A stretch of DNA of 64,000 nucleotides from Sphingomonas sp. (GTDB lineage Bacteria; Pseudomonadota; Alphaproteobacteria; Sphingomonadales; Sphingomonadaceae), in NCBI RefSeq assembly GCF_017304635.1, contig NZ_JAFKMA010000002.1, positions 448,962-512,961 on the forward strand, read 5' to 3'. Positions 1-64,000 of this stretch are shown here, in pieces. The notes beneath the pieces are model-generated. The model did not search any database, was not told the origin of the DNA, and saw only the letters and a list, made by a program, of their open reading frames with translations. Made by a program: the position numbers and the translations under genes. Position 1 is the first letter of the stretch. The number at the start of each line of letters is the position of its first letter.

Positions 1-2
1 GT

Positions 3-1664
3 GAGGCTGAGCCCGGAATGAGCCAGTGCTCCTCCCTCAGCTTGGTCGATGTCGAGTCCGAACTGCGTTTACTCTTTCCGCCCGTGATCGATCGCTTCCT
101 CGACGCTTGTCTGGCGGATACGGATTGGAGTCAGTTTCGCGCGATCTGCTTTTCGCTGACGGCGCAACAGACCGGTGCCTCGATGGCGCTAGCAAAAAGG
201 ATTAAGGAGCACTGCCCTGATCAATTCATCGTCGTGGGAGGAGCGGCATGTCACGGTGAGATGGGTGCAGCGCTCCTCGAATTATGTCCCGAGTTCGATG
301 TTGCGGTACAGGGTGAAGCCGAGCACGTGCTGCCTGAGCTTATTCGTGCCCTTGACGGCCAAATGTCTTGGGCAGAAGTGTCAGGCGTTAGCTGGCGAGA
401 CGTCCATGGCGAGGTTCGGCGCAATTCCTCGACCAAGCTTCATCAGTTGCGTATCCCGCGGAGCGCGCTGAATTTCGACGCCTACTTTGATCGCATTCGT
501 CGGACTGGGGCGCTGCAGCTGAAGCAAGTTTGGATCCCGTTCGAGAGTAGCCGCGGTTGCTGGTACGGTGAAAAAACGCAGTGCACGTTCTGTGGGCTAA
601 ACGAAATTATTCAGTATCGCGAGCGGGACAATGGGGGTCTTTTAGCCGAGCTTGAAAGTTATGAGCGTCGCTATGCCGTAACGAGTTTTTTTGCGGTTGA
701 CCTCATCATGCCGCGAAGTTTCTTTAAAGGGTTCCTTCCCGACCTGGAGAAAGCGGGCAAGGATTGGAAAATATTCTACGAGGTCAAGTCGAACATGCGT
801 AGAGAGGAGATCGCACTGTTATCGCGATCTGGGGTGACGTGGATCCAGCCCGGTATAGAGAGCCTCGATGATGACGTGCTGGCCCTCATGCGAAAAGGAG
901 TGAAGGCGGCGCATAACGTGCAGACGCTACGCTTATCGCTCGAGGGAAACGTGGCGGTAAGCTGGAATATCATTTTCGGGTTCCCGGGAGAGAAACCGGA
1001 AAGTTACTTTTCGATGGCGGCGCTATTCCCAAGCCTTCACCACCTTGACCCGCCAGGTGGCCTAGGGGTGTTCGAGGTTCACCGGTTCAGCCCGTTTCAC
1101 GACTCCCCGGAGGCGCTCGGTATTGTCGTAAAGGGCCCTCATCCCAAGTATCGTTCAGTTTTTCCGGTCGACGAGAAATTGCTGAACAGGCTGGTCTACC
1201 GTTTCGAATTTGATTTTATCCAGGCGCCGGGCGCAGATTTGGCGCGAGCACATGCGGCGGTCTCAGGAGCCGTCGTTGCGTGGCAGGACGCGCGGCGACG
1301 CGGCGCGGCATTTGAGGCGATAGAATTGAGCAGCGGTGAAATGCTTTTGAAGGACTCACGTCATACATCCAGTGCCGTGACGACAAGATTGAGTGCTCAC
1401 CAATCAGTGTTGCTTGGGTATTTGTTAGAGATGCGAGCAGAAGCTAGGTTGGAAGCCGAATTTGAACGGTTTGCACCATCGGCATATCGCGCTCTCGGTG
1501 GTCGTGAAGGGCTGCCGAGACTGCTCGATCGCTGGGAGCGCGATGGCATTGTCCTGAAATTGTCGGGCTACGTGCAGGGGCTCCCGACACTCCAATCAGC
1601 GTCGGTTCCTGACGAGTTCTTGTCCCGTTCCCGACCGGCGCCGGTCGAAGAGATCGCCGCTTGA
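3..1664 (+). CDS. Cobalamin-dependent radical SAM RiPP maturase, 5' end outside window
   Basis: Probable peptide-modifying radical SAM enzyme of the B12-binding RiPP maturase type (rSAM_ocin_1-like), a family whose characterised members methylate unactivated carbons of ribosomal peptides. The reading frame is open to the window edge. The first ATG (position 18) would leave the B12-binding domain without its usual first strand, so the gene probably begins upstream. Counting from that ATG, residues 1-115 look like the rest of the B12 domain, with a VVGGAACHG stretch. The 4Fe-4S motif is SRGCWYGEKTQCTFCGLN with cysteines 181, 189 and 192, the CX7CX2C spacing typical of this group. An IQPGIESLDDDVL segment follows, as in radical SAM barrels. 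The C-terminal 130 residues probably bind peptide. A transporter pair follows 19 nt downstream. The precursor is not obvious inside the window and may lie upstream. The family call is firm; the reaction is inferred. Confidence 0.85.
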   Translation, partial: EAEPGMSQCSSLSLVDVESELRLLFPPVIDRFLDACLADTDWSQFRAICFSLTAQQTGASMALAKRIKEHCPDQFIVVGGAACHGEMGAALLELCPEFDVAVQGEAEHVLPELIRALDGQMSWAEVSGVSWRDVHGEVRRNSSTKLHQLRIPRSALNFDAYFDRIRRTGALQLKQVWIPFESSRGCWYGEKTQCTFCGLNEIIQYRERDNGGLLAELESYERRYAVTSFFAVDLIMPRSFFKGFLPDLEKAGKDWKIFYEVKSNMRREEIALLSRSGVTWIQPGIESLDDDVLALMRKGVKAAHNVQTLRLSLEGNVAVSWNIIFGFPGEKPESYFSMAALFPSLHHLDPPGGLGVFEVHRFSPFHDSPEALGIVVKGPHPKYRSVFPVDEKLLNRLVYRFEFDFIQAPGADLARAHAAVSGAVVAWQDARRRGAAFEAIELSSGEMLLKDSRHTSSAVTTRLSAHQSVLLGYLLEMRAEARLEAEFERFAPSAYRALGGREGLPRLLDRWERDGIVLKLSGYVQGLPTLQSASVPDEFLSRSRPAPVEEIAA

Positions 1665-1683
1665 TCGCTCATCCGCATCAAGC

Positions 1684-2715
1684 ATGCTTTCTTCTAACGT
1701 GAGCGGAAAGGTTTTCGTGCCGCCGACGCCGACCTCCCCGTCGCGCGTTGATCGGGCGATCGTCGGCGCGATCCTTCGGGAAGCCCTCACGATTCCCGTA
1801 ACAATGGCAGTGTGCTTGGTCGTTTTGCTCGGTACCCTCGCTTGGGGCATCGGCACCGTTAGGCGCTTAGGCAGTGATCGGGCGGCTCTAACCGCGGCTC
1901 TCCTCGTGTCGCTTATGGCAACTGTCGTGCACATTTCATGGCGTAGGAGACTGATTGCGCTGCAGGGAGACGGACTTTGTGTGCCAGGTGCCCGGGCACC
2001 GGGAGCGTCGCTTCGCTATGTCGGATCCTACCATGTTGCAGGCTTAGTCGGCACGACGCTGTTAGTATCGACGGTTACGTTGGACGGCGAAGGTCTCGCG
2101 ATCTCGGCTTATCTCGGCAGCGTCGCAATTGTTGAGCTGGCTTGGCTGATGCTGCATGCCATTCGACGGGCAAGAGGCGATGGCGTATGGCGTAAGACAT
2201 ACAGCAGATTTCGCCTACGATCAGGCGGGTTAGCGTGGCGGGTCATCATTCCGGGTGTGGCAGGAGTGAGCGTGCTTACTTTGGCTGTCGCTCATAACAA
2301 TGCTATGCGAGCGTTCGCCGGTTTTGTCGTATTCGTCGGCTTGATTGCTATCACGCCGGTCAGCGTCAAACTTGTCAATTTCGAGCGCCAGACTGGTCAT
2401 GGAGCACGCGCTATTGTTGGCCGGCGCCTTGCCGCAGGGTTTTGTCTTGGTGTGGTCTTGAGCCCCTGCATCTTGGTGGACCGACCCGGCGCGATGGTGC
2501 TGTACGCCCTATGGGCTGGGGTGATGCTATATCGATGCTGCGAAACCCTAACCTCAATCGTTTTCCCCAAGCCTGTGACCGGCTTCGCTCTCGCAGCCGA
2601 AATCCTGCTGGTAGGCGTCGTTGCGGCCCTGTTTCTGCCGCTTGCGCCAATCGCATACGGATGCGTTACCTGGTATCTCGCTCGACGGGCCAACAAAAAG
2701 CGTTGGATGTTATGA
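1684..2715 (+). CDS. Multi-pass membrane protein, probable ABC exporter permease
   Basis: A 343-residue protein with about eight to ten hydrophobic segments, starting around residues 38-60 and ending with a cluster near 295-330, then a basic tail. I see no recognisable sequence motif. It begins 19 nt after the radical SAM gene, and its stop overlaps the start of the ABC ATPase gene (ATGA at 2712-2715). It is therefore probably the membrane half of an ABC transporter that exports, or gives immunity to, the modified peptide. The role is inferred from gene order and topology. It could instead be an unrelated membrane protein carried in the same operon. Confidence 0.75.
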   Translation: MLSSNVSGKVFVPPTPTSPSRVDRAIVGAILREALTIPVTMAVCLVVLLGTLAWGIGTVRRLGSDRAALTAALLVSLMATVVHISWRRRLIALQGDGLCVPGARAPGASLRYVGSYHVAGLVGTTLLVSTVTLDGEGLAISAYLGSVAIVELAWLMLHAIRRARGDGVWRKTYSRFRLRSGGLAWRVIIPGVAGVSVLTLAVAHNNAMRAFAGFVVFVGLIAITPVSVKLVNFERQTGHGARAIVGRRLAAGFCLGVVLSPCILVDRPGAMVLYALWAGVMLYRCCETLTSIVFPKPVTGFALAAEILLVGVVAALFLPLAPIAYGCVTWYLARRANKKRWML

Positions 2716-3422
2716 GCCGCATCGACATTCGTAAGGTCAGCGTGGTTCGAGGCGGAACGCCGGTCGTTCACCGCGCGACATTCGGTGTCGCAGCCAGTAC
2801 TTGGTTCGGCGTGATCGGTGCAAACGGTTCTGGCAAGACCTCGTTGCTTCGTGCAATCGCCGGACGTCTCGACATTGCCGAGGGTGAATGTGCAATTGCC
2901 GGCACAGAGTTGTCGACCGATCGGTTCCGACGCGCGCAATGCATCGGCTTCATGCCAACTATTGAATCGCTACCGACCGTGCTGACTGGAAGGCAGATTC
3001 TTCGATTGGCGGCGCCGCGAGGATCTGACGGCCTGCATTCCCTGGGTCCCATCAACGCGGCGCTGCACATTGGCGCGCTCTTGGATCAGCCGGTCGCCCA
3101 TTTCTCGTCGGGCATGCGTCAGCGACTAGCCATTGCTTGCGCATTCGCGTCGGGTGCCTCTGCGATCATCCTTGACGAACCATTCAACTGGCTTGATCCA
3201 GTTGCCGCCTTTGACACCCGTACGGCTTTGGCGGCGATGGTCGCTGCCGGACTGACCCTCGTAACGGCGCTCCATGACATGTCGGTGTTTGCGCGGTGTT
3301 GCCACGCCGGTATCGTAATGAGCGATGGTGCCGTCGCCCTAAGCTTGTCCGACAGCGACCTGCGCCACGGCCAGCAGGATCCTGCTGCCTTTGAGGATCG
3401 CCTGATTGCTGCGCTGCGGTAA
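2712..3422 (+). CDS. ABC transporter ATP-binding protein
   Basis: A 236-residue ATPase subunit with all the expected motifs. Walker A is GANGSGKTS at residues 36-44, the signature is FSSGMRQRLA at 131-140, Walker B is AIILDEP at 151-157, and the H-loop histidine is at 188. The start ATG at 2712 overlaps the stop of the membrane protein gene, which indicates translational coupling. A longer open frame runs upstream to 2442, but it overlaps the membrane protein and adds no domain. The domain is short, as in exporters of small peptides or antibiotics (CcmA/NatA-like). It presumably powers the adjacent membrane protein. It ends the rightward operon; the next gene is convergent. Confidence 0.9.
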   Translation: MSRIDIRKVSVVRGGTPVVHRATFGVAASTWFGVIGANGSGKTSLLRAIAGRLDIAEGECAIAGTELSTDRFRRAQCIGFMPTIESLPTVLTGRQILRLAAPRGSDGLHSLGPINAALHIGALLDQPVAHFSSGMRQRLAIACAFASGASAIILDEPFNWLDPVAAFDTRTALAAMVAAGLTLVTALHDMSVFARCCHAGIVMSDGAVALSLSDSDLRHGQQDPAAFEDRLIAALR

Positions 3423-3446
3423 GATGGCCGGTGGCTCGGCACCAGG

Positions 3447-3995
3447 TCAGCCGCGTGGGCTGAACAGTCCATTTTGATCCGACATGTGATGATCACCTCG
3501 TCGCGCATCACCGATGGCGGTTAGCCGCTGCGCGGTGCTGGCCCAAGTTTCCAAGAGGCTGAGGCCCCGATCTGACAGGGCCACGTGTGACCGACGGCGG
3601 TCCTCGGCGTCTTCTCGCCGCTTCACCAAACCTTCTCGTTCCAACGCTGCCAAATGTCGCAAAGCGGTGCTGGGCGCGGCGGCGGCGGCGGCGCAAGCAC
3701 TTGTCACGGACACTACCGCCCCGCACGCTCGAGCGACGTAAAGATCAAGGAGCAGATCCCACGCTGGCTCGCCGAAGAGCTTGGCATGGCCTCCAAACAC
3801 CGACTCCCGGCTGCGGCGTGCCCGGTAGATCGCTCGGATGTACCCGACCCGGCTGTCGCTGTTGACGTCGTCGGCGCCAGTCGAAAGTGTCGGATTTTGG
3901 CAAGCTGAAGCGCCGCATCCGTGCCATTCGACCAACAACGCCTGGATATCATCAAGAAATTGCGGAGCGGTCCGCGACCGGGCGTTATCGTTCAT
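3447..3995 (-). CDS. MarR-type winged-helix regulator
   Basis: A 182-residue protein. Residues 70-150 look like a winged helix of a type common in sphingomonads: GEPAWDLLLDLYVA, then a helix-turn-helix segment containing APSTALRHLAALEREGL, then the wing with DRRRSHVALSDRG. The first 50 residues are not recognised. The gene is convergent with the ABC operon and leads leftward genes of unrelated kind. Its target is unknown. The helix-turn-helix is alanine-rich (ACAAAAAAPST), unlike most family members, and could bind DNA less well. The family is clear; the function is not. Confidence 0.75.
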   Translation of the reverse strand: MNDNARSRTAPQFLDDIQALLVEWHGCGASACQNPTLSTGADDVNSDSRVGYIRAIYRARRSRESVFGGHAKLFGEPAWDLLLDLYVARACGAVVSVTSACAAAAAAPSTALRHLAALEREGLVKRREDAEDRRRSHVALSDRGLSLLETWASTAQRLTAIGDARRGDHHMSDQNGLFSPRG

Positions 3996-4007
3996 GGGGG
4001 TGCTTAC

Positions 4008-4436
4008 TTACGTTGCTGCGACACGAAGGCGGCAGCGTCGTCGATATCGGACAGTACCCCCGCCGACGATCAGCGGAAGCGGTAGCGCGAAAAGCCGCAG
4101 GGCCAAGCCATAGGAAAACGGTGGTGTCGAATGTGCCAGCATGACGATCTCCGTCAGCACTGCATCGAGTTGAAACATCGCTGCCCACATCGGCCAGTAT
4201 CGGTCGGCGGTACAAGCTAGGACGATCAAGGCGATCGCTTCGCACGCGTCGACCGCGAAAAACCAAGCGTCCGTGGTGATGTACAATTGTCCCGAATGCG
4301 CTGCTGCAACGTTTGACAATATCATCCCACACAGAATGATAGCGGCGCCCCATCGCTCCGGTTTGCCACCACCGACCAAGGCGAAAACACTGCCCCACAG
4401 AAGGCCGGCAAGATAAATATATTGGTAGATCGACAT
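4008..4436 (-). CDS. Hypothetical membrane protein, 142 aa
   Basis: No family recognised. The sequence has four likely membrane helices: residues 5-22, 30-46, 62-80 and 108-126. Short polar loops separate them, and the tail is strongly basic (VRYRRRCRLR), which suggests a cytoplasmic C-terminus. The N-terminus MSIYQYIYLAG has no signal cleavage site. A slightly longer frame overlaps on the same strand but does not match membrane topology. It lies between the MarR-type gene and a small soluble protein gene, all leftward. Sphingomonad genomes carry many such four-helix proteins of unknown role. Confidence 0.6.
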   Translation of the reverse strand: MSIYQYIYLAGLLWGSVFALVGGGKPERWGAAIILCGMILSNVAAAHSGQLYITTDAWFFAVDACEAIALIVLACTADRYWPMWAAMFQLDAVLTEIVMLAHSTPPFSYGLALRLFALPLPLIVGGGTVRYRRRCRLRVAAT

Positions 4437-4478
4437 GCCAGCCCGCTTTTACAACCGAGGCGCAAGCGAAGCGCATCG

Positions 4479-4832
4479 TCAGGCAACCTTATCACGCTTG
4501 ATCGGCGTGATAACAGCGCCGTGGGGCGTGCCGGGGGCGGGCAGGGGGCACAGTGCGCCGCTGTCTTCCATGACGTTATGCTTCACGGCGCAGTCGACAA
4601 CCTCGCGATGAGCGCGTGCCAACTCTCCAAGGCCTTCGGTCAGTTTTGCCACGCCTGCGCCTAGTAACTCGACGCCGCGCTGGCATTCTAGATTATGAAA
4701 CGCATCACTTTGACGTGCTTCGAACATCGCAGTGCCTAAGGCAAAGATGTCGATCATCGTCTTATTGGCGGAGTGCTCTGCCGCGTGAAAAGCAGTAGCG
4801 ATCTTCTCGGCGTGACGGGTAATTTCGGACAT
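4479..4832 (-). CDS. Hypothetical helical protein, 117 aa
   Basis: No family recognised. The start at 4832 is set by a strong ribosome binding site: on the minus strand GGAGGAAGAC lies immediately before ATG. A longer frame beginning near 4889 lacks one and overlaps the end of the LuxR-type gene. The product is soluble and mostly helical (ITRHAEKIATAFHAAEHSA near the start), with no cysteine pairs except one in the tail (GALCPLPAPG). It lies just downstream of the LuxR-type regulator in the same direction and may be co-transcribed with it. Confidence 0.6.
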   Translation of the reverse strand: MSEITRHAEKIATAFHAAEHSANKTMIDIFALGTAMFEARQSDAFHNLECQRGVELLGAGVAKLTEGLGELARAHREVVDCAVKHNVMEDSGALCPLPAPGTPHGAVITPIKRDKVA

Positions 4833-4885
4833 TGTCTTCCTCCACGATGGCAGGCCATCGCGCGCGAGTTTGGGACCAGAGAAGG

Positions 4886-5344
4886 TCAACGGATACCGAG
4901 GGCGATCTCTTGAGCGACCCGCAGTCCGGTTGTCAGCTGAGCAAAGATGAAAATGATCGCAAGTGCTCCCGCCAATATCCAGGCAAGGCGCCTCACGACC
5001 GTTAGCTCATTGTTTTCCTTCCCGTTACGAAAGATTGACAGCTCGCTCGCCCATCGGAGAAGCGGGCTTCGCTCCGGAGCGACTGGTGTCATTGACGATA
5101 TGGAAGAGGCAACCTCTGGCGGTTCCGTAGGTAAATCTACGTAGGCGGGCACCTGTTCAATGACCCGGACAGCTTCGAGGCGGCTACGCGCACCCAATGT
5201 TGATATTGCCCGGGCGATGTGCGTATCGACGGTCCTAGGAGAGATACCGAGTTCTCGCGCAATTTCCTTTGACCGCAAGCCTCGCCCCGCCAGCTCAAGG
5301 ATTTCGCGCTCTCGGGGGCTAAGTTGCTCAATGGGATGCGACAT
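4886..5344 (-). CDS. LuxR-family regulator with C-terminal membrane anchor
   Basis: A 152-residue protein. Residues 6-65 form a LuxR/GerE helix-turn-helix, including LSPREREILELAGRGLRSKEIA and GISPRTVDTHI. A linker follows, then one hydrophobic segment at about residues 121-142 (LAWILAGALAIIFIFAQL). There is no receiver or autoinducer domain. DNA-binding LuxR proteins tethered to the membrane by a C-terminal helix are common in sphingomonads; what they sense is not known to me. The start codon matches the usual N-terminus of the domain. It could respond to membrane state or to proteolytic release, but that is speculation. Confidence 0.8.
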   Translation of the reverse strand: MSHPIEQLSPREREILELAGRGLRSKEIARELGISPRTVDTHIARAISTLGARSRLEAVRVIEQVPAYVDLPTEPPEVASSISSMTPVAPERSPLLRWASELSIFRNGKENNELTVVRRLAWILAGALAIIFIFAQLTTGLRVAQEIALGIR

Positions 5345-5754
5345 CGTTTCCGTCCGCCGTGATTCGGTTCAGACTAAAGTGGAGGAAATCACGGTTCAAT
5401 TTGATTATGCTACAGTACGGACGATCAACGCTGATCGCCCTGTCCGGCGCCTCAATTGACCAGCAAGTTGACCGGCAGTGGTGACCTGATCTGTCAATGG
5501 TGCACTTCGGGCTGCTTCGGCGGCTCGCCGAATCGCCGCTGCGTGACGATGCGTTGCTGGCCGATCGTTCGGCCGGTCCTGCGCCGCGGTTGACCGTACG
5601 GCGTTTGCGGAAATGCAAAGCCTACTCGACACAATCGCGCAGACCGACATCCTCGTGTGACCCTCAGTGCTCGTTGAGCACGTGATCGTCATTGGCGCGA
5701 CTGCGGCCAGCCCTGCAAAGGCGGCCACATGCTGATCATCGCTGGCCCTAAGTA
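5345..5754. other. Stretch without a convincing gene
   Basis: Upstream of the LuxR-type gene. Short open frames exist on both strands, but none has a family resemblance, good ribosome binding site or plausible composition. It presumably holds the LuxR-type promoter at its left end. Confidence 0.4.
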
Positions 5755-5808
5755 ATGCTGCTGGCTATCGCGACCTCACGCGAACCGGGTGTTGCCAGTC
5801 GTCCTACC

Positions 5809-6003
5809 GTGCAAATCAAGTTACAGAAGCGCAGTGAAAATTTGTCCTTTCATGCGACCTGGGAAAGCGAGCTAAAGTCGTCCGTTCACGCGGACGTTTT
5901 TGTCGACGATGTAGCTGCCAGTCGCCGCGCGATCGAGCTCGTCAAGCTTTCCAAGCACGGATCGATGTCCGTACTGACAACAGGTGCGGAACACTTAAAC
6001 TGA
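5809..6003 (+). CDS. Small protein, paralogue of the one at 18088
   Basis: A protein of about 64 residues from a GTG at 5809; an ATG at 5755 would add 18 residues. The family is unknown to me. The C-terminal half, HADVFVDDVAASRRAIEL, matches HMDVCADDTAARRRASEL in the small gene at 18088-18273, including the DD.AA.RRA.EL core and a later V..G..H pattern. This second copy is the main evidence that it is a gene. It lies alone, with AT-rich DNA downstream. Function unknown. Confidence 0.45.
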   Translation: MQIKLQKRSENLSFHATWESELKSSVHADVFVDDVAASRRAIELVKLSKHGSMSVLTTGAEHLN

Positions 6004-6426
6004 GTAATCGCGCACTTGATCTAACGAGATCACGAAGACATCTGTTATAGGAGCCGGGTGGCTGGCGCGAATGTCCAGGCAGTCGCTAAAGGCGCCAGTA
6101 CATGCCCTCAAGCATGAGCACAACGCCCGGTCAAATTTGGCGCGTAACGCCAAAGAAAATAGGAGGAGATTTCATGCGAAATGCGACTCTCTACTGTTTA
6201 ACGTGAATAAACATTAAAGACCTATACAGCTAGGTGGGTCTGGTGACTGCGATCTATAAAAGAGCGATATTTAGGTGGAGATTGATACTACAACAGACTC
6301 TTGTCAATTTATGGAATTTATGATTCTGCGCCGGCATGATGTAAAAAACGTTTGAGCTCGTGCTCGCCGTTGACGCAAGATTGCGCCATCAGCCCGAGGC
6401 CGGCCACGACGTAGCCACTCAATTAA
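6004..6426. other. AT-rich intergenic stretch
   Basis: Noticeably richer in A and T than the surroundings, above all 6180-6350. It contains a ten-codon open frame with a strong ribosome binding site (listed separately) and no other supported feature. It lies downstream of the leftward biosynthetic genes and probably marks an insertion boundary or promoter-rich acquired DNA. Confidence 0.4.
6176..6208 (+). CDS. Possible 10-residue mini-ORF
   Basis: AGGAGGA at 6163-6169 stands 6 nt before an ATG, followed by MRNATLYCLT and a stop. The ribosome binding site is close to ideal, unusually strong for chance. It may be a leader peptide, the remains of a broken gene, or coincidence. No downstream gene on this strand is close enough to be an obvious target. 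Confidence 0.2.
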
Positions 6427-7401
6427 TCATTCGTTCGGCGCACCGGCTTTTTCACTGACCGCCAACCGTGTGCCTCGAGAGAAATCGGTGGACGAAGACA
6501 CAAGGCGATCGAGCAGCGTTTCGACCGCAATGGCCGCGCGGAAGTTCTTTTCGATGCGGGCCGTGTCGCCTCGCGTTAACGCATCTACACACGCCAGGAT
6601 TCCGGTCTCGATCAGGTCTTCCTCGACGATGCTGTCCATATTGCGTGCGGCGACGAAATGGGTCTGGCGCGGTACGCCAGTGAACCATTCTCTCGTTTCC
6701 AGATCTAATCGAACGCTTTGCCCGCCCGCACGCGCCTCGACCCAAGCATGGCGCATCGGACGGTCAAGCGAACTGGAAATGTAGAGATGGTCTACGCCAA
6801 TGCGCATCTTGGCGAAAAAGCCGTGATGATTGCGACAGGCGCTCTCGATCACGACTGGACGACGAGTATGGCATCGGTTCCCGCCGAGAAGGCGCAGGCC
6901 GAGCGCGATTTGATGGAAGCCCTCATATCCAAAGGCGCCCCTGTCGTTGTCGACGAAGCGACCAATGTCTTTGGTTCTGTCTTTGGCGAAGTCGATCTGC
7001 ACAACGGTGGGTCCGCCTTCGCGCAGCAGGTTCACGTGCCGCCGATACAGGCTCACGCAGCGTGCGTAGCTGTATTGAGACTGCACCATGATCCTGCCCG
7101 ATTTGCCGAAAGACGCGAACGAGATAACCTCGCCGGGACGCCCGATAGGCTTTTCCACGATTGCGCCGGCGAGGGGACACCGAGTACGAATGAGTTGGAT
7201 GTACGCGAGATGTGTCGCTGTTGGTGTGCAGATATGCCAGATGGCGTCGGTAGGTGCGGACTGCAGCGCATCTTCAAGGTCGGTCGCGAAGTCTGGTTCC
7301 GCGCTGTCCAATATCGCAACGATCGTACGGCCGGCATTGACGAGCACGCGCTCATGATGGCGTCCAGCGACGCCCGCGCCAATGATCACATGCGCACTCA
7401 C
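6427..7401 (-). CDS. Gfo/Idh/MocA-type NAD(P)-dependent oxidoreductase
   Basis: A 324-residue protein with an N-terminal Rossmann motif GAGVAGRHHERVL (residues 8-20) and the EKPIG motif at 83-87, in which the family's catalytic lysine lies. Known members oxidise or reduce sugars, cyclitols and related small molecules with NAD(P). The C-terminal domain is divergent, so substrate cannot be read. It overlaps the upstream adenylate-forming enzyme gene by 4 nt (ATGA at 7398-7401) and is the last gene of the leftward operon. It probably acts on the product of that enzyme or on a carbohydrate-like building block. Confidence 0.8.
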   Translation of the reverse strand: MSAHVIIGAGVAGRHHERVLVNAGRTIVAILDSAEPDFATDLEDALQSAPTDAIWHICTPTATHLAYIQLIRTRCPLAGAIVEKPIGRPGEVISFASFGKSGRIMVQSQYSYARCVSLYRRHVNLLREGGPTVVQIDFAKDRTKDIGRFVDNDRGAFGYEGFHQIALGLRLLGGNRCHTRRPVVIESACRNHHGFFAKMRIGVDHLYISSSLDRPMRHAWVEARAGGQSVRLDLETREWFTGVPRQTHFVAARNMDSIVEEDLIETGILACVDALTRGDTARIEKNFRAAIAVETLLDRLVSSSTDFSRGTRLAVSEKAGAPNE

Positions 7402-8564
7402 GCAAACACCAGATAGCGTGCAAACTTTTCGTTCGCCGCGAACACCGCGGGTTGAACTTCAATCTCAGCCCATGACGGCAGTTCAGTCGAGAGGAAGCGG
7501 CTGACATGCCGCAGAACTCGCTCCTTGTCGTGCTCTTGATCAGCGAATTGAAGGCGCGTGATGACGCGCCGCCCATGATGCAATTGCACTTGGAATTCTT
7601 CGATTGGCAGTCCGAGCCGCATCAGTCCGCTGAGACGCGTTGGCGACATAATTGTCCCGTCGGCAAAATGAAAGAGCGGGACCACGCGTCCGTCGAGGCT
7701 CTCGATCCACCGCCATTTGGCGCCACAGGGACATGGCTCGTCGCTGATCCGACCAAAGTCACCGGTCTTATACGACCGGATTGCCAGCGCCGAGTTGAAG
7801 TCGTTCGAGACTACAAGCTCACCGGGCACTGCCGGATGGTCATCGCGCACCACGACTTCCGATTCGAAAACATGCATGCGCGTTTCACGACATTCTGAAG
7901 CAATTACGCCGGCTTCGGACGTCGCATAGATAGACGTCAGTCGCGAGCGAAACGTCTCTTCCGCGCATCGGCGCAGTTCTTCACTCGTCGCTGCCCCGCC
8001 GACGATTAGAAGGCTGTGCTCAGCCATGCGGAACCCGCCAGCTGTAACCAGCGCGGCCAGAACCGAGGGCTTGGTCGACACGATCTCGGGTACGACACTT
8101 CCCGCGAGATCGATAAGCGAAGCCAGCTCACATGGTTTGCTGACATCCACCGATAGTCGAGCCACGATACCATTTGAATGGATTGGATCGACGGCAAGCG
8201 AGCCGACCTCGTCGGCGAGGTCGGTGATGACCAAGGCAACATAAGGCAGAGGTCCCAAACGGGAGCCAAACGCCATCTGCCAGGCTTTGTGAAACACCGC
8301 ATATTTTAGATCGAGATAGAAGTCCGCCGCGTAGGGAACGGCGAGTGGCAATCCGGTGGTTCCAGACGTCGTTTTCCACCACGTTTCTCTCTTATCCGCT
8401 CCGGCGGTCGTGTCGGACTGCAGAGCGAGCCGGAGATGCGACTTGTCGGTGAGTGTGTTGTTATCGTCGCCAACTGGTGTCCGGACAGCGCGACCATCGA
8501 ACCGTTCAAGGCGTTGCAGCGCGGTCTCGCGATAGCCCAACAGAAGCAGGTACTCGGTCGCCAT
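7398..8564 (-). CDS. PaaK-like adenylate-forming enzyme
   Basis: A 388-residue member of the acyl-AMP/CoA ligase superfamily, closest in style to phenylacetate-CoA ligase-like and coenzyme F390 synthetase-like proteins. It has the phosphate-binding motif TTSGTTGLP (residues 65-73), SIYATSEAGVIASE near the middle, and YKTGDFGRI with a short CPCG zinc-type pair. It would activate a carboxylate with ATP. The ATG at 8564 is the first standard start; the frame stays open upstream but has no ATG, GTG or TTG for well over 100 nt. A 10-bp hairpin ends 5 nt before this ATG. It lies between a small peptide gene and an oxidoreductase gene, all leftward. The activated substrate may be the peptide C-terminus or a free acid; nothing here decides this. 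Confidence 0.75.
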   Translation of the reverse strand: MATEYLLLLGYRETALQRLERFDGRAVRTPVGDDNNTLTDKSHLRLALQSDTTAGADKRETWWKTTSGTTGLPLAVPYAADFYLDLKYAVFHKAWQMAFGSRLGPLPYVALVITDLADEVGSLAVDPIHSNGIVARLSVDVSKPCELASLIDLAGSVVPEIVSTKPSVLAALVTAGGFRMAEHSLLIVGGAATSEELRRCAEETFRSRLTSIYATSEAGVIASECRETRMHVFESEVVVRDDHPAVPGELVVSNDFNSALAIRSYKTGDFGRISDEPCPCGAKWRWIESLDGRVVPLFHFADGTIMSPTRLSGLMRLGLPIEEFQVQLHHGRRVITRLQFADQEHDKERVLRHVSRFLSTELPSWAEIEVQPAVFAANEKFARYLVFA

Positions 8565-8568
8565 GTCC

Positions 8569-8592
8569 GCAGGAAACCGACGGGTTTCCTGC
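8569..8592 (-). promoter_or_regulatory. Perfect 10-bp hairpin between peptide gene and adenylation gene
   Basis: GCAGGAAACC, loop GACG, GGTTTCCTGC: ten paired bases, no mismatch. It lies between the peptide gene stop (8624) and the ATG of the next leftward gene (8564). There is no T-run, so it is not a classical terminator. It could reduce read-through, protect the upstream mRNA or mask the ribosome binding site. Confidence 0.5.
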
Positions 8593-8623
8593 AGAGCATG
8601 TAGCTTCCGAAGCAGGTCGGGAC

Positions 8624-8833
8624 TCAGGCGATGATCCCGCCCGAACTCAGGCGATAGGCCAGCTTGACCTTGGTTGCATCGATGGGGCCGCGTGTGAGGC
8701 CCGCGACTTCGTTGATGTGAGAATCGATATTCAGGGCCCGCAGCACCTTCTCGGCAGCGGCTGGCTCCACCCCCGCCTTCCGAGCGACGTCGGCGACAAG
8801 CTGGTGGACTGCGTCAGACTTTCCTTTTTCCAA
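8624..8833 (-). CDS. 69-residue peptide with TTG start, possible RiPP precursor or small helical protein
   Basis: The longest open frame begins at 8962, but the likely start is TTG at 8831-8833 because a perfect AGGAGG lies 5 nt before it. The product has a charged helical N-terminus (KSDAVHQLVADVARKAGVE), a middle ALNIDSHINEVAGLTRG, and a less charged end LAYRLSSGGIIA. That layout (helical leader, short C-terminal segment) fits a ribosomal peptide precursor. The N-terminal half also resembles the first helices of HU-like proteins, so a small DNA-binding or carrier protein is an alternative. A hairpin follows, then adenylation and oxidoreductase genes. A PhyH-type dioxygenase is transcribed away on the other side. 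I do not recognise the family. Confidence 0.55.
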   Translation of the reverse strand: MEKGKSDAVHQLVADVARKAGVEPAAAEKVLRALNIDSHINEVAGLTRGPIDATKVKLAYRLSSGGIIA

Positions 8834-8942
8834 AGCTTCCTCCTGTCGTGACTCGTGGACTTTCACTTTCCACGCGCCACAATCTTGCGAACGAATCGAA
8901 ATTGAGTCAACGTAGATCGAAATAACGATCGCGAAGAGTGAA
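8834..8942. promoter_or_regulatory. Divergent promoter region
   Basis: An AT-rich 109-nt interval between the leftward peptide gene and the rightward dioxygenase gene. It must carry promoters for both directions if the two operons form one cluster. I could not assign -35/-10 boxes or an operator with confidence. Confidence 0.35.
8839..8844 (-). promoter_or_regulatory. Ribosome binding site that sets the peptide start
   Basis: AGGAGG on the minus strand, 5 nt before TTG at 8833. No comparable site precedes the GTG codons further upstream. Confidence 0.6.
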
Positions 8943-9794
8943 ATGCCACCACGATTTAACACTCATGGATGGAAACATTCAGAATGGAGTGAATTTGAAA
9001 GTCGGGGGGTTATCATTCGTCCGAGTGCGTTTGGCTCAAATGAGGTCGCTGATTTACATTCGATATGTTCGGGTTTCGATCTAATTGCATCGGATATGGC
9101 GGGATCTTCCGTTGATGGGGTTTTTCGAAACACCCTGGGATTGAGCCAGCGTTTTGCCGAGCTCGTCTGTGATGAGCGATTGCTCGGACCCGCGTATGAT
9201 TTTTATGGCGAGCAGACCTCGTTGCATGGCTTCGATGTGTTGGTGCGGCAGCCCGATCGCGTGCGTAGAAGCGCTTGGCATTTCGACGGACCTCGCCGTC
9301 TTCCCTACTCTTCGTTCAGTCCGTCGATCCCGCTGGTCTTGAAGATCGGCGTTTGGCTGACAGATGTTGAGACCGCGAAGGCCGGTGCCTACCAGTTTTT
9401 ACCTGGCAGCCACCGGAGGGCACCGACCGAAATCTACAATCTGGAACAAGACGAGCAGGGGCAGACCGATCTCCTTGTCCGGGCTGGAGACGTGACGATC
9501 CATCACTCTGATCTGTGGCATCGCCCCACATCGAGCGGCGATGGCACGCCGCGATACAGCCTCTTCATCACGTACGCACCGTCATGGATCGCGCCACGAG
9601 AGACCTTCGCGGAAGTCGATCTGATGGGCAACGATCGCCTTGCGACACTGCTGCGCTGCTACCCCGATCCAACGGCGCGCATAAAGCCGCCGGCGCAAGA
9701 GGCGCCCCTTCACCCAGATGCCGATCTCGACTTGCTTCGAGGCGACGCGCTTGGCTCCGCTCCACTGCCGTACTGGATTGATCATGATTCATGA
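8943..9794 (+). CDS. PhyH-type Fe(II)/2-oxoglutarate dioxygenase
   Basis: A 283-residue phytanoyl-CoA dioxygenase-like protein. The iron facial triad is visible: H113 and D115 in AWHFDG, and the distal histidine in HHSDLWHRP (H193 most likely). R204 in PRYSLFITY would hold 2-oxoglutarate. GAYQFLPGSHR is typical of the family. Members hydroxylate or halogenate fatty acyl groups, amino acids and natural products. The gene faces away from the peptide operon and overlaps the next gene by 11 nt. It probably hydroxylates an intermediate or the peptide made by the cluster; the substrate is unknown. The first part of the gene is AT-rich. Confidence 0.85.
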   Translation: MPPRFNTHGWKHSEWSEFESRGVIIRPSAFGSNEVADLHSICSGFDLIASDMAGSSVDGVFRNTLGLSQRFAELVCDERLLGPAYDFYGEQTSLHGFDVLVRQPDRVRRSAWHFDGPRRLPYSSFSPSIPLVLKIGVWLTDVETAKAGAYQFLPGSHRRAPTEIYNLEQDEQGQTDLLVRAGDVTIHHSDLWHRPTSSGDGTPRYSLFITYAPSWIAPRETFAEVDLMGNDRLATLLRCYPDPTARIKPPAQEAPLHPDADLDLLRGDALGSAPLPYWIDHDS

Positions 9795-11025
9795 CGAACT
9801 CGATACACGCCTTTTCCGGGCATCGCCCAACTGGATGGAGCAGATGCTTGGAGTCGATGCGTCGGACACAGACGGCGTTCTGGCGGCGCTGACCGAGCGC
9901 TTCAGCCACGAGCAACTGTTGGACGGCGCGCGCGACGTGCTGCGCGCAGGCTCGGAATGGAGGGCAAGCTTCCTGCTGGCCGGGGCGAAAGGAAAGTATC
10001 CCATCCTGATGGCGGCGGATCTGCTTTCCCCATCGGCGAGACGTTCGCTTCTTGTCGACATAATCGTGTCCGATTCGCTCTACGTGCCTTTCCCGCTCAG
10101 AGCAGCCGCCGGCGCCGCATTGCAGTCGGACGACCTCGGTGATCGAATAACAACCGACGCGCTTCGGGGATGTGCAAACGCCGCTTCTCGACGTCGATAC
10201 AAGGATTTATCGGCATCGCCGAGCAACGATATCGATCACGATTTCGAAATCCCGGATCGTCGCGACGAGCGCTCGGCTCTGCTCCTCGAGTCCGCTCGCA
10301 CCGCCATGGTTCGGGATCGAGCGACCGTGTGCCGGCGTCTGCTCGACTTGGGAGAGGACCATCCGCCGATCACCGAATCCTGTGCACCGAAGCACGCATA
10401 TGTACCGCGCAACGCCGACGAGTTGTTCGCCTCATTCACCGCGCCGGGCCTGCGCTGGCCCGATTTTGTCATCGAGTGGAACGAAATCCTCACGGAAACG
10501 CCGCTCGAGCAATACACGACCGCCGAGGTGTTGCGGCTACTCCTGCTGGACCCTGAATATCATTTGCCGGGGCGTAGGCAACGAGCGGTGGCCGACGCGG
10601 TGCATCTCAACCTACTTCGGACGTTCCCCGGTGCAACGATCGGCCTGCGCGCGGGCGTTCTCTTTGTCGAACATGGTTTTACCCCAGAAGCATCGTTCTT
10701 CATCCTGGGGGAGGGCGCCATCGTTGGTAAAGCCTGCGTGCTGGATGGGACCGGCGTCGTGGTCGTGGAAGACGGCGCGTTTCTTGGCGGCGGTCTATCT
10801 CCGATGTTGATCCATACGCATCGACACGTTGCTGGCGGGGGGAGCCGGGAGCGCAAGATGGTGAAGGCGGCTGGTTTCCGCGCAGCGCGGGCGTCGCGTC
10901 TCCCCATGGATTTCGTTGGGCTGCTCGAAGTCGATCAACTCGACAGTGACCGTTGGCCCGGTCTCGCCAATATTCCAGTGGTTGCGGTATCTCGGGAAAG
11001 CCTTTGGGGATCCACACCGGCCTAG
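9784..11025 (+). CDS. Hypothetical protein with C-terminal hexapeptide-repeat-like fold
   Basis: A 413-residue protein. The start ATG at 9784 lies inside the end of the dioxygenase gene; a longer frame from 9718 is unlikely. Residues 1-290 are mostly helical and not recognised. From about 295 to 350 the sequence has short strand-turn repeats (ILGEGAIVGKACVLDG, VVVEDGAFLGGG) and then LSPMLIHTHRH, like left-handed beta-helix acyltransferases with a catalytic histidine. It may be an acyl transfer enzyme of the same pathway as the dioxygenase, translationally coupled to it. The helical front could be a carrier- or substrate-binding part. Function is inferred and weak. Confidence 0.65.
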   Translation: MIHDELDTRLFRASPNWMEQMLGVDASDTDGVLAALTERFSHEQLLDGARDVLRAGSEWRASFLLAGAKGKYPILMAADLLSPSARRSLLVDIIVSDSLYVPFPLRAAAGAALQSDDLGDRITTDALRGCANAASRRRYKDLSASPSNDIDHDFEIPDRRDERSALLLESARTAMVRDRATVCRRLLDLGEDHPPITESCAPKHAYVPRNADELFASFTAPGLRWPDFVIEWNEILTETPLEQYTTAEVLRLLLLDPEYHLPGRRQRAVADAVHLNLLRTFPGATIGLRAGVLFVEHGFTPEASFFILGEGAIVGKACVLDGTGVVVVEDGAFLGGGLSPMLIHTHRHVAGGGSRERKMVKAAGFRAARASRLPMDFVGLLEVDQLDSDRWPGLANIPVVAVSRESLWGSTPA

Positions 11026-11090
11026 GGTGAGGACAGATCGATGTGATTCGCGATCTGATCGAGGCTCCGTAAAAGACAGATGCGAGGAAC
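11023..11090 (+). mobile_element. Decayed IS5-type end
   Basis: The stretch TAGGGTGAGGAC, then GATGTGATTCGCGATCTGAT and CTCCGTA, resembles the left end of the IS5-type remnant at 20446 (GGGTCAGGACCCATTGATG, GCGATCTGATTCAGGTTCCG). No transposase follows. It begins at the stop codon of the hexapeptide-repeat gene and may mark the right edge of the acquired cluster. Confidence 0.4.
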
Positions 11091-11595
11091 CTTCACTGGC
11101 TGTCCCGTCACTTTCAGCTCCGCCATCGCGCGCTCTGCCACCATCATCTTCTGGCTGTGATCCATGCGTCCTGACCTTGGGCTCCGCCGCCCGGATCGCG
11201 AATGGAGGCCGGCGCGTATGCGGGACGCTCACTGGCGACGAATGTTGCTGGCAAACATCGGCTGAACCTGTTCCACAAGTGTCACGCCGGCTCGCGGCAG
11301 ATGCCCGATTCATCCAGCCACAAAGATAGCTCGCTACCCGGAAAAAGTGCAAAACTCATCGGCCTGGAACTGTCTTAGAAGAGAAGTTTCGACAATCTTT
11401 CTTACGATGCGGGCGTCACCTTCCAACGCTTAGGCACTTCCGCGGTACGTCATTTTGACGGCAAATACTCGCAAAACGGTGTCGATTTCACTGGCTCTCG
11501 CCAGAAGGCGAGATATCGTGAACGGATCGTTTGCGCGTTCCACTCGGGCACTGCGGCGATCGGATCCGCACGGCACGCGACGACCTGGAAGGGAA
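11091..11595. other. Intergenic stretch, no gene seen
   Basis: About 500 nt between the IS-like end and the protease gene. Open frames here are shadows without a family or binding site. The promoter of the protease gene is probably in the last 150 nt, but no box is clear. Confidence 0.4.
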
Positions 11596-14421
11596 ATGTC
11601 GATGGGGTCCCTTAAAAGCCTGTTCGCTCTGCTCTTTTGCGCGTTCGCGCTGTTCGCCGCGCGCCCTGCGTTCGCGGACCAAATCATCTGCACATCCGAT
11701 GGGTCGGGTGTCGATACGTGCGAAATCGTGCAGCCGAACGTCCTCAAGCCGATGACGACCTATCCCACGATCATGCTGCATCAGAATGACCAGATTCTGT
11801 CGATCGAAGCTGACGGATGCGTCCAGACCGGAGGGACCGGTGCGACGTGGAAGCGCTATCTCGATCCGGACGCTCGGACCGGCTCATCGCCTGCAGTGCG
11901 ATATTACGGAACGATCCAAATCCCGGGCCAACCAGTGAGACGTATTGTCGATGTGCAGCGCCTCATCAGTGCGTTGCCCGTCGCCGACGGGCCGTTGGGT
12001 CTCGGCTATGAGGATGATGGCTATTCCGACAACGGTTATTACAGCCATGACAGCGGAACCGGTGGACAGTGCGCGGATGTGTACGGATCGAACCATGGGC
12101 GCGCCACGGTCAAGATCGTCATCAAGCGTGGGTCCGTCCCGTTCGCCGCTGCTGGCACGATATTCGGCCAATGTACGCCTCAAGGAACCAACCAGGCGGC
12201 GTGTCACGTCGATCGACCCGATGTGACGCAGGCTAGCGAAAATTACCCTAGCGTGATTTTCGCTCCTGGGGATCAAGTTCAGGTAGCTGCCGGAGGCTGC
12301 GTTCAGACCGGCGGTGCGGGAAAGACTTGGAAACGCTATGTCGACCCCGATCGGAACACATCTGACCCGAATCATGCTTATAGCGGAGAAATCGCGATAC
12401 CGGGCGCGACCCCAGGCTTGGTTCGCATCTCCTCAATCCTCGGCAAGACCCTTACCTCGACTGGTGGCGTCCTGCAGCTCGGCTACCTCGACAAGGGTGG
12501 GCTAGGCGACAACGGCTACTGGAGCCATGACGACGGAACCGACGGCCAATGCCATGGCGAGGTTGAAGCGCATCTCGATCTGACGATCACTCACGCCGCT
12601 ATGCCGGCGTCGGCGCACATCACGTTTGACGGAATGGAAGTCACACAAGCGATCCAGGACATGAGTTTGTCCGTCCCGCTCGTCGCCGCGAAGCCGACCT
12701 TTGTCCGCGTTTATGTGTCGGGCACGGTTGCCGGTGTGTCCTCCATTAACGGGTTGCTCCGCGTGACCCGCAACGGCGCGATGGTCGCGACGCTTGGCCC
12801 GCAAAAGCCTCTGGCCCTTGGTATTGCCTCGCTGCATGCAAGGCGGGAGGATTTGAACGGCGCTCTAGAGTATCAGCTTCCGGCGATCGCAACAGCAGCA
12901 GGACCGACAACTCTGTCACTCATCGATGTGACAGATGCGGCAACCGGCAAACCTATCGATTGCCACCTCTGCACCGCAACGGTGGCAACATTTGTGTCGG
13001 GTCCACCGCTGCGGCTGCGGGTCATTGGAGTCACCTATATCGATCCGGCGACGACGGCGACGCTCGCACCTGCAGATGCCGACTACAATATGCTCGCGAG
13101 CTGGCTCGGCAGGGCGTACCCGGTGCCGTCGGTCCAATGGACGCGTGCGGAAGTGACAGGCGATTTCGCACCGCCTTTCAAGAACGACATCAACCACGAA
13201 ATGACGTGCGACCACGTCAACTCGTTCGTCGGCGCAATACGGGCAAAGGACATTTCGAACGGAGCCGATGCACGCACTCACTATTTCGGCTTAGTCGCCA
13301 GCACTTCAGCGAATTTCTACCGCGGCTGCTCGGCCGTCCCCACATCGCCTCAACCCAAGTCTGTCGCATCCGGACCGGCCGGCAAAAACGCCTTCGGCGA
13401 CACCGACGGAAGCTATGCCGATTGGTATGGAGGGCATGAACTGGGCCATAGTTTCGGCCGAAAGCATCCGGGCATCTGCGGCGAAACCAAGGACGATCCA
13501 TCCTACCCGTATTCCGATGGCTTTATCTCGGACGTGGCTGGTACGTTCGAGGGCTGGGACATGGGCGACAGCAGGGTCGATCTCGATGGGAGTGTTATCA
13601 CGCCGCCGACGGTCGGCAACCCGATCCCACTACAGATTATCCCCGGACATGTCGGCACGGAAATCATGACCTACTGTAACCTTCCGCAGTGGTTGAGCGC
13701 TTACACGTACAAGGGGGTTCTCGCGCAGGTGACAGCAGAGGATCAGAAGTTTGGCCCATTACACGAGAAGAGCCGAGCTTCCGACCAGCGGGGCATGAAA
13801 GCGGGCGACTTCGTGCATGTCAGCGGTCTGGTCGATCTCAGCGCCGGCACGGGTTCGATCGAAGCAGTCTTCCCGGTCACGCGGGCCGAAGCACCGGTCG
13901 ACGCGTTGGCTGACGTTCAACTCATCGCGTTCGATCCTTCAGGTCAAGAGATACAGCGCTTCGCCGTCGATGCGACTCCAATAAGCGACCATGGTCCCGA
14001 TCGAATAGTCGCCCTGATATCCGCGGAGATTCCCGCTCTGCCGACCATGTCCCGCATCGATCTCGCTGTAAGAGGTCGAACCGCTGCTACGTTCAAATCT
14101 GGGTTGACGGCGCCGTCGGCACCGGAACGACCGCGATTGACGTCTTTGTCATTCGGCTTGGCGGAGCGCAAAATCGAGCCGCGGGTTCGTTTGAGCTGGG
14201 CGGCCTCTCACGCATTGTCGGACGGAGACGTCCGCTACATCATCGAAGTACAAAGCGAAGGCTTGTGGCAAACGGTAGCGATCAATTTATCCAACCCAAC
14301 AACAATCTTGCCGCTGCGCGAAATCATTGGAAGACCGCTGCGGATCACGGCGACTAACGGTTTGAAAAATTCCGCTTCGGTATTTGTACCGCCAATCGGT
14401 GCCACCCGCCCTCTACATTAG
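11596..14421 (+). CDS. Secreted metzincin-type zinc protease with tandem N-terminal repeats
   Basis: A 941-residue protein starting at the ATG preceded by GGAAGGGA; upstream codons in frame are not needed. Residues 1-26 are a signal peptide (SLFALLFCAFALFAARPAFA). Two repeats follow, about 30-170 and 180-330, each with GGCVQTGG.G.TWKRY.DP, a strand-rich body, and DNGY.SHD.GT.GQC, resembling a carbohydrate-binding fold. The catalytic motif HELGHSFGRKH at residues 614-624 has the HExxHxxGxxH form of metzincins, and EIMTYC further on fits the Met-turn. The C-terminus is strand-rich. It is likely exported to the periplasm or outside, with the repeats binding a polymer. It stands alone. The substrate is unknown. 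Confidence 0.75.
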   Translation: MSMGSLKSLFALLFCAFALFAARPAFADQIICTSDGSGVDTCEIVQPNVLKPMTTYPTIMLHQNDQILSIEADGCVQTGGTGATWKRYLDPDARTGSSPAVRYYGTIQIPGQPVRRIVDVQRLISALPVADGPLGLGYEDDGYSDNGYYSHDSGTGGQCADVYGSNHGRATVKIVIKRGSVPFAAAGTIFGQCTPQGTNQAACHVDRPDVTQASENYPSVIFAPGDQVQVAAGGCVQTGGAGKTWKRYVDPDRNTSDPNHAYSGEIAIPGATPGLVRISSILGKTLTSTGGVLQLGYLDKGGLGDNGYWSHDDGTDGQCHGEVEAHLDLTITHAAMPASAHITFDGMEVTQAIQDMSLSVPLVAAKPTFVRVYVSGTVAGVSSINGLLRVTRNGAMVATLGPQKPLALGIASLHARREDLNGALEYQLPAIATAAGPTTLSLIDVTDAATGKPIDCHLCTATVATFVSGPPLRLRVIGVTYIDPATTATLAPADADYNMLASWLGRAYPVPSVQWTRAEVTGDFAPPFKNDINHEMTCDHVNSFVGAIRAKDISNGADARTHYFGLVASTSANFYRGCSAVPTSPQPKSVASGPAGKNAFGDTDGSYADWYGGHELGHSFGRKHPGICGETKDDPSYPYSDGFISDVAGTFEGWDMGDSRVDLDGSVITPPTVGNPIPLQIIPGHVGTEIMTYCNLPQWLSAYTYKGVLAQVTAEDQKFGPLHEKSRASDQRGMKAGDFVHVSGLVDLSAGTGSIEAVFPVTRAEAPVDALADVQLIAFDPSGQEIQRFAVDATPISDHGPDRIVALISAEIPALPTMSRIDLAVRGRTAATFKSGLTAPSAPERPRLTSLSFGLAERKIEPRVRLSWAASHALSDGDVRYIIEVQSEGLWQTVAINLSNPTTILPLREIIGRPLRITATNGLKNSASVFVPPIGATRPLH

Positions 14422-14572
14422 ATCGATGCTCTCGTCTTCCACTCGGTTGCGCCAATGTCCTGCGGTTTGGGTGACCCGTTGCCACTGCTTCTTGCCGCAA
14501 ACCTTTCGTCCCCCCGTCTGGTCCCGCTGAACCAGACAATTGGATGGTCAAAGCGGCCGATCGGTTAACGTT

Positions 14573-14905
14573 TCAGGTCCTGAGCCGACTAACTGCCCGC
14601 TTCCAGTCACGCTCATCGGGAAGCGGCAGCTGGAAATCATCCGGCGACTCCGTCACCAGCTCGATCCGTAGTGCCCGAACCCTTTTGCCAAATGCATCAC
14701 GGCATCGCTTGCAATAGAGGTGCTGAGGAACGTCACGAAGCTTACCTTTCCAACCCTTGCGTTCGAACAGCCACCACAACCCGTGAGGGTTGAACGTGAT
14801 CGAATGCCGGCATCGTCCGCAGGTGAGCTTGATCGCCTTATGCCAGGCGGCCGCCTCGAACAGGCTCGTCGCCTCCCGCGTGCCATCGCTGGTCCAGCGC
14901 GCCAT
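14573..14905 (-). CDS. Hypothetical protein with zinc-ribbon-like cysteines, 110 aa
   Basis: No family recognised. Two cysteine pairs, CGRC and CKRC, about 40 residues apart suggest a small zinc-binding ribbon. Between them lie GLWWLFERKGW and LRDVPQHLYC. The start ATG at 14905 overlaps the stop of the SRAP-like gene by one base (TGATG), so it is probably translated from the same message. The product could be a nucleic-acid-binding partner of the SRAP-like protein; that is inferred from context only. Confidence 0.6.
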   Translation of the reverse strand: MARWTSDGTREATSLFEAAAWHKAIKLTCGRCRHSITFNPHGLWWLFERKGWKGKLRDVPQHLYCKRCRDAFGKRVRALRIELVTESPDDFQLPLPDERDWKRAVSRLRT

Positions 14906-15873
14906 CAAATACCAGGGCGGCTGATCGGATCGACCTGACGAAGAAGCTGCGACGGTAGTGCCGCAACCAGGTTGAACACATCGTATCGCTGCATCTTGTC
15001 CAGCCAGCGCGCCTCGTCCTCGGGCAGCAATATCACTGGCATCGCCTTGACGCCGATCGCAGCGAACGCGGCATTAGGCTCGGTCGTCAGAATGGCGAAA
15101 GCGCGATGATCGCCGTTCGATCGATACACGCCCGCAAAGCTGGCGGGCTCGTTCGATGCAAATTCGAACCAATGCGTCTGGCGGCCACCCTGCGCGTCAC
15201 GACCACCGGCGACAGCGAAAGACTGAAACGGGACGAGGCATCGAGAGAATTGATTGCACGTCGGGAGCCAATGCCGGCCCCATGCCGTGCTGACGTTGGT
15301 GATCGCGTTCTGCACAGGGCCGCCGCGTCGCCCCGATAGTCGCCGCTCGAAGCCCCATACGGCCGGTTCAAGCTGGCGAAGCATGCCGAGCTTGTTCACG
15401 ATCCACGCGATCCCGCGCGTGCTTACTCCGGTCAATGGTGCCGTGTTTTCCGACCGCAACTGTTCGATCGCGAACCGCCGGAACAGCGCTGGCAGATCGC
15501 GATCGAGCGCAATGTGCGTGCAGATCCCGCGTTCGATCGCGATCCGCCCATTGTCACGGATCGCCCCGATCTCGTCGAGCAGCGCGGTGTCGTCGTCGAT
15601 GCCCAGGTCGCGAAGAATGCCAATGCGAGCAGCGCTCAAGTCGTTGCTGCGACCGACGTCGTTATTGTTGCTCGACGACGACGTGCGCATCAGTTCCAGC
15701 GCGTGGATGAACGCGCCATAGGGCCGCGGGTCGCCATCGCCGAGACTGGCGAGCAAGGCCAGCAACGCGCGCAGGTCGGGCGAGGCCGTCATGCTCTGGT
15801 GAGCCGCAGCATCTCGCGTTCGATCGAGCGCGGCCAGCGCCATGATGATCGCCCGGATACGGATGACCGACAT
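14905..15873 (-). CDS. Divergent SRAP-like protein with unknown N-terminal region
   Basis: A 322-residue protein. The last 170 residues align by eye with the SRAP protein at 16605: PAVWGF, AITNVSTAWGRHW, RCLVPFQSF, HWFEFAS, FAGVYR, FAILTTEPNAAFAAIGVKAMPVIL and AALPSQLL match its WGWPNP, VVNVRNY, RCLVPFTQF, HWFSIPS, FAGIWR and MPVML segments. SRAP (YedK/HMCES) proteins crosslink to abasic sites in single-stranded DNA through cysteine 2. Here that cysteine is missing, because about 150 unrecognised residues precede the domain. It may have lost the chemistry, or a start may have been lost. It sits between two small genes in a leftward three-gene operon. Confidence 0.6.
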   Translation of the reverse strand: MSVIRIRAIIMALAALDRTRDAAAHQSMTASPDLRALLALLASLGDGDPRPYGAFIHALELMRTSSSSNNNDVGRSNDLSAARIGILRDLGIDDDTALLDEIGAIRDNGRIAIERGICTHIALDRDLPALFRRFAIEQLRSENTAPLTGVSTRGIAWIVNKLGMLRQLEPAVWGFERRLSGRRGGPVQNAITNVSTAWGRHWLPTCNQFSRCLVPFQSFAVAGGRDAQGGRQTHWFEFASNEPASFAGVYRSNGDHRAFAILTTEPNAAFAAIGVKAMPVILLPEDEARWLDKMQRYDVFNLVAALPSQLLRQVDPISRPGI

Positions 15874-15893
15874 GTCGGGCCAGGAGCGGCGAG

Positions 15894-16103
15894 TCAGGCT
15901 GCGGCGAATAGCGGCAATTGCTCGCCCGCATTGGCCGTCAGCGCCTTGGCCTGGCGGGCGGCATCCACGGCTTGCCGGTAATGGACCGTGCCTGTGCGCT
16001 CGGCCTCATCGAACCCGATCGGTGCCCAATCCTCGGTTGGGTAGCAGGCATCGTAAACCGCGCGCGCCATCGCACGCAGCAGCGGATCGTGCTGCACGTT
16101 CAA
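15894..16103 (-). CDS. Small hypothetical protein, 69 aa
   Basis: No family recognised. A soluble product with YDACYPTEDWAPIGFDEAERTG-like composition near the front and a helical alanine-rich end. It begins the leftward operon with the SRAP-like gene 20 nt downstream. Short proteins of this kind are frequent in sphingomonads. No function can be read from it. Confidence 0.5.
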   Translation of the reverse strand: MNVQHDPLLRAMARAVYDACYPTEDWAPIGFDEAERTGTVHYRQAVDAARQAKALTANAGEQLPLFAAA

Positions 16104-16313
16104 TCTCCATCGCTGTCGAATCGCCGGGTCGGCGGGGAGCCCAGAGCTAGAACAAAAAAAGAACGGATTGCAATCATTTCATGCTAAAGCCGTCGCCGTC
16201 GATTCGCGGCATGGAGGCCGATCATGGAGAATTTCACCTGCGCGCGCTGGCGGGCTCCGATGGAGGCGCAGCCGCTTTAGGAGGCTCCCGTCTTTGTATT
16301 CCAGGGCGGCCAT

Positions 16314-16511
16314 GTGTTCCGCGAGGGAACGAAAGTGGGGGTCTATGAGCAGAGCGGTACACAGTTCGTCGCAGGGCTCGACGAGCATACCACACTCATC
16401 GTGCCGCTCGGTCAGGATGGGCCAAACACCTACTCGGCGACGTTCGTCCTCGGGGAAGACGACGACGAGATGTGCCTACCCGGCGCGCTCATCCGCGAAC
16501 CACTCAACTAG
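16314..16511 (+). CDS. Small hypothetical protein, 5' end uncertain or broken
   Basis: A product of 65 residues from a GTG at 16314. The same frame reads sensibly further upstream (PVFVFQGGHVFREG) to an in-frame TAG at 16278-16280. Before that TAG the frame is open again to an ATG at 16224. An AGGAGG overlaps the TAG but no standard start follows at the right distance in frame. Either the gene uses the weak GTG, or a nonsense change has split it. Family unknown. Confidence 0.45.
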   Translation: MFREGTKVGVYEQSGTQFVAGLDEHTTLIVPLGQDGPNTYSATFVLGEDDDEMCLPGALIREPLN

Positions 16512-16601
16512 CTAGCCACCCCAAGGTGGTGCGATGAGCCAGAACAGCACCGCCAGCCCGACGAGGCACCATAATAAGCCATCGAGCGCGCGGCGCGCCA
16601 T
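16512..16601 (-). CDS. Single-helix membrane miniprotein, 29 aa
   Basis: A very short gene: ATG 3 nt after the stop of the SRAP gene, product MARRALDGLLWCLVGLAVL followed by FWLIAPPWGG. It has two arginines at the front and one hydrophobic helix of about 18 residues, the layout of a single-pass membrane peptide with cytoplasmic N-terminus. Tight spacing suggests translational coupling to the SRAP gene. It has no known family. Support is composition and position only. Confidence 0.45.
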   Translation of the reverse strand: MARRALDGLLWCLVGLAVLFWLIAPPWGG

Positions 16602-16604
16602 GCT

Positions 16605-17207
16605 CTAGTCGACCGCCATCAACTGAGAGGGGAAGGCACACGCGAGCGACAGCGCGTCGTCGATCGGTGCCGTCAGCCAGCGGTCGACGTCCTCGTCGTG
16701 CAGCATCACCGGAATCGCCTTTGGGTGGATCGCACCGACTACGTGCTTTTGTGCCTCGCCGTCGTAACCGCAGGTCAGAAATGCGAAGATTGGCCCCGCC
16801 TCGCTCGGCCGCCAGATGCCGGCGAACGTGCCGATCGCGCGGCTTGGAATCGAGAACCAGTGCGGGCGCTTCTTACCCGTCTCGGGATCAGGCTCGACGG
16901 TCCATTCCTGGAACTGAGTGAATGGCACGAGGCAGCGACGTGCAGGGTTTGCCAGCGCCGATCGCCAGAACGGGCTGTCGTAGTTGCGGACGTTTACGAC
17001 CGCTTTACCGCCGCGAGGATTTGGCCAGCCCCAGGTCATCTGGTCGACAACTCGCTGACCTTCATGCTGTCGCATCACCCAGCCTGGTCGGCCGGGTGCG
17101 ACATAGTCCTTTTCCAATTCGCCGAGCTCGCAGCGGAATGCGTCATTCGCCTCGTAATAGGCCGCCAGCTCCCAACGTTGTACGGTCATGCGGTAGAGGT
17201 TGCACAT
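16605..17207 (-). CDS. SOS response-associated (SRAP/YedK-type) protein
   Basis: A 200-residue SRAP protein. The start is chosen at 17207 so that the product begins MCNLYRM, with the catalytic cysteine at position 2 after methionine removal; a longer frame from 17246 would bury it. Other family marks are VVNVRNY for the usual asparagine-rich turn, RCLVPFTQFQEW with the active glutamate, PHWFSIPS, FAGIW, and IHPKAIPVML with the active histidine nearby. Such proteins form a thiazolidine link with abasic sites in single-stranded DNA and protect replication forks. It is followed by a membrane miniprotein. No LexA box was identified upstream. Confidence 0.85.
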   Translation of the reverse strand: MCNLYRMTVQRWELAAYYEANDAFRCELGELEKDYVAPGRPGWVMRQHEGQRVVDQMTWGWPNPRGGKAVVNVRNYDSPFWRSALANPARRCLVPFTQFQEWTVEPDPETGKKRPHWFSIPSRAIGTFAGIWRPSEAGPIFAFLTCGYDGEAQKHVVGAIHPKAIPVMLHDEDVDRWLTAPIDDALSLACAFPSQLMAVD

Positions 17208-17496
17208 GCCAGGAGATTGAAAAATCTCGTCCTGAGACGCAAGCATCCGATGATACCGTTTGCGGGATACCGCCCCACAAGAATAGTTTGATCGCGTTAC
17301 CCGTTCGGATCAGAATGGATATTGAGGACGTCAGCTCAGCGCCCGATGATCGGCCTTACAAGGATTCTTCATCCAATCCGCACACACCAGACATCGCAAT
17401 GCGCAGGCGGGATGCCATACTAACTTGAATCAATTGGCTTTTCACGGTTTCTTACAAGTCGCCGCCTAGGTTCCGTCCGAACCCAAGGGAGCGATC

Positions 17497-17892
17497 ATGA
17501 ACCGACTGCTATATATCAGCACGGCGCGCCGGCTGCTGGCAAACACCGAACTTGAAGGCATTCTGCGGACGTCCAGGGTCGCCAATGCCGCGGTTGATGT
17601 TACAGGCATTTTGGCGGTCGGCGGACGCCGGTTTCTGCAGCTGCTCGAAGGACCGGCCGACGCGGTCGAGACAGTATTCGCCCGGATCCAGCGCGACCCG
17701 CGTCATTTTGCCATCGTGAAGCTGTCAAACCACGAGATCGACCAGCGACAGACCGGAGACTGGTCCATGGCATTTCATGACGTCGCCAGCGGTCGCGATA
17801 TGCCAGCAATTGTCGCCAAGCTAATCAAGGAGATCCGCGATCCCGCCCTTGCAGCTGAGTTCAGCCAATTCGCTAAACGTCACGCCGCCTAA
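17497..17892 (+). CDS. BLUF-domain blue-light photoreceptor, single domain
   Basis: A 131-residue protein consisting of one FAD-binding BLUF domain and a short helical tail. The residues that run the photocycle are all in place with AppA-like spacing: Y6, N30, Q48, W89 and M91. VTGILAVGGRRFLQLLEGP is typical. With no fused effector domain, it must signal through a partner protein. The start has a good binding site (AAGGGAGCGATC before ATG). Neighbours are an SRAP gene on the other strand and a small protein downstream, neither an obvious partner. The family call is very secure. Confidence 0.95.
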   Translation: MNRLLYISTARRLLANTELEGILRTSRVANAAVDVTGILAVGGRRFLQLLEGPADAVETVFARIQRDPRHFAIVKLSNHEIDQRQTGDWSMAFHDVASGRDMPAIVAKLIKEIRDPALAAEFSQFAKRHAA

Positions 17893-18087
17893 GAGGAGGA
17901 AATGTCAGCAGGACGCCGTGCGTCGATCCGCGTCAGCGCGTAGATATATCAAAAGCCAGCAGTCAGGAACGCGCCCTATTTGCGGACATCGCATCGTGGC
18001 CTGCTGTTCCTGAAGAACGCCGTCGGGAAACCGGATCTTGATCGGTGTTGTTGCCACGACCGTTTCGCACCCGTTACTGACTGGCCG

Positions 18088-18273
18088 ATGAAAACTTACA
18101 CTTTTAAGTGCATGCGGGAGAACGGACCTGGACCTGCCGTGCACATGGACGTATGCGCCGACGATACCGCAGCGAGGCGCCGCGCGAGCGAGCTTTTCGA
18201 CCTTTGGCCATTGGCAATTAAAGTGGTCGTCTCGCAGGGTGAGCGTCATTTCGATGTGTGGCGTGCCACCTGA
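18088..18273 (+). CDS. Small protein, paralogue of the one at 5809
   Basis: A 61-residue product beginning MKTYTFKCMREN. It shares with the protein at 5809-6003 the pattern HMDVCADDTAARRRASEL and a following VVVSQGERHFD. The family is unknown to me. Its 3' end overlaps the decayed mucR on the opposite strand by a few dozen bases, which fits mucR being dead. It could be controlled with the BLUF gene 195 nt upstream, but no shared promoter was established. Confidence 0.6.
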   Translation: MKTYTFKCMRENGPGPAVHMDVCADDTAARRRASELFDLWPLAIKVVVSQGERHFDVWRAT

Positions 18274-18495
18274 ATGTCGGGATCGAGCCGACACACACCG
18301 GCAGTAATGCGCCCCAAGAATGGGCAATTCAGCTCGTAACTTTGCTGAGGCGCAGCGCTCGCGGATTCGGCGGTCGGTTCGACCGCGCTTTGCATTGACT
18401 GAAAGAACGCAAGTGCGTCCTCCGCTCGCGCGAGTGTTAGGATTGGATAGCCAAGCGGAGGTCAGTTCAGCGACCAGTTCAATCGGATCGATCAT
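18246..18495 (-). pseudogene. Frameshifted and truncated MucR/Ros-family regulator
   Basis: Reading leftward from the ATG at 18495, MIDPIELVAELTSAWLSNP and NTRAS match the start of sphingomonad MucR proteins. One extra G at about 18421 then breaks the frame. In the next frame the family continues as EDALAFFQSMQSAVEPTAES, after which it leaves the family and stops at 18246. The zinc-finger half (CLEDGK..K.LKRHL type) is absent. MucR proteins are global repressors of surface and virulence genes; this copy is almost certainly non-functional. Confidence 0.7.
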
Positions 18496-18617
18496 GGATG
18501 TTTCGTCGGTTGTTATGCACTCCTCAGAAATGCGGTGCGCCTTTTTGGACTGTTTCGGCACTGGCGCCAAATGCGTAGGGCCGCATTTGTTGTGTTTCTG
18601 ACAACCGATCTGCCGGT

Positions 18618-20123
18618 TCAGTCTACAGGCTTTCCTTCATGTCGGGATAGCTCTCCCGCATTGAGACGACGGGTCGCAATGCGATCATCCTCTAATGCCC
18701 TTTCGAGCGCGTTGCCGTAAAGCCGTGGCGACGTTTCCCTATCGTGAGTCGACTGTCGCGTGACATATCTGGAGCGGGGAGCTGACTGACGTCGTGATCT
18801 GTTACCGTCATTGATCCGCGGCCCGGGTGTCTCTACGCTCAACTGCGACGGTGCAGCGGTAAACTTTGGCGGTTTTTTTCCGACCCATGTGTCAGGCATG
18901 GAGATCGCGATGTCGCCCGAACCCTTCCGCCAAGAGCCCGACCGATATGCCATTCCTCCTCCAACTAACGCCAGAACAAGTGCGAATCCCGCTGCTACGT
19001 AGCCGCCGGTGCCAAGCCGCCTGGGCACTGGCTGCCGGTCCAAAAGTCGACGGCCTGCCGTTAGCAGCAGTGGCGCATCCGGTGCTAACGGCCTCGGTGT
19101 CACGATCGCGGTGATCAGGGCCGCAATGTCCGGCAAAGGCTGGCAATTGCCAAGCGCTAGCTCGACCTCAGCTAGCCTTTCTTCATCGGCAGATGCTGGG
19201 TGACGATCTGCGGCAACGGCTTGGAGTAGCCACTGCCGGTCGCCTTCCAGTCCCAAGGCGGTCAACACGCCGTGCTCGTGCGCGCCGGTGTCGATGCCGA
19301 TCCGATTGCTGCCAAGCGTAGGGACGCCGACTTCGACCGTATGGCCGTGTACGATCACCTTGCCATGGTTGCGCTTGCTCGAGAGAAACGGTTCCCTGAT
19401 CCACAGAAGATCGGCATCGTCTTGATCTTTGAGTTCCACGCCGGGCCGAATGCCTGCATGCGTGAAGTAATAGTCGCCACATTCCCACGAGGTGGGCAGG
19501 CCCTCGATCCACTCGATTAAATTGGAATCGATGCGGCTGCGTAGCGCATTCGAGAATACCGCATTGGTGGCGTCGACCTCCCGGAGCGTGATCCCGAAGC
19601 CCTTGAGCGTCGTTATGGCGCCGAACGGCATCCAGGCGTCGAGAACTTCGTCATTTCCGCGATAGGCTTGAGCGAGGGCGTCCTCGTGATTCCCCCTAAT
19701 CACGATCACCTGAGCGAGTTTCAGGTGGGCAAATGTTGCGACCAACGCTGCCGCGTCGTTCCCGCGATCAATGATATCCCCAAGCAAAATGAGGGTTATA
19801 AAGGCGTCGAATTGCGCGCCGCTATCTTCCTCAATCGCCTTGAGCAGTTCTCGGAGGAGGCCGGCTTCGCCGTGGATATCACCAATCGCATATACCCGAT
19901 GTCCTTTCGGTATCGATGGGCGCGTGGGGGGACTAGATCGAGTGAACACGTTCACAGGAATGAGCAGATGCGGTAAGGGTTGCAAGTTGGGAGAATCAAC
20001 ACTGAGCGAGTCGCGCTCCTGCCGCAACGCGCATCGAAGCTGGTAGCTGCCGTTCCGCTCAACGCCCCATTTTCGGTCGTTCGGCATTCCGGTCGGATCG
20101 CCTGAAGGCCGCCGTTTGAACAT
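18618..20123 (-). CDS. PPP-type serine/threonine protein phosphatase with C-terminal membrane helix
   Basis: Up to 501 residues. The metallophosphatase core has GDIHG (81-85), LLGDIIDRG, VIRGNHEDAL, a THAGIRPG segment and HGHTV, the two-metal site of bacterial PrpA/PrpB- and ApaH-like enzymes. A hydrophobic segment (GYVAAGFALVLALVGGGMAY, about 390-410) anchors the protein, followed by a low-complexity tail rich in S, R and P. The catalytic part is probably cytoplasmic and the tail periplasmic. The first 60 residues are not conserved-looking, so a start further in is possible. It is a single gene, probably removing phosphate from serine or threonine. Confidence 0.8.
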   Translation of the reverse strand: MFKRRPSGDPTGMPNDRKWGVERNGSYQLRCALRQERDSLSVDSPNLQPLPHLLIPVNVFTRSSPPTRPSIPKGHRVYAIGDIHGEAGLLRELLKAIEEDSGAQFDAFITLILLGDIIDRGNDAAALVATFAHLKLAQVIVIRGNHEDALAQAYRGNDEVLDAWMPFGAITTLKGFGITLREVDATNAVFSNALRSRIDSNLIEWIEGLPTSWECGDYYFTHAGIRPGVELKDQDDADLLWIREPFLSSKRNHGKVIVHGHTVEVGVPTLGSNRIGIDTGAHEHGVLTALGLEGDRQWLLQAVAADRHPASADEERLAEVELALGNCQPLPDIAALITAIVTPRPLAPDAPLLLTAGRRLLDRQPVPRRLGTGGYVAAGFALVLALVGGGMAYRSGSWRKGSGDIAISMPDTWVGKKPPKFTAAPSQLSVETPGPRINDGNRSRRQSAPRSRYVTRQSTHDRETSPRLYGNALERALEDDRIATRRLNAGELSRHEGKPVD

Positions 20124-20445
20124 CCCAGGGTGAATGACGGACTCTGGTTGGTAGGCTGAAGGCGGCGTTTCGTGTCGCGTTCACCCCATCGGGTGAATGC
20201 TGTTGGAGCTTGTTGGTTCGAGAGTGGGCAAAAAGCGCCGGCATCGACCCCAATGCTCGCGACCTCCGCTATCGCATTTTGGCGCGGGGCATAACGACCA
20301 GTGCTTCGATCAGTGCGGTCTCTGCCTCGCAACCTTGCGGCTTGGCGGAGGCGGGGTTTGCTCGCAGCGCCGCAAGCTCAGCCCGCGCATTTTCGAGATT
20401 GATCTTAAACGCCGGTTTAGTTCGCACGAGCGCAGCGTAGCACTA
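20124..20445. other. Disrupted intergenic stretch left of the IS remnant
   Basis: Between the phosphatase gene and the IS5-type end. It contains one open fragment on the minus strand (listed separately). Otherwise no gene is supported. Confidence 0.4.
20269..20439 (-). pseudogene. C-terminal gene fragment cut by the IS remnant
   Basis: A minus-strand frame that opens right at the IS end and reads LVRTKPAFKINLENARAELA, then a helical run and VVMPRAKMR before a stop at 20269. The composition is protein-like. Because the frame begins at the element boundary, it may be the tail of a gene interrupted by insertion. A GTG at 20427 could also start a 52-residue protein. Family unknown. Confidence 0.3.
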
Positions 20446-20705
20446 GGGTCAGGACCCATTGATGTGAGCGTCGCGATCTGATTCAGGTTCCGTAGGGAGG
20501 CCAGGATGAGCGACCTGTTTTGGCTGACGGATGAGCAGGTCGAACGGCTGCGACCGTTCTATCCCAAGAGCGACGGCAGGCCTTGGGTCGACGACCGGCG
20601 GGTGCTGAGCGGCATCGTGTTCGTCAACCGAAATGGGCTGCGCTGGCATAATGCGCCGAGCGTCTACTGGCCGCACAAGACGCTCTACAACCGGTGTAAG
20701 CGTAG
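20446..20705 (+). mobile_element. IS5-family element remnant with truncated transposase
   Basis: The left end GGGTCAGGACCCATTGATG is followed by a transposase start at 20506: MSDLFWLTDEQVERLRPFYP, then DDRRVLSGIVFVNRNGLRW and KTLYNRCKR, typical of IS5-group DDE transposases of sphingomonads. Similarity ends at about 20705, so the catalytic domain and right end are gone. The frame runs on to 20955 only by chance. The element cannot move by itself. The remaining DNA joins directly to the region downstream of the FNT channel gene, so a deletion probably followed insertion. Confidence 0.8.
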
Positions 20706-20780
20706 GGGTGGTCGAATGGCGGGTGTTTTTGAGGCTGAGTCCTGTCGAGGTATCGGGCGCTACCGCGACCCGTGGCCATT

Positions 20781-21617
20781 TCATGTGCCGAGTTCGGGCC
20801 TTACCTGGGCGTGTGCGAGCAGCGCGAACAGACCCGTCCCGCCCAAGATGTTGCCGATGAGCGTGGGGAGGATGATGCCGCCAAGCGCGTGCACAAACGT
20901 CGTCTCGCCATTCAGCGCGAGCAGCCAAGCCTCACCTGACCCGGCGACTACGTGAGCGAACCCGCCAAGGGCGATGAAGTAGGTGAGAACGAGCACGACC
21001 CAAAACTCCTGCCCTCGCGCTGAGGGAAGCGCCCAAGGGACGGCGGCGATGAGAAAGCCGGCCGGTATGCCGAGCTTGAGCGTGGTCAGCCAGTTCCGCT
21101 CGAGGAGGTGGCGGGAAAGCTCAAGCATGGCGTCGCGGTGCGCAGCCGTGGTGATCAGCTGATGTTCGTTTAGTAAAGCGATGAATAGCGTGCCGATCAG
21201 ATTTGCGACGAGCACGACCCCCCAGAACCGCGTCAGCCGGCCGAAATTCTTCCAGCTCGGATGCGTGGCGACAGGAATGACCGCCGACAGCGTGCTCTCG
21301 GTGAAGAGCTGCAGTCGCCCGAGGATGACGATCAAGAATCCGACCGTATAGCCAAGGCTGGCGACGAGAGGCGTCCAGGACGCCGTTGGCAAATGCTCCT
21401 CCAGCAGTGACTGGCCCAGCACAGATGCGCTGATGCCGACGCCACCCGCCAACCCGGACCAGACGAGCGAGAGCGTCGGGCGCTCCATCTCTTCGTCTCC
21501 ATGCCGCCGGATAACCTCGTGAATGACACGGGCGTTGGCACTCTGCCGCTTAGCGACCGCCTCGCGCTCCTCATCGGTTAGATCGATGTCCTGCTCGCGC
21601 TGTTCAAGCTCATCCAT
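20781..21617 (-). CDS. Formate/nitrite transporter-family channel
   Basis: A 278-residue protein of the FNT family, closest in style to YfdC-type members. A charged N-terminus (MDELEQREQDIDLTDEEREA) precedes six membrane helices from about residue 50. LGRLQLFTESTLSAVIP and FAHVVAGSGEAWLLALNG match the two repeat signatures of the channel. The start at 21617 is preferred over a longer frame whose extra residues look random. It should form a pentameric inner-membrane channel for a small monovalent anion. The gene lies back-to-back with the YihY-type gene. Substrate unknown. Confidence 0.85.
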   Translation of the reverse strand: MDELEQREQDIDLTDEEREAVAKRQSANARVIHEVIRRHGDEEMERPTLSLVWSGLAGGVGISASVLGQSLLEEHLPTASWTPLVASLGYTVGFLIVILGRLQLFTESTLSAVIPVATHPSWKNFGRLTRFWGVVLVANLIGTLFIALLNEHQLITTAAHRDAMLELSRHLLERNWLTTLKLGIPAGFLIAAVPWALPSARGQEFWVVLVLTYFIALGGFAHVVAGSGEAWLLALNGETTFVHALGGIILPTLIGNILGGTGLFALLAHAQVRPELGT

Positions 21618-21854
21618 CAATCCAGCGTATCGAATCCCCGGCGCGGGAGATACTGACAGAATATTGGTCAAACACGCGCGGACCGAAATTTCCTGCGAAC
21701 ATTGCGTCGGCGAGAACCCCGGTCTCTGACAGTTGCAGCCGGACGTGATCCAGGGAGGTGGATCGCGGATATCGCAGGAAGTGACAGGAAGCTCGTATAG
21801 CATCAGGAACCGCCCCCGGCGGTGAAGGTTGTTGGCGCAACGGGGGGAGTAGCG

Positions 21855-22835
21855 ATGACCGGCGACATCACAGCGAGCGAGCATCGCGCGATCCTGCGGG
21901 CTGATAGTCCCTGGACCATCCTGCGCCACGACTGGAAGTCGGTGCTCGGCCAGACTTGGAGCGACAGTGGTACCGACAATATTGGCCTGATCGCAGCGGG
22001 CACCGCTTTCTGGGGATTTGCGGCGATCGCCCCGTTGCTGGCGGCGGTCGTGCTTAGCTACGGACTGTTCGCGACGCCAGAGACGGTCGCGAATAACATC
22101 CGCGCCCTGTTCGGGGTGCTCCCCCGCGACGCCGCCAGCCTGATTGCCGACCAGCTGACTAACGTCGTCGGGTCGTCCGGTGGCAAGAAGGGATGGGCGT
22201 TGGCGCTTGCCTTAGCCCTCGCGCTGTACGGCGCGACGCAGGGGGCGTCGGCAATCGTGACCGCGCTCAACGTCGCCTACGAGGAAAAGGAGCGACGCAG
22301 CATCGTCCAGCTTTATTTGCTGGCGTTCGCGATTACCGGCGCGGCGGTAATCTTGGCCATCGCCGCCGCAGTGTCCACCACGGCGACGGCATTTCTGGGC
22401 GATTTGTTCCCCGCCATGCCGCCGCTCGCTTCGACCGCAATCAGGTTCACTAGCTATCTGTTGCTGGCCGTGCTGGCATCGATGGTCGCCGCTTTGCTGT
22501 ACCGATTTGGACCCGACCGCGCGCACGCCAAGTGGGTCTGGCTCACACCGGGCTCGATCCTAACGACGATCCTGTGGCTTGCGACGACCGCGGCATTCGC
22601 ATTTTATGTCGCAAATTTCGGGAGCTATGGCGCGACCTATGGCTCGTTGAGCGCCGTCATCGTGCTCCAGCTATGGCTGTGGCTGTCGTCCTATATCTTT
22701 CTGATGGGTGCAGAGCTGAACTCGCAACTCGAACGCCGCACAGCGCGGGATACCACGACCGGTCCGCCGGTGCCGTTAGGCAAACGGGGGGCGGCTGTCG
22801 CCGACGCCACTGGTCCTGACGTGCCGTCACTTTGA
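21855..22835 (+). CDS. YihY/BrkB-family membrane protein
   Basis: A 326-residue inner-membrane protein with six predicted helices, beginning near residue 38 (DNIGLIAAGTAFWGFAAIAP). The segments GTAFW, GSSGGKKGWALAL and SYGATYGSLSAVIVLQLWLW are typical of YihY/BrkB, once called ribonuclease BN. The biochemical role of the family is not established. The ATG at 21855 follows CGGGGGGAG, a workable binding site. It is divergent from the FNT gene, with about 240 nt between starts. The tail is polar and probably disordered. Confidence 0.85.
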   Translation: MTGDITASEHRAILRADSPWTILRHDWKSVLGQTWSDSGTDNIGLIAAGTAFWGFAAIAPLLAAVVLSYGLFATPETVANNIRALFGVLPRDAASLIADQLTNVVGSSGGKKGWALALALALALYGATQGASAIVTALNVAYEEKERRSIVQLYLLAFAITGAAVILAIAAAVSTTATAFLGDLFPAMPPLASTAIRFTSYLLLAVLASMVAALLYRFGPDRAHAKWVWLTPGSILTTILWLATTAAFAFYVANFGSYGATYGSLSAVIVLQLWLWLSSYIFLMGAELNSQLERRTARDTTTGPPVPLGKRGAAVADATGPDVPSL

Positions 22836-22959
22836 TCCGCAATGCGCCATCCGACGCTCAAACAGCAGGCAATTGAGGCGCGTCAAGTTGCCAAATGCCG
22901 CGACGTGGGTCTGCGTAAAATTGTCGCGCCGCTGCGCGACGGGAAAAAGAGAATTGCGA

Positions 22960-23073
22960 GTGAAGCGACGCTATTTTCTGCCGCTGTTGTTAGGGGCGAT
23001 CGCGTTGGTCGCTGGCGGTGCCTATTTCTATTCGGCGCGCGTCCTCAATCCAGCGCTGTCGATCGACCGCTGA
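22960..23073 (+). CDS. Small single-helix membrane protein, 37 aa
   Basis: Starting at a GTG, the product is MKRRYFLPLLLGAIALVAGG followed by AYFYSARVLNPALSIDR: a basic front and one hydrophobic helix, so a signal anchor or very short secreted peptide. It lies 10 nt before the next small gene. No family recognised; GAAAAAGAG upstream is a weak binding site. Confidence 0.45.
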   Translation: MKRRYFLPLLLGAIALVAGGAYFYSARVLNPALSIDR

Positions 23074-23083
23074 GAGCTCAAGG

Positions 23084-23305
23084 ATGTCGGATCACCCATC
23101 CGGACATTGGACGGAAGAAGACCTTGATGCGCTGCGTCAGATGGCAGCGGACGGACGTAGCGGAGCATTCGTGGCCGTGCAGCTAAAGCGTTCGCGGAAA
23201 GCGATATTGATCAAGGCTCGCAAACACCACATTGCGCTTGCCGCAAAGCGGCACGCCGATCACCGCGTTCGCGCGTCGCGCAACTGCGCCACGCCGACAT
23301 TGTAG
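23084..23305 (+). CDS. Small SANT/Myb-like helical protein, 73 aa
   Basis: The product begins MSDHPSGHWTEEDLDALRQM and continues RSGAFVAVQLKRSRKAILIKARKHHI. The W-TEEDLDALRQM and later helices resemble a single Myb/SANT-like DNA-binding unit as found in short alphaproteobacterial proteins. The basic tail supports nucleic acid binding. A good site (CAAGG) lies close before the ATG. It probably forms an operon with the 37-residue gene. The target is unknown. Confidence 0.55.
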   Translation: MSDHPSGHWTEEDLDALRQMAADGRSGAFVAVQLKRSRKAILIKARKHHIALAAKRHADHRVRASRNCATPTL

Positions 23306-23395
23306 TCGCAGCGCCCGAGCGGGTGATCAATTCAGCCGATCCATGCAGCCTCAGCGGACATTAGTCGTTCTTATGGTTCACATCTCGGAAGGACC

Positions 23396-24415
23396 ATGAT
23401 GCCGTCGCCACGTTACCGCCCCCCACACAACTTTGGCCTCGGCGGCGTCGCCATCGGCAACGAATTTCAATTCGCGACCGACGAGCAGGCCGAGGCGACG
23501 CTCTCCGCCGCCTGGGACGCCGGCGTGCGCTACTTTGATGTGTCGCCTTGGTATGGCCTGGGTCTCGCCGAACGCCGGTTCGGACGCTTCCTGGCCCGCA
23601 AGCCGCGCGACGAGTTCGTCATCTCGTCCAAGGTAGGCAAGCTGCTGAAGGCCAGCCGAGACAACGAGGCGAAGAGATTCTTCCCCTTCACCACCTCGCC
23701 CAACACGCCCCATTTCGACTATACCGCCGACGGCGTGCTGCGCTCGATCGACGACAGCCTGCAGCGCCTCGGGCTCGACCGGCTCGACTTCGTCTTCGTC
23801 CACGACCTGTCGCCCGACAACAAATTCCTACCCGAGGACTGGGAGACGCTTTGGCCCACGGCCGCGAACGGCGCATTCCCCACCCTAACGAGGCTTCGCG
23901 AGGAAGGGGTTATCGACGGTTGGGGGATGGGTGTGAACTGCCCGCAGCCCATCCTGCGGTGCCTCGAGGAGGCGGACAGCGACGTGCACCTGCTCGCCTC
24001 GCAGTATTCGCTGATCGATCACGCCAACGCCGTCGAGCAGGTCTTCCCCAAGGCGCGCGAGAAAGGCGTGAGCTTTGTGGTCGGCTCCTCGCTCAACGCC
24101 GGGTTCATCGGCGGCGAGCACCGCTACAACTACGGCGAAGAAAACACGCTGATCGCCGAGGACAAGCTGGAGAGGCTGCGCAAGCTGCGCGCCGCGACGG
24201 CGAGACATGGGGTCGATCCGGTCGCCGCCGCTCTGCAATTTAGCAGGGCGCCCGACGTGGTGTCGTCGCTCATCGTCGGCACCGCGAAGCCCGACCACAT
24301 TCTAGCCGACCACGCCGCCCTGCAGACCAAGATCGCTCCGGAGTTCTGGCAGGAGCTGCGGTCGGAGGGGCTCATCCACTCCGACGCCGCGGTGCCGGAG
24401 AGCACCGGCGGCTGA
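23396..24415 (+). CDS. Aldo/keto reductase
   Basis: A 339-residue member of the aldo/keto reductase superfamily, in the subgroup of D-threo-aldose (L-fucose) dehydrogenases. RYFDVSPWYGLGLAERRFG carries the catalytic tyrosine and aspartate; SSKVGKLL has the lysine and DFVFVHDLSPD the histidine. The product would use NADP(H) with a sugar or aldehyde. GGAAGGA precedes two adjacent ATGs (23396, 23399); the second is better spaced. GC content rises sharply from this gene on, and it starts the stress block. It is transcribed alone, with about 115 nt before the next gene. Confidence 0.9.
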   Translation: MMPSPRYRPPHNFGLGGVAIGNEFQFATDEQAEATLSAAWDAGVRYFDVSPWYGLGLAERRFGRFLARKPRDEFVISSKVGKLLKASRDNEAKRFFPFTTSPNTPHFDYTADGVLRSIDDSLQRLGLDRLDFVFVHDLSPDNKFLPEDWETLWPTAANGAFPTLTRLREEGVIDGWGMGVNCPQPILRCLEEADSDVHLLASQYSLIDHANAVEQVFPKAREKGVSFVVGSSLNAGFIGGEHRYNYGEENTLIAEDKLERLRKLRAATARHGVDPVAAALQFSRAPDVVSSLIVGTAKPDHILADHAALQTKIAPEFWQELRSEGLIHSDAAVPESTGG

Positions 24416-24532
24416 CGCACAGCGCCCCGCTCGCTTGCTCGGCCGCACGAGGCAGGCGGCTATCGCGGCGCGCGGCACCGACCTTATCAAGAGGGCCGTC
24501 CATCACCGGCGGCGCCGACGGGAGGGCTCACG

Positions 24533-24826
24533 ATGGCACGGCCAAGCATCACATTCGAACTCGGCGGTGGGGAATGGGTGCCCGAGCGGGGGAGTGTAGG
24601 ATACATGGGTATGACCAAGTTCGGTCCCGTGGACTTCCTCATCACCGCCGACGCCCTGACCGAGTTGCTCAACCCGGGCCTCGACGCGATCGATCCCGAG
24701 TTGGCCCTGGAGACGTTCACCGAGTTCGAGGCCGACATACACCGAATCGCGCGGCTCGAATTCGTCAAGCGGCTCGGCGGCGAGCCGCCAATCCTCATAA
24801 CGGCGGCCGATGTGGACGCGCGTTAG
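24533..24826 (+). CDS. Small DUF1488-like protein
   Basis: A 97-residue protein, ATG after GGAGGGCTCAC. The order ITFELGGGEW, FGPVDFLITADALTELL, then a helical run and PPILITAADVDA fits DUF1488-type proteins, which have no known role. It probably shares a message with the cardiolipin synthase gene 57 nt downstream. The assignment to DUF1488 is by eye and only moderately sure; the gene itself is well supported. Confidence 0.65.
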   Translation: MARPSITFELGGGEWVPERGSVGYMGMTKFGPVDFLITADALTELLNPGLDAIDPELALETFTEFEADIHRIARLEFVKRLGGEPPILITAADVDAR

Positions 24827-24883
24827 AGTGGCAGCGGCGCTTCCCCGCGGGATCGAGCCCCGGCCTCGCAGAGAGGTCCGGAC

Positions 24884-26317
24884 ATGGTGAGCGCCGAACT
24901 GGCGATCGGCTTCGCGGTCCTTGCGGTCCATGCCGCCGTCATCCTGCGGGCCATGCTCGTGGAGGACCGCGAGCCCATGGCCAGAACCGCGTGGCTGCTG
25001 CTGCTCGTCGCGCTGCCCGTGCTCGGTGTGATCCTCTACCTGCTGTTCGGCGAGCCGTGGATCTCGACCGGATTCCGCGACCGCTCGCGCGCCGCATACG
25101 AGGCGCTGCTGCCGATGGCGCCTGCCGGCATTTCCGAGACCAAACTCGCCGAACCCGTCGTCAACGCGTTCCGGACATGCACCGCGGTCAGCCGCTGGCC
25201 GGCATCCGGCGGCAATTCCGGAAGGGTCGCGGCCGGTGCCGACGACGCCATCGACATGATCGTCGCGGACATCGATGCAGCGGAACGGACGGTCCACCTG
25301 TCGATCTACATCTGGCTCACCGACCGCAACGGCGGGCGGGTCGCGGAAGCGATATGCCGCGCCGCACGACGGGGTGTGACATGCCGCGTCGTCGCCGACG
25401 CCATCGGGTCGAGGGCCATGATCCGCTCGCCGCTCTGGCGAGGGATGCGAGACGCCGGCGCGCGGATGTGCCCGTCACTGAAGGCGCCGCTAGGGCTCGG
25501 CTTCCTCGCCGGCCACCGCGTCGACCTCCGAAACCACCGCAAGATCGTCGTGGTGGATGGCCGCATCGCCTATTGCGGCAGCGAGAACTGCGCCGACGCC
25601 GCGTTCAGGATCAAGCCGAAGTTCGCACCGTGGGTCGATATCATGATCCGATACGAAGGACCGGTGGTGCGCCAGACCGAGCTCATCTTCGCCTCGGCAT
25701 GGACGACCGAGACGGGCGAGGACCTGACCTCGGACATCGTCGCCGAGCCGGTGCCATCGGCGTCCGATGGCTTTCCGGCGATAGCCGTCGGCAACGGTCC
25801 ACTTTCGCCACGCGGCTCCATGACCGAGATGTTCGTCGCGGTCCTGGCGGCGGCACGCGACCGCGTGACCATCACGACGCCGTATTTCGCGCCGGACCCA
25901 CCGTTGATCGGCGCGATCGTGGCAGCGGGGCGTCGGGGCGTGAAGGTCACCATCGTCTTTCCGCGACGCTGCGACAGCCGGATCCTCGGTGCGATCGCGA
26001 GGGCCTACTATCCGATACTGGCAAGAGCGGACGTGCACATCTTCGAGTTCAACGGCGGGCTCCTGCACGCCAAGACGCTGGTGGTGGACGACAGGCTGGC
26101 GCTGGTCGGATCCTCCAACATGGACAGACGCAGCCTCGACCTGAACTTCGAGAACAACGTCCTGTTCGAGACCGCCGAGCTTGCCGGGCAGGTCATCGAC
26201 CACCAGCGACGCTGGCTGGCCGACGCGACCGAGATCGACCGCGCGGTCGTTGCGGCACGACCGATGCCGCGTCGGCTCGCCGACAACGTCCTGACGATGG
26301 TCGCGGCCGTCTTCTGA
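24884..26317 (+). CDS. cls: Cardiolipin synthase (phospholipase D type)
   Basis: A 477-residue membrane enzyme that condenses phosphatidylglycerol to cardiolipin. Two N-terminal helices (residues 2-20 and 33-50) anchor it. The two HKD motifs are NHRKIVVVD near residue 217 and LLHAKTLVVDD near 395, each followed by a GS.N.D segment (CGSENCAD, VGSSNMDRRS). Length and order match ClsA-type proteins. It lies in a rightward run with the DUF1488-like gene and a transglutaminase-like gene. Large open frames in other phases over this gene are composition artefacts of GC-rich coding DNA. Confidence 0.92.
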   Translation: MVSAELAIGFAVLAVHAAVILRAMLVEDREPMARTAWLLLLVALPVLGVILYLLFGEPWISTGFRDRSRAAYEALLPMAPAGISETKLAEPVVNAFRTCTAVSRWPASGGNSGRVAAGADDAIDMIVADIDAAERTVHLSIYIWLTDRNGGRVAEAICRAARRGVTCRVVADAIGSRAMIRSPLWRGMRDAGARMCPSLKAPLGLGFLAGHRVDLRNHRKIVVVDGRIAYCGSENCADAAFRIKPKFAPWVDIMIRYEGPVVRQTELIFASAWTTETGEDLTSDIVAEPVPSASDGFPAIAVGNGPLSPRGSMTEMFVAVLAAARDRVTITTPYFAPDPPLIGAIVAAGRRGVKVTIVFPRRCDSRILGAIARAYYPILARADVHIFEFNGGLLHAKTLVVDDRLALVGSSNMDRRSLDLNFENNVLFETAELAGQVIDHQRRWLADATEIDRAVVAARPMPRRLADNVLTMVAAVF

Positions 26318-26501
26318 GACCCACTGCTGGCGAGGGGCGATCTTCGGCCCCGTCAAGCGGAGCCGTCGCACCGGGACCCGAGCCGCAGTGCGTCGATGGT
26401 CGGAGCATTCTACTTCACGCAACCGGGGAGGGGAGCGGCGAAAATACGTCGCGGACGGACCTCGTGTGCGGCTAAATCCGACTCCGGGCGTTCCGGCCGC
26501 C

Positions 26502-27281
26502 ATGAAGATCAACGTCCGCTCCCATCTCGACTACGCATTCGGCGAACCCACCGACATCCTGCTTCAGGTGGAGGCGGCGGCCATCCCCGAGCAGACCATC
26601 CTGTCGGCCTATGTCGATGTATCCGACAACGAGTACTTCGCTCGGGTCCCGGCGCAGGACGGCATCGGCGAGCGCATGTGGATCCGGGCGAGAGGTCGCT
26701 TCACCGTCGACTACACGGCGACGATCGCGATCAACCCCATCCTCACCGACTGCCTCGATCTGCCGGCGGTCCCGCCGCACCAGCTTCCGGGTGAGACCGT
26801 GCAGTATCTGATGCCCTCCCGATACTGCCCCTCGGACCAGTTCCAGAGCTTCGTCGGCGCCACGTTCGGGGACTCGGAGGGCGGTCGCAAGGTCATCGCC
26901 ATGCGCGACTGGGTGCAGGGCCATTTCAGCTACGTCCTTGGATCGAGCACCTCGGACACGACCGCCGCGGACACCTTCATCCGCAGACAGGGCGTGTGCC
27001 GCGACTACGCGCACGTGATGATAACGCTCGCCCGTGCCGCTGGCATCCCGGCCCGCATCGCGAGCGTCTATGCGCTCGGCGTCGAGCCGCAGGACTTCCA
27101 TGCGGTCGCGGAGGTCTTCGTCGGCGGCGAGTGGCACCTCGTCGATGCGACGGGCATGGCGCAGGAGGCGGCGATGGCCAAGATCGGCGTCGGCCGCGAC
27201 GCCGCCGACGTCGCCTTCCTGACCGCCTACGGTAATGCCGTCATGAATGGCCAGAGCGTGTCGGTGGAACTTGCCGAGTGA
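26502..27281 (+). CDS. Transglutaminase-like cysteine protease-fold protein
   Basis: A 259-residue protein. The first 110 residues are strand-rich, like the N-terminal domain found in bacterial transglutaminase-like proteins. The catalytic triad is visible: cysteine in RQGVCRDYAHV (about residue 165), histidine in DFHAVAEVF (about 199) and aspartate in WHLVDATG (about 214). Members act as peptidases or crosslinkers. The start ATG at 26502 begins MKINVRSHLDY; the open frame upstream to 26388 has no family likeness. There is no signal peptide, so it is cytoplasmic. It is often found near peptide- or cyanophycin-processing genes, but nothing like that is here. Confidence 0.85.
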   Translation: MKINVRSHLDYAFGEPTDILLQVEAAAIPEQTILSAYVDVSDNEYFARVPAQDGIGERMWIRARGRFTVDYTATIAINPILTDCLDLPAVPPHQLPGETVQYLMPSRYCPSDQFQSFVGATFGDSEGGRKVIAMRDWVQGHFSYVLGSSTSDTTAADTFIRRQGVCRDYAHVMITLARAAGIPARIASVYALGVEPQDFHAVAEVFVGGEWHLVDATGMAQEAAMAKIGVGRDAADVAFLTAYGNAVMNGQSVSVELAE

Positions 27282-27375
27282 GACGATGCGGCCGGTAGGA
27301 CCCGCCCTGGTGGATGCCGTCGGCCATGACCAACGCGGAGCGCATCGGATCGCACGAGGACCGGAGAACGCTGGG

Positions 27376-27567
27376 ATGGGAATGATCGACATCAACACGG
27401 CCGACCAGGACGCACTGGATTCCGTCGAAGGGCTGCGGGGCCACGGTCCAGAGATCGTGAGGTATCGCGGCGAGCGTGGCCGCTTCACCGACCTGCGTCA
27501 GCTCGACGAGGTCCCCGGACTGTCGGGCAAGGTGTCCGACGAGACGAGGGCTCGACTGACGGTGTGA
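27376..27567 (+). CDS. Small helix-hairpin-helix protein
   Basis: A 63-residue protein with one ComEA-like unit: IDINTADQDALDSVEGL, then GERGRFTDLRQLDEVPGLS. The two helix-hairpin-helix turns (VEGLRGHG, VPGLSGKV) are the DNA-backbone binding kind. Unlike ComEA there is no membrane anchor, so it is cytoplasmic. It is the last gene of the rightward run and is convergent with the DUF1543 gene 40 nt away. Between them a G/C-rich partly paired sequence may act as a shared terminator. Confidence 0.7.
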   Translation: MGMIDINTADQDALDSVEGLRGHGPEIVRYRGERGRFTDLRQLDEVPGLSGKVSDETRARLTV

Positions 27568-27607
27568 GTCCGGGGCTGAAGGGCGCGTGCGAGCGCGTGC
27601 CCTGGCG

Positions 27608-28120
27608 TCAGACCTTGCCGATCGGCGTGTACCGGCAGATGAACGCGACCTCGCGCGGGGCGTTCGTCGGCTCGAGATGGAGATACAGGCGCCGCTCCCC
27701 GTCGAAGCGGTCGAGCTCGAACGCCTGCTCCGCCTCGTAGAGATCGTCGCGGTGCAGATCCTTCCAACCGACGCCACGCTTCAGCGCCTCCGCCTTGGCT
27801 TCCTTAAGCGAACCCGCGACCACGAAGACGTTGCGGTGCTTCTCGAGGAACTCGCCTCGGTCGTAGCCGCCGAGGTTGACGTAGTAGAGCCTGTTCTCAC
27901 CAGTGGCCGGCTCCGGGCGGAGGATGACGTCGTAGCCGTCGACTTGGTCAATCTCGGCCCAGCAATCGACATGCAGGCTCGACGGCGTCCCCCACCACTG
28001 CCGACGCAGCTCGTCGTAGGTGTCGGTGATCGACGGCGCGGCGACGAAGCGCATGTCGTGGATCTCGATGTTCGCGCCCGCGGCCTCGCCGCCGACATAT
28101 ACCGCGAACAGCTTCATCAT
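27608..28120 (-). CDS. DUF1543-family protein
   Basis: A 170-residue protein. MMKLFAVYVGGEAAGANIEI at the front, MRFVAAPSITDTYDELRRQWWG, and a repeated half with FVVAGSLKEAKAEALKR match DUF1543, whose function is unknown. It is the last gene of the leftward catalase operon. Its start overlaps the stop of the flavoprotein gene (ATGATG around 28117-28120), so the two are coupled. The product may work with that flavoprotein. Confidence 0.8.
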   Translation of the reverse strand: MMKLFAVYVGGEAAGANIEIHDMRFVAAPSITDTYDELRRQWWGTPSSLHVDCWAEIDQVDGYDVILRPEPATGENRLYYVNLGGYDRGEFLEKHRNVFVVAGSLKEAKAEALKRGVGWKDLHRDDLYEAEQAFELDRFDGERRLYLHLEPTNAPREVAFICRYTPIGKV

Positions 28121-29799
28121 ATCCGCATCTCGCCGGAGGCGACGCCCGCGCCCAGCGGCCTGACGCCGTCGACAGCCCGCGCGAGTTCGGCGCCGACCAC
28201 CGTCCCCATCTCATGCGAACTGGTGATCCCCTGGATGAAGGGGTGGCGCCCAAGGAGGAAGGGCAGGCTCAGGCAGTAAAGGCGGCCCTCCGACTCGCCG
28301 TCGGACACCGGATGGAAGACGTCGTCCACGACGATGCCGCGCGACCCGGGCTTTCCGTCGCCGGCGTCGGTGTCGCGGACGAGACCCTGCGCCCGGAGCG
28401 ACGGGAACGGAAAGTCCTTGGCGGGCAGCGCGCGCTGGCCCGTCGCCTCGACGAACGCCGGGAACGCGATGCGTTTGCCGTCGAAGCGCAGGACGGCCCC
28501 ACCGTCCGGCGGATGTGTGTCGATCCGGTAGTCGTCGCCGATCGCGATGACGTCTAGCTTGCCGGCCTCGTGAAGCGCCAGCATCCGCCGGATCGAGACG
28601 TGCGGCACCGTCGCGTAGTCGTCGACGAAAACCGGCTTGAAGGAGCGGCTGAACCGCTGGAATTCGTCGGCCTCGAGATAGGGCACGAGGATGGCCATGA
28701 CCTCGTGCATCCGCAGGATCGCGTAGCGCCACGGCACGGTCGACCGCGTCTCGAAGTTCCACTCCGCCTCGGCCAGGTTGTCCTGCGCCCACTCAAACGT
28801 GTCGGCGCCCATCCGCTCCGCGAAGAACCGTTCCCCGAACGCCTCCAAGCCGAGACCGTCGAGCCCGATCCCTTCGGCGTAGAGGGGATCCGCCGCGGCC
28901 AGCTCCCGCTTGAACAGCGCGAACGCCCGGTCGAGCAGATCGCCGTCCGGGTCGTCGATCAGCCGCTCGATCGCCTCGGGCGTGCAAATGGAGAGTGGCT
29001 CGTAAGGCACCGGATGGTAGAAGTCGGCTTCGGGCAGCAGGCCCTTGCGCGACATCATCGTCATCCGGAATGCCTCGGTGTCCGCCTTGGGTTCGTAGAC
29101 GAGCGTCCCGTCGTCACCCTCGATGAAGTCGCCATGGCCGCCTGCGAGGGCGACGGCCGCGTCTATCGCCGTCAGGGACGAGCCCCTGATGCCGACATGG
29201 CACGGCGGTATCCTCGCCAGCGCGGTCGCCGGCCACGGGCTAAGGAAGTAGCCCGGCCGGACCTCCGGCTCCTCGGGCCACTGGTGGCCGGTCGCGAGCA
29301 CGACGTGGTCGAACCGTTGTTCGAAGGTCGCGCCGTGACGGGGCTTCACCGTTAGGAGCAGGGCGTCGTCCTCGGCGGCGACGTCGAGCACCCGGCACCG
29401 GGGTCTGAGCTCGATGTCATGACCCTCGGCACGGGCGCGTTCGATGAGCGCGTGGAACTGGTCGAGGAAGTAGGAGCCGAGCACGAGTCGGGGATAGAAG
29501 GCGTGGTCGTCGATCTCGTCAGTCCCAATGCCGAACTCGACCAGCCGGGCAGGCGTCTGGCGCCCGAGCCAGCCGATCAGCGTCTCCTCCAACGGCGGGA
29601 TCTCGACGCTCGCGATGTTGGATAGCATGGCCGGATCGTTCCAGCCGGGGCGGTAGGGTGTCCCGAGACCGGGCTTGCCCTGCTCCTCGAAGATCGTCGC
29701 CCGGAACGGCCGCGACGCCTCGTTGACCAGCGCCCACAGCGTGTAGATGGTCGTCGGGCCTGCGCCCACAAAGGCGATCGACGGCGAGGATCCGCTCAT
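28117..29799 (-). CDS. FAD/NAD(P)-binding oxidoreductase, HydB-like
   Basis: A 560-residue flavoprotein. IAFVGAGPTTIYTLWAL (residues 8-24) is the dinucleotide-binding loop; VVLATGHQWPEEP lies in the middle, and a second nucleotide-binding region follows with GIRGSSLTAIDAAVAL. FVEATGQRALPAKDFPFPSL near the end is also typical of this group (NAD_binding_9 type). Related proteins are poorly characterised FAD enzymes. It overlaps the genes on either side by 4 nt, so three genes are tightly coupled behind the catalase gene. A role in oxidative stress or redox repair is inferred from context. Confidence 0.8.
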   Translation of the reverse strand: MSGSSPSIAFVGAGPTTIYTLWALVNEASRPFRATIFEEQGKPGLGTPYRPGWNDPAMLSNIASVEIPPLEETLIGWLGRQTPARLVEFGIGTDEIDDHAFYPRLVLGSYFLDQFHALIERARAEGHDIELRPRCRVLDVAAEDDALLLTVKPRHGATFEQRFDHVVLATGHQWPEEPEVRPGYFLSPWPATALARIPPCHVGIRGSSLTAIDAAVALAGGHGDFIEGDDGTLVYEPKADTEAFRMTMMSRKGLLPEADFYHPVPYEPLSICTPEAIERLIDDPDGDLLDRAFALFKRELAAADPLYAEGIGLDGLGLEAFGERFFAERMGADTFEWAQDNLAEAEWNFETRSTVPWRYAILRMHEVMAILVPYLEADEFQRFSRSFKPVFVDDYATVPHVSIRRMLALHEAGKLDVIAIGDDYRIDTHPPDGGAVLRFDGKRIAFPAFVEATGQRALPAKDFPFPSLRAQGLVRDTDAGDGKPGSRGIVVDDVFHPVSDGESEGRLYCLSLPFLLGRHPFIQGITSSHEMGTVVGAELARAVDGVRPLGAGVASGEMRI

Positions 29800-30260
29800 G
29801 AAGCCCCTCGACGGTTACCCAGCCGGCGGGCGTTGGCGGTCGCGGTCCGGTGGATCGGGCCGATCGCATCGCGCCCGAGGCGCACGCCCGACTCGGCTCC
29901 GCGAAGCATGGCGAGGGCGACATCGCCCCAGTACTCCGCCACGGAGAACGGGGACGGCGCGCGGAATGGGCCGGACATCGCCTTCGACATCTGCGCCATG
30001 CCGTCCGCCTGCGCCTTCCACCAGGCCGCCATCACTGCATCCCCTGCTGCCGAGAATGCCGCGACCTTCTCCGGCACCATCCTTGACAGCTCGGCATAGT
30101 TCGCATCCAGCGGGGAATGGGCGGCCGCCCGCATCATGCCGGTGCGCACCGCGATCACGTCCTGCGACGCGGCCAACGTCCGCGCCATCATCGCCCCGGT
30201 CGATCCCATGACGCGCCAGCTGTCGAGCACACGGGACCAGTAGGTGAACGGATCGATCAT
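29796..30260 (-). CDS. Phasin-like helical protein
   Basis: A 154-residue protein starting MIDPFTYWSRVLDSWRVMGS. It is almost entirely helical and alanine/methionine-rich, with few charges in the middle, resembling phasin-type granule-coating or polyhydroxyalkanoate-associated proteins in composition, although no motif proves this. The ATG at 30260 fits better than a longer frame from 30380. It lies 28 nt after the catalase gene and overlaps the flavoprotein start. It is probably a structural or accessory partner of its neighbours. Confidence 0.6.
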   Translation of the reverse strand: MIDPFTYWSRVLDSWRVMGSTGAMMARTLAASQDVIAVRTGMMRAAAHSPLDANYAELSRMVPEKVAAFSAAGDAVMAAWWKAQADGMAQMSKAMSGPFRAPSPFSVAEYWGDVALAMLRGAESGVRLGRDAIGPIHRTATANARRLGNRRGAS

Positions 30261-30288
30261 GGCTGACCCGGGTTCGGCTCGGCGTTGG

Positions 30289-32364
<2,076 letters not shown>

Positions 32365-32600
32365 CGATTTTCCCCTTTTAGGAATGGTGAGGGCGTCACG
32401 GTCGGGACGCTCAAACGTCCCGCCGCTCCGCGCCGATTGTCGCTGAACGACCGACATGCTCGATCTGTCCCTCAATGTGCCCATTTATCGCACTGACCGG
32501 GATCAACGCCCGGGCATGGTCGAGGAGGCCGGCGATCTGGCCTAGTCTAACGAAATGAAGCTACGCCTGGTCGCCAGCGCTCTGATGACGGTCGCGTCCG

Positions 32601-33050
32601 TCAAATCATGGCCCTGGCCGTTCGATAGCAATCCTCGATATGGGAATTGCCCACAAGTTTCATCGCGCTGAAGCTGATCGCCGCGGCAACCGTCGTCCCG
32701 ACGATCGGAACATACCTCGCAACGGAGGCAGTCGCGACACGGGCGCCAACCCGGCGGAGGAGGCTTGTGACGAGCCTCTTTGTGACCATGCGGCCAATGA
32801 CATTGTTGCCCAAGCTAGACGCGACCACGAAAACTCTCTCGGCGACGTGCGGTGGGAGCTTCTCGACCTGCTCGTGATCCAGTCCAAACCGCCCGCTGAT
32901 ATCTGGAAGCAGCGTGGCGAGAAGACCGACGTCGGCAACGACGTCGGCGCCCGGGACCGGCACTACGGCCGCGCCAGCCGATAGCAGGGCGCGGGTCGTA
33001 ACAAGCCGCCGGCACTCCCGTCGCAGGGCGTCAAGTCGCTCGGTCGTCAT
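32601..33050 (-). CDS. DUF697/YcjF-like protein
   Basis: About 149 residues from the ATG at 33050. Glycine/alanine-rich hydrophobic stretches (LLSAGAAVVPVPGADVVADVGLL, IVGTTVAAAISFSAMKLVG) and the PVPGADVV turn match the DUF697 part of YcjF-like proteins, which associate with membranes and sometimes with GTPases. No GTPase gene is adjacent. A longer frame to 33164 overlaps the upstream small gene and looks random. Role unknown. Confidence 0.65.
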   Translation of the reverse strand: MTTERLDALRRECRRLVTTRALLSAGAAVVPVPGADVVADVGLLATLLPDISGRFGLDHEQVEKLPPHVAERVFVVASSLGNNVIGRMVTKRLVTSLLRRVGARVATASVARYVPIVGTTVAAAISFSAMKLVGNSHIEDCYRTARAMI

Positions 33051-33093
33051 CGCCGAGGTCGTCACGGCGCCCGCGATTCGGACGTTGGCCGGT

Positions 33094-33279
33094 TCAAGCG
33101 AGAGAACCTTTACCCGTCGTCGGCTGCTCGACGGCGATTGCGGCATGCTCGAGCAATCGCTCACCGATAGCGACCGCGGCTGCTGGCGTCAGCGTCAAGG
33201 CGACGCCGCCGGGACCATCGACCAAGATGTGACCGTCGAAGGACTCGACGTCGGAAGGATCGTCATGTGCTCGCGTCAT
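33094..33279 (-). CDS. Small hypothetical protein, 61 aa
   Basis: The start is set by a strong binding site: GAAAGGAGGCGGT before ATG at 33279. The product begins MTRAHDDPSDVESFDGHILV and has a strand-helix layout (LTLTPAAAVAIGERLLEHAA). The family is not recognised, although alphaproteobacteria have many short acidic proteins like it. It lies 43 nt before the DUF697-like gene in the same direction, probably one operon. Confidence 0.6.
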   Translation of the reverse strand: MTRAHDDPSDVESFDGHILVDGPGGVALTLTPAAAVAIGERLLEHAAIAVEQPTTGKGSLA

Positions 33280-33896
33280 ACCGCCTCCTTTCTCGTAAAC
33301 ACGGCGCCCGAAGAATGTTTCCGCCGACGTTCGCCCTGACGATCGGCACCTAGGCTGCCATCGTAATTTACTGCAATGCTCGCTATCCGGCTTCGAGGGA
33401 AGCTGCGAGGTCCACCACACTGCGCCAGAACCAGATGGCGCATGGAGGTTGCCTGCCGGGAGCAACATGTCGCATGCCAGCTTCGCGCCTCAATGTCAGT
33501 CGTTTAACGCTGATCTAATACGCGCCAAAAGCTGCCGCTAGCGGATGCGGTTTGAGACCTGCAACATCCAAGCGCAAGATGGCAGCGGACGCGGGAGACA
33601 TCCTGCCGATCTGTCAGCCTCGATCGGCTAGGACGCACCCTTTTTGAATCGAAACGTAGCGTTTCAATTTCCGACTTAACGATAGTAAACCGGAACTGAA
33701 CGACGCGGTTCATCCGCCGTTTCGCGCGCGCCGCTATTTCCCGCTCGGCAAATCGATGCGGCGATACCGTCTGTCGGTACGCAAGCTCCCAGCGGCATAC
33801 TGGCCGGTGGCGCCCGGCGCCGCAACAATGATCGGGCCCGGGTCGGATATATTGGGCAGGCTCAGAGTTCTGCGTCGACCTGATGGAGATCATACC
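33280..33896. other. Long intergenic region with an inverted repeat
   Basis: About 600 nt between two divergent operons. One clear inverted repeat is listed separately. No supported gene: the open frames over this region lack families and binding sites. The right end must hold the promoter of the MFS gene. Confidence 0.4.
33651..33665. promoter_or_regulatory. Inverted repeat, possible repressor operator
   Basis: GAAACG-TAG-CGTTTC, six-base perfect arms, in an AT-rich patch. The form resembles TetR-type operators of efflux operons. No TetR gene is in the window. It could act on the MFS operon 230 nt to the right or be a relic of a lost regulator. Confidence 0.3.
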
Positions 33897-35234
33897 ATGG
33901 CGACCGCTGTTTCTTCAACCAAACGCGCCGCCACGTCAGGTCATGACGACGGGCGAACTCGCGCACGCCGTGCGCTCGAAGCGCTCAATTTCTTTATGGC
34001 CGATATGCAGGCAGGGATCGGCCCATTTCTCGGCGTGTTCCTGCAGCAGCGCGGCTGGCAGGCGGGACCGATCGGGACGGTGATGACGGCCGGCGGTGTT
34101 GCCGGCATGCTGTTTACGGCGCCGGCCGGGGCGTTCATCGACCATACCAAGAAAAAGAAGCTGGTCGTCGTTGTCACCGGGATCGCGACGGTGCTGGCCT
34201 CGTTCCTGATCCTGTGGTCGCAGGCGTGGGCGGTGGTCACCGTCAGCCAAGTGGCGACCGCGATCGCCGGGGCTGCCATCGGTCCGGCCGTGGCAGGCAT
34301 GACGCTCGGCGTGGTCCGGCAAAAAGGATTCAACGCGCAGAACGGCCGCAACCAGGCATTCAACCATGCCGGCAACATGATCGGTGCTGGACTCTCGGGC
34401 TGGCTCGGCTGGCAATTCGGGATGCCGGCGATCTTCTATTTGTCGGCGGCGTTCGGCGTGTTGGCGATCCTCTCCGTGCTGGCGATCCCGGAAAAAGCGA
34501 TCGACCACCAGGCGGCACGCGGTCTCGAACAAGGCGAAGATTCAGACGATGACGGCGAACCCGGCAAGGCAGAGGGCTTCAAGGTTCTGATCCGCAACAA
34601 GCCGATGCTGATCCTCGCGCTCGCGCTCGCCTGCTTCCATCTCGGCAATGGTGGCATGCTGCCGCTCTACACGCTGGCGGTGGTCGGCGCGGGCAAGGGC
34701 AACCCTGCCGTTTTCACCGCCACGACCGTCGTGGTCGCGCAGGCGGTGATGATCGTCGTCAGCCTGATCGCGATGAAGGTGGCGGCGGGACGCGGCTACT
34801 GGCTGGTGCTGCTGATCTCGTTCGCCGCGCTCCCGGCACGCGGTCTCCTCGCCGGAAGCTTCATCGAGCACTGGGGGGTCTGGCCGGTACAGGCGCTCGA
34901 CGGCATCGGTGCCGGCTTGCAGAGCGTCGCAGTGCCCGGGCTGGTCGCGTGTCTGTTGAAGGGCACGGGCCGGGTCAATGTCGGGCAGGGTGCGGTGATG
35001 ACGGTCCAAGGCGTGGGCGCCAGCCTGTCGCCTGCGATCGGCGGCTGGATCGCGCAGGAACTCGGCTATCGCGCGACATTCTTCATCCTTGGTGGCTTCG
35101 CCATCGCCAGCCTGGCGTTGTGGATCGGGTTCGCCGCAACGCTGCGGCCCGCCTGCGCCGGCACGGACGGGGGCGGGCAGGGCGATGAAGATGGGGCCGG
35201 TGCCGATCGAGGCAGCAAGGAGGGTGCACGGTGA
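33897..35234 (+). CDS. MFS transporter
   Basis: A 445-residue protein of the major facilitator superfamily with twelve likely helices, N-terminal half from ALNFFMADMQAGIGPFLGVF and second half from about residue 230. There is a polar loop of about 40 residues in the middle (GEDSDDDGEPGKAEGF). Substrate-specific motifs were not recognised. The ATG at 33897 follows TGGAG. Its stop overlaps the GTG start of the metallophosphoesterase gene, so the two are coupled. It may carry a phosphate-containing compound that the downstream enzyme cleaves; this is inferred. Confidence 0.8.
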   Translation: MATAVSSTKRAATSGHDDGRTRARRALEALNFFMADMQAGIGPFLGVFLQQRGWQAGPIGTVMTAGGVAGMLFTAPAGAFIDHTKKKKLVVVVTGIATVLASFLILWSQAWAVVTVSQVATAIAGAAIGPAVAGMTLGVVRQKGFNAQNGRNQAFNHAGNMIGAGLSGWLGWQFGMPAIFYLSAAFGVLAILSVLAIPEKAIDHQAARGLEQGEDSDDDGEPGKAEGFKVLIRNKPMLILALALACFHLGNGGMLPLYTLAVVGAGKGNPAVFTATTVVVAQAVMIVVSLIAMKVAAGRGYWLVLLISFAALPARGLLAGSFIEHWGVWPVQALDGIGAGLQSVAVPGLVACLLKGTGRVNVGQGAVMTVQGVGASLSPAIGGWIAQELGYRATFFILGGFAIASLALWIGFAATLRPACAGTDGGGQGDEDGAGADRGSKEGAR

Positions 35235-36358
35235 GCGACACGATCTGCTGGACACATATCGGCGATCTTCATCTCGACGAGGCGGATGATTGGGCCGGCC
35301 TGACGCGGTTGAAGACGGCCGTCGACCAGATCAACCACGCCGCCGAGGGCATCGATTTCGTGTTCCTGCCCGGCGACAACGCCAATCACGGCACCGTCGA
35401 GCAATACGAACGGCTGATCGAGGCCTTGGCGCCATTGGAACGGCCATGGCGGATCATCCCCGGCGATCATGATTTCGAACCGGGCGATCTCGGCAATTAC
35501 AACGCGGCGATCCCCGCAGAGAACCGCCCCGAGGCGGAAACGATAGCGGGTTTTCGGTGTCTGTTCCTGGACATCATCTCGCCGGGTGCCGGCGGTCCCG
35601 ACTTTCGCGTCACCATGCACCATCGCAATCGCCTGGCCGAGGAGCTTTCGCGTGCCGAGGCCGCGGGGCAGGTTCCGCTCGTGTTCATGCACGCCTATCC
35701 CGGCGATCTCGCCGCCGATGGCGATACGATCGCGCGTGCCTTCGCCGATGCCCGCGTCGCGTTCGTCGACACTGGCCACACACACTACAACGAACTGCTC
35801 AACGATGGCCGCGTCATCTATGGCGCGACGCGGTCGACCGCGCAGATCGAGGAAGACGATGGCAGGCCCGGTTTCGCGATCGTCTGCGTTCACGGCCGGG
35901 TGCCGAGCTGGCGCTTCCGCCGCCTTGATGCGCCTTGGCCGCATGTCCAGATCGTCAGCCCCTGCGACGTGCGCCTGGTCACCCGTCCCGCCGATACGCA
36001 CCAAGTTCCCCGTCCCGGAATGGTCACTATTATCGCGAGGGTGCTCGGCGCAACCGGCGCCGCCATTTTGGAGGCCCGGGTCGACGGCACCGCTCCCGTC
36101 CCCATGACGTGCGGCAGCGACGGGCTATGGCGCGTGGAAGTACGGGTCGACGGCGCCGGCATACACGGCATCGAAGTCACCTGCGGCGATGGTCGCGATC
36201 GCATCGATATTCTCGTCCGCGACGCAAAGAACATTCCCAAGCGGCGGCTTCTCGCCGGAGCGGGCACCGAGGCACATTCGATCGGCGCGTGGCCGATCGC
36301 CGGGATTGACGGCTTTCAACTCGGCCCCAACAAGAACGGCGGCCCGCCGGATGCCTGA
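35231..36358 (+). CDS. Metallophosphoesterase with C-terminal strand-rich domain
   Basis: A 375-residue calcineurin-type phosphoesterase, GTG start. Metal-binding motifs in order: HIGDLHLDEAD (residues 9-19), LPGDNANHG, IPGDHDFEPG, VFMHAYPGD and DTGHTHYNE. After residue 240 comes a strand-rich domain of about 90 residues that may bind substrate. Substrates in this superfamily range from nucleotides to phosphodiesters, so none can be named. It is coupled to the MFS gene upstream. The next gene overlaps its end by 8 nt but is truncated. Confidence 0.85.
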   Translation: MSDTICWTHIGDLHLDEADDWAGLTRLKTAVDQINHAAEGIDFVFLPGDNANHGTVEQYERLIEALAPLERPWRIIPGDHDFEPGDLGNYNAAIPAENRPEAETIAGFRCLFLDIISPGAGGPDFRVTMHHRNRLAEELSRAEAAGQVPLVFMHAYPGDLAADGDTIARAFADARVAFVDTGHTHYNELLNDGRVIYGATRSTAQIEEDDGRPGFAIVCVHGRVPSWRFRRLDAPWPHVQIVSPCDVRLVTRPADTHQVPRPGMVTIIARVLGATGAAILEARVDGTAPVPMTCGSDGLWRVEVRVDGAGIHGIEVTCGDGRDRIDILVRDAKNIPKRRLLAGAGTEAHSIGAWPIAGIDGFQLGPNKNGGPPDA

Positions 36359-36710
36359 CGTCACAGTCGCCACCGGCGCGACTTGGGCAATCGCGGCGCT
36401 GGCGACGGTCGGGGTGATCGGCCGACCGATGCGCTGGCCCGAATGGATCTGGGCGGTCGCCGGCGCCGTGCTACTCGTTATTCTCGGCTTGCTGCCGTTC
36501 GGCGTTGCCGCTTCGGCCACGGCCAAGGGGCTCGACGTCTATCTTTTCCTGACAGGCATGATGCTGCTCAGCGAAACGGCCCGGGCCCATGGCGTATTCG
36601 ACTGGATCGCGGCAACCGCGGTCAATCGGGCAAACAAGTCAACAGGACGGCTTTTCTTGCTACGCGCCCAAACATCAGCCGTTATCTGCTTCTCACGCGG
36701 AGCCCGATGA
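36351..36710 (+). pseudogene. Truncated ArsB/SLC13-type anion transporter gene
   Basis: The product begins MPDVTVATGATWAIAALATV, with WPEWIWAVAGAVLLVILGLL and LDVYLFLTGMMLLSETARAH, the start of ArsB-like transporters. After KSTGRLFLL the family ends, and the frame stops about ten residues later at 36710. Only three to four of the usual ten to twelve helices remain. The start overlaps the phosphoesterase stop, so it was once the third gene of that operon. A deletion that joined it to the ATP-grasp region is the likely cause. Confidence 0.7.
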
Positions 36711-36881
36711 CAGCCGTCTGTCGAGCTCGTCGCAATGCTCAGCCAGTTCATCGCTCAACAGATCGATTTTGCTGGTGACAAACACGCCAACTGCCGTCAG
36801 CCGTGCGAGATCGCGGGTCTTTGCCCTACCTAAACCAAACGCCCGGTGTGTTTGACTCGGCATAGCTCTAACGACAGGCAG

Positions 36882-37784
36882 ATGGCTAATCTTGCGATTC
36901 TATACGAGCACCCACAATGGTTCGAGCCGCTGTTCGCTGCTCTCGACCAGCGCGGCGTCGATTACGCGAAGTTCGGACCGAACGGTGATTGGAACCCGGC
37001 CGACACTGCCATCCCGGCGCCGGTGGTGCTCAACCGCATCGCGATGTCGAGTTTCCTGCGCGCCGACGAACATCCGATCTTCCACACGATGGCGCTGCTC
37101 GACCATTGGCGGCGTTCGGGCGCGCGGGTGGTCAATGGCGCCGACGTGATGGCGATCGACGCGTCGAAGGCGCGACAGCTTGCGCTGATCGCGTCGCTCG
37201 GCCTTGCCGTCCCCGAGACACGTGTTGTCCATCGTACGGCGGACGTCGAGGCGGCCGCCGCGACGCTCGCCTTTCCGCTGGTGGTGAAGGCCAATATCGG
37301 GGGATCGGGCGCCGGGATCGTCAAGTTCGACAATTTGGCCGAGTTGCGCTGGGCGGTGGCCGAGGGTGAGCTGCCCAAGAGTGTCGACGGCGTCCTGCTC
37401 GTGCAAGATTACGTGCCAGCGCGCGGCGGCGAGATCACGCGGATCGAGACGCTCGACCGTAAATATCTTTACGCGATCGACATTGCCGGGGGCGGCGCCT
37501 TCGATCTGTGTCCCGCTGACGCCTGCGTCGCCGATTCGGGTGTCGCGATGCGCCCGGCCGACCCGGCGCCCGCCTTAGTCGACGCCGTCGAGCGCATCGC
37601 TGCCGCGATTAATCTGGACGTCGGCGGGATCGAAGTGATGATCGACGATCGCGACGGAATGCCGCGCTTCTACGACATCAACGCTTTGTCCAATTTCGTC
37701 GCAAGGCCGCTCGACCTGCTCGGCTGGGACCCGCACGAGAAGCTGATCGACTGGCTCAACACCCTGATCGCGAAAGGCCGCTGA
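36882..37784 (+). CDS. RimK-like ATP-grasp ligase
   Basis: A 300-residue ATP-grasp enzyme. FPLVVKANIGGSGAGIVKFDN is the ATP-binding loop with the phosphate-contacting glycines; VQDYVPARGGEITRIETLD and GGIEVMIDDRDGMPRFYDINALSNF carry the acidic metal-binding residues and the closing asparagine. Such enzymes join a carboxylate to an amine with ATP, as in RimK and peptide-like natural products. The ATG at 36882 fits the domain; 12 further residues upstream are possible. Its stop overlaps the next gene (ATGA). With a second ATP-grasp gene nearby, it may build a small peptide-like compound. Confidence 0.8.
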   Translation: MANLAILYEHPQWFEPLFAALDQRGVDYAKFGPNGDWNPADTAIPAPVVLNRIAMSSFLRADEHPIFHTMALLDHWRRSGARVVNGADVMAIDASKARQLALIASLGLAVPETRVVHRTADVEAAAATLAFPLVVKANIGGSGAGIVKFDNLAELRWAVAEGELPKSVDGVLLVQDYVPARGGEITRIETLDRKYLYAIDIAGGGAFDLCPADACVADSGVAMRPADPAPALVDAVERIAAAINLDVGGIEVMIDDRDGMPRFYDINALSNFVARPLDLLGWDPHEKLIDWLNTLIAKGR

Positions 37785-38793
37785 TGCGCTACGGTTACTG
37801 GATGCCGGTGTTTGGCGGATGGCTCAGGAATGTGCCCGACGAGGGGATGGCGGCCAGCTGGGACTATGTGAAGCGGTTGGCGCAGCGCTCGGAGCAACTC
37901 GGCTACGACCTATCGCTGATCGCCGAGCTCAACCTCAACGATATCAAGGGCGTCGAACAGCCCGCGCTCGATGCCTGGTCGACCGCGGCGGCCCTGGCGG
38001 CGGTGACCGACAGTATCGAGCTGATGGTCGCGGTGCGACCGAACTTCCATCACCCGGCGCTCTTCGCGAAGGCAGCGGCGAACATCGATCGCATTTCGAA
38101 CGGCGGCTCGCGCTCAACGTGGTCTCATCCTGGTGGGCGGACGAGGCGAAGCAGTACGGCCTGCAATTCGACCAGCACGACGATCGTTACGCTCGGACCG
38201 AGGAGTGGTTGACGGTTGTCGATGGGCTGTGGACCGAGGAACGGTTCAGCTTCGACGGACAGTATTACAAGACCGAAGACGCGATCTGTTCGCCCAAGCC
38301 TGCCAAGCGGCCGACAGTCTATGCCGGGGGCGAGAGCGAAAAGGCCAAGACGATGATCGCCGCGCAGTGCGACGCCTATGTCATGCACGGCGATCCAGTC
38401 GATGCGATCTCCCCCAAGATCGCCGACATGGCATCGCGGCGCGACGCGGCCGGCGGACCGCCCCTGCAATTCGGCATGGCTGCCTATGCGATCGTCCGCG
38501 ACAGCGAGGCCGAGGCGAAGCGCGTGCTCGAGCGGATCACCACGGTTAGTGACTTCCCGGCGGGCTACGCGAATTTCGATCAGTGGCTGTCGGGCACGCA
38601 ACTCGAGCGCGAGTTCAAGATTCAAGAATATTCGGTGTCCAATCGCGGCTTGCGCCCGAACCTCGTCGGCACGCCCGAGCAGCTCAAGGAGCGGATCGCC
38701 GAATACGAACATGCCGGGCTCGACCTCCTGCTCCTCCAGATGAGCCCGCAAGCCGAAGAGATGGAACGCTTCGCGGCACAGGTGATGCATTGA
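37784..38793 (+). pseudogene. Luciferase-like (LLM) flavin monooxygenase with one-base frameshift
   Basis: The N-terminal frame reads MRYGYWMPVFGGWLRNVPDE to FAKAAANIDRISNGG and then loses the family. A second frame continues with RLALNVVSSWWADEAKQYGL and runs to the normal end at 38793. Inserting one C near 38105 would give ISNGRLALNVVSSWW, the common LLM motif. The family includes SsuD and dimethylsulfone monooxygenases that use reduced flavin. Everything else is intact, so it is either a recent mutation or a sequencing error. It overlaps the ATP-grasp gene upstream. Otherwise the length (about 336 aa) is normal. Confidence 0.8.
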
Positions 38794-38861
38794 GCGTTGC
38801 CCATCGCTATCTGATCTGACGTCGCGTTCCAATTGGGATCGCAGGCGTTAAAGGGAACGCG

Positions 38862-40226
38862 ATGCTGGTCGGCTGGCTGCTCTTCCACCGGGACCTGGAG
38901 CCTTCCCTCCCGGAAGTGCCCGAGGTGCTGCGCTTTCAGGAGGCTGCGACCGCTCAAGGCATCACGTTGCTCGTGTTCAAGCCACAGGATTTCGACCTGA
39001 TCGTCGGCGGTGGGGAAGGGTGGTCGCTCACCTACCAGGGCGCGCCCGTCGCGCGGCCGGATTTTGTGTTGTGCCGCACCGGCGCCGAAACCGATTATGC
39101 GACGCTCGCCTTGCTGCGCCATCTTGAACGACGTGGCATTCGCCTCGTCAACGGTCCGGCGACGATCGAGGCGGTGGCCGACAAACTGCACACGCTGCAG
39201 ACCCTCGCGCGAGCCGGGCTGCCCGTGCCGCGGACGATCCTGAGCAAATTCCCGATCGACAGCGCGCTGGTCGAGCGTGAGCTGGGCTTCCCGCTGATCG
39301 TCAAGACGTTGAAAGGCACGCGCGGTGCGGGTGTCTTGAAATGCGAGGATGCATCGCAGTTCGAAGACTTGGCCGGCCTCCTCGCCAGCACGGTCACGCA
39401 GGCTGAATTTATCCTACAGCGCTACATTCGCGCGAGTCACGGTCGCGACGTACGCGTGCTGGTCGTCGGCGGGCGTGTCGTGGCGGCGATGGAGCGGCGG
39501 TCGCTAACCGGGGGATTCAAGTCGAACGTCTCGCTCGGTGGGGTTGGCGCTGCCTATAATCCGCCGAACGAAATGGCGGAACTGGCGGTCCGATCGGCCG
39601 AGGTTCTCGGCCTCGACGTGACGGGCATCGACATCCTGTTCGACGAGGATGGGTATCGCATTTGCGAAGCCAATTCGGCCCCCGGTTTCCAGGGGCTGGA
39701 ACGTGCGTCGGGCGTCGACATTCCGGGCGCGATTCTGCGCTGGATTGCCGACACGCAAGCTGCCCGCACGGAGCTAGCGCCCGCCGTCGAACCGGATGCG
39801 GTCGTCGATCTCGTGTTCTACGGCAGGACCGGCATCCGCGCCCTGGCCGACCAGAGCTCGACCTTTCAGCGGTTTGCCGGGTCGGTCGCCCTCCAGCTGT
39901 TTGCCGCGGGCGCCCGCGCCTTGCTGCAGGCCGTTCTGCCGGACAGCGTATCGAACCGCCGGGGCCGCACGCGATCCGAACTGCGCAGCCTGTACGAGGG
40001 ACGCGTAACCTCGCTCGCGGTGCTGAGCGACGCCGAGCAGGAGCGCTTGCTGATCACCGTGCTAGCGGTCTCGATCTGGACAGCGGTCCTGCCGTGGCTT
40101 GCAGCGGCCGAGCCGGCGATCGCTGGCGCTTTGTCCATCCTGGCATTGTCATTTCCTGTCGTGTTCCTCCTGGCCTCCCCGGCACGTCGCTTGGCTTCGG
40201 GCAGATCGAAGCGGATCAAGAGATGA
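38862..40226 (+). CDS. ATP-grasp ligase with C-terminal membrane segment
   Basis: A 454-residue protein. Residues 1-290 form a RimK-like ATP-grasp domain: FPLIVKTLKGTRGAGVLKCED, EFILQRYIRASHGRDVRVLV, GGFKSNVSLGG, and GIDILFDEDGYRICEANSAPGFQGLE with the metal-binding acidic and asparagine residues. The last 140 residues are unusual: a linker, then two hydrophobic helices at about 395-440 (TVLAVSIWTAVLPWL, ALSILALSFPVVFLLA), so the enzyme is probably membrane-attached. A site AAAGGGA precedes the ATG. Its stop overlaps the TauE-type exporter gene. It probably ligates an amino acid onto a product that is then exported. Confidence 0.8.
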   Translation: MLVGWLLFHRDLEPSLPEVPEVLRFQEAATAQGITLLVFKPQDFDLIVGGGEGWSLTYQGAPVARPDFVLCRTGAETDYATLALLRHLERRGIRLVNGPATIEAVADKLHTLQTLARAGLPVPRTILSKFPIDSALVERELGFPLIVKTLKGTRGAGVLKCEDASQFEDLAGLLASTVTQAEFILQRYIRASHGRDVRVLVVGGRVVAAMERRSLTGGFKSNVSLGGVGAAYNPPNEMAELAVRSAEVLGLDVTGIDILFDEDGYRICEANSAPGFQGLERASGVDIPGAILRWIADTQAARTELAPAVEPDAVVDLVFYGRTGIRALADQSSTFQRFAGSVALQLFAAGARALLQAVLPDSVSNRRGRTRSELRSLYEGRVTSLAVLSDAEQERLLITVLAVSIWTAVLPWLAAAEPAIAGALSILALSFPVVFLLASPARRLASGRSKRIKR

Positions 40227-41014
40227 TGGCGAGCAATCTCTCTTGGGCCTGGGCCGAGTTGTGGCCCTTTATCGCCATCGGATTCATTGCTCAGTTGGTA
40301 GACGGCACTATCGGCATGGGGTTTGGTGTCCTGTCCAATACCTTGCTGATCATTATCGGCTTCCCGCCGGCGGTTGCGTCGGCGACAGTACGATCCGCGG
40401 AAGGCTTCGCCAGCGGCGTTTCAGGCATCAGCCATGCCCTGCGCCGGAATGTCGACTGGCCTCTTTTCGCTCGCCTCGTCATCCCGGGAATTATTGGCGG
40501 GTTCATCGGCGCCTACTTGATCTTGCGTGTACACGCACAGGTCGTGCGGCCGCTGCTATTCGCTTACCTCGGCGCCCTCGGTATCTACCTACTCTGGCGC
40601 GCGCCGCGTCGCCCACATGCCTATCGCCAGCTCCGCGGCGCGACGCCGATCGGCATTGTTGGCGCGCTGGTCGATACCACTGGCGGTGGCTGTGGCCCGA
40701 TCGTCACCGGAAGTCTGCTGGCGCAAGGCGGAAATCCGCGAACGATCATTGGCACTGTCAACGCCGCCGAGTTCTTCGTGACGATCACGGTGCTGAGCGC
40801 CTTCATCGGCACGATCGGCTTGGCGTCGGTGACGTCCGCGATGGCAGGCCTGCTGATCGGTGGCGTCGTAGCCGCGCCCGTTGGCGCTATTCTGGCAAGC
40901 CGCCTGGCGCCCCGGCTCTTGATGGTGCTCGTTGGCGCATTTCTCTTGGCGAGCAGTATCTACGGCATTCTGGCGCTTGCGATCGGACCAATACCGTCCT
41001 TCCCGCGCTTCTAG
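40223..41014 (+). CDS. TauE/SafE-family membrane exporter
   Basis: A 263-residue protein with about eight helices. FIAQLVDGTIGMGFGVLSNT near residue 20 and ALVDTTGGGCGPIVTGSLLA in the second half are the two repeat signatures of the TauE/SafE family, which moves sulfite, sulfoacetate and other organic anions. The start ATG at 40223 overlaps the ATP-grasp stop. Given the LLM-type monooxygenase and ATP-grasp genes upstream, it may export sulfite or the finished compound. Open frames in other phases over this gene are shadows. Confidence 0.85.
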   Translation: MMASNLSWAWAELWPFIAIGFIAQLVDGTIGMGFGVLSNTLLIIIGFPPAVASATVRSAEGFASGVSGISHALRRNVDWPLFARLVIPGIIGGFIGAYLILRVHAQVVRPLLFAYLGALGIYLLWRAPRRPHAYRQLRGATPIGIVGALVDTTGGGCGPIVTGSLLAQGGNPRTIIGTVNAAEFFVTITVLSAFIGTIGLASVTSAMAGLLIGGVVAAPVGAILASRLAPRLLMVLVGAFLLASSIYGILALAIGPIPSFPRF

Positions 41015-41196
41015 CAGTCTAGCGGTTGCGTAGCGCCTGGCACAGGCTATCGAGCCTTGGCTGACTCTGCCCGCCCCGTGAGAAAGAGCGCGAGAACGAT
41101 CGTATAGGATGAAACCGCACCTTCCGCGAGTGACCATTACTAGACGCATTTCATGCATGCCGACAAAAACCCGAAAATCGGGAACTGGGAGATTCA

Positions 41197-41521
41197 ATGT
41201 TCACCCCGCTCGCGTCGTTCTCCCGCTTCCAGGGCTGGGCGAGCAAGTTCACCGTCACGCCGCCCGATGGCCTGCGCGACGCCTATGCGACGATCGGCGC
41301 TAACTGGAAGCGTGAAGGCTGGATGAGCGGATACGGTATCGGCGCGACCTATCACCGCTTCGCCAGCGATCGTCTGATACGACTGTATGGCGACGAGATC
41401 GACTTGATCGCGTCCGCCAAGATTAAGCGTTACGCGATCGCCGCGCGCTACGCACATTACTGCGGCGACGTTTGCTACTGATACCGACAAGGTCTTCCTG
41501 ACGCTCGAATGGCAGCTCTAA
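41197..41521 (+). pseudogene. C-terminal fragment of an alginate-export-type porin
   Basis: The frame reads FTPLASFSRFQGWASKFTVT, PPDGLRDAYATIG and EIDLIASAKIKRYAIAARYA, like the last strands of Alginate_exp-type outer-membrane porins. A frameshift near 41465 ends it early. In the next frame it continues as FATDTDKVFLTLEWQL and a stop at 41519-41521, a typical beta-barrel end. The N-terminal three quarters are missing. Non-functional. Confidence 0.6.
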
Positions 41522-41640
41522 GCGCGATCACACAGGATCATGGTCCAGCAGACACAGACGGTGACCGAGTGACCGTTCAGCTGCTCGGCAACCCGTTTTT
41601 ATAGTATTGGATCACCGCAACTGTCGCAGAGGGAGCGTCC

Positions 41641-43224
41641 GTGCCTGGTTTGAGTAGCACTTTGTCCGATCGCCAGGCGGTGTGGGCGTTCGTCATCGGC
41701 TGTGCCGCTGTCACGGCTGGTGTTATTATGCACCTTCCCATGTTCGCGATGGCTCGATCGATGCACTATCATCTGGCGGGCATGCCGATGGGCAGAACGA
41801 TGACCGCCGGCATGGCGCTCATTGTCGCGGGCGTTTTGGTTGCTGCGTACGGGCTTCTTCCCCGAAATCTTGCGGCTCAACGAGCATCAGCGGCCGACAT
41901 TATCGTGGCAGCTCCAGAGGATGCCCCGCTTGGCGTGGCGCATTGGAGCCTGATGGGGGTGCTGGTCATCGCCCTCATCATCGACGTGATGAAGCCGGCG
42001 TCGTTGGGCTTCACGGTGCCCGGCATGATCAGCGAGTATGGCGTTCCTAAGAAGACAGTGTCGCTCGTCCCCTTCTTTGCGCTGGCGGGCACGGTTGTGG
42101 GATCGGTCGTCTGGGGCTGGATCGCCGATATCTATGGTCGCAAGGCCTCGATCCTGCTGTCGGCAGTAATGTTCGTCGGCACCTCCATCTGCGGCGCGAT
42201 GCCCAGCCTCGCCTGGAACATCGTTATGTGCTTCATGATGGGCGCGGCTGCCGGCGGTATGCTTCCCGTGACGTACGCGCTGCTCGCCGAAATGATGCCG
42301 AACCGGCACCGTGGCTGGAGTCTAGTTCTCGTTGGCGGATTGGGAGCGGTCGGAGGCTATTTTGCAGCGAGCGGCTTGTCGGCGTTGCTGCAGCCTATCT
42401 TTGGTTGGCGTATTCTCTGGCTCGCCAACCTCCCGACAGGTCTGACCTTGGTCCTGCTCGGCGCTTTCATCCCTGAGTCCGCTAAGTTTCTGCTGGCACG
42501 CGGTCGTACTGGCGAAGCGGAGGCGGTCATGCGGCGATTTGGCGCAAGGGCACGAAAGGCCGCGCCAATCGCTGTTTCGCGGTCGCTTAACTCAAGCCCG
42601 CTGTCGGGACTTCATCTCTTCGGGAAGTTGGCAGCGCTCAGCATATGCGCCCTGTCGTGGGGTCTGATCAATTTCGGCCTGTTGTTGTGGTTGCCAGCTG
42701 ACTTGGTGGCGAAGGGCTATTCCGTCGGTGTGTCGAGCAAGTTGCTCGCGGAAAGCGCGTTGATCGCCTTTCCGACCGTTTTCCTGGCGGCCTTTCTCTA
42801 TAGTCGCTGGAGCACCAAGTTTTCGCTGCTTGCGGCCATTGTCGTCACGCTCGCCGGCTTGTTGCTGGTCTTGAGACTGGAACTTGCGGGTGCGGGCAGT
42901 CCGGTGCTGCCAGTGGCGCTGCTGATCGTTGGCACGAACGCGATCATCGCGATCGTCCTTCCCTATGCCGCGGAAAGCTTTCCGCTACGCGTTCGCGGTC
43001 GCGCCACGGGTTGGGTGGCGGCCTGCACTAAGGCAGGCGGATTACTGGCGCAGGCTCTAACTATCAGCGGCGTCGCGCTCTCCGTGGGTGTTTCCGCCGT
43101 GACGATAATGGTGCCGACGCTCTTGTCGCTCGCTTTGGTCGCCTGGTTCGGTCGTGAAACGCGTGGCAGCGACTTGCGCGACCTGGATGCTGACAACGGC
43201 CAGATTGGTCATGCCGAGGCGTAG
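41641..43224 (+). CDS. MFS transporter, sugar/aromatic acid porter type
   Basis: A 527-residue protein with GTG start. The first 90 residues carry two extra hydrophobic helices, then a typical twelve-helix MFS core begins at about residue 105. GWIADIYGRKASILLSA is the conserved loop between helices 2 and 3, and AESFPLRVRGRATGW resembles the matching loop of the second half. IPESAKFLLARGRTGEAEAV is common in the aromatic acid/H+ symporter and sugar porter groups. The N-terminal extension is unusual. It stands alone between porin remnant and toxin operon. Substrate unknown. Confidence 0.85.
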   Translation: MPGLSSTLSDRQAVWAFVIGCAAVTAGVIMHLPMFAMARSMHYHLAGMPMGRTMTAGMALIVAGVLVAAYGLLPRNLAAQRASAADIIVAAPEDAPLGVAHWSLMGVLVIALIIDVMKPASLGFTVPGMISEYGVPKKTVSLVPFFALAGTVVGSVVWGWIADIYGRKASILLSAVMFVGTSICGAMPSLAWNIVMCFMMGAAAGGMLPVTYALLAEMMPNRHRGWSLVLVGGLGAVGGYFAASGLSALLQPIFGWRILWLANLPTGLTLVLLGAFIPESAKFLLARGRTGEAEAVMRRFGARARKAAPIAVSRSLNSSPLSGLHLFGKLAALSICALSWGLINFGLLLWLPADLVAKGYSVGVSSKLLAESALIAFPTVFLAAFLYSRWSTKFSLLAAIVVTLAGLLLVLRLELAGAGSPVLPVALLIVGTNAIIAIVLPYAAESFPLRVRGRATGWVAACTKAGGLLAQALTISGVALSVGVSAVTIMVPTLLSLALVAWFGRETRGSDLRDLDADNGQIGHAEA

Positions 43225-43428
43225 TGAAATGGCGGCTAAGCGCCCCAAATTCGGTCGTTGGGCGTGGGCGGCCTCGATCCCAAAAGCGGTCGCGATTTTG
43301 ATCCCGAAAGCCGCAGCACTGACACCAACTCACTGATCAAAGACACACGCCCCGAATAATCCAACTGAACGTCCCTAGTTCAGTCGTGTGTTGACGATTG
43401 GTCATGCGTGGCTGTAAGGCTGTGCGAT

Positions 43429-43725
43429 ATGAAAATCGAGTTCGCCGATGCCGACCTGTGCCGCATCTGTACCGACGAAGCGCATAAGCTGGGGCTGCCA
43501 GTCACAGTCATCCAGTCCGCGCGGCGTCGACTGGTACAGCTGGAAGCCGCGTCGGACGAACGGGACCTAAGGAATCTGAAGAGCTTGAACTACAAGAAGC
43601 TGCAGGGGGATAAAGATGGGAGACGTACTGTGCGCGTGAACGATCAATATCGGATCGTGTTCACGCTTATTGATACGGAGAAGCCTCCGGTAATCAATAT
43701 TCTCGCAATTTGCGATAATCACTGA
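43429..43725 (+). CDS. higB: RelE/HigB-type toxin
   Basis: A 98-residue protein of the HigB/RelE superfamily (plasmid maintenance killer type). LNYKKLQGDKDGRRTVRVND and QYRIVFTLI are the strands with the basic active-site residues used to cut mRNA on the ribosome. The start ATG at 43429 gives MKIEFADADL; codons upstream are not conserved-looking. The antitoxin gene follows 11 nt later, in the toxin-first order of higBA systems. The toxin appears intact. Confidence 0.85.
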   Translation: MKIEFADADLCRICTDEAHKLGLPVTVIQSARRRLVQLEAASDERDLRNLKSLNYKKLQGDKDGRRTVRVNDQYRIVFTLIDTEKPPVINILAICDNH

Positions 43726-43736
43726 GGGATGCCGTC

Positions 43737-44867
43737 ATGACTGTTTTTTCTTGTCTATCTGATGTGCCTCACCCCGGTGAATATGTGCGCGAAGAGCTTG
43801 ATGCCCGCGGCTGGTCTCAGCGCGACCTCGCTTATATTCTGGGGGTGCCGGAGCAGGCCGTCAACATGATCACGTCCGGCAAGCGTGGCATCAGCCCGGA
43901 AATGGCAAAAGCGCTTGGAACCGCTTTTGATGTGTCTGCGGCATATTTCGCTAATTTGCAGCAAGCGCATGAGATGGCGAACGCTCGGGCGCCGGACCCT
44001 GCGGTCGCGCGGCGCGCAGCGCTCCAAGCGATTTTCCCCGTCCGCGAAATGATCCGCCGCGGCTGGTTGTCCGATACCGACATTGGCATGCTTGAAGCGC
44101 AGGTGATGCGGTTTTTTCGGAGAAACAGCCTGGAGGATGTTCCTTACCTGGCTCACGCGGCGAAGAAAGCAGACTATAGCGAAACAAACCCCCTGCAGCT
44201 CGCTTGGCTGTTTCGCGTTCGGCAACTCGCCGGCGAGATGGTCGTGCCTGCTTTCTCGATGAAGAAGCTGAAGACGTTTACTGACGAGTTGCCCCGTTAC
44301 ATGCTTGATCCCGAGGAGGTTCGCCACGTCCCGCGCGCACTGGCAGAATGTGGCGTGCGCTTCGTAGTTGTCGAGACCCTGCCTAAGGCTAACATCGACG
44401 GGGTCTGCTTCTGGATTGATGACAAGTCGCCTGTGATCGGAATGACGACACGGCACGACCGCATCGACAATTTCTGGTTCGTCCTACGCCACGAGATCGA
44501 GCACGTGCTTAACTTGGATGGTCGCGGTGAGCTAAACGCGGACACGGTGGATGTTGATATCGAAGGTGTAGGAGACGAGGCGCTTCCGGCCTGCGAAGTA
44601 AAGGCGAACAAGGCGGCGCAAAATGCGTGTGTGCCGACCGATGAACTCGCGTCGTTCTATGTACGCAAGTATCCTTATATCGCCGAGAAGGACGTCATGG
44701 CCTTCGCGCGGCGTATCCAGCGGCACCCAGGTATCGTGGTCGGCCAACTTCAGCGCAAAATGGACAGGTACAACTGGTTGGCGCGTCACAAGGTGAAGGT
44801 CCGCCAGCATCTCGCAGGATCTGCGTTGGTTGACGGTTGGGGCGATGTTGCCCCGGCTGAACTGTAG
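43737..44867 (+). CDS. higA: HigA-type antitoxin fused to ImmA/IrrE-like metallopeptidase
   Basis: A 376-residue fusion. Residues 8-70 are a HigA helix-turn-helix (HPGEYVREELDARGWSQRDL, VPEQAVNMITSGKRGISPEM), which should bind the operon promoter and neutralise the toxin. From about 200 on it is ImmA/IrrE-like, with FWFVLRHEIEHVLNLDGRGE holding the HExxH zinc site (H252, E253, H256). The peptidase part could cleave the antitoxin itself or another repressor, giving stress-triggered release. It is much longer than a plain HigA (about 100 aa). A third gene follows 9 nt downstream. Confidence 0.85.
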   Translation: MTVFSCLSDVPHPGEYVREELDARGWSQRDLAYILGVPEQAVNMITSGKRGISPEMAKALGTAFDVSAAYFANLQQAHEMANARAPDPAVARRAALQAIFPVREMIRRGWLSDTDIGMLEAQVMRFFRRNSLEDVPYLAHAAKKADYSETNPLQLAWLFRVRQLAGEMVVPAFSMKKLKTFTDELPRYMLDPEEVRHVPRALAECGVRFVVVETLPKANIDGVCFWIDDKSPVIGMTTRHDRIDNFWFVLRHEIEHVLNLDGRGELNADTVDVDIEGVGDEALPACEVKANKAAQNACVPTDELASFYVRKYPYIAEKDVMAFARRIQRHPGIVVGQLQRKMDRYNWLARHKVKVRQHLAGSALVDGWGDVAPAEL

Positions 44868-44876
44868 GAGCGAAAG

Positions 44877-45350
44877 ATGGCGACCTATCGTGAGCAACTT
44901 CAGAAAGTCTGGCACGCGTTTGAGCGCGAGAACGGCCATGTTCCTGCGACGACTCGTGAAGCCGCGCAATGGGGCGTTGTGAAACGGATGATCGAAATGC
45001 CCCGGGTGGACCCGTTCGATAAGCTGGCGGAGGATATGTCTGCAGCCCTGCGCGAAGAATATGCCACTGACCCCGAAGGCAGGCGTTATCGGGTTAATCA
45101 CGCGGTGCGCGTGAGCAAAGGGGGCGTCCAATACACGTTCTGGGCGATTATGAAGGATGCTCCGCGAGAACATATGCAAAAGGCCTTCATCCAGCGACGC
45201 CAGCAAATCGTTGGCGATTGTGTGCAGCTAGGTACCGACGTCGAGGCCTATAATGCGATGCGATGTGACCAGCCGCCGATCCCCATGCTGTTCGACTTCC
45301 GTGATGACGTGGAGGAACATCGCTACTGGGACGGAAAGAAAGCGGCCTAG
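44877..45350 (+). CDS. Third gene of the toxin-antitoxin operon, function unknown
   Basis: A 157-residue protein beginning MATYREQLQKVWHAFERENG. No family recognised. VPATTREAAQWGVVKRMIEM looks like a short helix-turn-helix, and RVNHAVRVSKGGVQYTFWAI is strand-rich. GGAGCGAAAG precedes the ATG, 9 nt after the antitoxin gene. Its tight linkage suggests that it works with the HigA-ImmA fusion, perhaps as a substrate or regulator. Not needed in simple higBA pairs. Confidence 0.65.
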   Translation: MATYREQLQKVWHAFERENGHVPATTREAAQWGVVKRMIEMPRVDPFDKLAEDMSAALREEYATDPEGRRYRVNHAVRVSKGGVQYTFWAIMKDAPREHMQKAFIQRRQQIVGDCVQLGTDVEAYNAMRCDQPPIPMLFDFRDDVEEHRYWDGKKAA

Positions 45351-45431
45351 CTCTCCTGCGTCCCGTGGTTTCTGAAGAGTACTAAACCTGAGATCACGAC
45401 CGCGGAACGCCCGCAAAGGATCTCCGCACAT

Positions 45432-46367
45432 TCAGGGCTGATTAGTTATCCCGAGCGCGGCATCAAGTTCGTCCCATTCGCGGCGCGAGAGACCTGAAGT
45501 CTCAAAACTAATCGCTTCACCCGATAGCGCGCGTCGGACGATGTCGGCAGCAGTCGCTGAAAGCGAAACCGTGTTCATCTGATATTCCACGAATGCCTCA
45601 TAAGCCATCGGGACCCAGCGTTTGACAATGTCGAGCATCACTTCGGCATATGCGCGAATTTCATATTGGGCGTGAGGATCAGCCCTTAAACGCAGGAAAC
45701 GGAGGAGGTTGTGAAGATCAGCCTTCCAGTACCATTGAGTGTACGTGTTAAGACCTAAACCAATCCGAGCTAGCTCGCGAGCGACGCCGGGGCGGGAGGG
45801 CTCATGATTGCCTCCCTCATCATTGAGCATCCAGAGATAGTTGTCATAGGCACGTTCAGCTTCGCCCCGTAGCAGCGCGCGAACCGCCTCGGCGGCATTG
45901 GTATCGACAGGCTCAGCGCGACCCTGCTTGTTTGCCGCAGATTGAGGCGCGATCTGGTCGGGCTCCGGAATATAAAACTCACGATCAAGTATCGAATAGC
46001 GAGCAGAATACTCATTTACGTTAGCCGTGCGATGCCTGATCCACTGCCGGGCGACGAAAATCGGCAACTTAACGTGAAGCTTGATTTCGCACATTTCGAA
46101 CGGGGTGGTGTGCCAGTGGCGCATTAAATAGCGGATGAGACCGCGATCTTCGCTGACTTTACGTGTTCCACGACCATAGGAAACGCGTGCTGCCTGCACC
46201 ACAGCGCTATCATCACCCATATAGTCTACGACGCGGATGAATCCGTGGTCCAGCACGGGAAATGGCGTGTGCATCACCGCTTCGAGTTCGGGAACGGTGG
46301 GCCGCATTGTCGTCGTGACGGTCGCACGCGCGCGCTCGATTTCGTTTCGCTGATCGTCGTCCAGCAT
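45432..46367 (-). CDS. thyX: FAD-dependent thymidylate synthase
   Basis: A 311-residue ThyX, which makes dTMP from dUMP with methylenetetrahydrofolate, NADPH and FAD. The signature [14 protein letters not shown] lies at residues 111-124. [20 protein letters not shown] and [20 protein letters not shown] are also typical. The start is set at 46367 by GGAGGGTGCG before ATG; 21 codons upstream in frame are unlikely. The product is a cytoplasmic homotetramer. ThyX in place of ThyA is common in alphaproteobacteria. It is a single gene, convergent with the toxin operon. Confidence 0.95.
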
Positions 46368-46591
46368 CGCACCCTCCGAAATCCTGGCTGCGCCGCCCAT
46401 GGCAATGTTGAAATGGTCTGTCGACCACACTTGTTCGCCGCGTCTGGCCGGCCCGGCGACATCGACCTGCGTCGCATGGCCTCATGCCCGCAATAGTGTC
46501 AGATTTGGATCGAGAAATTCTTTGCGCGGATGCACTTAACGTCTAACTCGATTTCGAGGATCCCTGCGGGGGTGGGGGAGGCGGGACTAGT

Positions 46592-47704
46592 ATGAGGCCA
46601 ACTCATACGATCACAACCAATGACGGCATCGCTGAGATCGAGACGCTCCTGCGCCGCTTCACCGCGCGTACCCCGTCGTCGCGCACCGTGCTGCGGATTG
46701 CTTCCCCGCAGCCCGAAGTTTTTTTGCGCGAAACCTGGCTTGCCTTGGCGGTCGCGGCTGCGATGGACAGCACCGACGCCTTCACGTTGCTGTCGCCGGG
46801 CATCAAGGCCTGGCCGGTTTTTGCCGATCCTGACTTCGACAATGACGAGACGCCGGCGCTGTCACTCGCTTATTTGCTGACCTTGCAGACCGGCGGCACG
46901 GTCGTGCCCGACGGCAACGACGCGCTCCGGCTTCCGCTAGAGGTCGTGAAAAACCTGGTCTCGGTCCGCCGAGGCGGCCTCGCCGGCGTCGGCGGGCGCA
47001 CCCAGCGTCTGGTCGAGTTCGATGGGACCGAACCCGTCGCGGCCGCGCTGCGCGAGCACGGCGACTATGTCAGTGCGTTTAAGCATGTCGTCGTTTCGAT
47101 GATGCGCCGCGTCGAGGTCGGGGCGATCGCGCGCAACATTGACGAAGACCTGACCGCGATCGGGAAGAGCGATCTAATCGACTTCCTTCGAGAACTGCAT
47201 TCGAACGGCTATGCCTATGCCCGCGCCGCAGGCGCGGTTCGCGTGCTCAAATTCCGCAAGAACCTGGAGGCCAAGGATCAGGCGCTCGAGCGCGCCACCG
47301 GCTTCCCGCTGCTGCGCGACTATATTGCCGGCCAACGGCAGGATCGTCTCAACCTGATCGAAGCCAGCGTCTCGGATTTCGGGCCGGGCATATTGGAGGG
47401 ATTCAGGGCAAGCGAAGTTGGCCGGGGGTATGACGATTGGGCCGACGACCGACTGATGGACAAGCTCCTCCACGAACAACTCAGCAGCAATGCCGATGAT
47501 CCCAATGCCGGCCGCGGCACGGTGATTGCGATTGGGGCGGCGCGACGGATCGAGGGATTCGTGACCTTGCGGACCGGACGGCATTGGTATGTGCTCGACG
47601 GCTCGCGCCACGACGCCGAGCGTATGGTCCCGGTCCCGGGCGAGCATCCGCCGGTCAAGGGTACGCACTGGACGATCATCTACCCGGACGCGCTGCAGTC
47701 CTAA
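46592..47704 (+). CDS. GHKL-type ATPase, first gene of an unrecognised two-gene system
   Basis: A 370-residue protein. Residues 1-165 are unknown (EIETLLRRFTARTPSSRTVL at the front). After that the ATP-binding marks of the GHKL (Hsp90/histidine kinase) fold appear in order: N box FLRELHSNGYAYA with the magnesium-binding asparagine near 205, G1 box SVSDFGPGI near 262, and G2 box NAGRGTVIAIGAARRI near 307. There is no phospho-acceptor histidine domain or receiver, so it is not a usual sensor kinase. The next gene begins 11 nt after its stop. The pair stands between thyX and a thiolase gene. Function unknown; an anti-phage or nucleotide-signalling role is speculation. Confidence 0.75.
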   Translation: MRPTHTITTNDGIAEIETLLRRFTARTPSSRTVLRIASPQPEVFLRETWLALAVAAAMDSTDAFTLLSPGIKAWPVFADPDFDNDETPALSLAYLLTLQTGGTVVPDGNDALRLPLEVVKNLVSVRRGGLAGVGGRTQRLVEFDGTEPVAAALREHGDYVSAFKHVVVSMMRRVEVGAIARNIDEDLTAIGKSDLIDFLRELHSNGYAYARAAGAVRVLKFRKNLEAKDQALERATGFPLLRDYIAGQRQDRLNLIEASVSDFGPGILEGFRASEVGRGYDDWADDRLMDKLLHEQLSSNADDPNAGRGTVIAIGAARRIEGFVTLRTGRHWYVLDGSRHDAERMVPVPGEHPPVKGTHWTIIYPDALQS

Positions 47705-47714
47705 CGGCGCTGGC

Positions 47715-49985
47715 TTGTACACCTTCCGAACTTCCGTCAGCGGCACCGGTCGCAAGCAGCCGCTCCGGATCGTTCAGGCCGAGAAAGGCCAGACGATCGG
47801 CGACATCCTGGAGGCCCTGCGCCAGCAGGGTCTCGCGACCGAGCCCGTTGTCATCAGACTGCCGGTCGAATGGTCGGTCGATCCTGCGATCATCGCCGCC
47901 GATCCTGCGGAATGGACCGGGCCTGTCCGCGACCTGGTCGGCGAGCCAGCGGACATGTTCGGGCGCGCGAGGGATCGCTCCGTTTACCTCCTCTACGCGC
48001 ATCAGGCGCAGCCGTATCTGTCGCGCGCGCTCAACACCTCGCTGATCTCCGACGACCTCGCCGGATTCGTGCCTGCAGAGCTCGTCGACCAGCTCCGCCA
48101 GGCCGAGTTCGGCTATCTGGTCGAGCGGTCAAAGGCCTTGCTGAGCGCACCGCCTGGCACGTCGTTTCGCGCACCGAGCGGCAAGATCGTTAGCAACTTC
48201 ATTCGGGTCGGCAACATCCAGATCGATCGCGATGCGCTCGATGCGATCGCGTTTTGGATGCTTGAGCATCTCAAGGACCGTCAGGCAATTGTCGTCGATA
48301 CCTGGTCGATCTCATCGCTGGCGTCGCACGCGGCGCGGATCGCCAGCGAGCATCTCGCAATGCCCATGCCAAGGTTGGAAATTCTGCCGGGCTATAACGA
48401 CGGGAGTACTGCCGCGAAGGATGAGGCGCTTCGCATCCTCAAGCGTATCGATGCCGACGTCGGCGCGGCGCCCGAAGATAAGACACGAGTTCTCATCCTC
48501 ATCAGTGCGACCCAATCCGGCAGCCTGGGCAAAGTCCTGAAAGAAGCGAGCGCCGATAGCGGTCATCGCTGCGATCCGACCTTTCTCGCCTTGTTCGCGC
48601 TGGCCGATAGCGACCTACCGCGGCTCTCTAATATGGTGAGTGATCAGCGGTTTTCGTACAAGGATGACGACGAGGCGACCGCGACGATCGAGATCGACCG
48701 CCAGGTCTATTTTCCGCTCGCTTATGAGGACGTGTCCTACCGACTCCGCAAACCCGATGCGCAGCGGTACCGGCGTTTCTTCGACGATTATGCCGAAACG
48801 CAGGTGGTTCGCCTGCATGCCGATGGGGTGAGGCTCGACGCGACACGGCAGCCGCATCACATGATCAGGCTCGATCTCGACGAGATACGCGAGACGGCAC
48901 CGTTCAGGGCAAAGCTGGCGACGACGCTCGCTGGCTTCGGGCCGCAGTTGGCGGTGCTCGCGCCAAGCCACGACGCCGCCTGGAAATTCGCCGGACAGGT
49001 CGAGGTTGAGCTCGAATCGCGGTTTGGCAAGATCCTGGTTCTCCATTTGCCGGCGCTCGGTGCTGCCACCGATACTGGCGATCGCGCCAAGGCCGCCGCG
49101 ATCATTCGCGCGGCCAAGACAGGTGACGAAATCACGATCGTTGAGGACGTCGCGAGCGGCACCGATCGCGTCGCGCAGATCGATAAGATGCTTCGAACCG
49201 AAGGATTTGCCGGGAAGGTCAACTTCGTAATCGGCATCCATACCGACGAGGATCCTGAGGAGTGGGTGGCGTTTTGCGGACGGTTGGGGCCCAACACCGT
49301 CCATGTCGTCGAAGAATTACCCATGCCGGATGGCGGGAGCGATGCTTGCCCGTGGTGCAGGGAGCTCGAACTCTACGATCGCTGGGCCCAGCACGGCCCA
49401 CCATTGCCACCCGCCTTGCTCGAACGGCGCCAAAGCCTTGTCGGCGCCGGCACGGCCGGCTTGACCGCCAATGCGCTCCTTCATCCTGCTCAGCTCGCTG
49501 CGCCCGAACTCGGACCCAAATCCTTTTACAGCAACGCCGGTTGCAGCCAGGCACACGTGATCGGCGCGGCGGCAGCGGCGATCCAGTACCAGCGCGCTGT
49601 CGGTCAGCCGGACAAGCCCAAACTCGGCGAACGGCATTATCCGGTGGCGACGATTCTCGACCATCAGGACTATCTGTTGCAAAAGTGGACCGACACCGTG
49701 TTACGGAGTTCGTTCCTGCGCGCGGCGACCCGCGACGAACTCGTCTGGACGGAGAAGGCGAAGGAGGGCAAGCGCGCGGCTGCGCTCGAAAAGCTGATCC
49801 ATCACGCAGACGCTAGCGAGCACGATATCGTCCTCGAACTGCTCATTGCCGCTTGCCTTGGCAAGGTGACGATCAATCTTGCCGATGCATCGCTCGTGGC
49901 CCGCATACAGTCGCTGACGACCGATGGTTCGGCTGGGTATTTGATCGAGCGGCTAAAGGAGTTGAAGGAAGCCGGTCAGATCTAG
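47715..49985 (+). CDS. Large protein with two phosphoribosyltransferase-like regions
   Basis: About 756 residues from a TTG at 47715, 11 nt after the GHKL gene; the frame is open further up, but those residues are out-of-phase shadow. Region one, about 150-290, resembles orotate-type phosphoribosyltransferases: GKIVSNFIRVGNIQIDRDAL, RQAIVVDTWSISSLASHAAR, and RVLILISATQSGSLGKVL where the PRPP loop would be. Region two, about 380-520, has ILVLHLPALG and EITIVEDVASGTDRVAQI, again like a PRPP loop. CPWC at 545-548 may bind metal. The C-terminal 200 residues are helical. Coupled to the ATPase. I do not recognise the whole protein. Confidence 0.7.
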   Translation: MYTFRTSVSGTGRKQPLRIVQAEKGQTIGDILEALRQQGLATEPVVIRLPVEWSVDPAIIAADPAEWTGPVRDLVGEPADMFGRARDRSVYLLYAHQAQPYLSRALNTSLISDDLAGFVPAELVDQLRQAEFGYLVERSKALLSAPPGTSFRAPSGKIVSNFIRVGNIQIDRDALDAIAFWMLEHLKDRQAIVVDTWSISSLASHAARIASEHLAMPMPRLEILPGYNDGSTAAKDEALRILKRIDADVGAAPEDKTRVLILISATQSGSLGKVLKEASADSGHRCDPTFLALFALADSDLPRLSNMVSDQRFSYKDDDEATATIEIDRQVYFPLAYEDVSYRLRKPDAQRYRRFFDDYAETQVVRLHADGVRLDATRQPHHMIRLDLDEIRETAPFRAKLATTLAGFGPQLAVLAPSHDAAWKFAGQVEVELESRFGKILVLHLPALGAATDTGDRAKAAAIIRAAKTGDEITIVEDVASGTDRVAQIDKMLRTEGFAGKVNFVIGIHTDEDPEEWVAFCGRLGPNTVHVVEELPMPDGGSDACPWCRELELYDRWAQHGPPLPPALLERRQSLVGAGTAGLTANALLHPAQLAAPELGPKSFYSNAGCSQAHVIGAAAAAIQYQRAVGQPDKPKLGERHYPVATILDHQDYLLQKWTDTVLRSSFLRAATRDELVWTEKAKEGKRAAALEKLIHHADASEHDIVLELLIAACLGKVTINLADASLVARIQSLTTDGSAGYLIERLKELKEAGQI

Positions 49986-50189
49986 CTGGTCTCGATCCGA
50001 CGCAAGATCGGCCAACGTCCACTGTTGCCGCCAGCAGCCCAAGAGCGGACAGTCTGAAACCGGCCCACTTGCGGTTGTAGCGAATAAGCCTTCGCCAAGG
50101 CGCCCGTGCGGACGCCAGCGTACGTGTTGCGACAATTCCTGCCTTGGCGATGTCCGCGATTGATGGTGTTGCCGTTTCGGACCTATCCG

Positions 50190-50537
50190 ATGCACGACAA
50201 CGATCACCGCGCTGACAAGCTCGACGACCTTACGGATCGGTTGCTAGATCGCTTTGGTTCGCGAACGCGGGAGGTCGTGGAAAAACAATTGTCTCAAGCG
50301 AGCGACCAACCCGAACTTGGTGCCGTTTGGCGCGCTATTCTGTCGTGTCCGCGCTCGCTGGTCTGTGGACAGGTCTATGTCCGACGGTCGCGACGCGGCG
50401 ACATCACCTACTGCACCTTCAGCAGGGGAATAACACTGAACAGACCGATCGCTGCTTCCAGCCAAATTACGGCGCCGACGGAAAGGACGAGGGCAGTGGC
50501 CACCATTCGCGCTATTTTTACCCGGACGAACCAATGA
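50190..50537 (+). CDS. Small helical protein, 3' half probably altered
   Basis: From the ATG at 50190 the product begins MHDNDHRADKLDDLTDRLLD and continues RFGSRTREVVEKQLSQASDQ, a helical pattern seen in short alphaproteobacterial proteins that end shortly after a W..I segment (AVWRAIL here). Beyond about 50345 the sequence turns basic and protein-like character is lost, so the original stop may have been replaced by rearranged DNA. Upstream starts at 50106 and 50163 are possible. Function unknown. Confidence 0.45.
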   Translation: MHDNDHRADKLDDLTDRLLDRFGSRTREVVEKQLSQASDQPELGAVWRAILSCPRSLVCGQVYVRRSRRGDITYCTFSRGITLNRPIAASSQITAPTERTRAVATIRAIFTRTNQ

Positions 50538-50586
50538 GTCAGTTCGAAGCCCCCGCCGACCCAAATCAGAAACCGACAGTACTCAT

Positions 50587-50790
50587 GCGCTGCTTGGCGG
50601 TGGCGACCTGTCCCTAAATGCCGGCGCGCAGTTCTCAGGCGCGTACGATCGCACGCTCGACGGGCGACTGACGCAGCCGCCTATGCGATGGTGAACAAAG
50701 AGATCGGCTATCGACTGCCGGGCAGCTCGATACGCATTGCCGTTCTCAGTCGGAACTTGCTCGACCAAGTGTACGGCACGAGGCACGCGC
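50587..50790 (+). pseudogene. C-terminal remnant of a TonB-dependent receptor
   Basis: One frame reads LLGGGDLSLNAGAQFSGAYD and RTLDGRLT. After a shift near 50670 the next frame gives DAAAYAMVNKEIGYRLPGSS, then IRIAVLSRNLLDQVYGT. These are the last strands of a TonB-dependent outer-membrane receptor, including the NL.D..Y signature. Upstream DNA (50350-50580) is degenerate. Non-functional. Confidence 0.55.
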
Positions 50791-51096
50791 TGGCGGTGTC
50801 GTCGGCGGCGAGATGCCCGCTGAGCTCCCCCTCGATATGCACTAGCACGCTGGCTGCATCAGCGTATCGGCGCCGAAGAATTCCGATCCGCACGACGATA
50901 AGGCTCACACGCATCTCGCTCCGCCTGATTGGCGCTGTTCGAACTGCCGATGGTTTAGGCCACACGTGCAGGCCGCTCACTGTCAGTCGCCGCCGGGATT
51001 CGCTCAAGTTGATCTCGTGTCGCGGTGAAAACCCTCGTTTGCCGGCCCTTCTGATCGTCGTCATTCCACCGTGCTGTTCAGGATGGGGTGGATGAC
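50791..51096. other. Intergenic stretch left of the thiolase gene
   Basis: No supported gene. The last 40 nt provide the binding site and probably the promoter of the thiolase gene. Confidence 0.4.
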
Positions 51097-52299
51097 ATGA
51101 AGGGCGAACCCGTTTTTCTGTGTGGTGGCCGGCGGACACCGATCGGCCGCTATGCCGGCGCACTGGCGGCTGTGAGACCGGATGACCTCGCGGCCATCGC
51201 CATCCGCGGCTTGATGGACGATTTCCCTCAGATCGACTGGAACGACGTCGACGATGTTCTGCTGGGGTCGACCAATCAGGCTGGCGAGGACAATCGCAAC
51301 GTCGCCCGAATGTCGGCGCTCCTTGCCGGGCTTCCGGCAGCCGTTGGCGGGATAACCCTCAATCGCCTTTGTGCCTCCGCATTGGAAGCAGTGATCGTGG
51401 GCAGCCGAATGATCGCAACCGGTGACGCCGGGCTGGTTATTGCCGGCGGCGTCGAGAGTGCCAGTCGCGCGCCGTACGTGTTCAGCAAGTCGGCAACGCC
51501 GTTCGCCCGCGACGTGGCGATGTTCGACTCAACGTTTGGGTGGCGGTTCGTGAACCCGCAGCTCGAGGCCGCTTGGGGCGTCGACACGATGCCGCAAACC
51601 GCCGAGAATCTGGCGTCCGACTTCGCAATTTCCCGCGAGGATCAGGATGCTTACGCGCTGCGCAGCCAACAACGAACCGAGGTCGCAAGGGCGCGTGGGT
51701 GGTTCACGGACGAAATCGTCACCGTGACCGCTGGCAACCATGCGGCACGCGTGAGCGTCGATGAGCATCCGCGACCGGCCACATCGGCCGAAAGCCTGGC
51801 CGCACTTCGCCCGTACGTCCGGCGCGACGGTACCGTAACCGTCGGCAATTCCTCGAGTTTGAACGATGGGGCTGCGGCACTATTGCTGGCCTCGGAGGCC
51901 ATGGTCGCGCGCTACGGTCTCAACCCGCTGGCGCGCATTGAAGGCGCCTCCGTTTCCGGCGTCGCGCCGCGGGTCATGGGGATCGGCCCGGTCCCAGCGA
52001 CCCGAAAGCTCTGCGACCGCCTCGGACTCGATATCAGCGCCTTCGACGTCATCGAACTCAACGAGGCGTTCGCGTCGCAGGTCTTGGCGTGCACGCGCCA
52101 ATTTGGGCTGCCGGACGATGCTCCGCACGTGAATGCGAATGGCGGCGCGATATCGCTTGGCCATCCGCTTGGCATGTCGGGTACGCGGATCGCTCTCGCG
52201 GCGGCCCGCTCGCTTGCCGCGACAGATGCCACTCGGGCGCTTGCGACAATGTGCGTCGGGGTGGGGCAGGGCGTCGCGCTGTCGATTGTCCGCCCCTAA
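51097..52299 (+). CDS. Acetyl-CoA acyltransferase (thiolase), PcaF-like
   Basis: A 400-residue thiolase, which cleaves 3-oxoacyl-CoA with CoA or condenses acyl-CoAs. The nucleophile is C92 in NRLCASALEA; the other active residues lie in GGAISLGHPLGMSGTR (histidine) and TMCVGVGQG (cysteine near 385). Overall order matches 3-oxoadipyl-CoA/acetyl-CoA thiolases. A GTG at 51088 could add three residues, but the ATG at 51097 fits better. It is convergent with the leftward dehydrogenase operon 2 nt away and probably acts in the same catabolic route, taking a ring-cleavage or fatty acid product to acetyl-CoA. Confidence 0.9.
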   Translation: MKGEPVFLCGGRRTPIGRYAGALAAVRPDDLAAIAIRGLMDDFPQIDWNDVDDVLLGSTNQAGEDNRNVARMSALLAGLPAAVGGITLNRLCASALEAVIVGSRMIATGDAGLVIAGGVESASRAPYVFSKSATPFARDVAMFDSTFGWRFVNPQLEAAWGVDTMPQTAENLASDFAISREDQDAYALRSQQRTEVARARGWFTDEIVTVTAGNHAARVSVDEHPRPATSAESLAALRPYVRRDGTVTVGNSSSLNDGAAALLLASEAMVARYGLNPLARIEGASVSGVAPRVMGIGPVPATRKLCDRLGLDISAFDVIELNEAFASQVLACTRQFGLPDDAPHVNANGGAISLGHPLGMSGTRIALAAARSLAATDATRALATMCVGVGQGVALSIVRP

Positions 52300-52301
52300 A
52301 G

Positions 52302-53426
52302 CTATGCGGGATCGCGCAGGGAGGGGTCGACCAGGTATTTCTCGCCCGTCGCTCGGCGCGTCAGCTTGCGCAGCGTGTCGGGTTCCAGCAAGTCGGTCAG
52401 GCTGACCGTTCCGGCATAACTGCTTGCGAAGGTCGTGCGCAGGCCGGCCATGACCCGGCGGCGCATCGCCGTCGCGCGCTCCGGGCCCGCTTGAGCAAGG
52501 AAGGACGAGAGCAGGAATCCACCAATGCCCCACGCCATGCCGATGCTGCCGGTGACCGCGATCGGAGCCGGATTGAGCCGGCCATAGATATAGACCTGCT
52601 TGTGGACCGCTGACCCGTACCGGCTGAAGGCAGCGCCACGGCTGGCGACGGCCTCCATTCCGACCAGGATCTGTGCGGCGAGATCGCCACCACCGATGGC
52701 GTCGAACGCAAGCACCGCGCCCGTGGCACTCAGCGCGGCGTCGAGCTGTTCCGAGAAATCGGCCGCCGAGCTATCGACGACATAGCGCGCACCGGCATCG
52801 CGCAGGATTTTGGCCTGCGCTGCTGATCGGACGATATTGACCAGCCCGATTCCGTCTTCGATGCAGACGCGGTTGAGCATCTGCCCGAGGTTCGACGCAG
52901 CTGCCGTATGAACGATCGCCTGGTGACCCCCCATCCGCGCCGTCTCGACCATGGCCAGGGCCGTCATCGGGTTGATCGTCGCCGAGGCGCCGTCGGCGGG
53001 ACTGACCTCATCCGGCAGTTCGATCGCTTGCGTGGCGCTGATCTTGCGGAGGCTGGCGTACATGCCGCCTCCAGTCAGCGCCACCTTACGACCGATCAGT
53101 TGTTGGGCGTCCGGACCAGCCGCTTCTACGATCCCGGCGCCCTCATTGCCGACCACCAGCGACTGGCCGATACGATTCGCCTGGGCGGACATTCGCGACG
53201 CCGGGATATCGAACACCAACCCATCGGCCGTCGCTCGCATTGTTTCGAGATCGGCCGGCCCCAACACCAGGACGAGATCCGACGGATTGACCGGCGCCGC
53301 TGCCATGCGAACGAGGATCTCGTCCCCGATCGGTTTTTCGTGTTCGACCGTCTCAAGCGTGATCGTCAGGGTAGCATCGGCCTCGACGCGCGAACGCAGT
53401 TCGACGCCGCTTACGGTCTCGCTCAT
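52302..53426 (-). CDS. Quinone oxidoreductase-like medium-chain dehydrogenase
   Basis: A 374-residue MDR-superfamily protein. MAAAPVNPSDLVLVLGP near residue 40 and VVGNEGAGIVEAAGPDAQQL are typical of the GroES-like part. The cofactor-binding half is less regular (AIVHTAAASNLGQML and FDAIGGGDLAAQIL), as in quinone oxidoreductase and enoyl reductase-like members. There are no zinc-site cysteines. AGGAGGAATC precedes the ATG. It is the last gene of a leftward operon of four, after two SDRs and an ABM-fold protein, and likely reduces an activated double bond or quinone with NADPH. Confidence 0.88.
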   Translation of the reverse strand: MSETVSGVELRSRVEADATLTITLETVEHEKPIGDEILVRMAAAPVNPSDLVLVLGPADLETMRATADGLVFDIPASRMSAQANRIGQSLVVGNEGAGIVEAAGPDAQQLIGRKVALTGGGMYASLRKISATQAIELPDEVSPADGASATINPMTALAMVETARMGGHQAIVHTAAASNLGQMLNRVCIEDGIGLVNIVRSAAQAKILRDAGARYVVDSSAADFSEQLDAALSATGAVLAFDAIGGGDLAAQILVGMEAVASRGAAFSRYGSAVHKQVYIYGRLNPAPIAVTGSIGMAWGIGGFLLSSFLAQAGPERATAMRRRVMAGLRTTFASSYAGTVSLTDLLEPDTLRKLTRRATGEKYLVDPSLRDPA

Positions 53427-53441
53427 GATTCCTCCTGTGGG

Positions 53442-54176
53442 TTAGGCGGTAAAGCCACCGTCGACCGAGATTTCGGCGCCGGTCACAAAGCTCGCCGCAT
53501 CCGACAGCAGGAACAGAACCGCCGGGGCAATTTCCTCGGCGCGTCCGAACCGGTCGAGCGGGATACGTGACTGTGCCGCCTTGCGACGCTCTGGTGACCA
53601 GGCGTCAAGCATGCCGGTATCGGTCGGGCCCGGATACACCGAATTAACCCGGATACCGGAAGCGGCAAGATCGATGGCTGCGGCGCGCGACATGCCGCGC
53701 ACCGCCCATTTGCTGGCGCCATAGGCGAACCCGCGCGGCGCGCTCCGCATGGCAACGCTGGACGAGACGTTGATGATCGACCCGCCGCCACGACGCAGCA
53801 TCGCCGGTATCGCCGCTTGCATGCCAAGGAAGACGCCGGTCTGATTGACGGCGATATGGCGTTCCCAGAGCTCAAGACTCGTTTCCAAAAGTGGCGCGGG
53901 GTCGAGCAAGCCGGCGTTGTTGACGAGGCCGTCAATCCCGCCCCCCCAGTCCTCGGCGGTGGCGATCACGGTGTCCCAGTCGGTGGGGTTCGATACGTCG
54001 TGGCGGACGAAGCGGGCCTGTTCGCCAAGCGAGGCTGCTACGTCCTGACCCGCGTCGCGCAGGTCAGTCAGTACGACGCGCGCACCTTCCTTCACGAATA
54101 ATTCGGCCTCGGCGGCGCCCTGGCCCCGCGCTGCCCCCGTCACGATGATGACTTTTCCAGTGAGAATGGCGGTCAT
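53442..54176 (-). CDS. Short-chain dehydrogenase/reductase
   Basis: A 244-residue classical SDR. The nucleotide-binding motif is TGAARGQGAAEAELF (residues 13-27), NNAGLLD lies in the middle, the catalytic serine in NVSSSVAMRS and the YGASKWAVRG motif holds tyrosine and lysine. DLRD after the second strand suggests NAD preference. It overlaps the upstream SDR gene by 4 nt. The two proteins are close relatives, probably a tandem duplication with different substrates or steps. It should oxidise an alcohol group in the pathway of the operon. Confidence 0.9.
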   Translation of the reverse strand: MTAILTGKVIIVTGAARGQGAAEAELFVKEGARVVLTDLRDAGQDVAASLGEQARFVRHDVSNPTDWDTVIATAEDWGGGIDGLVNNAGLLDPAPLLETSLELWERHIAVNQTGVFLGMQAAIPAMLRRGGGSIINVSSSVAMRSAPRGFAYGASKWAVRGMSRAAAIDLAASGIRVNSVYPGPTDTGMLDAWSPERRKAAQSRIPLDRFGRAEEIAPAVLFLLSDAASFVTGAEISVDGGFTA

Positions 54177-54901
54177 GTCGCAGAACTCCCGCCATCAACC
54201 GCTATCTCGGCCCCGGTGATGAAGCGGCTCTCGTCTGACAGCAGGAACAAGACGAGATGGGCCACTTCGGACGGCTCGGCCATGCGTCCGAGCGGCACCC
54301 GCTGCAGCCATTCCGCCCGCCGTTCGGGCGTCCACATCGACAACATCTCGGTATCGATCGAGCCGGGATAGATGCCGTTCACGCGGATGCCGCGCGGCGC
54401 GAGATCGACCGCGGCGGCACGAGTCATGCCGCGCATCGCCCATTTGGTCGCGCCATAAGCGAAGTTGCGGGCCGAACCCCGCAGCCCGGCGATCGACGAG
54501 ATGTTGACGATCGACCCACCCCCCGATTGCTCGATCAGCGGCGCTGCGGCGCGCATCCCCAAAAAGCAGCTGGTCTGGTTGACCCGAACAAGCTTCTGCC
54601 ACTCGTCCAGCGTCGTCTCCCTCAGCCCCTTCGTCAGGAGCACGCCGGCGTTGTTCACGAGACCGTGCAGGCCCCCCATCTGCGTCGCGATTTCGATGGC
54701 ATGGCGCCAATCGTTTTCGTCGCCGACATCGTGGCGAACGAAGGTAGCGGCGGCGCCGAGTTCGGTGGCGATCGCCTCGCCCTCGGGCACCCGAATATCG
54801 CTGACGATAACCCGGCCGCCTGCCTCGACGACGAGCCGGGCGGCGGCCGCACCCTGTCCGCGTGCCGCTCCAGTAATCAGGACGGTGCGTCGATTGAGCA
54901 C
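54173..54901 (-). CDS. Short-chain dehydrogenase/reductase, tandem paralogue
   Basis: A 242-residue classical SDR with GTG start. Motifs: TGAARGQGAAAARL, VNNAGVLLTKGL, the serine in NISSIAGLRG and YGATKWAMRG for tyrosine and lysine. The C-terminus SRFITGAEIAVDGGSSA matches the SFVTGAEISVDGGFTA end of its neighbour, showing common origin. It lies 2 nt after the ABM-fold gene and overlaps the second SDR. It is the second gene of the leftward operon. The substrate is not readable. Confidence 0.9.
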   Translation of the reverse strand: MLNRRTVLITGAARGQGAAAARLVVEAGGRVIVSDIRVPEGEAIATELGAAATFVRHDVGDENDWRHAIEIATQMGGLHGLVNNAGVLLTKGLRETTLDEWQKLVRVNQTSCFLGMRAAAPLIEQSGGGSIVNISSIAGLRGSARNFAYGATKWAMRGMTRAAAVDLAPRGIRVNGIYPGSIDTEMLSMWTPERRAEWLQRVPLGRMAEPSEVAHLVLFLLSDESRFITGAEIAVDGGSSAT

Positions 54902-54903
54902 CC

Positions 54904-55215
54904 TCAGAGCTCCGCTCGCTCGGCGCTCGCCGTGTTGGTGGGCGACAGGCGCAGGATCGACGACGGCCCGGTCACGAGGTCGGCGATTGCAGCGCGAAGC
55001 CTGACGACCGGCTCGCCCTTCGCGTGCGCCGCGAGCGCATCACCATCGGCCCATTTCGAGATGGTCACGACGCTGTCGTCGGTCGTGTGGAGCGCGTAGA
55101 GGTCGCAGCCGGCTTCCGCGCGGATGTCGGACGCGATCGTCTCGACGGCCGCAAGCAGCGCGTCGCGCTGGCCGGGTTTCGGGTGCATGTGAACAACGGT
55201 GACGATGGCCGCCAT
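54904..55215 (-). CDS. ABM-fold (antibiotic biosynthesis monooxygenase-like) protein
   Basis: A 103-residue single-domain protein: VTVVHMHPKPGQRDALLAAV, then RAEAGCDLYALHTTDDSVVT, SKWADGDALAAHAKGEPV. This is the dimeric ferredoxin-like fold of YgiN/ABM proteins, which include quinol monooxygenases and heme-degrading or accessory enzymes. It is the first gene of the leftward operon, with the shared LysR region upstream. It probably oxidises or stabilises a quinol-like intermediate; that is inferred from the quinone oxidoreductase-like gene in the same operon. Confidence 0.85.
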   Translation of the reverse strand: MAAIVTVVHMHPKPGQRDALLAAVETIASDIRAEAGCDLYALHTTDDSVVTISKWADGDALAAHAKGEPVVRLRAAIADLVTGPSSILRLSPTNTASAERAEL

Positions 55216-55277
55216 GGTCTCTCTTTCTCGCGGTCATCCGCCGCGTCGTGCTCGCTAGAAGACCGTGTCGACTTGTC

Positions 55278-55297
55278 CGCGACAAACGAAGCTTTTC
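55278..55297 (+). promoter_or_regulatory. 20-bp operator-like repeat, copy 1
   Basis: CGCGACAAACGAAGCTTTTC, found again in inverted orientation at 56280-56299. Here its core forms AAACGAA-GCTT-TTCGTTT, a dyad of the kind bound by LysR-type regulators. It lies between the ABM-fold gene start and lysR. Confidence 0.7.
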
Positions 55298-55346
55298 GTT
55301 TTAGGCTGAATCTGGCTCAACCGAAGATTGGGCAAGAGGAGGGCCA

Positions 55347-56243
55347 TTGGACGTTCTGCCATCGTTGAGCGCGCTGCGCGCGTTCGAAGCTGCGGCTCGG
55401 CTCGGCTCCTTCCAACTGGCGGCGCAGGAAATGAGCCTGACGCCGTCGGCCATCAGCTATCAAATCCGCAATCTCGAGACGACGCTCGGCCAACCCCTGT
55501 TCGTCCGGCAACACCGCAAGGTCAGCCTGACCTCGGCGGGCGACATCCTCAACCAGTTCGTCCAACGGGGTTTCAACGAGCTGCGCAATGGCGCGGCCGC
55601 CGTGCAACAGGTCCGCAATCCGCGCGTCCTGCGCATGACCTGCGCACCCGCCTTTGCCAACGCCTTCCTGACCCACCGCATCCGGGCGTTCGAGCTCGCC
55701 AACCCGCAACTCGAGCTTCAGTTGGTCGTCGCGCATTCGGTGATGGACCTGGTGGCAGACGGGCTCGATGTCGCGATCCGCTTTTCGATCAATCCGCCCG
55801 CCGACCTCTACGCCAAGGAAATCGCCGACCTCGCCTACACGCCGATCTGCGTGCCGGCGCTGGCAGAGAACCTGCACACGGTCGACGACCTCCTGCAGGC
55901 GAAGCGCGTGCTGGTGCGCGAGCATGCGCAGGGTTGGACCAACTGGTTTGCCGGGACCGGACGCACCGTCGCCGGCGGCCGGGAGCTCCAGGTCGAAACG
56001 CTCAACGTCTCGGTACAAGCCGCCTTGGACGGTCTCGGCATATCGCTGTTGCCGCGCGTGATCGTTGCGTCGCATCTCGCAGCCGGCCGGCTCGTGGCGC
56101 CGTTCGATCACGATCTCATCAGCCAGTACAAATACTGGTTCGCGTGCCGCCGGGGCGAAGAGCATACCATGAAGATCCGTCGGATCGAGCGCTGGCTGCG
56201 CGACGAAATCAAGACACCGCATCTGCCACCCATCGCCGCCTGA
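55347..56243 (+). CDS. LysR-family regulator (GcvA-like)
   Basis: A 298-residue LysR-type regulator starting at TTG (55347), with AAGAGGAGGG just upstream. The helix-turn-helix covers residues 8-66 (LSALRAFEAAARLGSFQLAA, MSLTPSAISYQIRNLE), and the effector domain starts at about 92. GcvA-like order is seen throughout. It is divergent from the enzyme operon, the usual place for its regulator. The same 20-bp repeat occurs on both sides of the gene, so it probably also controls the receptor gene downstream. The inducer is unknown, likely an intermediate or substrate of the pathway. Confidence 0.92.
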   Translation: MDVLPSLSALRAFEAAARLGSFQLAAQEMSLTPSAISYQIRNLETTLGQPLFVRQHRKVSLTSAGDILNQFVQRGFNELRNGAAAVQQVRNPRVLRMTCAPAFANAFLTHRIRAFELANPQLELQLVVAHSVMDLVADGLDVAIRFSINPPADLYAKEIADLAYTPICVPALAENLHTVDDLLQAKRVLVREHAQGWTNWFAGTGRTVAGGRELQVETLNVSVQAALDGLGISLLPRVIVASHLAAGRLVAPFDHDLISQYKYWFACRRGEEHTMKIRRIERWLRDEIKTPHLPPIAA

Positions 56244-56279
56244 CCACCATTTCACCTAAGCTTGGCTCATGCGAAGCGG

Positions 56280-56299
56280 AAAAGCTTCGTTTGTCGCGT
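56280..56299 (-). promoter_or_regulatory. 20-bp operator-like repeat, copy 2 (inverted)
   Basis: Exact reverse complement of 55278-55297. It lies about 95 nt before the receptor ATG and is part of a local dyad CGAAGC-GGAAAA-GCTTCG. Probable second binding site of the LysR regulator. Confidence 0.7.
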
Positions 56300-57889
56300 C
56301 CAATCGCTCCGCCTCTACTGGCACGGTCGATCCCTGCATCGGCAACCCACACGCAACTCAGAGTGCGGCGGGTTCAGAGAGGAGGACAGAAGGTATGACG
56401 TGGTCCCGCAATTCGCGACGCAAATACGGGGTACTCGTTGGTGTCAGCGTCCTTGGACTGATCGCCGCCGCAGCGCCGGCATGTGCCCAGACCAAGCCGG
56501 TTGACGACAAGAAACCGACCGAGCCCGCCAAGGACCAGCCCGACGCCGACACAGGCAAGGACATCGTCGTCACCGGTTCGCGCACGGTCACCAATGGTGC
56601 CTCGGCCCCGACCCCGGTCACCGTCGTGTCGACCGCGCAGCTCGTCGCCGCCCAGCCGGGGAACCTCGCCGATTCGCTCAATCAGATTCCCGTGCTTCGC
56701 GGATCGCAGCGGCCGTCCTCGGCCGGCGCCGCGTTCGGCACGTCGGGTGCTGGCGCCAATCTCCTCGCGTTGCGCGGTCTTGGGCCGTTCCGCACGCTCG
56801 TCCTGCTCGATGGGCGCCGTATCGCGCCGACGACGCTCTACGGGACCACCGACGCCAATCTCATTCCGCAAGGCCTGGTGAGCCGGGTCGATGTCGTCAC
56901 CGGCGGCGCCTCGGCCGCCTATGGTTCGGATGCCCTGGCCGGCGTCGTCAATTTCGTGCTCGATTCCAAGTTCAAGGGTGTGAAGGGGAACGTTCAGGGC
57001 GGGGTCGCCGGTCGCGGCGACGCACCATCGATGAAGGCAAACCTGACGCTCGGGTTCGGTACGCCCGACAACAAACTCAACCTCGTCGTCTCGGGGGATT
57101 TCTTCCGCCAGAAGGGGATCAACCTCGACTATAACGGGCGGACCTGGGCGGAGCAGGGCTGGGGCATTATCGGCGAGAGCACGACCTCCCCGTACCAGGT
57201 GATCGCCCCGAACGTCGAAGACTCGAACGGCACGCGCGGCGGGCTGATCACCGGCTGCCGCAATGCCGCGGGGGCCGTCGCGTGTCCGACGGCGCTCGCC
57301 AACATGCAGTTCGCGCCGGACGGTTCGCTGATCGCATTCAACAAGGGGCAATATGTCACGTCGGGTCTGATGAGTGGCGGTGACGGTACCGCCCGGCGCA
57401 CCAATCTCCTGCCGTCGCTGCAGTTGGCCAACGTGTTCGGTCGGGTGACCTGGGAAGCCACGCCGAACCTGACGCTTTATGGCGAAGGCCTCTACGGCAA
57501 GCTTCACTCGGACTATCTGGCGACGCTCGAGACCTTCAATATCGGCGCGAACGCGTTCACGATCTTCTCGGACAACGCCTATCTGCCGCAGGCGGTGAAA
57601 GCCGCGATGGCCAATGCCGGGCTGACCTCCTTCACGTTAGGGCGCAACTCGATCGAGGTCGGTCCCACGCACGACGTCAACGACACGACGACCAAGCGCT
57701 TCGTCGGCGGCCTCGACGCCAAGTTCGGCGGCAGCTGGCGCGGCTCGGCCTATGTCCAATATGGCGAATCGCACGTGGTCTACACTCAGACCAACGCCCA
57801 GATCGTCCGCAACATGTACAACGCCGCTGACGCGGTGGTCGACCCGGCGACCGGCAACGTCGTCTGCCGCTCGACGCTCCTAGGAACGG

Positions 57890-58311
<422 letters not shown>

Positions 58312-58315
<4 letters not shown>

Positions 58316-58821
58316 GCACCGAGCGCGCGGTGCTGGCCGGTGGGTGCTTCTGGGGAATGCAGGACCTGATCCGCAAGTTGCCCGGCGTCGTCTCGACGCG
58401 CGTCGGCTATTCCGGCGGCGAGGTGCCTAACGCCACCTACCGCAACCACGGCAACCATGCCGAGTCGATCGAGATCGTGTTCGATCCGACGCGGACGACG
58501 TATCGTGCGCTGCTCGAGTTCTTTTTCCAAATCCACGATCCGACGACGCGCGACCGGCAGGGCAACGATCGGGGCGCAAGCTACCGCTCCGCGATTTTCT
58601 ACGCCACGCCCGAGCAGAAGGCGGTGGCGGAGGAAACCATCGCCGACGTTGACGCCTCCGGCCTTTGGCCGGGCAAGGTGGTGACCGAGGTGTCTCCGCT
58701 AGGCGACTTCTGGCAGGCGGAGCCCGAGCACCAGGATTATCTGGAGCGCATCCCCAACGGCTACACCTGCCACTTCTTCAGGCCGGGCTGGAGGCTGCCG
58801 CATCGCGCCGACCTCACCTGA
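58312..58821 (+). CDS. msrA: Peptide-methionine (S)-S-oxide reductase
   Basis: A 169-residue MsrA. The catalytic motif [11 protein letters not shown] has C12; [49 protein letters not shown] and [12 protein letters not shown] are all typical. It reduces the S form of methionine sulfoxide, complementing MsrB. The start overlaps the msrB stop (ATGA), so the two are translated together. There is no signal peptide; it is cytoplasmic. Length is normal for the short form. Confidence 0.95.
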
Positions 58822-58968
58822 CAGACGGTTTCGAATTCGCTTCTGAACGGAGAGGTCGTGCTTCTGATCCGAGACTAGTTCTTATGCATGTCTGCTCTTG
58901 AGGTTCTTCGATCCCTCGTCGAACGACGACAAAGGGGCGCAATCCCGCCCGTGGTTCGCCAATGCAGG

Positions 58969-61329
58969 TCAGCTTTCGCCCGCCGTCAAAAAGAGTTTGT
59001 CGAGCCTTATAGGCAGGTCGCGAATGCGCGTTCCGGTAGCGTTGTAGACCGCATTCGCCACTGCCGCTGCGACGCCGGTAATGCCGATCTCGCCAATCCC
59101 GTGCGCGCCCATCGGCGTGTGCGGGTCGGGTATGTCGGTCCATATCACATCGATCTCGGGCAGGTCGGCGTGGACCGGCACGTGATACTCGGCGAGGCTC
59201 GGGTTCATGATCCGCCCGTTACGTTCATCGAACTGCGTTTCCTCCATCAGCGCCATGCCGAGGCCCATGATGATGCCGCCGCGGAACTGGCTAAGCGCGG
59301 TCTTGGGATTGAGGATCCGGCCGCAATCGAACGAGCCCAGGATGCGGCTGACGCGAGGTTCACCGGTGACGCTGTTCACCCGCACTTCGCAGAAGATGGC
59401 GCTGTGAGAGTGCATCGACCAGTGCATCAGCTCGAGCGGCGGCGTTCCTTTCTGCGTGACCTCGATCTGATCACGTTGCGCGCGGGCGAGGATCGACGCG
59501 TAGCTTTCACGGCGGGCCGGATCGTCGAGCTTGGCCAGCCCGCCATCCTCGCTGCCGACGTCGTCGGGAGACAGACCAGCGAGCGGCGAGTCGTTGCCGG
59601 CCAGCGTCAGCAACTCGGCGACCAGCGCATTGTGGGCCGCAATCACCGCGGCGCCGATCGCTGCGGTCTGCTGCGATCCGCCCGCCATGATCGCGCCGGG
59701 GATCGCGGAGTCGCCATAGGCAATTTCGACCCGCTCGAGTGGCAGGCCGAGCCGTTCCGCCGCAACGATCGCGGTGGTGGTCGACGTGCCCATCCCCATC
59801 TCCGCCGCGGCGACCGCGACCTTGGCGCGAACACCGTCGCCGTCAAGAACCAGCGTGAGGCGCGCCGCCGCCCCCGGCATGCGGTAGTAGGGATAGGTGC
59901 CGGTCGCGCAGCCCATGCCGACCAGCCACTCGCCATCGCGGCGCATCCCCGGCACCGCGCTTCGCTCGGCCCAGCCGAACCGTTCCGCGCCGCTGCGCCA
60001 TGCCTCGACGATGTGGCGCGACGAGAAGGGCAGTCCGGAGACCGGATCTTTGTCGGGCTCGTTCCTGATCCGGAGCTCGATCGGATCCATGTCCAGCTCG
60101 ACCGCAAGCTCATCAATCGCCGATTCAAGCGCGAATGTCCCGACCGACTCGCCCGGCGCTCGCATGAACGTGTTTGCGAGCATGTTCATCCTCGCGACAT
60201 TCGTCTGCAGCTTGATGTTTGGCGACGCGTAAGCTGCACGCGTGCCCAAGATGAAGGGTTCCGGCATGTTGTTGTGCGGCGTCATCACCGACAGGCCGGT
60301 ATGGATGACCGCTTCGAGGCTGCCGTCGGGGTTCGCGCCAAGCGCGACCCGCTGCTCGGTCAGCGTGCGTCCGCCGACCACGCGATAGACGCCTTCGCGC
60401 GACAACGTGATGCGCACCGGCCGCGCGGCCAGTTTGGCCGCGGCCGCGCCGATGATCTGGTGATCCCACAGCCCCTTGCAGCCGAACCCGCCGCCGACAT
60501 AGGGCGAGGTCAGGTGAACCTGTCCCGGCTCGAGGCCGAACACCTCGCCGATCGTTTGCGCCTGCGCCGTGACCATCTGACTTGCGTCGTGCAGGATCAG
60601 TTCGCCGTCGATCCACGCGATCGTCGCGGCGTGCGGTTCGATCGGATTGTGGTTGTGGCGCGGCGTCCGATAGAGGTGATCGACCCGATGCGGCGCATCG
60701 CGGAGCGCGCCTTCGGCATCGCCGACCTCGTCAAGTAGCGGCTCGCCCATGAAGAGGCCCTGCTCGACGCCGTTCGCTTTCGCTTCTTCGAGAGTTGTCG
60801 TCGAAGGCTCGGCCTCATACGTGAAGTTGAGCAGCGATTTGGCGTAATCGGCCTGCTCCTGCGTTTCCGCCAGCACCAAGGCGATCGGCTGGCCGTTCCA
60901 GTGAACGCGGTCGTCCTGTAGGATCGGCAGGTCGGCGGGGCCGACCGCAGTCGGCGACGACCCGAACACGCCAGGCGTGTTCATACGCGGCGCATTGCGA
61001 TGGGTCATCACCAGCACGACGCCGGGTGCGGACTCGGCCGCGGCGCTGTCGATCGAGACGATCCGTCCGCGCGGGATCTTTGCAAAGGCGAGCGCGGCAT
61101 AGGTCATGTCGTCGAAAGCGAACTCCGCGGCGAACCGGGCGGCACCCGTCACCTTCAGCGGTCCGTCGAGCCGCGACACCGGCGAACCGATCAGGCCATG
61201 CTTGCGCGCAATAAGCGGGTCGGGCCTGCCCCCCGGTATCCAGCTGTCGGGCGCCAGCGGCACCAACTTGGCTATCGCGCCTTGCAGAAGACCCTGCGCG
61301 ATCCCCTTCGCGTTATCGACGATGCTCAT
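58969..61329 (-). CDS. paoC: Aldehyde oxidoreductase, molybdenum-binding subunit (PaoC-like)
   Basis: A 786-residue large subunit of the xanthine oxidase family. SPVSRLDGPLKVTGAARFAA begins the first domain; SPYVGGGFGCKGLWDHQI, NTFMRAPGESVGTFALESAI and GMGTSTTTAIVAAERLGLPL hold the molybdopterin contacts; GAHGIGEIGITG near the end carries the catalytic glutamate. It would oxidise aldehydes or N-heterocycles together with the two small subunits. Its start overlaps the stop of the FAD subunit gene. No PaoD/XdhC-type cofactor insertion gene is seen in the window; it may be elsewhere. The long open frame on the opposite strand is a shadow. Confidence 0.93.
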   Translation of the reverse strand: MSIVDNAKGIAQGLLQGAIAKLVPLAPDSWIPGGRPDPLIARKHGLIGSPVSRLDGPLKVTGAARFAAEFAFDDMTYAALAFAKIPRGRIVSIDSAAAESAPGVVLVMTHRNAPRMNTPGVFGSSPTAVGPADLPILQDDRVHWNGQPIALVLAETQEQADYAKSLLNFTYEAEPSTTTLEEAKANGVEQGLFMGEPLLDEVGDAEGALRDAPHRVDHLYRTPRHNHNPIEPHAATIAWIDGELILHDASQMVTAQAQTIGEVFGLEPGQVHLTSPYVGGGFGCKGLWDHQIIGAAAAKLAARPVRITLSREGVYRVVGGRTLTEQRVALGANPDGSLEAVIHTGLSVMTPHNNMPEPFILGTRAAYASPNIKLQTNVARMNMLANTFMRAPGESVGTFALESAIDELAVELDMDPIELRIRNEPDKDPVSGLPFSSRHIVEAWRSGAERFGWAERSAVPGMRRDGEWLVGMGCATGTYPYYRMPGAAARLTLVLDGDGVRAKVAVAAAEMGMGTSTTTAIVAAERLGLPLERVEIAYGDSAIPGAIMAGGSQQTAAIGAAVIAAHNALVAELLTLAGNDSPLAGLSPDDVGSEDGGLAKLDDPARRESYASILARAQRDQIEVTQKGTPPLELMHWSMHSHSAIFCEVRVNSVTGEPRVSRILGSFDCGRILNPKTALSQFRGGIIMGLGMALMEETQFDERNGRIMNPSLAEYHVPVHADLPEIDVIWTDIPDPHTPMGAHGIGEIGITGVAAAVANAVYNATGTRIRDLPIRLDKLFLTAGES

Positions 61330-62312
61330 GCCGCGCCTCCCGCCAACTCGCCCAGCACGGCGACGAGTGTCCGCGTGGCGAGCGGGATTTTGAAACCGTT
61401 ATCGCTTAGCGGCCGAGCGTCTGCGAGTTCGGCAATGGCGGCGTCGCGAAATGACTGGTCGCCCGGCGGCTTGCCGCGCAGCACCATCTCGGCCTTCAAC
61501 GCGCGCCATGGCCGGTGGGCGACCCCGCCAAGCGCGATGCGGACGTCGCTGATCCGGCCGTCGGTCACTTTCAGCGCGGCGGCAACAGACACGAGCGCAA
61601 AGGCGTAGCTCGCCCGGTCGCGCACCTTGCGATAGGTCGAGTTTGACGCGATCGGCAAGGCGGGCAATTCGACCGCGGTGATCAATTCGCCGGGCTCCAG
61701 CACGGTGTCGATTTCCGGATGATCCCCCGGCAGGCGGTGTAGCTCGACGAACGGCAGGGTGCGTTTGCTGCCGGCACGCTCCAGGTGCACCACAGCATCG
61801 AGCGCCGCGAACGCTACGCACATGTCCGACGGCTGCGTCGCAACGCACTGCGACGACGCACCCAGGATCGCATGTCCGCGATTGAATCCCCCAATCGCGT
61901 CGCAGCCAGAGCCCGGTGAGCGTTTGTTACAGCGTGATCCGTCCGTATCGTAGAAATAGGCGCACCGCGTCCGCTGGAGCAAATTGCCGCCGACGGTCGC
62001 CATGTTGCGGATCTGAGCCGAAGCCCCGGCCAAGATGGCGCGAGACAACATCGGGTATCGCGCTCGCACGGTATGGTGCTCCGCGAGCGCCGTGTTCTTC
62101 GCCGCGGCACCGATAACCATCCCGCCGGCCGGCGTCTCCTCGATCGCGGCGGACAGGCCGGTGACATCTACCAAGCTGCGCGGTCGTTCAACCGTTTCCC
62201 GCATCAGATCGACGAGATTGGTGCCGCCGCCGAGATAAGCGGCAGCGGGCGCGCTCCTCAGCCGCAAAGCGTCAGCCACATTCTCAGCGCGGGCATAATC
62301 GAACGGGCTCAT
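61326..62312 (-). CDS. paoB: Aldehyde oxidoreductase, FAD subunit (PaoB-like)
   Basis: A 328-residue FAD-binding subunit: YLGGGTNLVDLMRETVERP holds the FAD pyrophosphate loop, and ATVGGNLLQRTRCAYFYDTD plus four cysteines around CNKRSPGSGCDAIGG match PaoB/YagS-type subunits, which bind an extra 4Fe-4S cluster. CDS overlaps both neighbours by 4 nt. Electrons flow from the molybdenum site through the 2Fe-2S subunit to this flavin. Confidence 0.93.
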   Translation of the reverse strand: MSPFDYARAENVADALRLRSAPAAAYLGGGTNLVDLMRETVERPRSLVDVTGLSAAIEETPAGGMVIGAAAKNTALAEHHTVRARYPMLSRAILAGASAQIRNMATVGGNLLQRTRCAYFYDTDGSRCNKRSPGSGCDAIGGFNRGHAILGASSQCVATQPSDMCVAFAALDAVVHLERAGSKRTLPFVELHRLPGDHPEIDTVLEPGELITAVELPALPIASNSTYRKVRDRASYAFALVSVAAALKVTDGRISDVRIALGGVAHRPWRALKAEMVLRGKPPGDQSFRDAAIAELADARPLSDNGFKIPLATRTLVAVLGELAGGAA

Positions 62313-62815
62313 GCCGCCACCTCCGCCGCGAGCATTTCCTGGATCGCATCGATGATCCCGTTGTGCGCGCCGCAGCGGCAGAGGTTGCCGCTCATCCGTT
62401 CCTGGATTTCATCGCGGGTCAGCGCAACGTCGCCGCAAAGGTCGGCAGTGACGTGACTCGGCACGCCGCGCTTCGCCTCCACTGCCATACCGATCGCGGA
62501 ACAGATTTGCCCAGGGGTGCAATAGCCGCACTGAAATCCGTCATGTTCGATGAACGCCGCCTGCAGCGGATGCAGCCCATCTTCGTCGGCCAGGCCCTCG
62601 ATCGTCGTGATCTCGCGGCCGTCGTATTGCACCGCTAGCGCCAGGCAGGAGAGCACGCGCTCACCATCCGCGAGCACCGTGCATGCTCCGCACGCCCCTT
62701 GATTGCATCCCTTCTTGGTGCCCGGCAGGCGCAGTTCCTCTCGCAGGAAATCGAGCAGTGAGACACGCGGATCGGCTGGCACTTCCGTTGCCGACCCATT
62801 GATGATTATCGACAT
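62309..62815 (-). CDS. paoA: Aldehyde oxidoreductase, 2Fe-2S subunit (PaoA-like)
   Basis: A 168-residue subunit with two 2Fe-2S clusters: GCNQGACGACTVL for the plant-ferredoxin type and CGYCTPGQ with NLCRCG for the helical one. The start at 62815 gives MSIIINGSATEVPADPRVSL. Upstream codons in frame (to 62929) do not look like a Tat signal, so the enzyme is probably cytoplasmic, unlike the E. coli PaoABC enzyme, which is periplasmic. It is the first gene of the operon. Confidence 0.93.
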   Translation of the reverse strand: MSIIINGSATEVPADPRVSLLDFLREELRLPGTKKGCNQGACGACTVLADGERVLSCLALAVQYDGREITTIEGLADEDGLHPLQAAFIEHDGFQCGYCTPGQICSAIGMAVEAKRGVPSHVTADLCGDVALTRDEIQERMSGNLCRCGAHNGIIDAIQEMLAAEVAA

Positions 62816-62968
62816 CGAAGAGTTCCCGCCGTTCGAGATGATTGCGCAACGGCCAGCCGCACTCTTTGTGCCGCATAGAAACGGAAACGCCTCGAATTGA
62901 CGGCAGCTTACGGGTCTGTCCGATGCCACGACAGATGTCCGAAGGGGGGCGCATTGTCGCCTCTGGCG

Positions 62969-64000
62969 CTACCAAATCCGTGCGCGCGACCCTGACGCCA
63001 AATAGTATTTCTCGCCCGGCTTCACGCCGAACGCGCCATACCAAGCATCGACATTACGCACTGCGCCAATCACGCGGAACCGGTTGGGGGCGTGATCGTC
63101 GTTCGACAGAGTCGCTCGCATGAAGTCGTCGCTGTCCTTAGAACGCCGCACCTGCGTGTACGACAGAAAGAAGCGCTGGTCGCCGGTCAGTCCGTCGATC
63201 ACCGGTGCGGGCTTGCCGCCCAGCGATGCATGATAGGCGTCCAGCGCGGCGAGCAGGCCGCCGAGGTCCGCGATGTTCTCGCCCATCGTCAGCTGGCCGT
63301 TGACGTGTTGTCCCGGCAACGGCTCGAACGCGTCATATTGTGCGCCGAGCACGGCGATGCGGCGATCGAACTCGGCGACGTCGGTCGGCGTCCACCAATC
63401 CTTGAAGTTGCCGTAAACATCGATCTGGCGACCGGCGTTGTCGAAGCTGTGCGTCAATTCGTGGCCGATTATTGCGCCGATCCCGCCGTAATTGACGGCC
63501 GGGTCGGCGGTCATGCTGAAGAAGGGCGGCTGCAACCGCGCGGCGGGGAAGACGATCTTGAGCTGCTGTCCGGAATTGTAGGCGTTGATGGTCTGCGGCG
63601 TCAGATCCCACAGCCGCCGATCGACCGGCTTGGCGAGCATCGCGCGCTCGCGCTCCCAGTCAGCGCTCATCGACCGCTCGACGTTACCGTAGAGGTCGCC
63701 GGGCACGATCCTGATTCCGGAATAGTCCCGCCAGACGTCGGGATAGCCGACCTGAACCGTCATCCGATCGAGCTTGGCGACCGCCTTATCGCGGGTTGCG
63801 GGCGTCATCCAGTCGTTTGTGGCCAGCCGCCGTCGCAGCGCGGCCTTCACGTTGTTCGCCAGAACCAGCATCGCGGCCTTGCGCTGCGGGTCGAAGAAGC
63901 GCCGGACATATTCACGACCAATCAGTTCGCCGAGCCGGTCATCGACGAGATTGATCGCGCGGCGCTCGCGGGTCGGCGTGCCGCGCGATGCGCGCACGAT
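62969..64000 (-). CDS. M13-family (neprilysin-like) metallopeptidase, 5' end outside window
   Basis: The visible 343 codons are the C-terminal half of a PepO/neprilysin-type zinc peptidase. IGHELTHSFDNAGRQ holds HExxH, and GENIADLGGLLAALDAY holds the third ligand with ExxxD. INAYNSGQQLKIVFPAARLQ lies before it, where NAYY is more usual. The C-terminal SRARIW is normal for the family. The frame is open to the window edge; the N-terminal half and any signal peptide lie beyond 64000. Family members cleave peptides in the periplasm. Confidence 0.9.
   Translation of the reverse strand: MVRASRGTPTRERRAINLVDDRLGELIGREYVRRFFDPQRKAAMLVLANNVKAALRRRLATNDWMTPATRDKAVAKLDRMTVQVGYPDVWRDYSGIRIVPGDLYGNVERSMSADWERERAMLAKPVDRRLWDLTPQTINAYNSGQQLKIVFPAARLQPPFFSMTADPAVNYGGIGAIIGHELTHSFDNAGRQIDVYGNFKDWWTPTDVAEFDRRIAVLGAQYDAFEPLPGQHVNGQLTMGENIADLGGLLAALDAYHASLGGKPAPVIDGLTGDQRFFLSYTQVRRSKDSDDFMRATLSNDDHAPNRFRVIGAVRNVDAWYGAFGVKPGEKYYLASGSRARIW

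Follow-up and report, generated by a model that had tools for sequence, protein, structure and literature searches.

At the locus considered here, two adjacent genes on the forward strand, A and B, lie next to a thyX gene that is read in the opposite direction. The window (the whole stretch of DNA that was analysed) comprises 64,000 nucleotides from Sphingomonas sp., and the positions below are counted within it.

45432 to 46430, minus strand: thyX (FAD-dependent thymidylate synthase), next to A and divergent from it (Pfam Thy1, E 1.2e-55)
46592 to 47704, plus strand: ORF A, 370 aa, GHKL ATPase-like (putative Bergerat fold), without histidine-kinase parts
47177 to 47215, plus strand: N box of A (RELHSN, N205), the N invariant and the E nearly so
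47375 to 47389, plus strand: G1 box of A (DFGPG, D262/G264/G266), with D, G and G invariant
47510 to 47518, plus strand: G2 box of A (GRG, residues 307-309), second G invariant, first nearly so
47715 to 49985, plus strand: ORF B, 756 aa when started at TTG 47715, with a tandem phosphoribosyltransferase (PRTase) fold and a conserved helical C-terminal region
48087 to 48749, plus strand: domain 1 of B, orotate-PRTase-like
48486 to 48539, plus strand: PRPP-loop position of domain 1 (RVLILISATQSGSLGKVL), without the acidic pair
48852 to 49409, plus strand: domain 2 of B, PRTase-CE-like
49131 to 49169, plus strand: PRPP loop of domain 2 (ITIVEDVASGTDR), with the acidic pair
49347 to 49358, plus strand: CPWC pair, residues 545-548, end of domain 2, at the site taken in PyrE-like proteins by their closing CPxC motif
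49548 to 49982, plus strand: C-terminal helical region of B, conserved across the B alignment; the F-x-R-[FY]-N-D type signature of relatives is diverged in the window

Gene A

The original prediction saw in A a GHKL-type ATPase with N, G1 and G2 boxes and no kinase parts, and the alignment of homologues bears this out. The N, G1, G2 and terminal GT motifs follow one another in the expected order, with G357 completing the set, and the GHKL positions (one N, one D and four G) are invariant in all 21 aligned A proteins. Against Pfam, A of the window gave no domain above the cut-off and HATPase_c was not detected; two of the 21 A members reach HATPase_c at E ≤ 0.1, the best at 0.0058. A profile of the 21 proteins found CheA alone in the PDB at E ≤ 1 (three sequences, E 0.36-0.41), with segments that are collinear with the N, G2 and GT motifs and of which none is significant singly. 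Structures were modelled from alignments of five A rows and six B rows. The resulting model of A has low confidence (pLDDT 43.7), and all 50 Foldseek matches listed for it are GHKL proteins, none at E ≤ 0.001.

Gene B

The longest frame of B begins at an ATG at position 47589, inside A, and encodes 798 aa. The N-termini of homologues in the alignment lead us to prefer a start at TTG 47715, from which B is 756 aa long and follows A at a distance of 10 nt. With this start the proposed length of about 756 residues holds, both frames being open and lying where they were first placed, while the spacing, once given as 11 nt, is corrected.

B is collinear with the other B proteins of the family. When its AF2 model was compared with the PDB by Foldseek, the 23 matches at E ≤ 0.001 were all PRTases or PRTase-containing UMP synthase, and one of the 50 matches listed was a non-PRTase (rank 37). 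Because the output carries no ranges, these matches are not assignable to domain 1 or domain 2. For domain 1, the 20 rows of the family align by hhalign with 14 PyrE-like proteins at a probability of 96 and E 4.7e-9 over 167 columns, which is most of PyrE including its N-terminal SGK region; the ThyX and ORC controls gave E 0.63 and 0.65. Together with the Foldseek matches, this shows a PRTase fold in B, and the proposed double PRTase architecture is supported. The rows of the window and of L033 (a Mariprofundaceae MAG) gave no match when used by themselves (probability 1.3, E 0.039), so the PyrE assignment leans on the relatives.

Domain 2 resembles a different group. Its 20 rows align with five PRTase-CE proteins at a probability of 50 and E 1.6e-4 with the PRPP loops in register, and the subsets reach probabilities of 13 (window and L033) and 6 (the other 18 rows). 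In Pfam, PRTase-CE (PF24390) is not matched by B of the window and is matched by B of L033 at E 0.074, under the cut-off. The B model has block pLDDT values of 80-88 at residues 391-440 and 62-83 at residues 461-530, within this domain. Assigning domain 2 to the OPRTases was considered and found weak (probability 3-10); PRTase-CE fits better, though only with all 20 rows, and PRTase-CE and PyrE-like proteins do not detect one another (probability 0.15). Domains 1 and 2 show no detectable likeness either (probability 2-6), so that an internal duplication of B is not supported.

The CPWC pair that had been noticed in B is real. B of L033 carries CPWC at the corresponding position, and the PyrE-like protein of locus L011 ends in CPMCKEG... 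The C-terminal region is modelled with block pLDDT of 60-89 (residues 661-756) and matches no Pfam family above the cut-off.

Conservation and Distribution of the Pair

A survey of A-B adjacency, proposed in the original prediction, found a GHKL-like ORF directly upstream of B at all 25 loci examined in genomes, plasmids and viral contigs. The two genes overlap or lie at most 10 nt apart in 13 of the 14 loci measured.

B of the window matches the PADLOC model PDC-M65B (PDLC04765) at E 3.7e-13 in two stretches, the best at 148-206; A of the window matches no PADLOC model at E ≤ 1, PDC-M65A (PDLC04764) included. Both models are matched by the relatives at L028-L031, and A of L033 does not match PDC-M65A. 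The window pair is most likely a very divergent copy of this candidate, whose name we take to begin with an abbreviation of phage defence candidate. The two share gene order and strand, with a GHKL-like gene directly upstream of a B of about 750 aa. They differ in that window A goes unmatched, the match of window B is confined to two stretches, and window B keeps the PRPP-loop acids of domain 2 as well as CPWC. The original prediction knew of no described system with this pair; PADLOC already has it as a candidate, although the name PDC-M65 is absent from the literature searched. We know of no published mechanism for PDC-M65. Among the literature matches listed, from a search with subscription papers, bioRxiv and supplements outside its reach, none describes a GHKL and tandem PRTase system or a link between ThyX and PRTases, and no phage test of any family member was found.

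With its own genome counted each time, the pair occurs in two of 296 genomes of the order, five of 385 of the class (one false match dropped) and seven of 398 of the phylum (14 PyrE-like matches dropped). One family accounted for PDLC04765 matches in 14 genomes, which we set aside as PyrE-like: an ORF with the PyrE motifs looked for is present at 14 of 14 loci (L010-L023), and L011, the one of these that was scanned, matches Pfam Pribosyltran. A short match in genome G829, in an ORF beside a SulP-like ORF as the locus was read, was also dropped. Plasmids were searched with the proteins A and B, and phages, viral contigs and the 296 genomes of the order with B; none of these searches found a close relative of the window pair. 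A scan of genome contigs found only the Mariprofundaceae contig that carries L033 (L046), and the 74 genomes of the L033 family hold no relative of that type beyond its own genome (G551).

The thyX Neighbour

The original prediction had passed over the divergent thyX beside A. It is the only Thy1 match in the genome, which has thyA elsewhere, and an accessory thyX is found in three of 196 genomes of the order, its own counted. At four of the 25 loci thyX adjoins the pair; all four are from Alphaproteobacteria, and three are close relatives of one another (B 69-74% identical). On three Rhizobiaceae plasmids thyX stands directly upstream of the pair, and the window ThyX is 57-62% identical to theirs. 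Nine of the 13 other plasmids examined have thyX within about 4 kb of a gene for an ORC-CDC6-like protein (PF24389), with PRTase-CE in five of the nine and HD-CE (PF24391) in two.

It is possible, though we lean against it, that thyX travels as general cargo on mobile elements and islands of Alphaproteobacteria and is functionally unrelated to the pair. The small number of loci where the two adjoin would fit this, as would the four of 16 plasmid thyX genes (L064, L070, L082 and L083) whose surroundings showed no pair and no recognised ORC/PRTase-CE/HD-CE module. By a reading of translations, thyX precedes type I RM-like ORFs in G148 and lies on a phage-like contig in G086. The window ThyX is moreover 63-66% identical to ThyX of seven ORC-module plasmids and thus closer to these than to pair-associated ThyX, which disfavours co-inheritance of thyX, A and B as one unit. 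Against the cargo explanation, 12 of the 16 accessory thyX genes on plasmids adjoin the pair (three) or are near ORC-CDC6 (nine), a raw count without matched background, and thyX is common to the window and the Rhizobiaceae loci despite B proteins only about 18% identical and a different gene orientation.

Degeneration of the PRPP Loops

The acidic pair of loop 1 is missing in 20 of 20 aligned B rows, the window having SA, and that of loop 2 is missing in 18 of 20, the window having ED and L033 DD. These rows leave out B of L032, which is interrupted by a stop, and four viral B proteins, of which those of L074 and L075, as we read them, also lack the loop acids. Of the 20 rows, 18 keep the Ser/Thr-Gly part of loop 1, and all keep D195 and S264. 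Of the two PRPP loops first proposed, TIVEDVASGTDR stands with its acidic pair; LILISATQSGSLG does mark the loop position, but to call it a functional PRPP loop goes too far because the acidic pair is absent. With the loop acids lost, most members of the family appear doubtful candidates for simple PRPP catalysis, which weakens the suggested coupling of an ATP switch to PRPP chemistry. Domain 2 of the window could still bind Mg-PRPP.

Such degeneration raises a second explanation, which we consider rather unlikely: B may be a catalytically dead PRTase-fold sensor of a nucleotide changed by infection, signalling to A, with a conformational change of A as the effector, or else some domain not yet recognised, for which the helical C-terminus of B is one candidate. 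Loss of the acids while Ser/Thr-Gly, D195 and S264 stay suggests that ligand binding by B is perhaps kept and the usual catalysis lost, and B is comparatively well conserved in its C-terminal region. A dead sensor agrees less well with B of the window and of L033, where catalysis is possible since the domain 2 acidic pair and CPWC are retained, or with A, in which no effector is visible.

Genomic Settings

The pair was found on 10 plasmid records, one of them from Bacteroidota, and on four viral contigs. Neighbours include MobA, pAgo and SIR2 (L032), an AbiL-like pair (L042), type I restriction (L028 and L043), NERD-UvrD (L028), Qat (L052) and TIR genes (L054), and the window itself holds a PD-Lambda-2_B-like gene according to PADLOC. 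The PADLOC scan covered 10 neighbours picked for their defence-like look, of which eight matched. No recognised defence gene was seen near L041, L047, L049 and L050 in the annotation or on reading the loci, and the G+C of A and B gives no sign of recent arrival. The survey of neighbouring defence genes that had been suggested shows defence-type or mobile surroundings at several loci. A and B make up a rare mobile unit that is probably directed against viruses.

Two genes that overlap or nearly do so, in an operon on plasmids, could also form a toxin-antitoxin system in which B is toxic, A restrains it and the main benefit is plasmid maintenance. We hold this to be improbable: classic type II toxin-antitoxin proteins are smaller than A and B, and the viral contig L074 has an open B beside an A with a broken frame, which, if real, argues against A as an essential antitoxin. 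A shade less probable still is that the pair regulates pyrimidine supply, in stress or in metabolism, for although the OPRTase-like domain 1 and the neighbouring ThyX both point to pyrimidine enzymes and some loci have only metabolic neighbours by annotation, the patchy rarity, the plasmid and viral-contig sites and the recurrent defence neighbours speak against it.

Comparison With Known Systems

PRTases have precedents as defence effectors, which by analogy would allow such a role for B. In P2-like phages, DprA-PRTase protects against T7 and lambda, and the PRTase is proposed as an abortive-infection effector (PMC9122126). It too is a two-gene unit with a PRTase, the partner there being DprA and here a GHKL-motif protein, and the PRTase fold here being tandem. 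Type III-A retrons combine PRTase and winged-helix genes, the PRTase being of an anti-phage effector type (PMC12548924). An Rfam search of the window at gathering thresholds matched no family, and hence no retron ncRNA. In Shedu VcSduA a GHKL ATPase domain is proposed to control the defence effector, which, unlike B, is a PD-(D/E)xK nuclease on the same polypeptide (PMC12137116).

The ORC-CDC6-like modules come near in another way. Their PRTase-CE resembles domain 2 of B and they too lie near thyX, whereas their ATPase is AAA+ ORC/CDC6-like instead of GHKL and no OPRTase-like domain was seen. In relatives, the likeness of domain 1 to PyrE takes in the C-terminal CPxC; the family differs from PyrE in its lost PRPP acids, its tandem fusion and its GHKL partner.

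A Possible Mechanism

The reading that we favour, at somewhat less than an even chance as a whole, is a mobile conflict module, most likely anti-phage, in which a GHKL switch (A) stands over a nucleotide-acting protein (B) with thyX as accessory. A and B would have moved horizontally together, and thyX would be a lineage-specific addition. A would act as a GHKL dimer switch, gated by ATP, that controls B, and the fused OPRTase-like and PRTase-CE-like domains of B would bind nucleotide or phosphoribosyl ligands. Once freed by A, B would act on the pyrimidine nucleotide or PRPP pool and leave the infected cell unable to feed phage DNA synthesis, while ThyX may keep or bias the dTMP supply via a ThyA-independent route. 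For most relatives, which have lost the PRPP acids, changed chemistry or ligand binding would do the work.

A wider proposal, unlikely as it stands, would join both kinds of module in a ThyX-linked PRTase immunity: the GHKL and ORC-CDC6 ATPase switches, unrelated to each other, would each be coupled to PRTase-CE-type proteins with an accessory ThyX, infection would re-route the pyrimidine or dTMP pool, and ThyX would serve as a ThyA-independent source or guard of thymidylate, the window copy keeping its PRPP-binding site.

If the favoured reading is true, an unstudied defence candidate would gain a testable mechanism, and PRTase folds, often without their acids, would be seen to sense nucleotides or act on them as effectors, with a GHKL switch in control. 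As one of two rows among 20 with PRPP-loop acids, the window copy is a good entry point for biochemistry. The favoured reading, if true, would also suggest a reason for the spare thyX that travels on alphaproteobacterial plasmids.

Predicted Folds of the Two Proteins

The original prediction placed two adjoining genes in the window, and both frames are open:

46592-47704, + strand: ORF A, GHKL ATPase-like protein
47715 (TTG) to 49985, + strand: ORF B, tandem phosphoribosyltransferase (PRTase)-fold protein, adjoining A

The longest frame of B begins at 47589, within A; we favor a start near 47715 because the N-termini of homologues fit there. Neither Pfam (zero families above cut-off) nor NCBIfam (zero matches) recognized either protein, and phmmer against the PDB gave no relative for B alone and, for A alone, one match (E 0.6) and nothing convincing.

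Six motif positions are invariant in 21/21 aligned A proteins. Searched against the PDB, their profile found CheA only (E 0.36-0.41), through collinear segments that are each insignificant by themselves. Each of the 50 Foldseek matches listed for the poor model of A (pLDDT 43.7) was a GHKL protein, and no match reached E<=0.001. The model of B (mean pLDDT 57.9) contains better blocks at residues 141-290 (54-81), 391-440 (80-88), 461-530 (62-83) and 661-756 (60-89), and all 23 of its Foldseek matches in the PDB at E<=0.001 were PRTases. The single PDB sequence matched by the B profile at E<=1 was PRPP synthetase (E 0.17), whose DDIISTGGT lies opposite the domain 2 loop. Domain 1 (20 rows) aligned with 14 PyrE-like proteins over 167 columns (probability 96, E 4.7e-9), a probability of 95 being kept by the 18 rows without the window and a Mariprofundaceae MAG locus (L033), and only 1.3 being reached by those two rows by themselves. 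For domain 2 (20 rows) the best alignment was with PRTase-CE (probability 50, E 1.6e-4; row subsets only 13 and 6), the comparison alignments with ThyX and ORC giving E 0.47 and 0.11. We consider the architecture of a GHKL-like A and a PRTase-fold B very nearly certain.

Two PRPP loops had also been predicted, and here the outcome was divided: domain 2 of the window protein keeps the acidic pair (ED), as does L033 (DD) alone among the other rows of the 20-row B alignment, while in domain 1 the pair is absent from 20/20 rows. The equivalents of window F162, D195 and S264 are invariant in all 20 rows. Because the loop acids are mostly lost and these residues persist, the ordinary PRPP site is, judging by the alignment, decayed in most of the family with a conserved core retained. 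A CxxC ends domain 1 in 9/20 rows (counted by eye; the window is not among them), and CPWC ends domain 2 in the window and L033.

Relation to PDC-M65 and Distribution

Window B matches the PADLOC candidate model PDC-M65B (E 3.7e-13) and window A matches no PADLOC model; in four relatives (L028-L031) both PDC-M65A and PDC-M65B are matched. For these reasons the window pair is, by sequence, a very divergent member of the PDC-M65 candidate system. The pair is therefore not wholly undescribed, since PADLOC already lists it as a candidate, although the name appears in no paper of the literature searched.

The pair is sparsely distributed, in counts that each include the window's own genome: a seven-row profile matched 6/385 genomes of the class (one a false match), and the order search 2/296. 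The PDC-M65B model matched 21 of 398 phylum genomes; 14 were dropped as PyrE-like (one confirmed by Pfam), and 7/398 held true members. When two canonical B proteins were compared with plasmids by tblastn, each found an identical set of 10 records, all Proteobacteria save one Spirosoma. Viral contigs yielded four distinct loci (L074, L075, L078, L079); phage records and two further viral-contig searches gave no match.

The predicted adjacency is conserved: in 25/25 loci (the window, 10 genome loci, 10 plasmids and 4 viral contigs), B is immediately preceded by a GHKL-like ORF. The spacing ranges from -23 to +10 nt in all but one of the 14 loci measured, the exception being +90. The A of L078 looks the same, by reading, as that of a Pantoea agglomerans plasmid, so these two loci are not independent. 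A stop codon interrupts B in L032, and in L055 its N-terminal part is a separate ORF. On the viral contig L074 (3479-4674), A is frame-broken and B still open.

Genomic Surroundings

Upstream of the pair, with thyX alone in between, lies a further module:

43408-45350, + strand: PD-Lambda-2-like module (HigB-like, HigA-like and third small ORF)

Its HigA-like antitoxin, with an IrrE-type domain, matches PADLOC PD-Lambda-2_B (E 1.4e-44); no PADLOC model matched the HigB-like toxin gene or the third ORF, which is without a known family. These three genes and thyX have a G+C content of 53-58% vs 62% for the window. A and B stand at 62-64%, a composition that does not mark these two genes as recently arrived.

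Elsewhere, only neighbors with a defense-like look were scanned, and 8/10 matched PADLOC, a chosen sample and hence no measure of enrichment. Pfam and PADLOC identified HsdR, NERD-UvrD, HipA and a weak HEPN (L028), SIR2 and Piwi with MobA (L032), AbiLi/AbiLii-like genes (L042), type I restriction (L043), PDC-S25 SIR2-like (L075) and a weak candidate match (L031). Record annotation adds Qat (L052) and nuclease-domain genes (L055), and reading adds phage-tail-like ORFs (L078) and an integrase-like ORF (L079). The thyX-A-B plasmid island L054 (157-3993 and 9470-15962) is annotated with TIR-domain genes, a dGTPase (dgt) and multiubiquitin/ThiF genes.

The Neighboring thyX

Next to A, and divergent from it, stands thyX (Pfam). 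The window genome has one Thy1 match plus thyA, and Thy1 occurs in 3/196 genomes of the order, this one included; thyX is therefore an accessory gene there. In another genome of the genus (G148; L071, 4475-8155), the sole Thy1 match lies directly 5' of type I restriction-modification-like ORFs (by reading).

On three Rhizobiaceae plasmids the pair follows immediately after a thyX gene of the same orientation. A plasmid search with window ThyX (E<=1e-60) matched 57 records, of which 33 were Borrelia. Among 16 of the 24 others examined, plasmids being non-independent samples, the pair was alongside in 3 and an ORC-CDC6-like gene within ~4 kb in 9, raw counts with no matched background. The latter was accompanied by PRTase-CE in L062, L066, L067, L068 and L081 and by HD-CE in L063 and L080, and was recognized alone in L065 and, weakly, L069; L064, L070, L082 and L083 (4/16) had neither pair nor ORC-CDC6-like gene. 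One could regard thyX and the pair as a single unit inherited by descent. Window ThyX, however, is nearer to seven ORC-module ThyX proteins (63-66% identity) than to the Rhizobiaceae pair-linked ones (57-62%), so that more than one origin of the thyX-pair neighborhood appears more likely.

The neighborhood itself, an accessory thyX near an ORC-CDC6-like gene, recurs on alphaproteobacterial plasmids. PRTase-CE or HD-CE is present in 7/9 cases, and several loci also carry a gene annotated as a DNA methyltransferase; no description of this neighborhood was found among the literature matches listed. In L081 (9892-10764) the ORC-CDC6-like gene is seemingly split by a transposase-like ORF (by reading).

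A Possible Mechanism

Four papers bear on the mechanism. A PRTase next to DprA acts in defense, protecting against T7 and lambda (PMC9122126), and PRTase-type proteins have a defense function in type III retrons too (PMC12548924). The GHKL domain of VcSduA was proposed as controller of a nuclease (PMC12137116), and DefensePredictor counts a thymidylate synthase domain, ThyX or the other kind, among newly validated defense domains (PMC13092281). Drawing on these, we propose that A would be an ATP-gated switch over B, that B would act on nucleotides under its control, and that ThyX would secure or bias dTMP. The part given to ThyX is rather doubtful, and B as a nucleotide-pool effector rather than a sensor is a tentative reading. 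For the pair as a whole, a role in conflict is probable.
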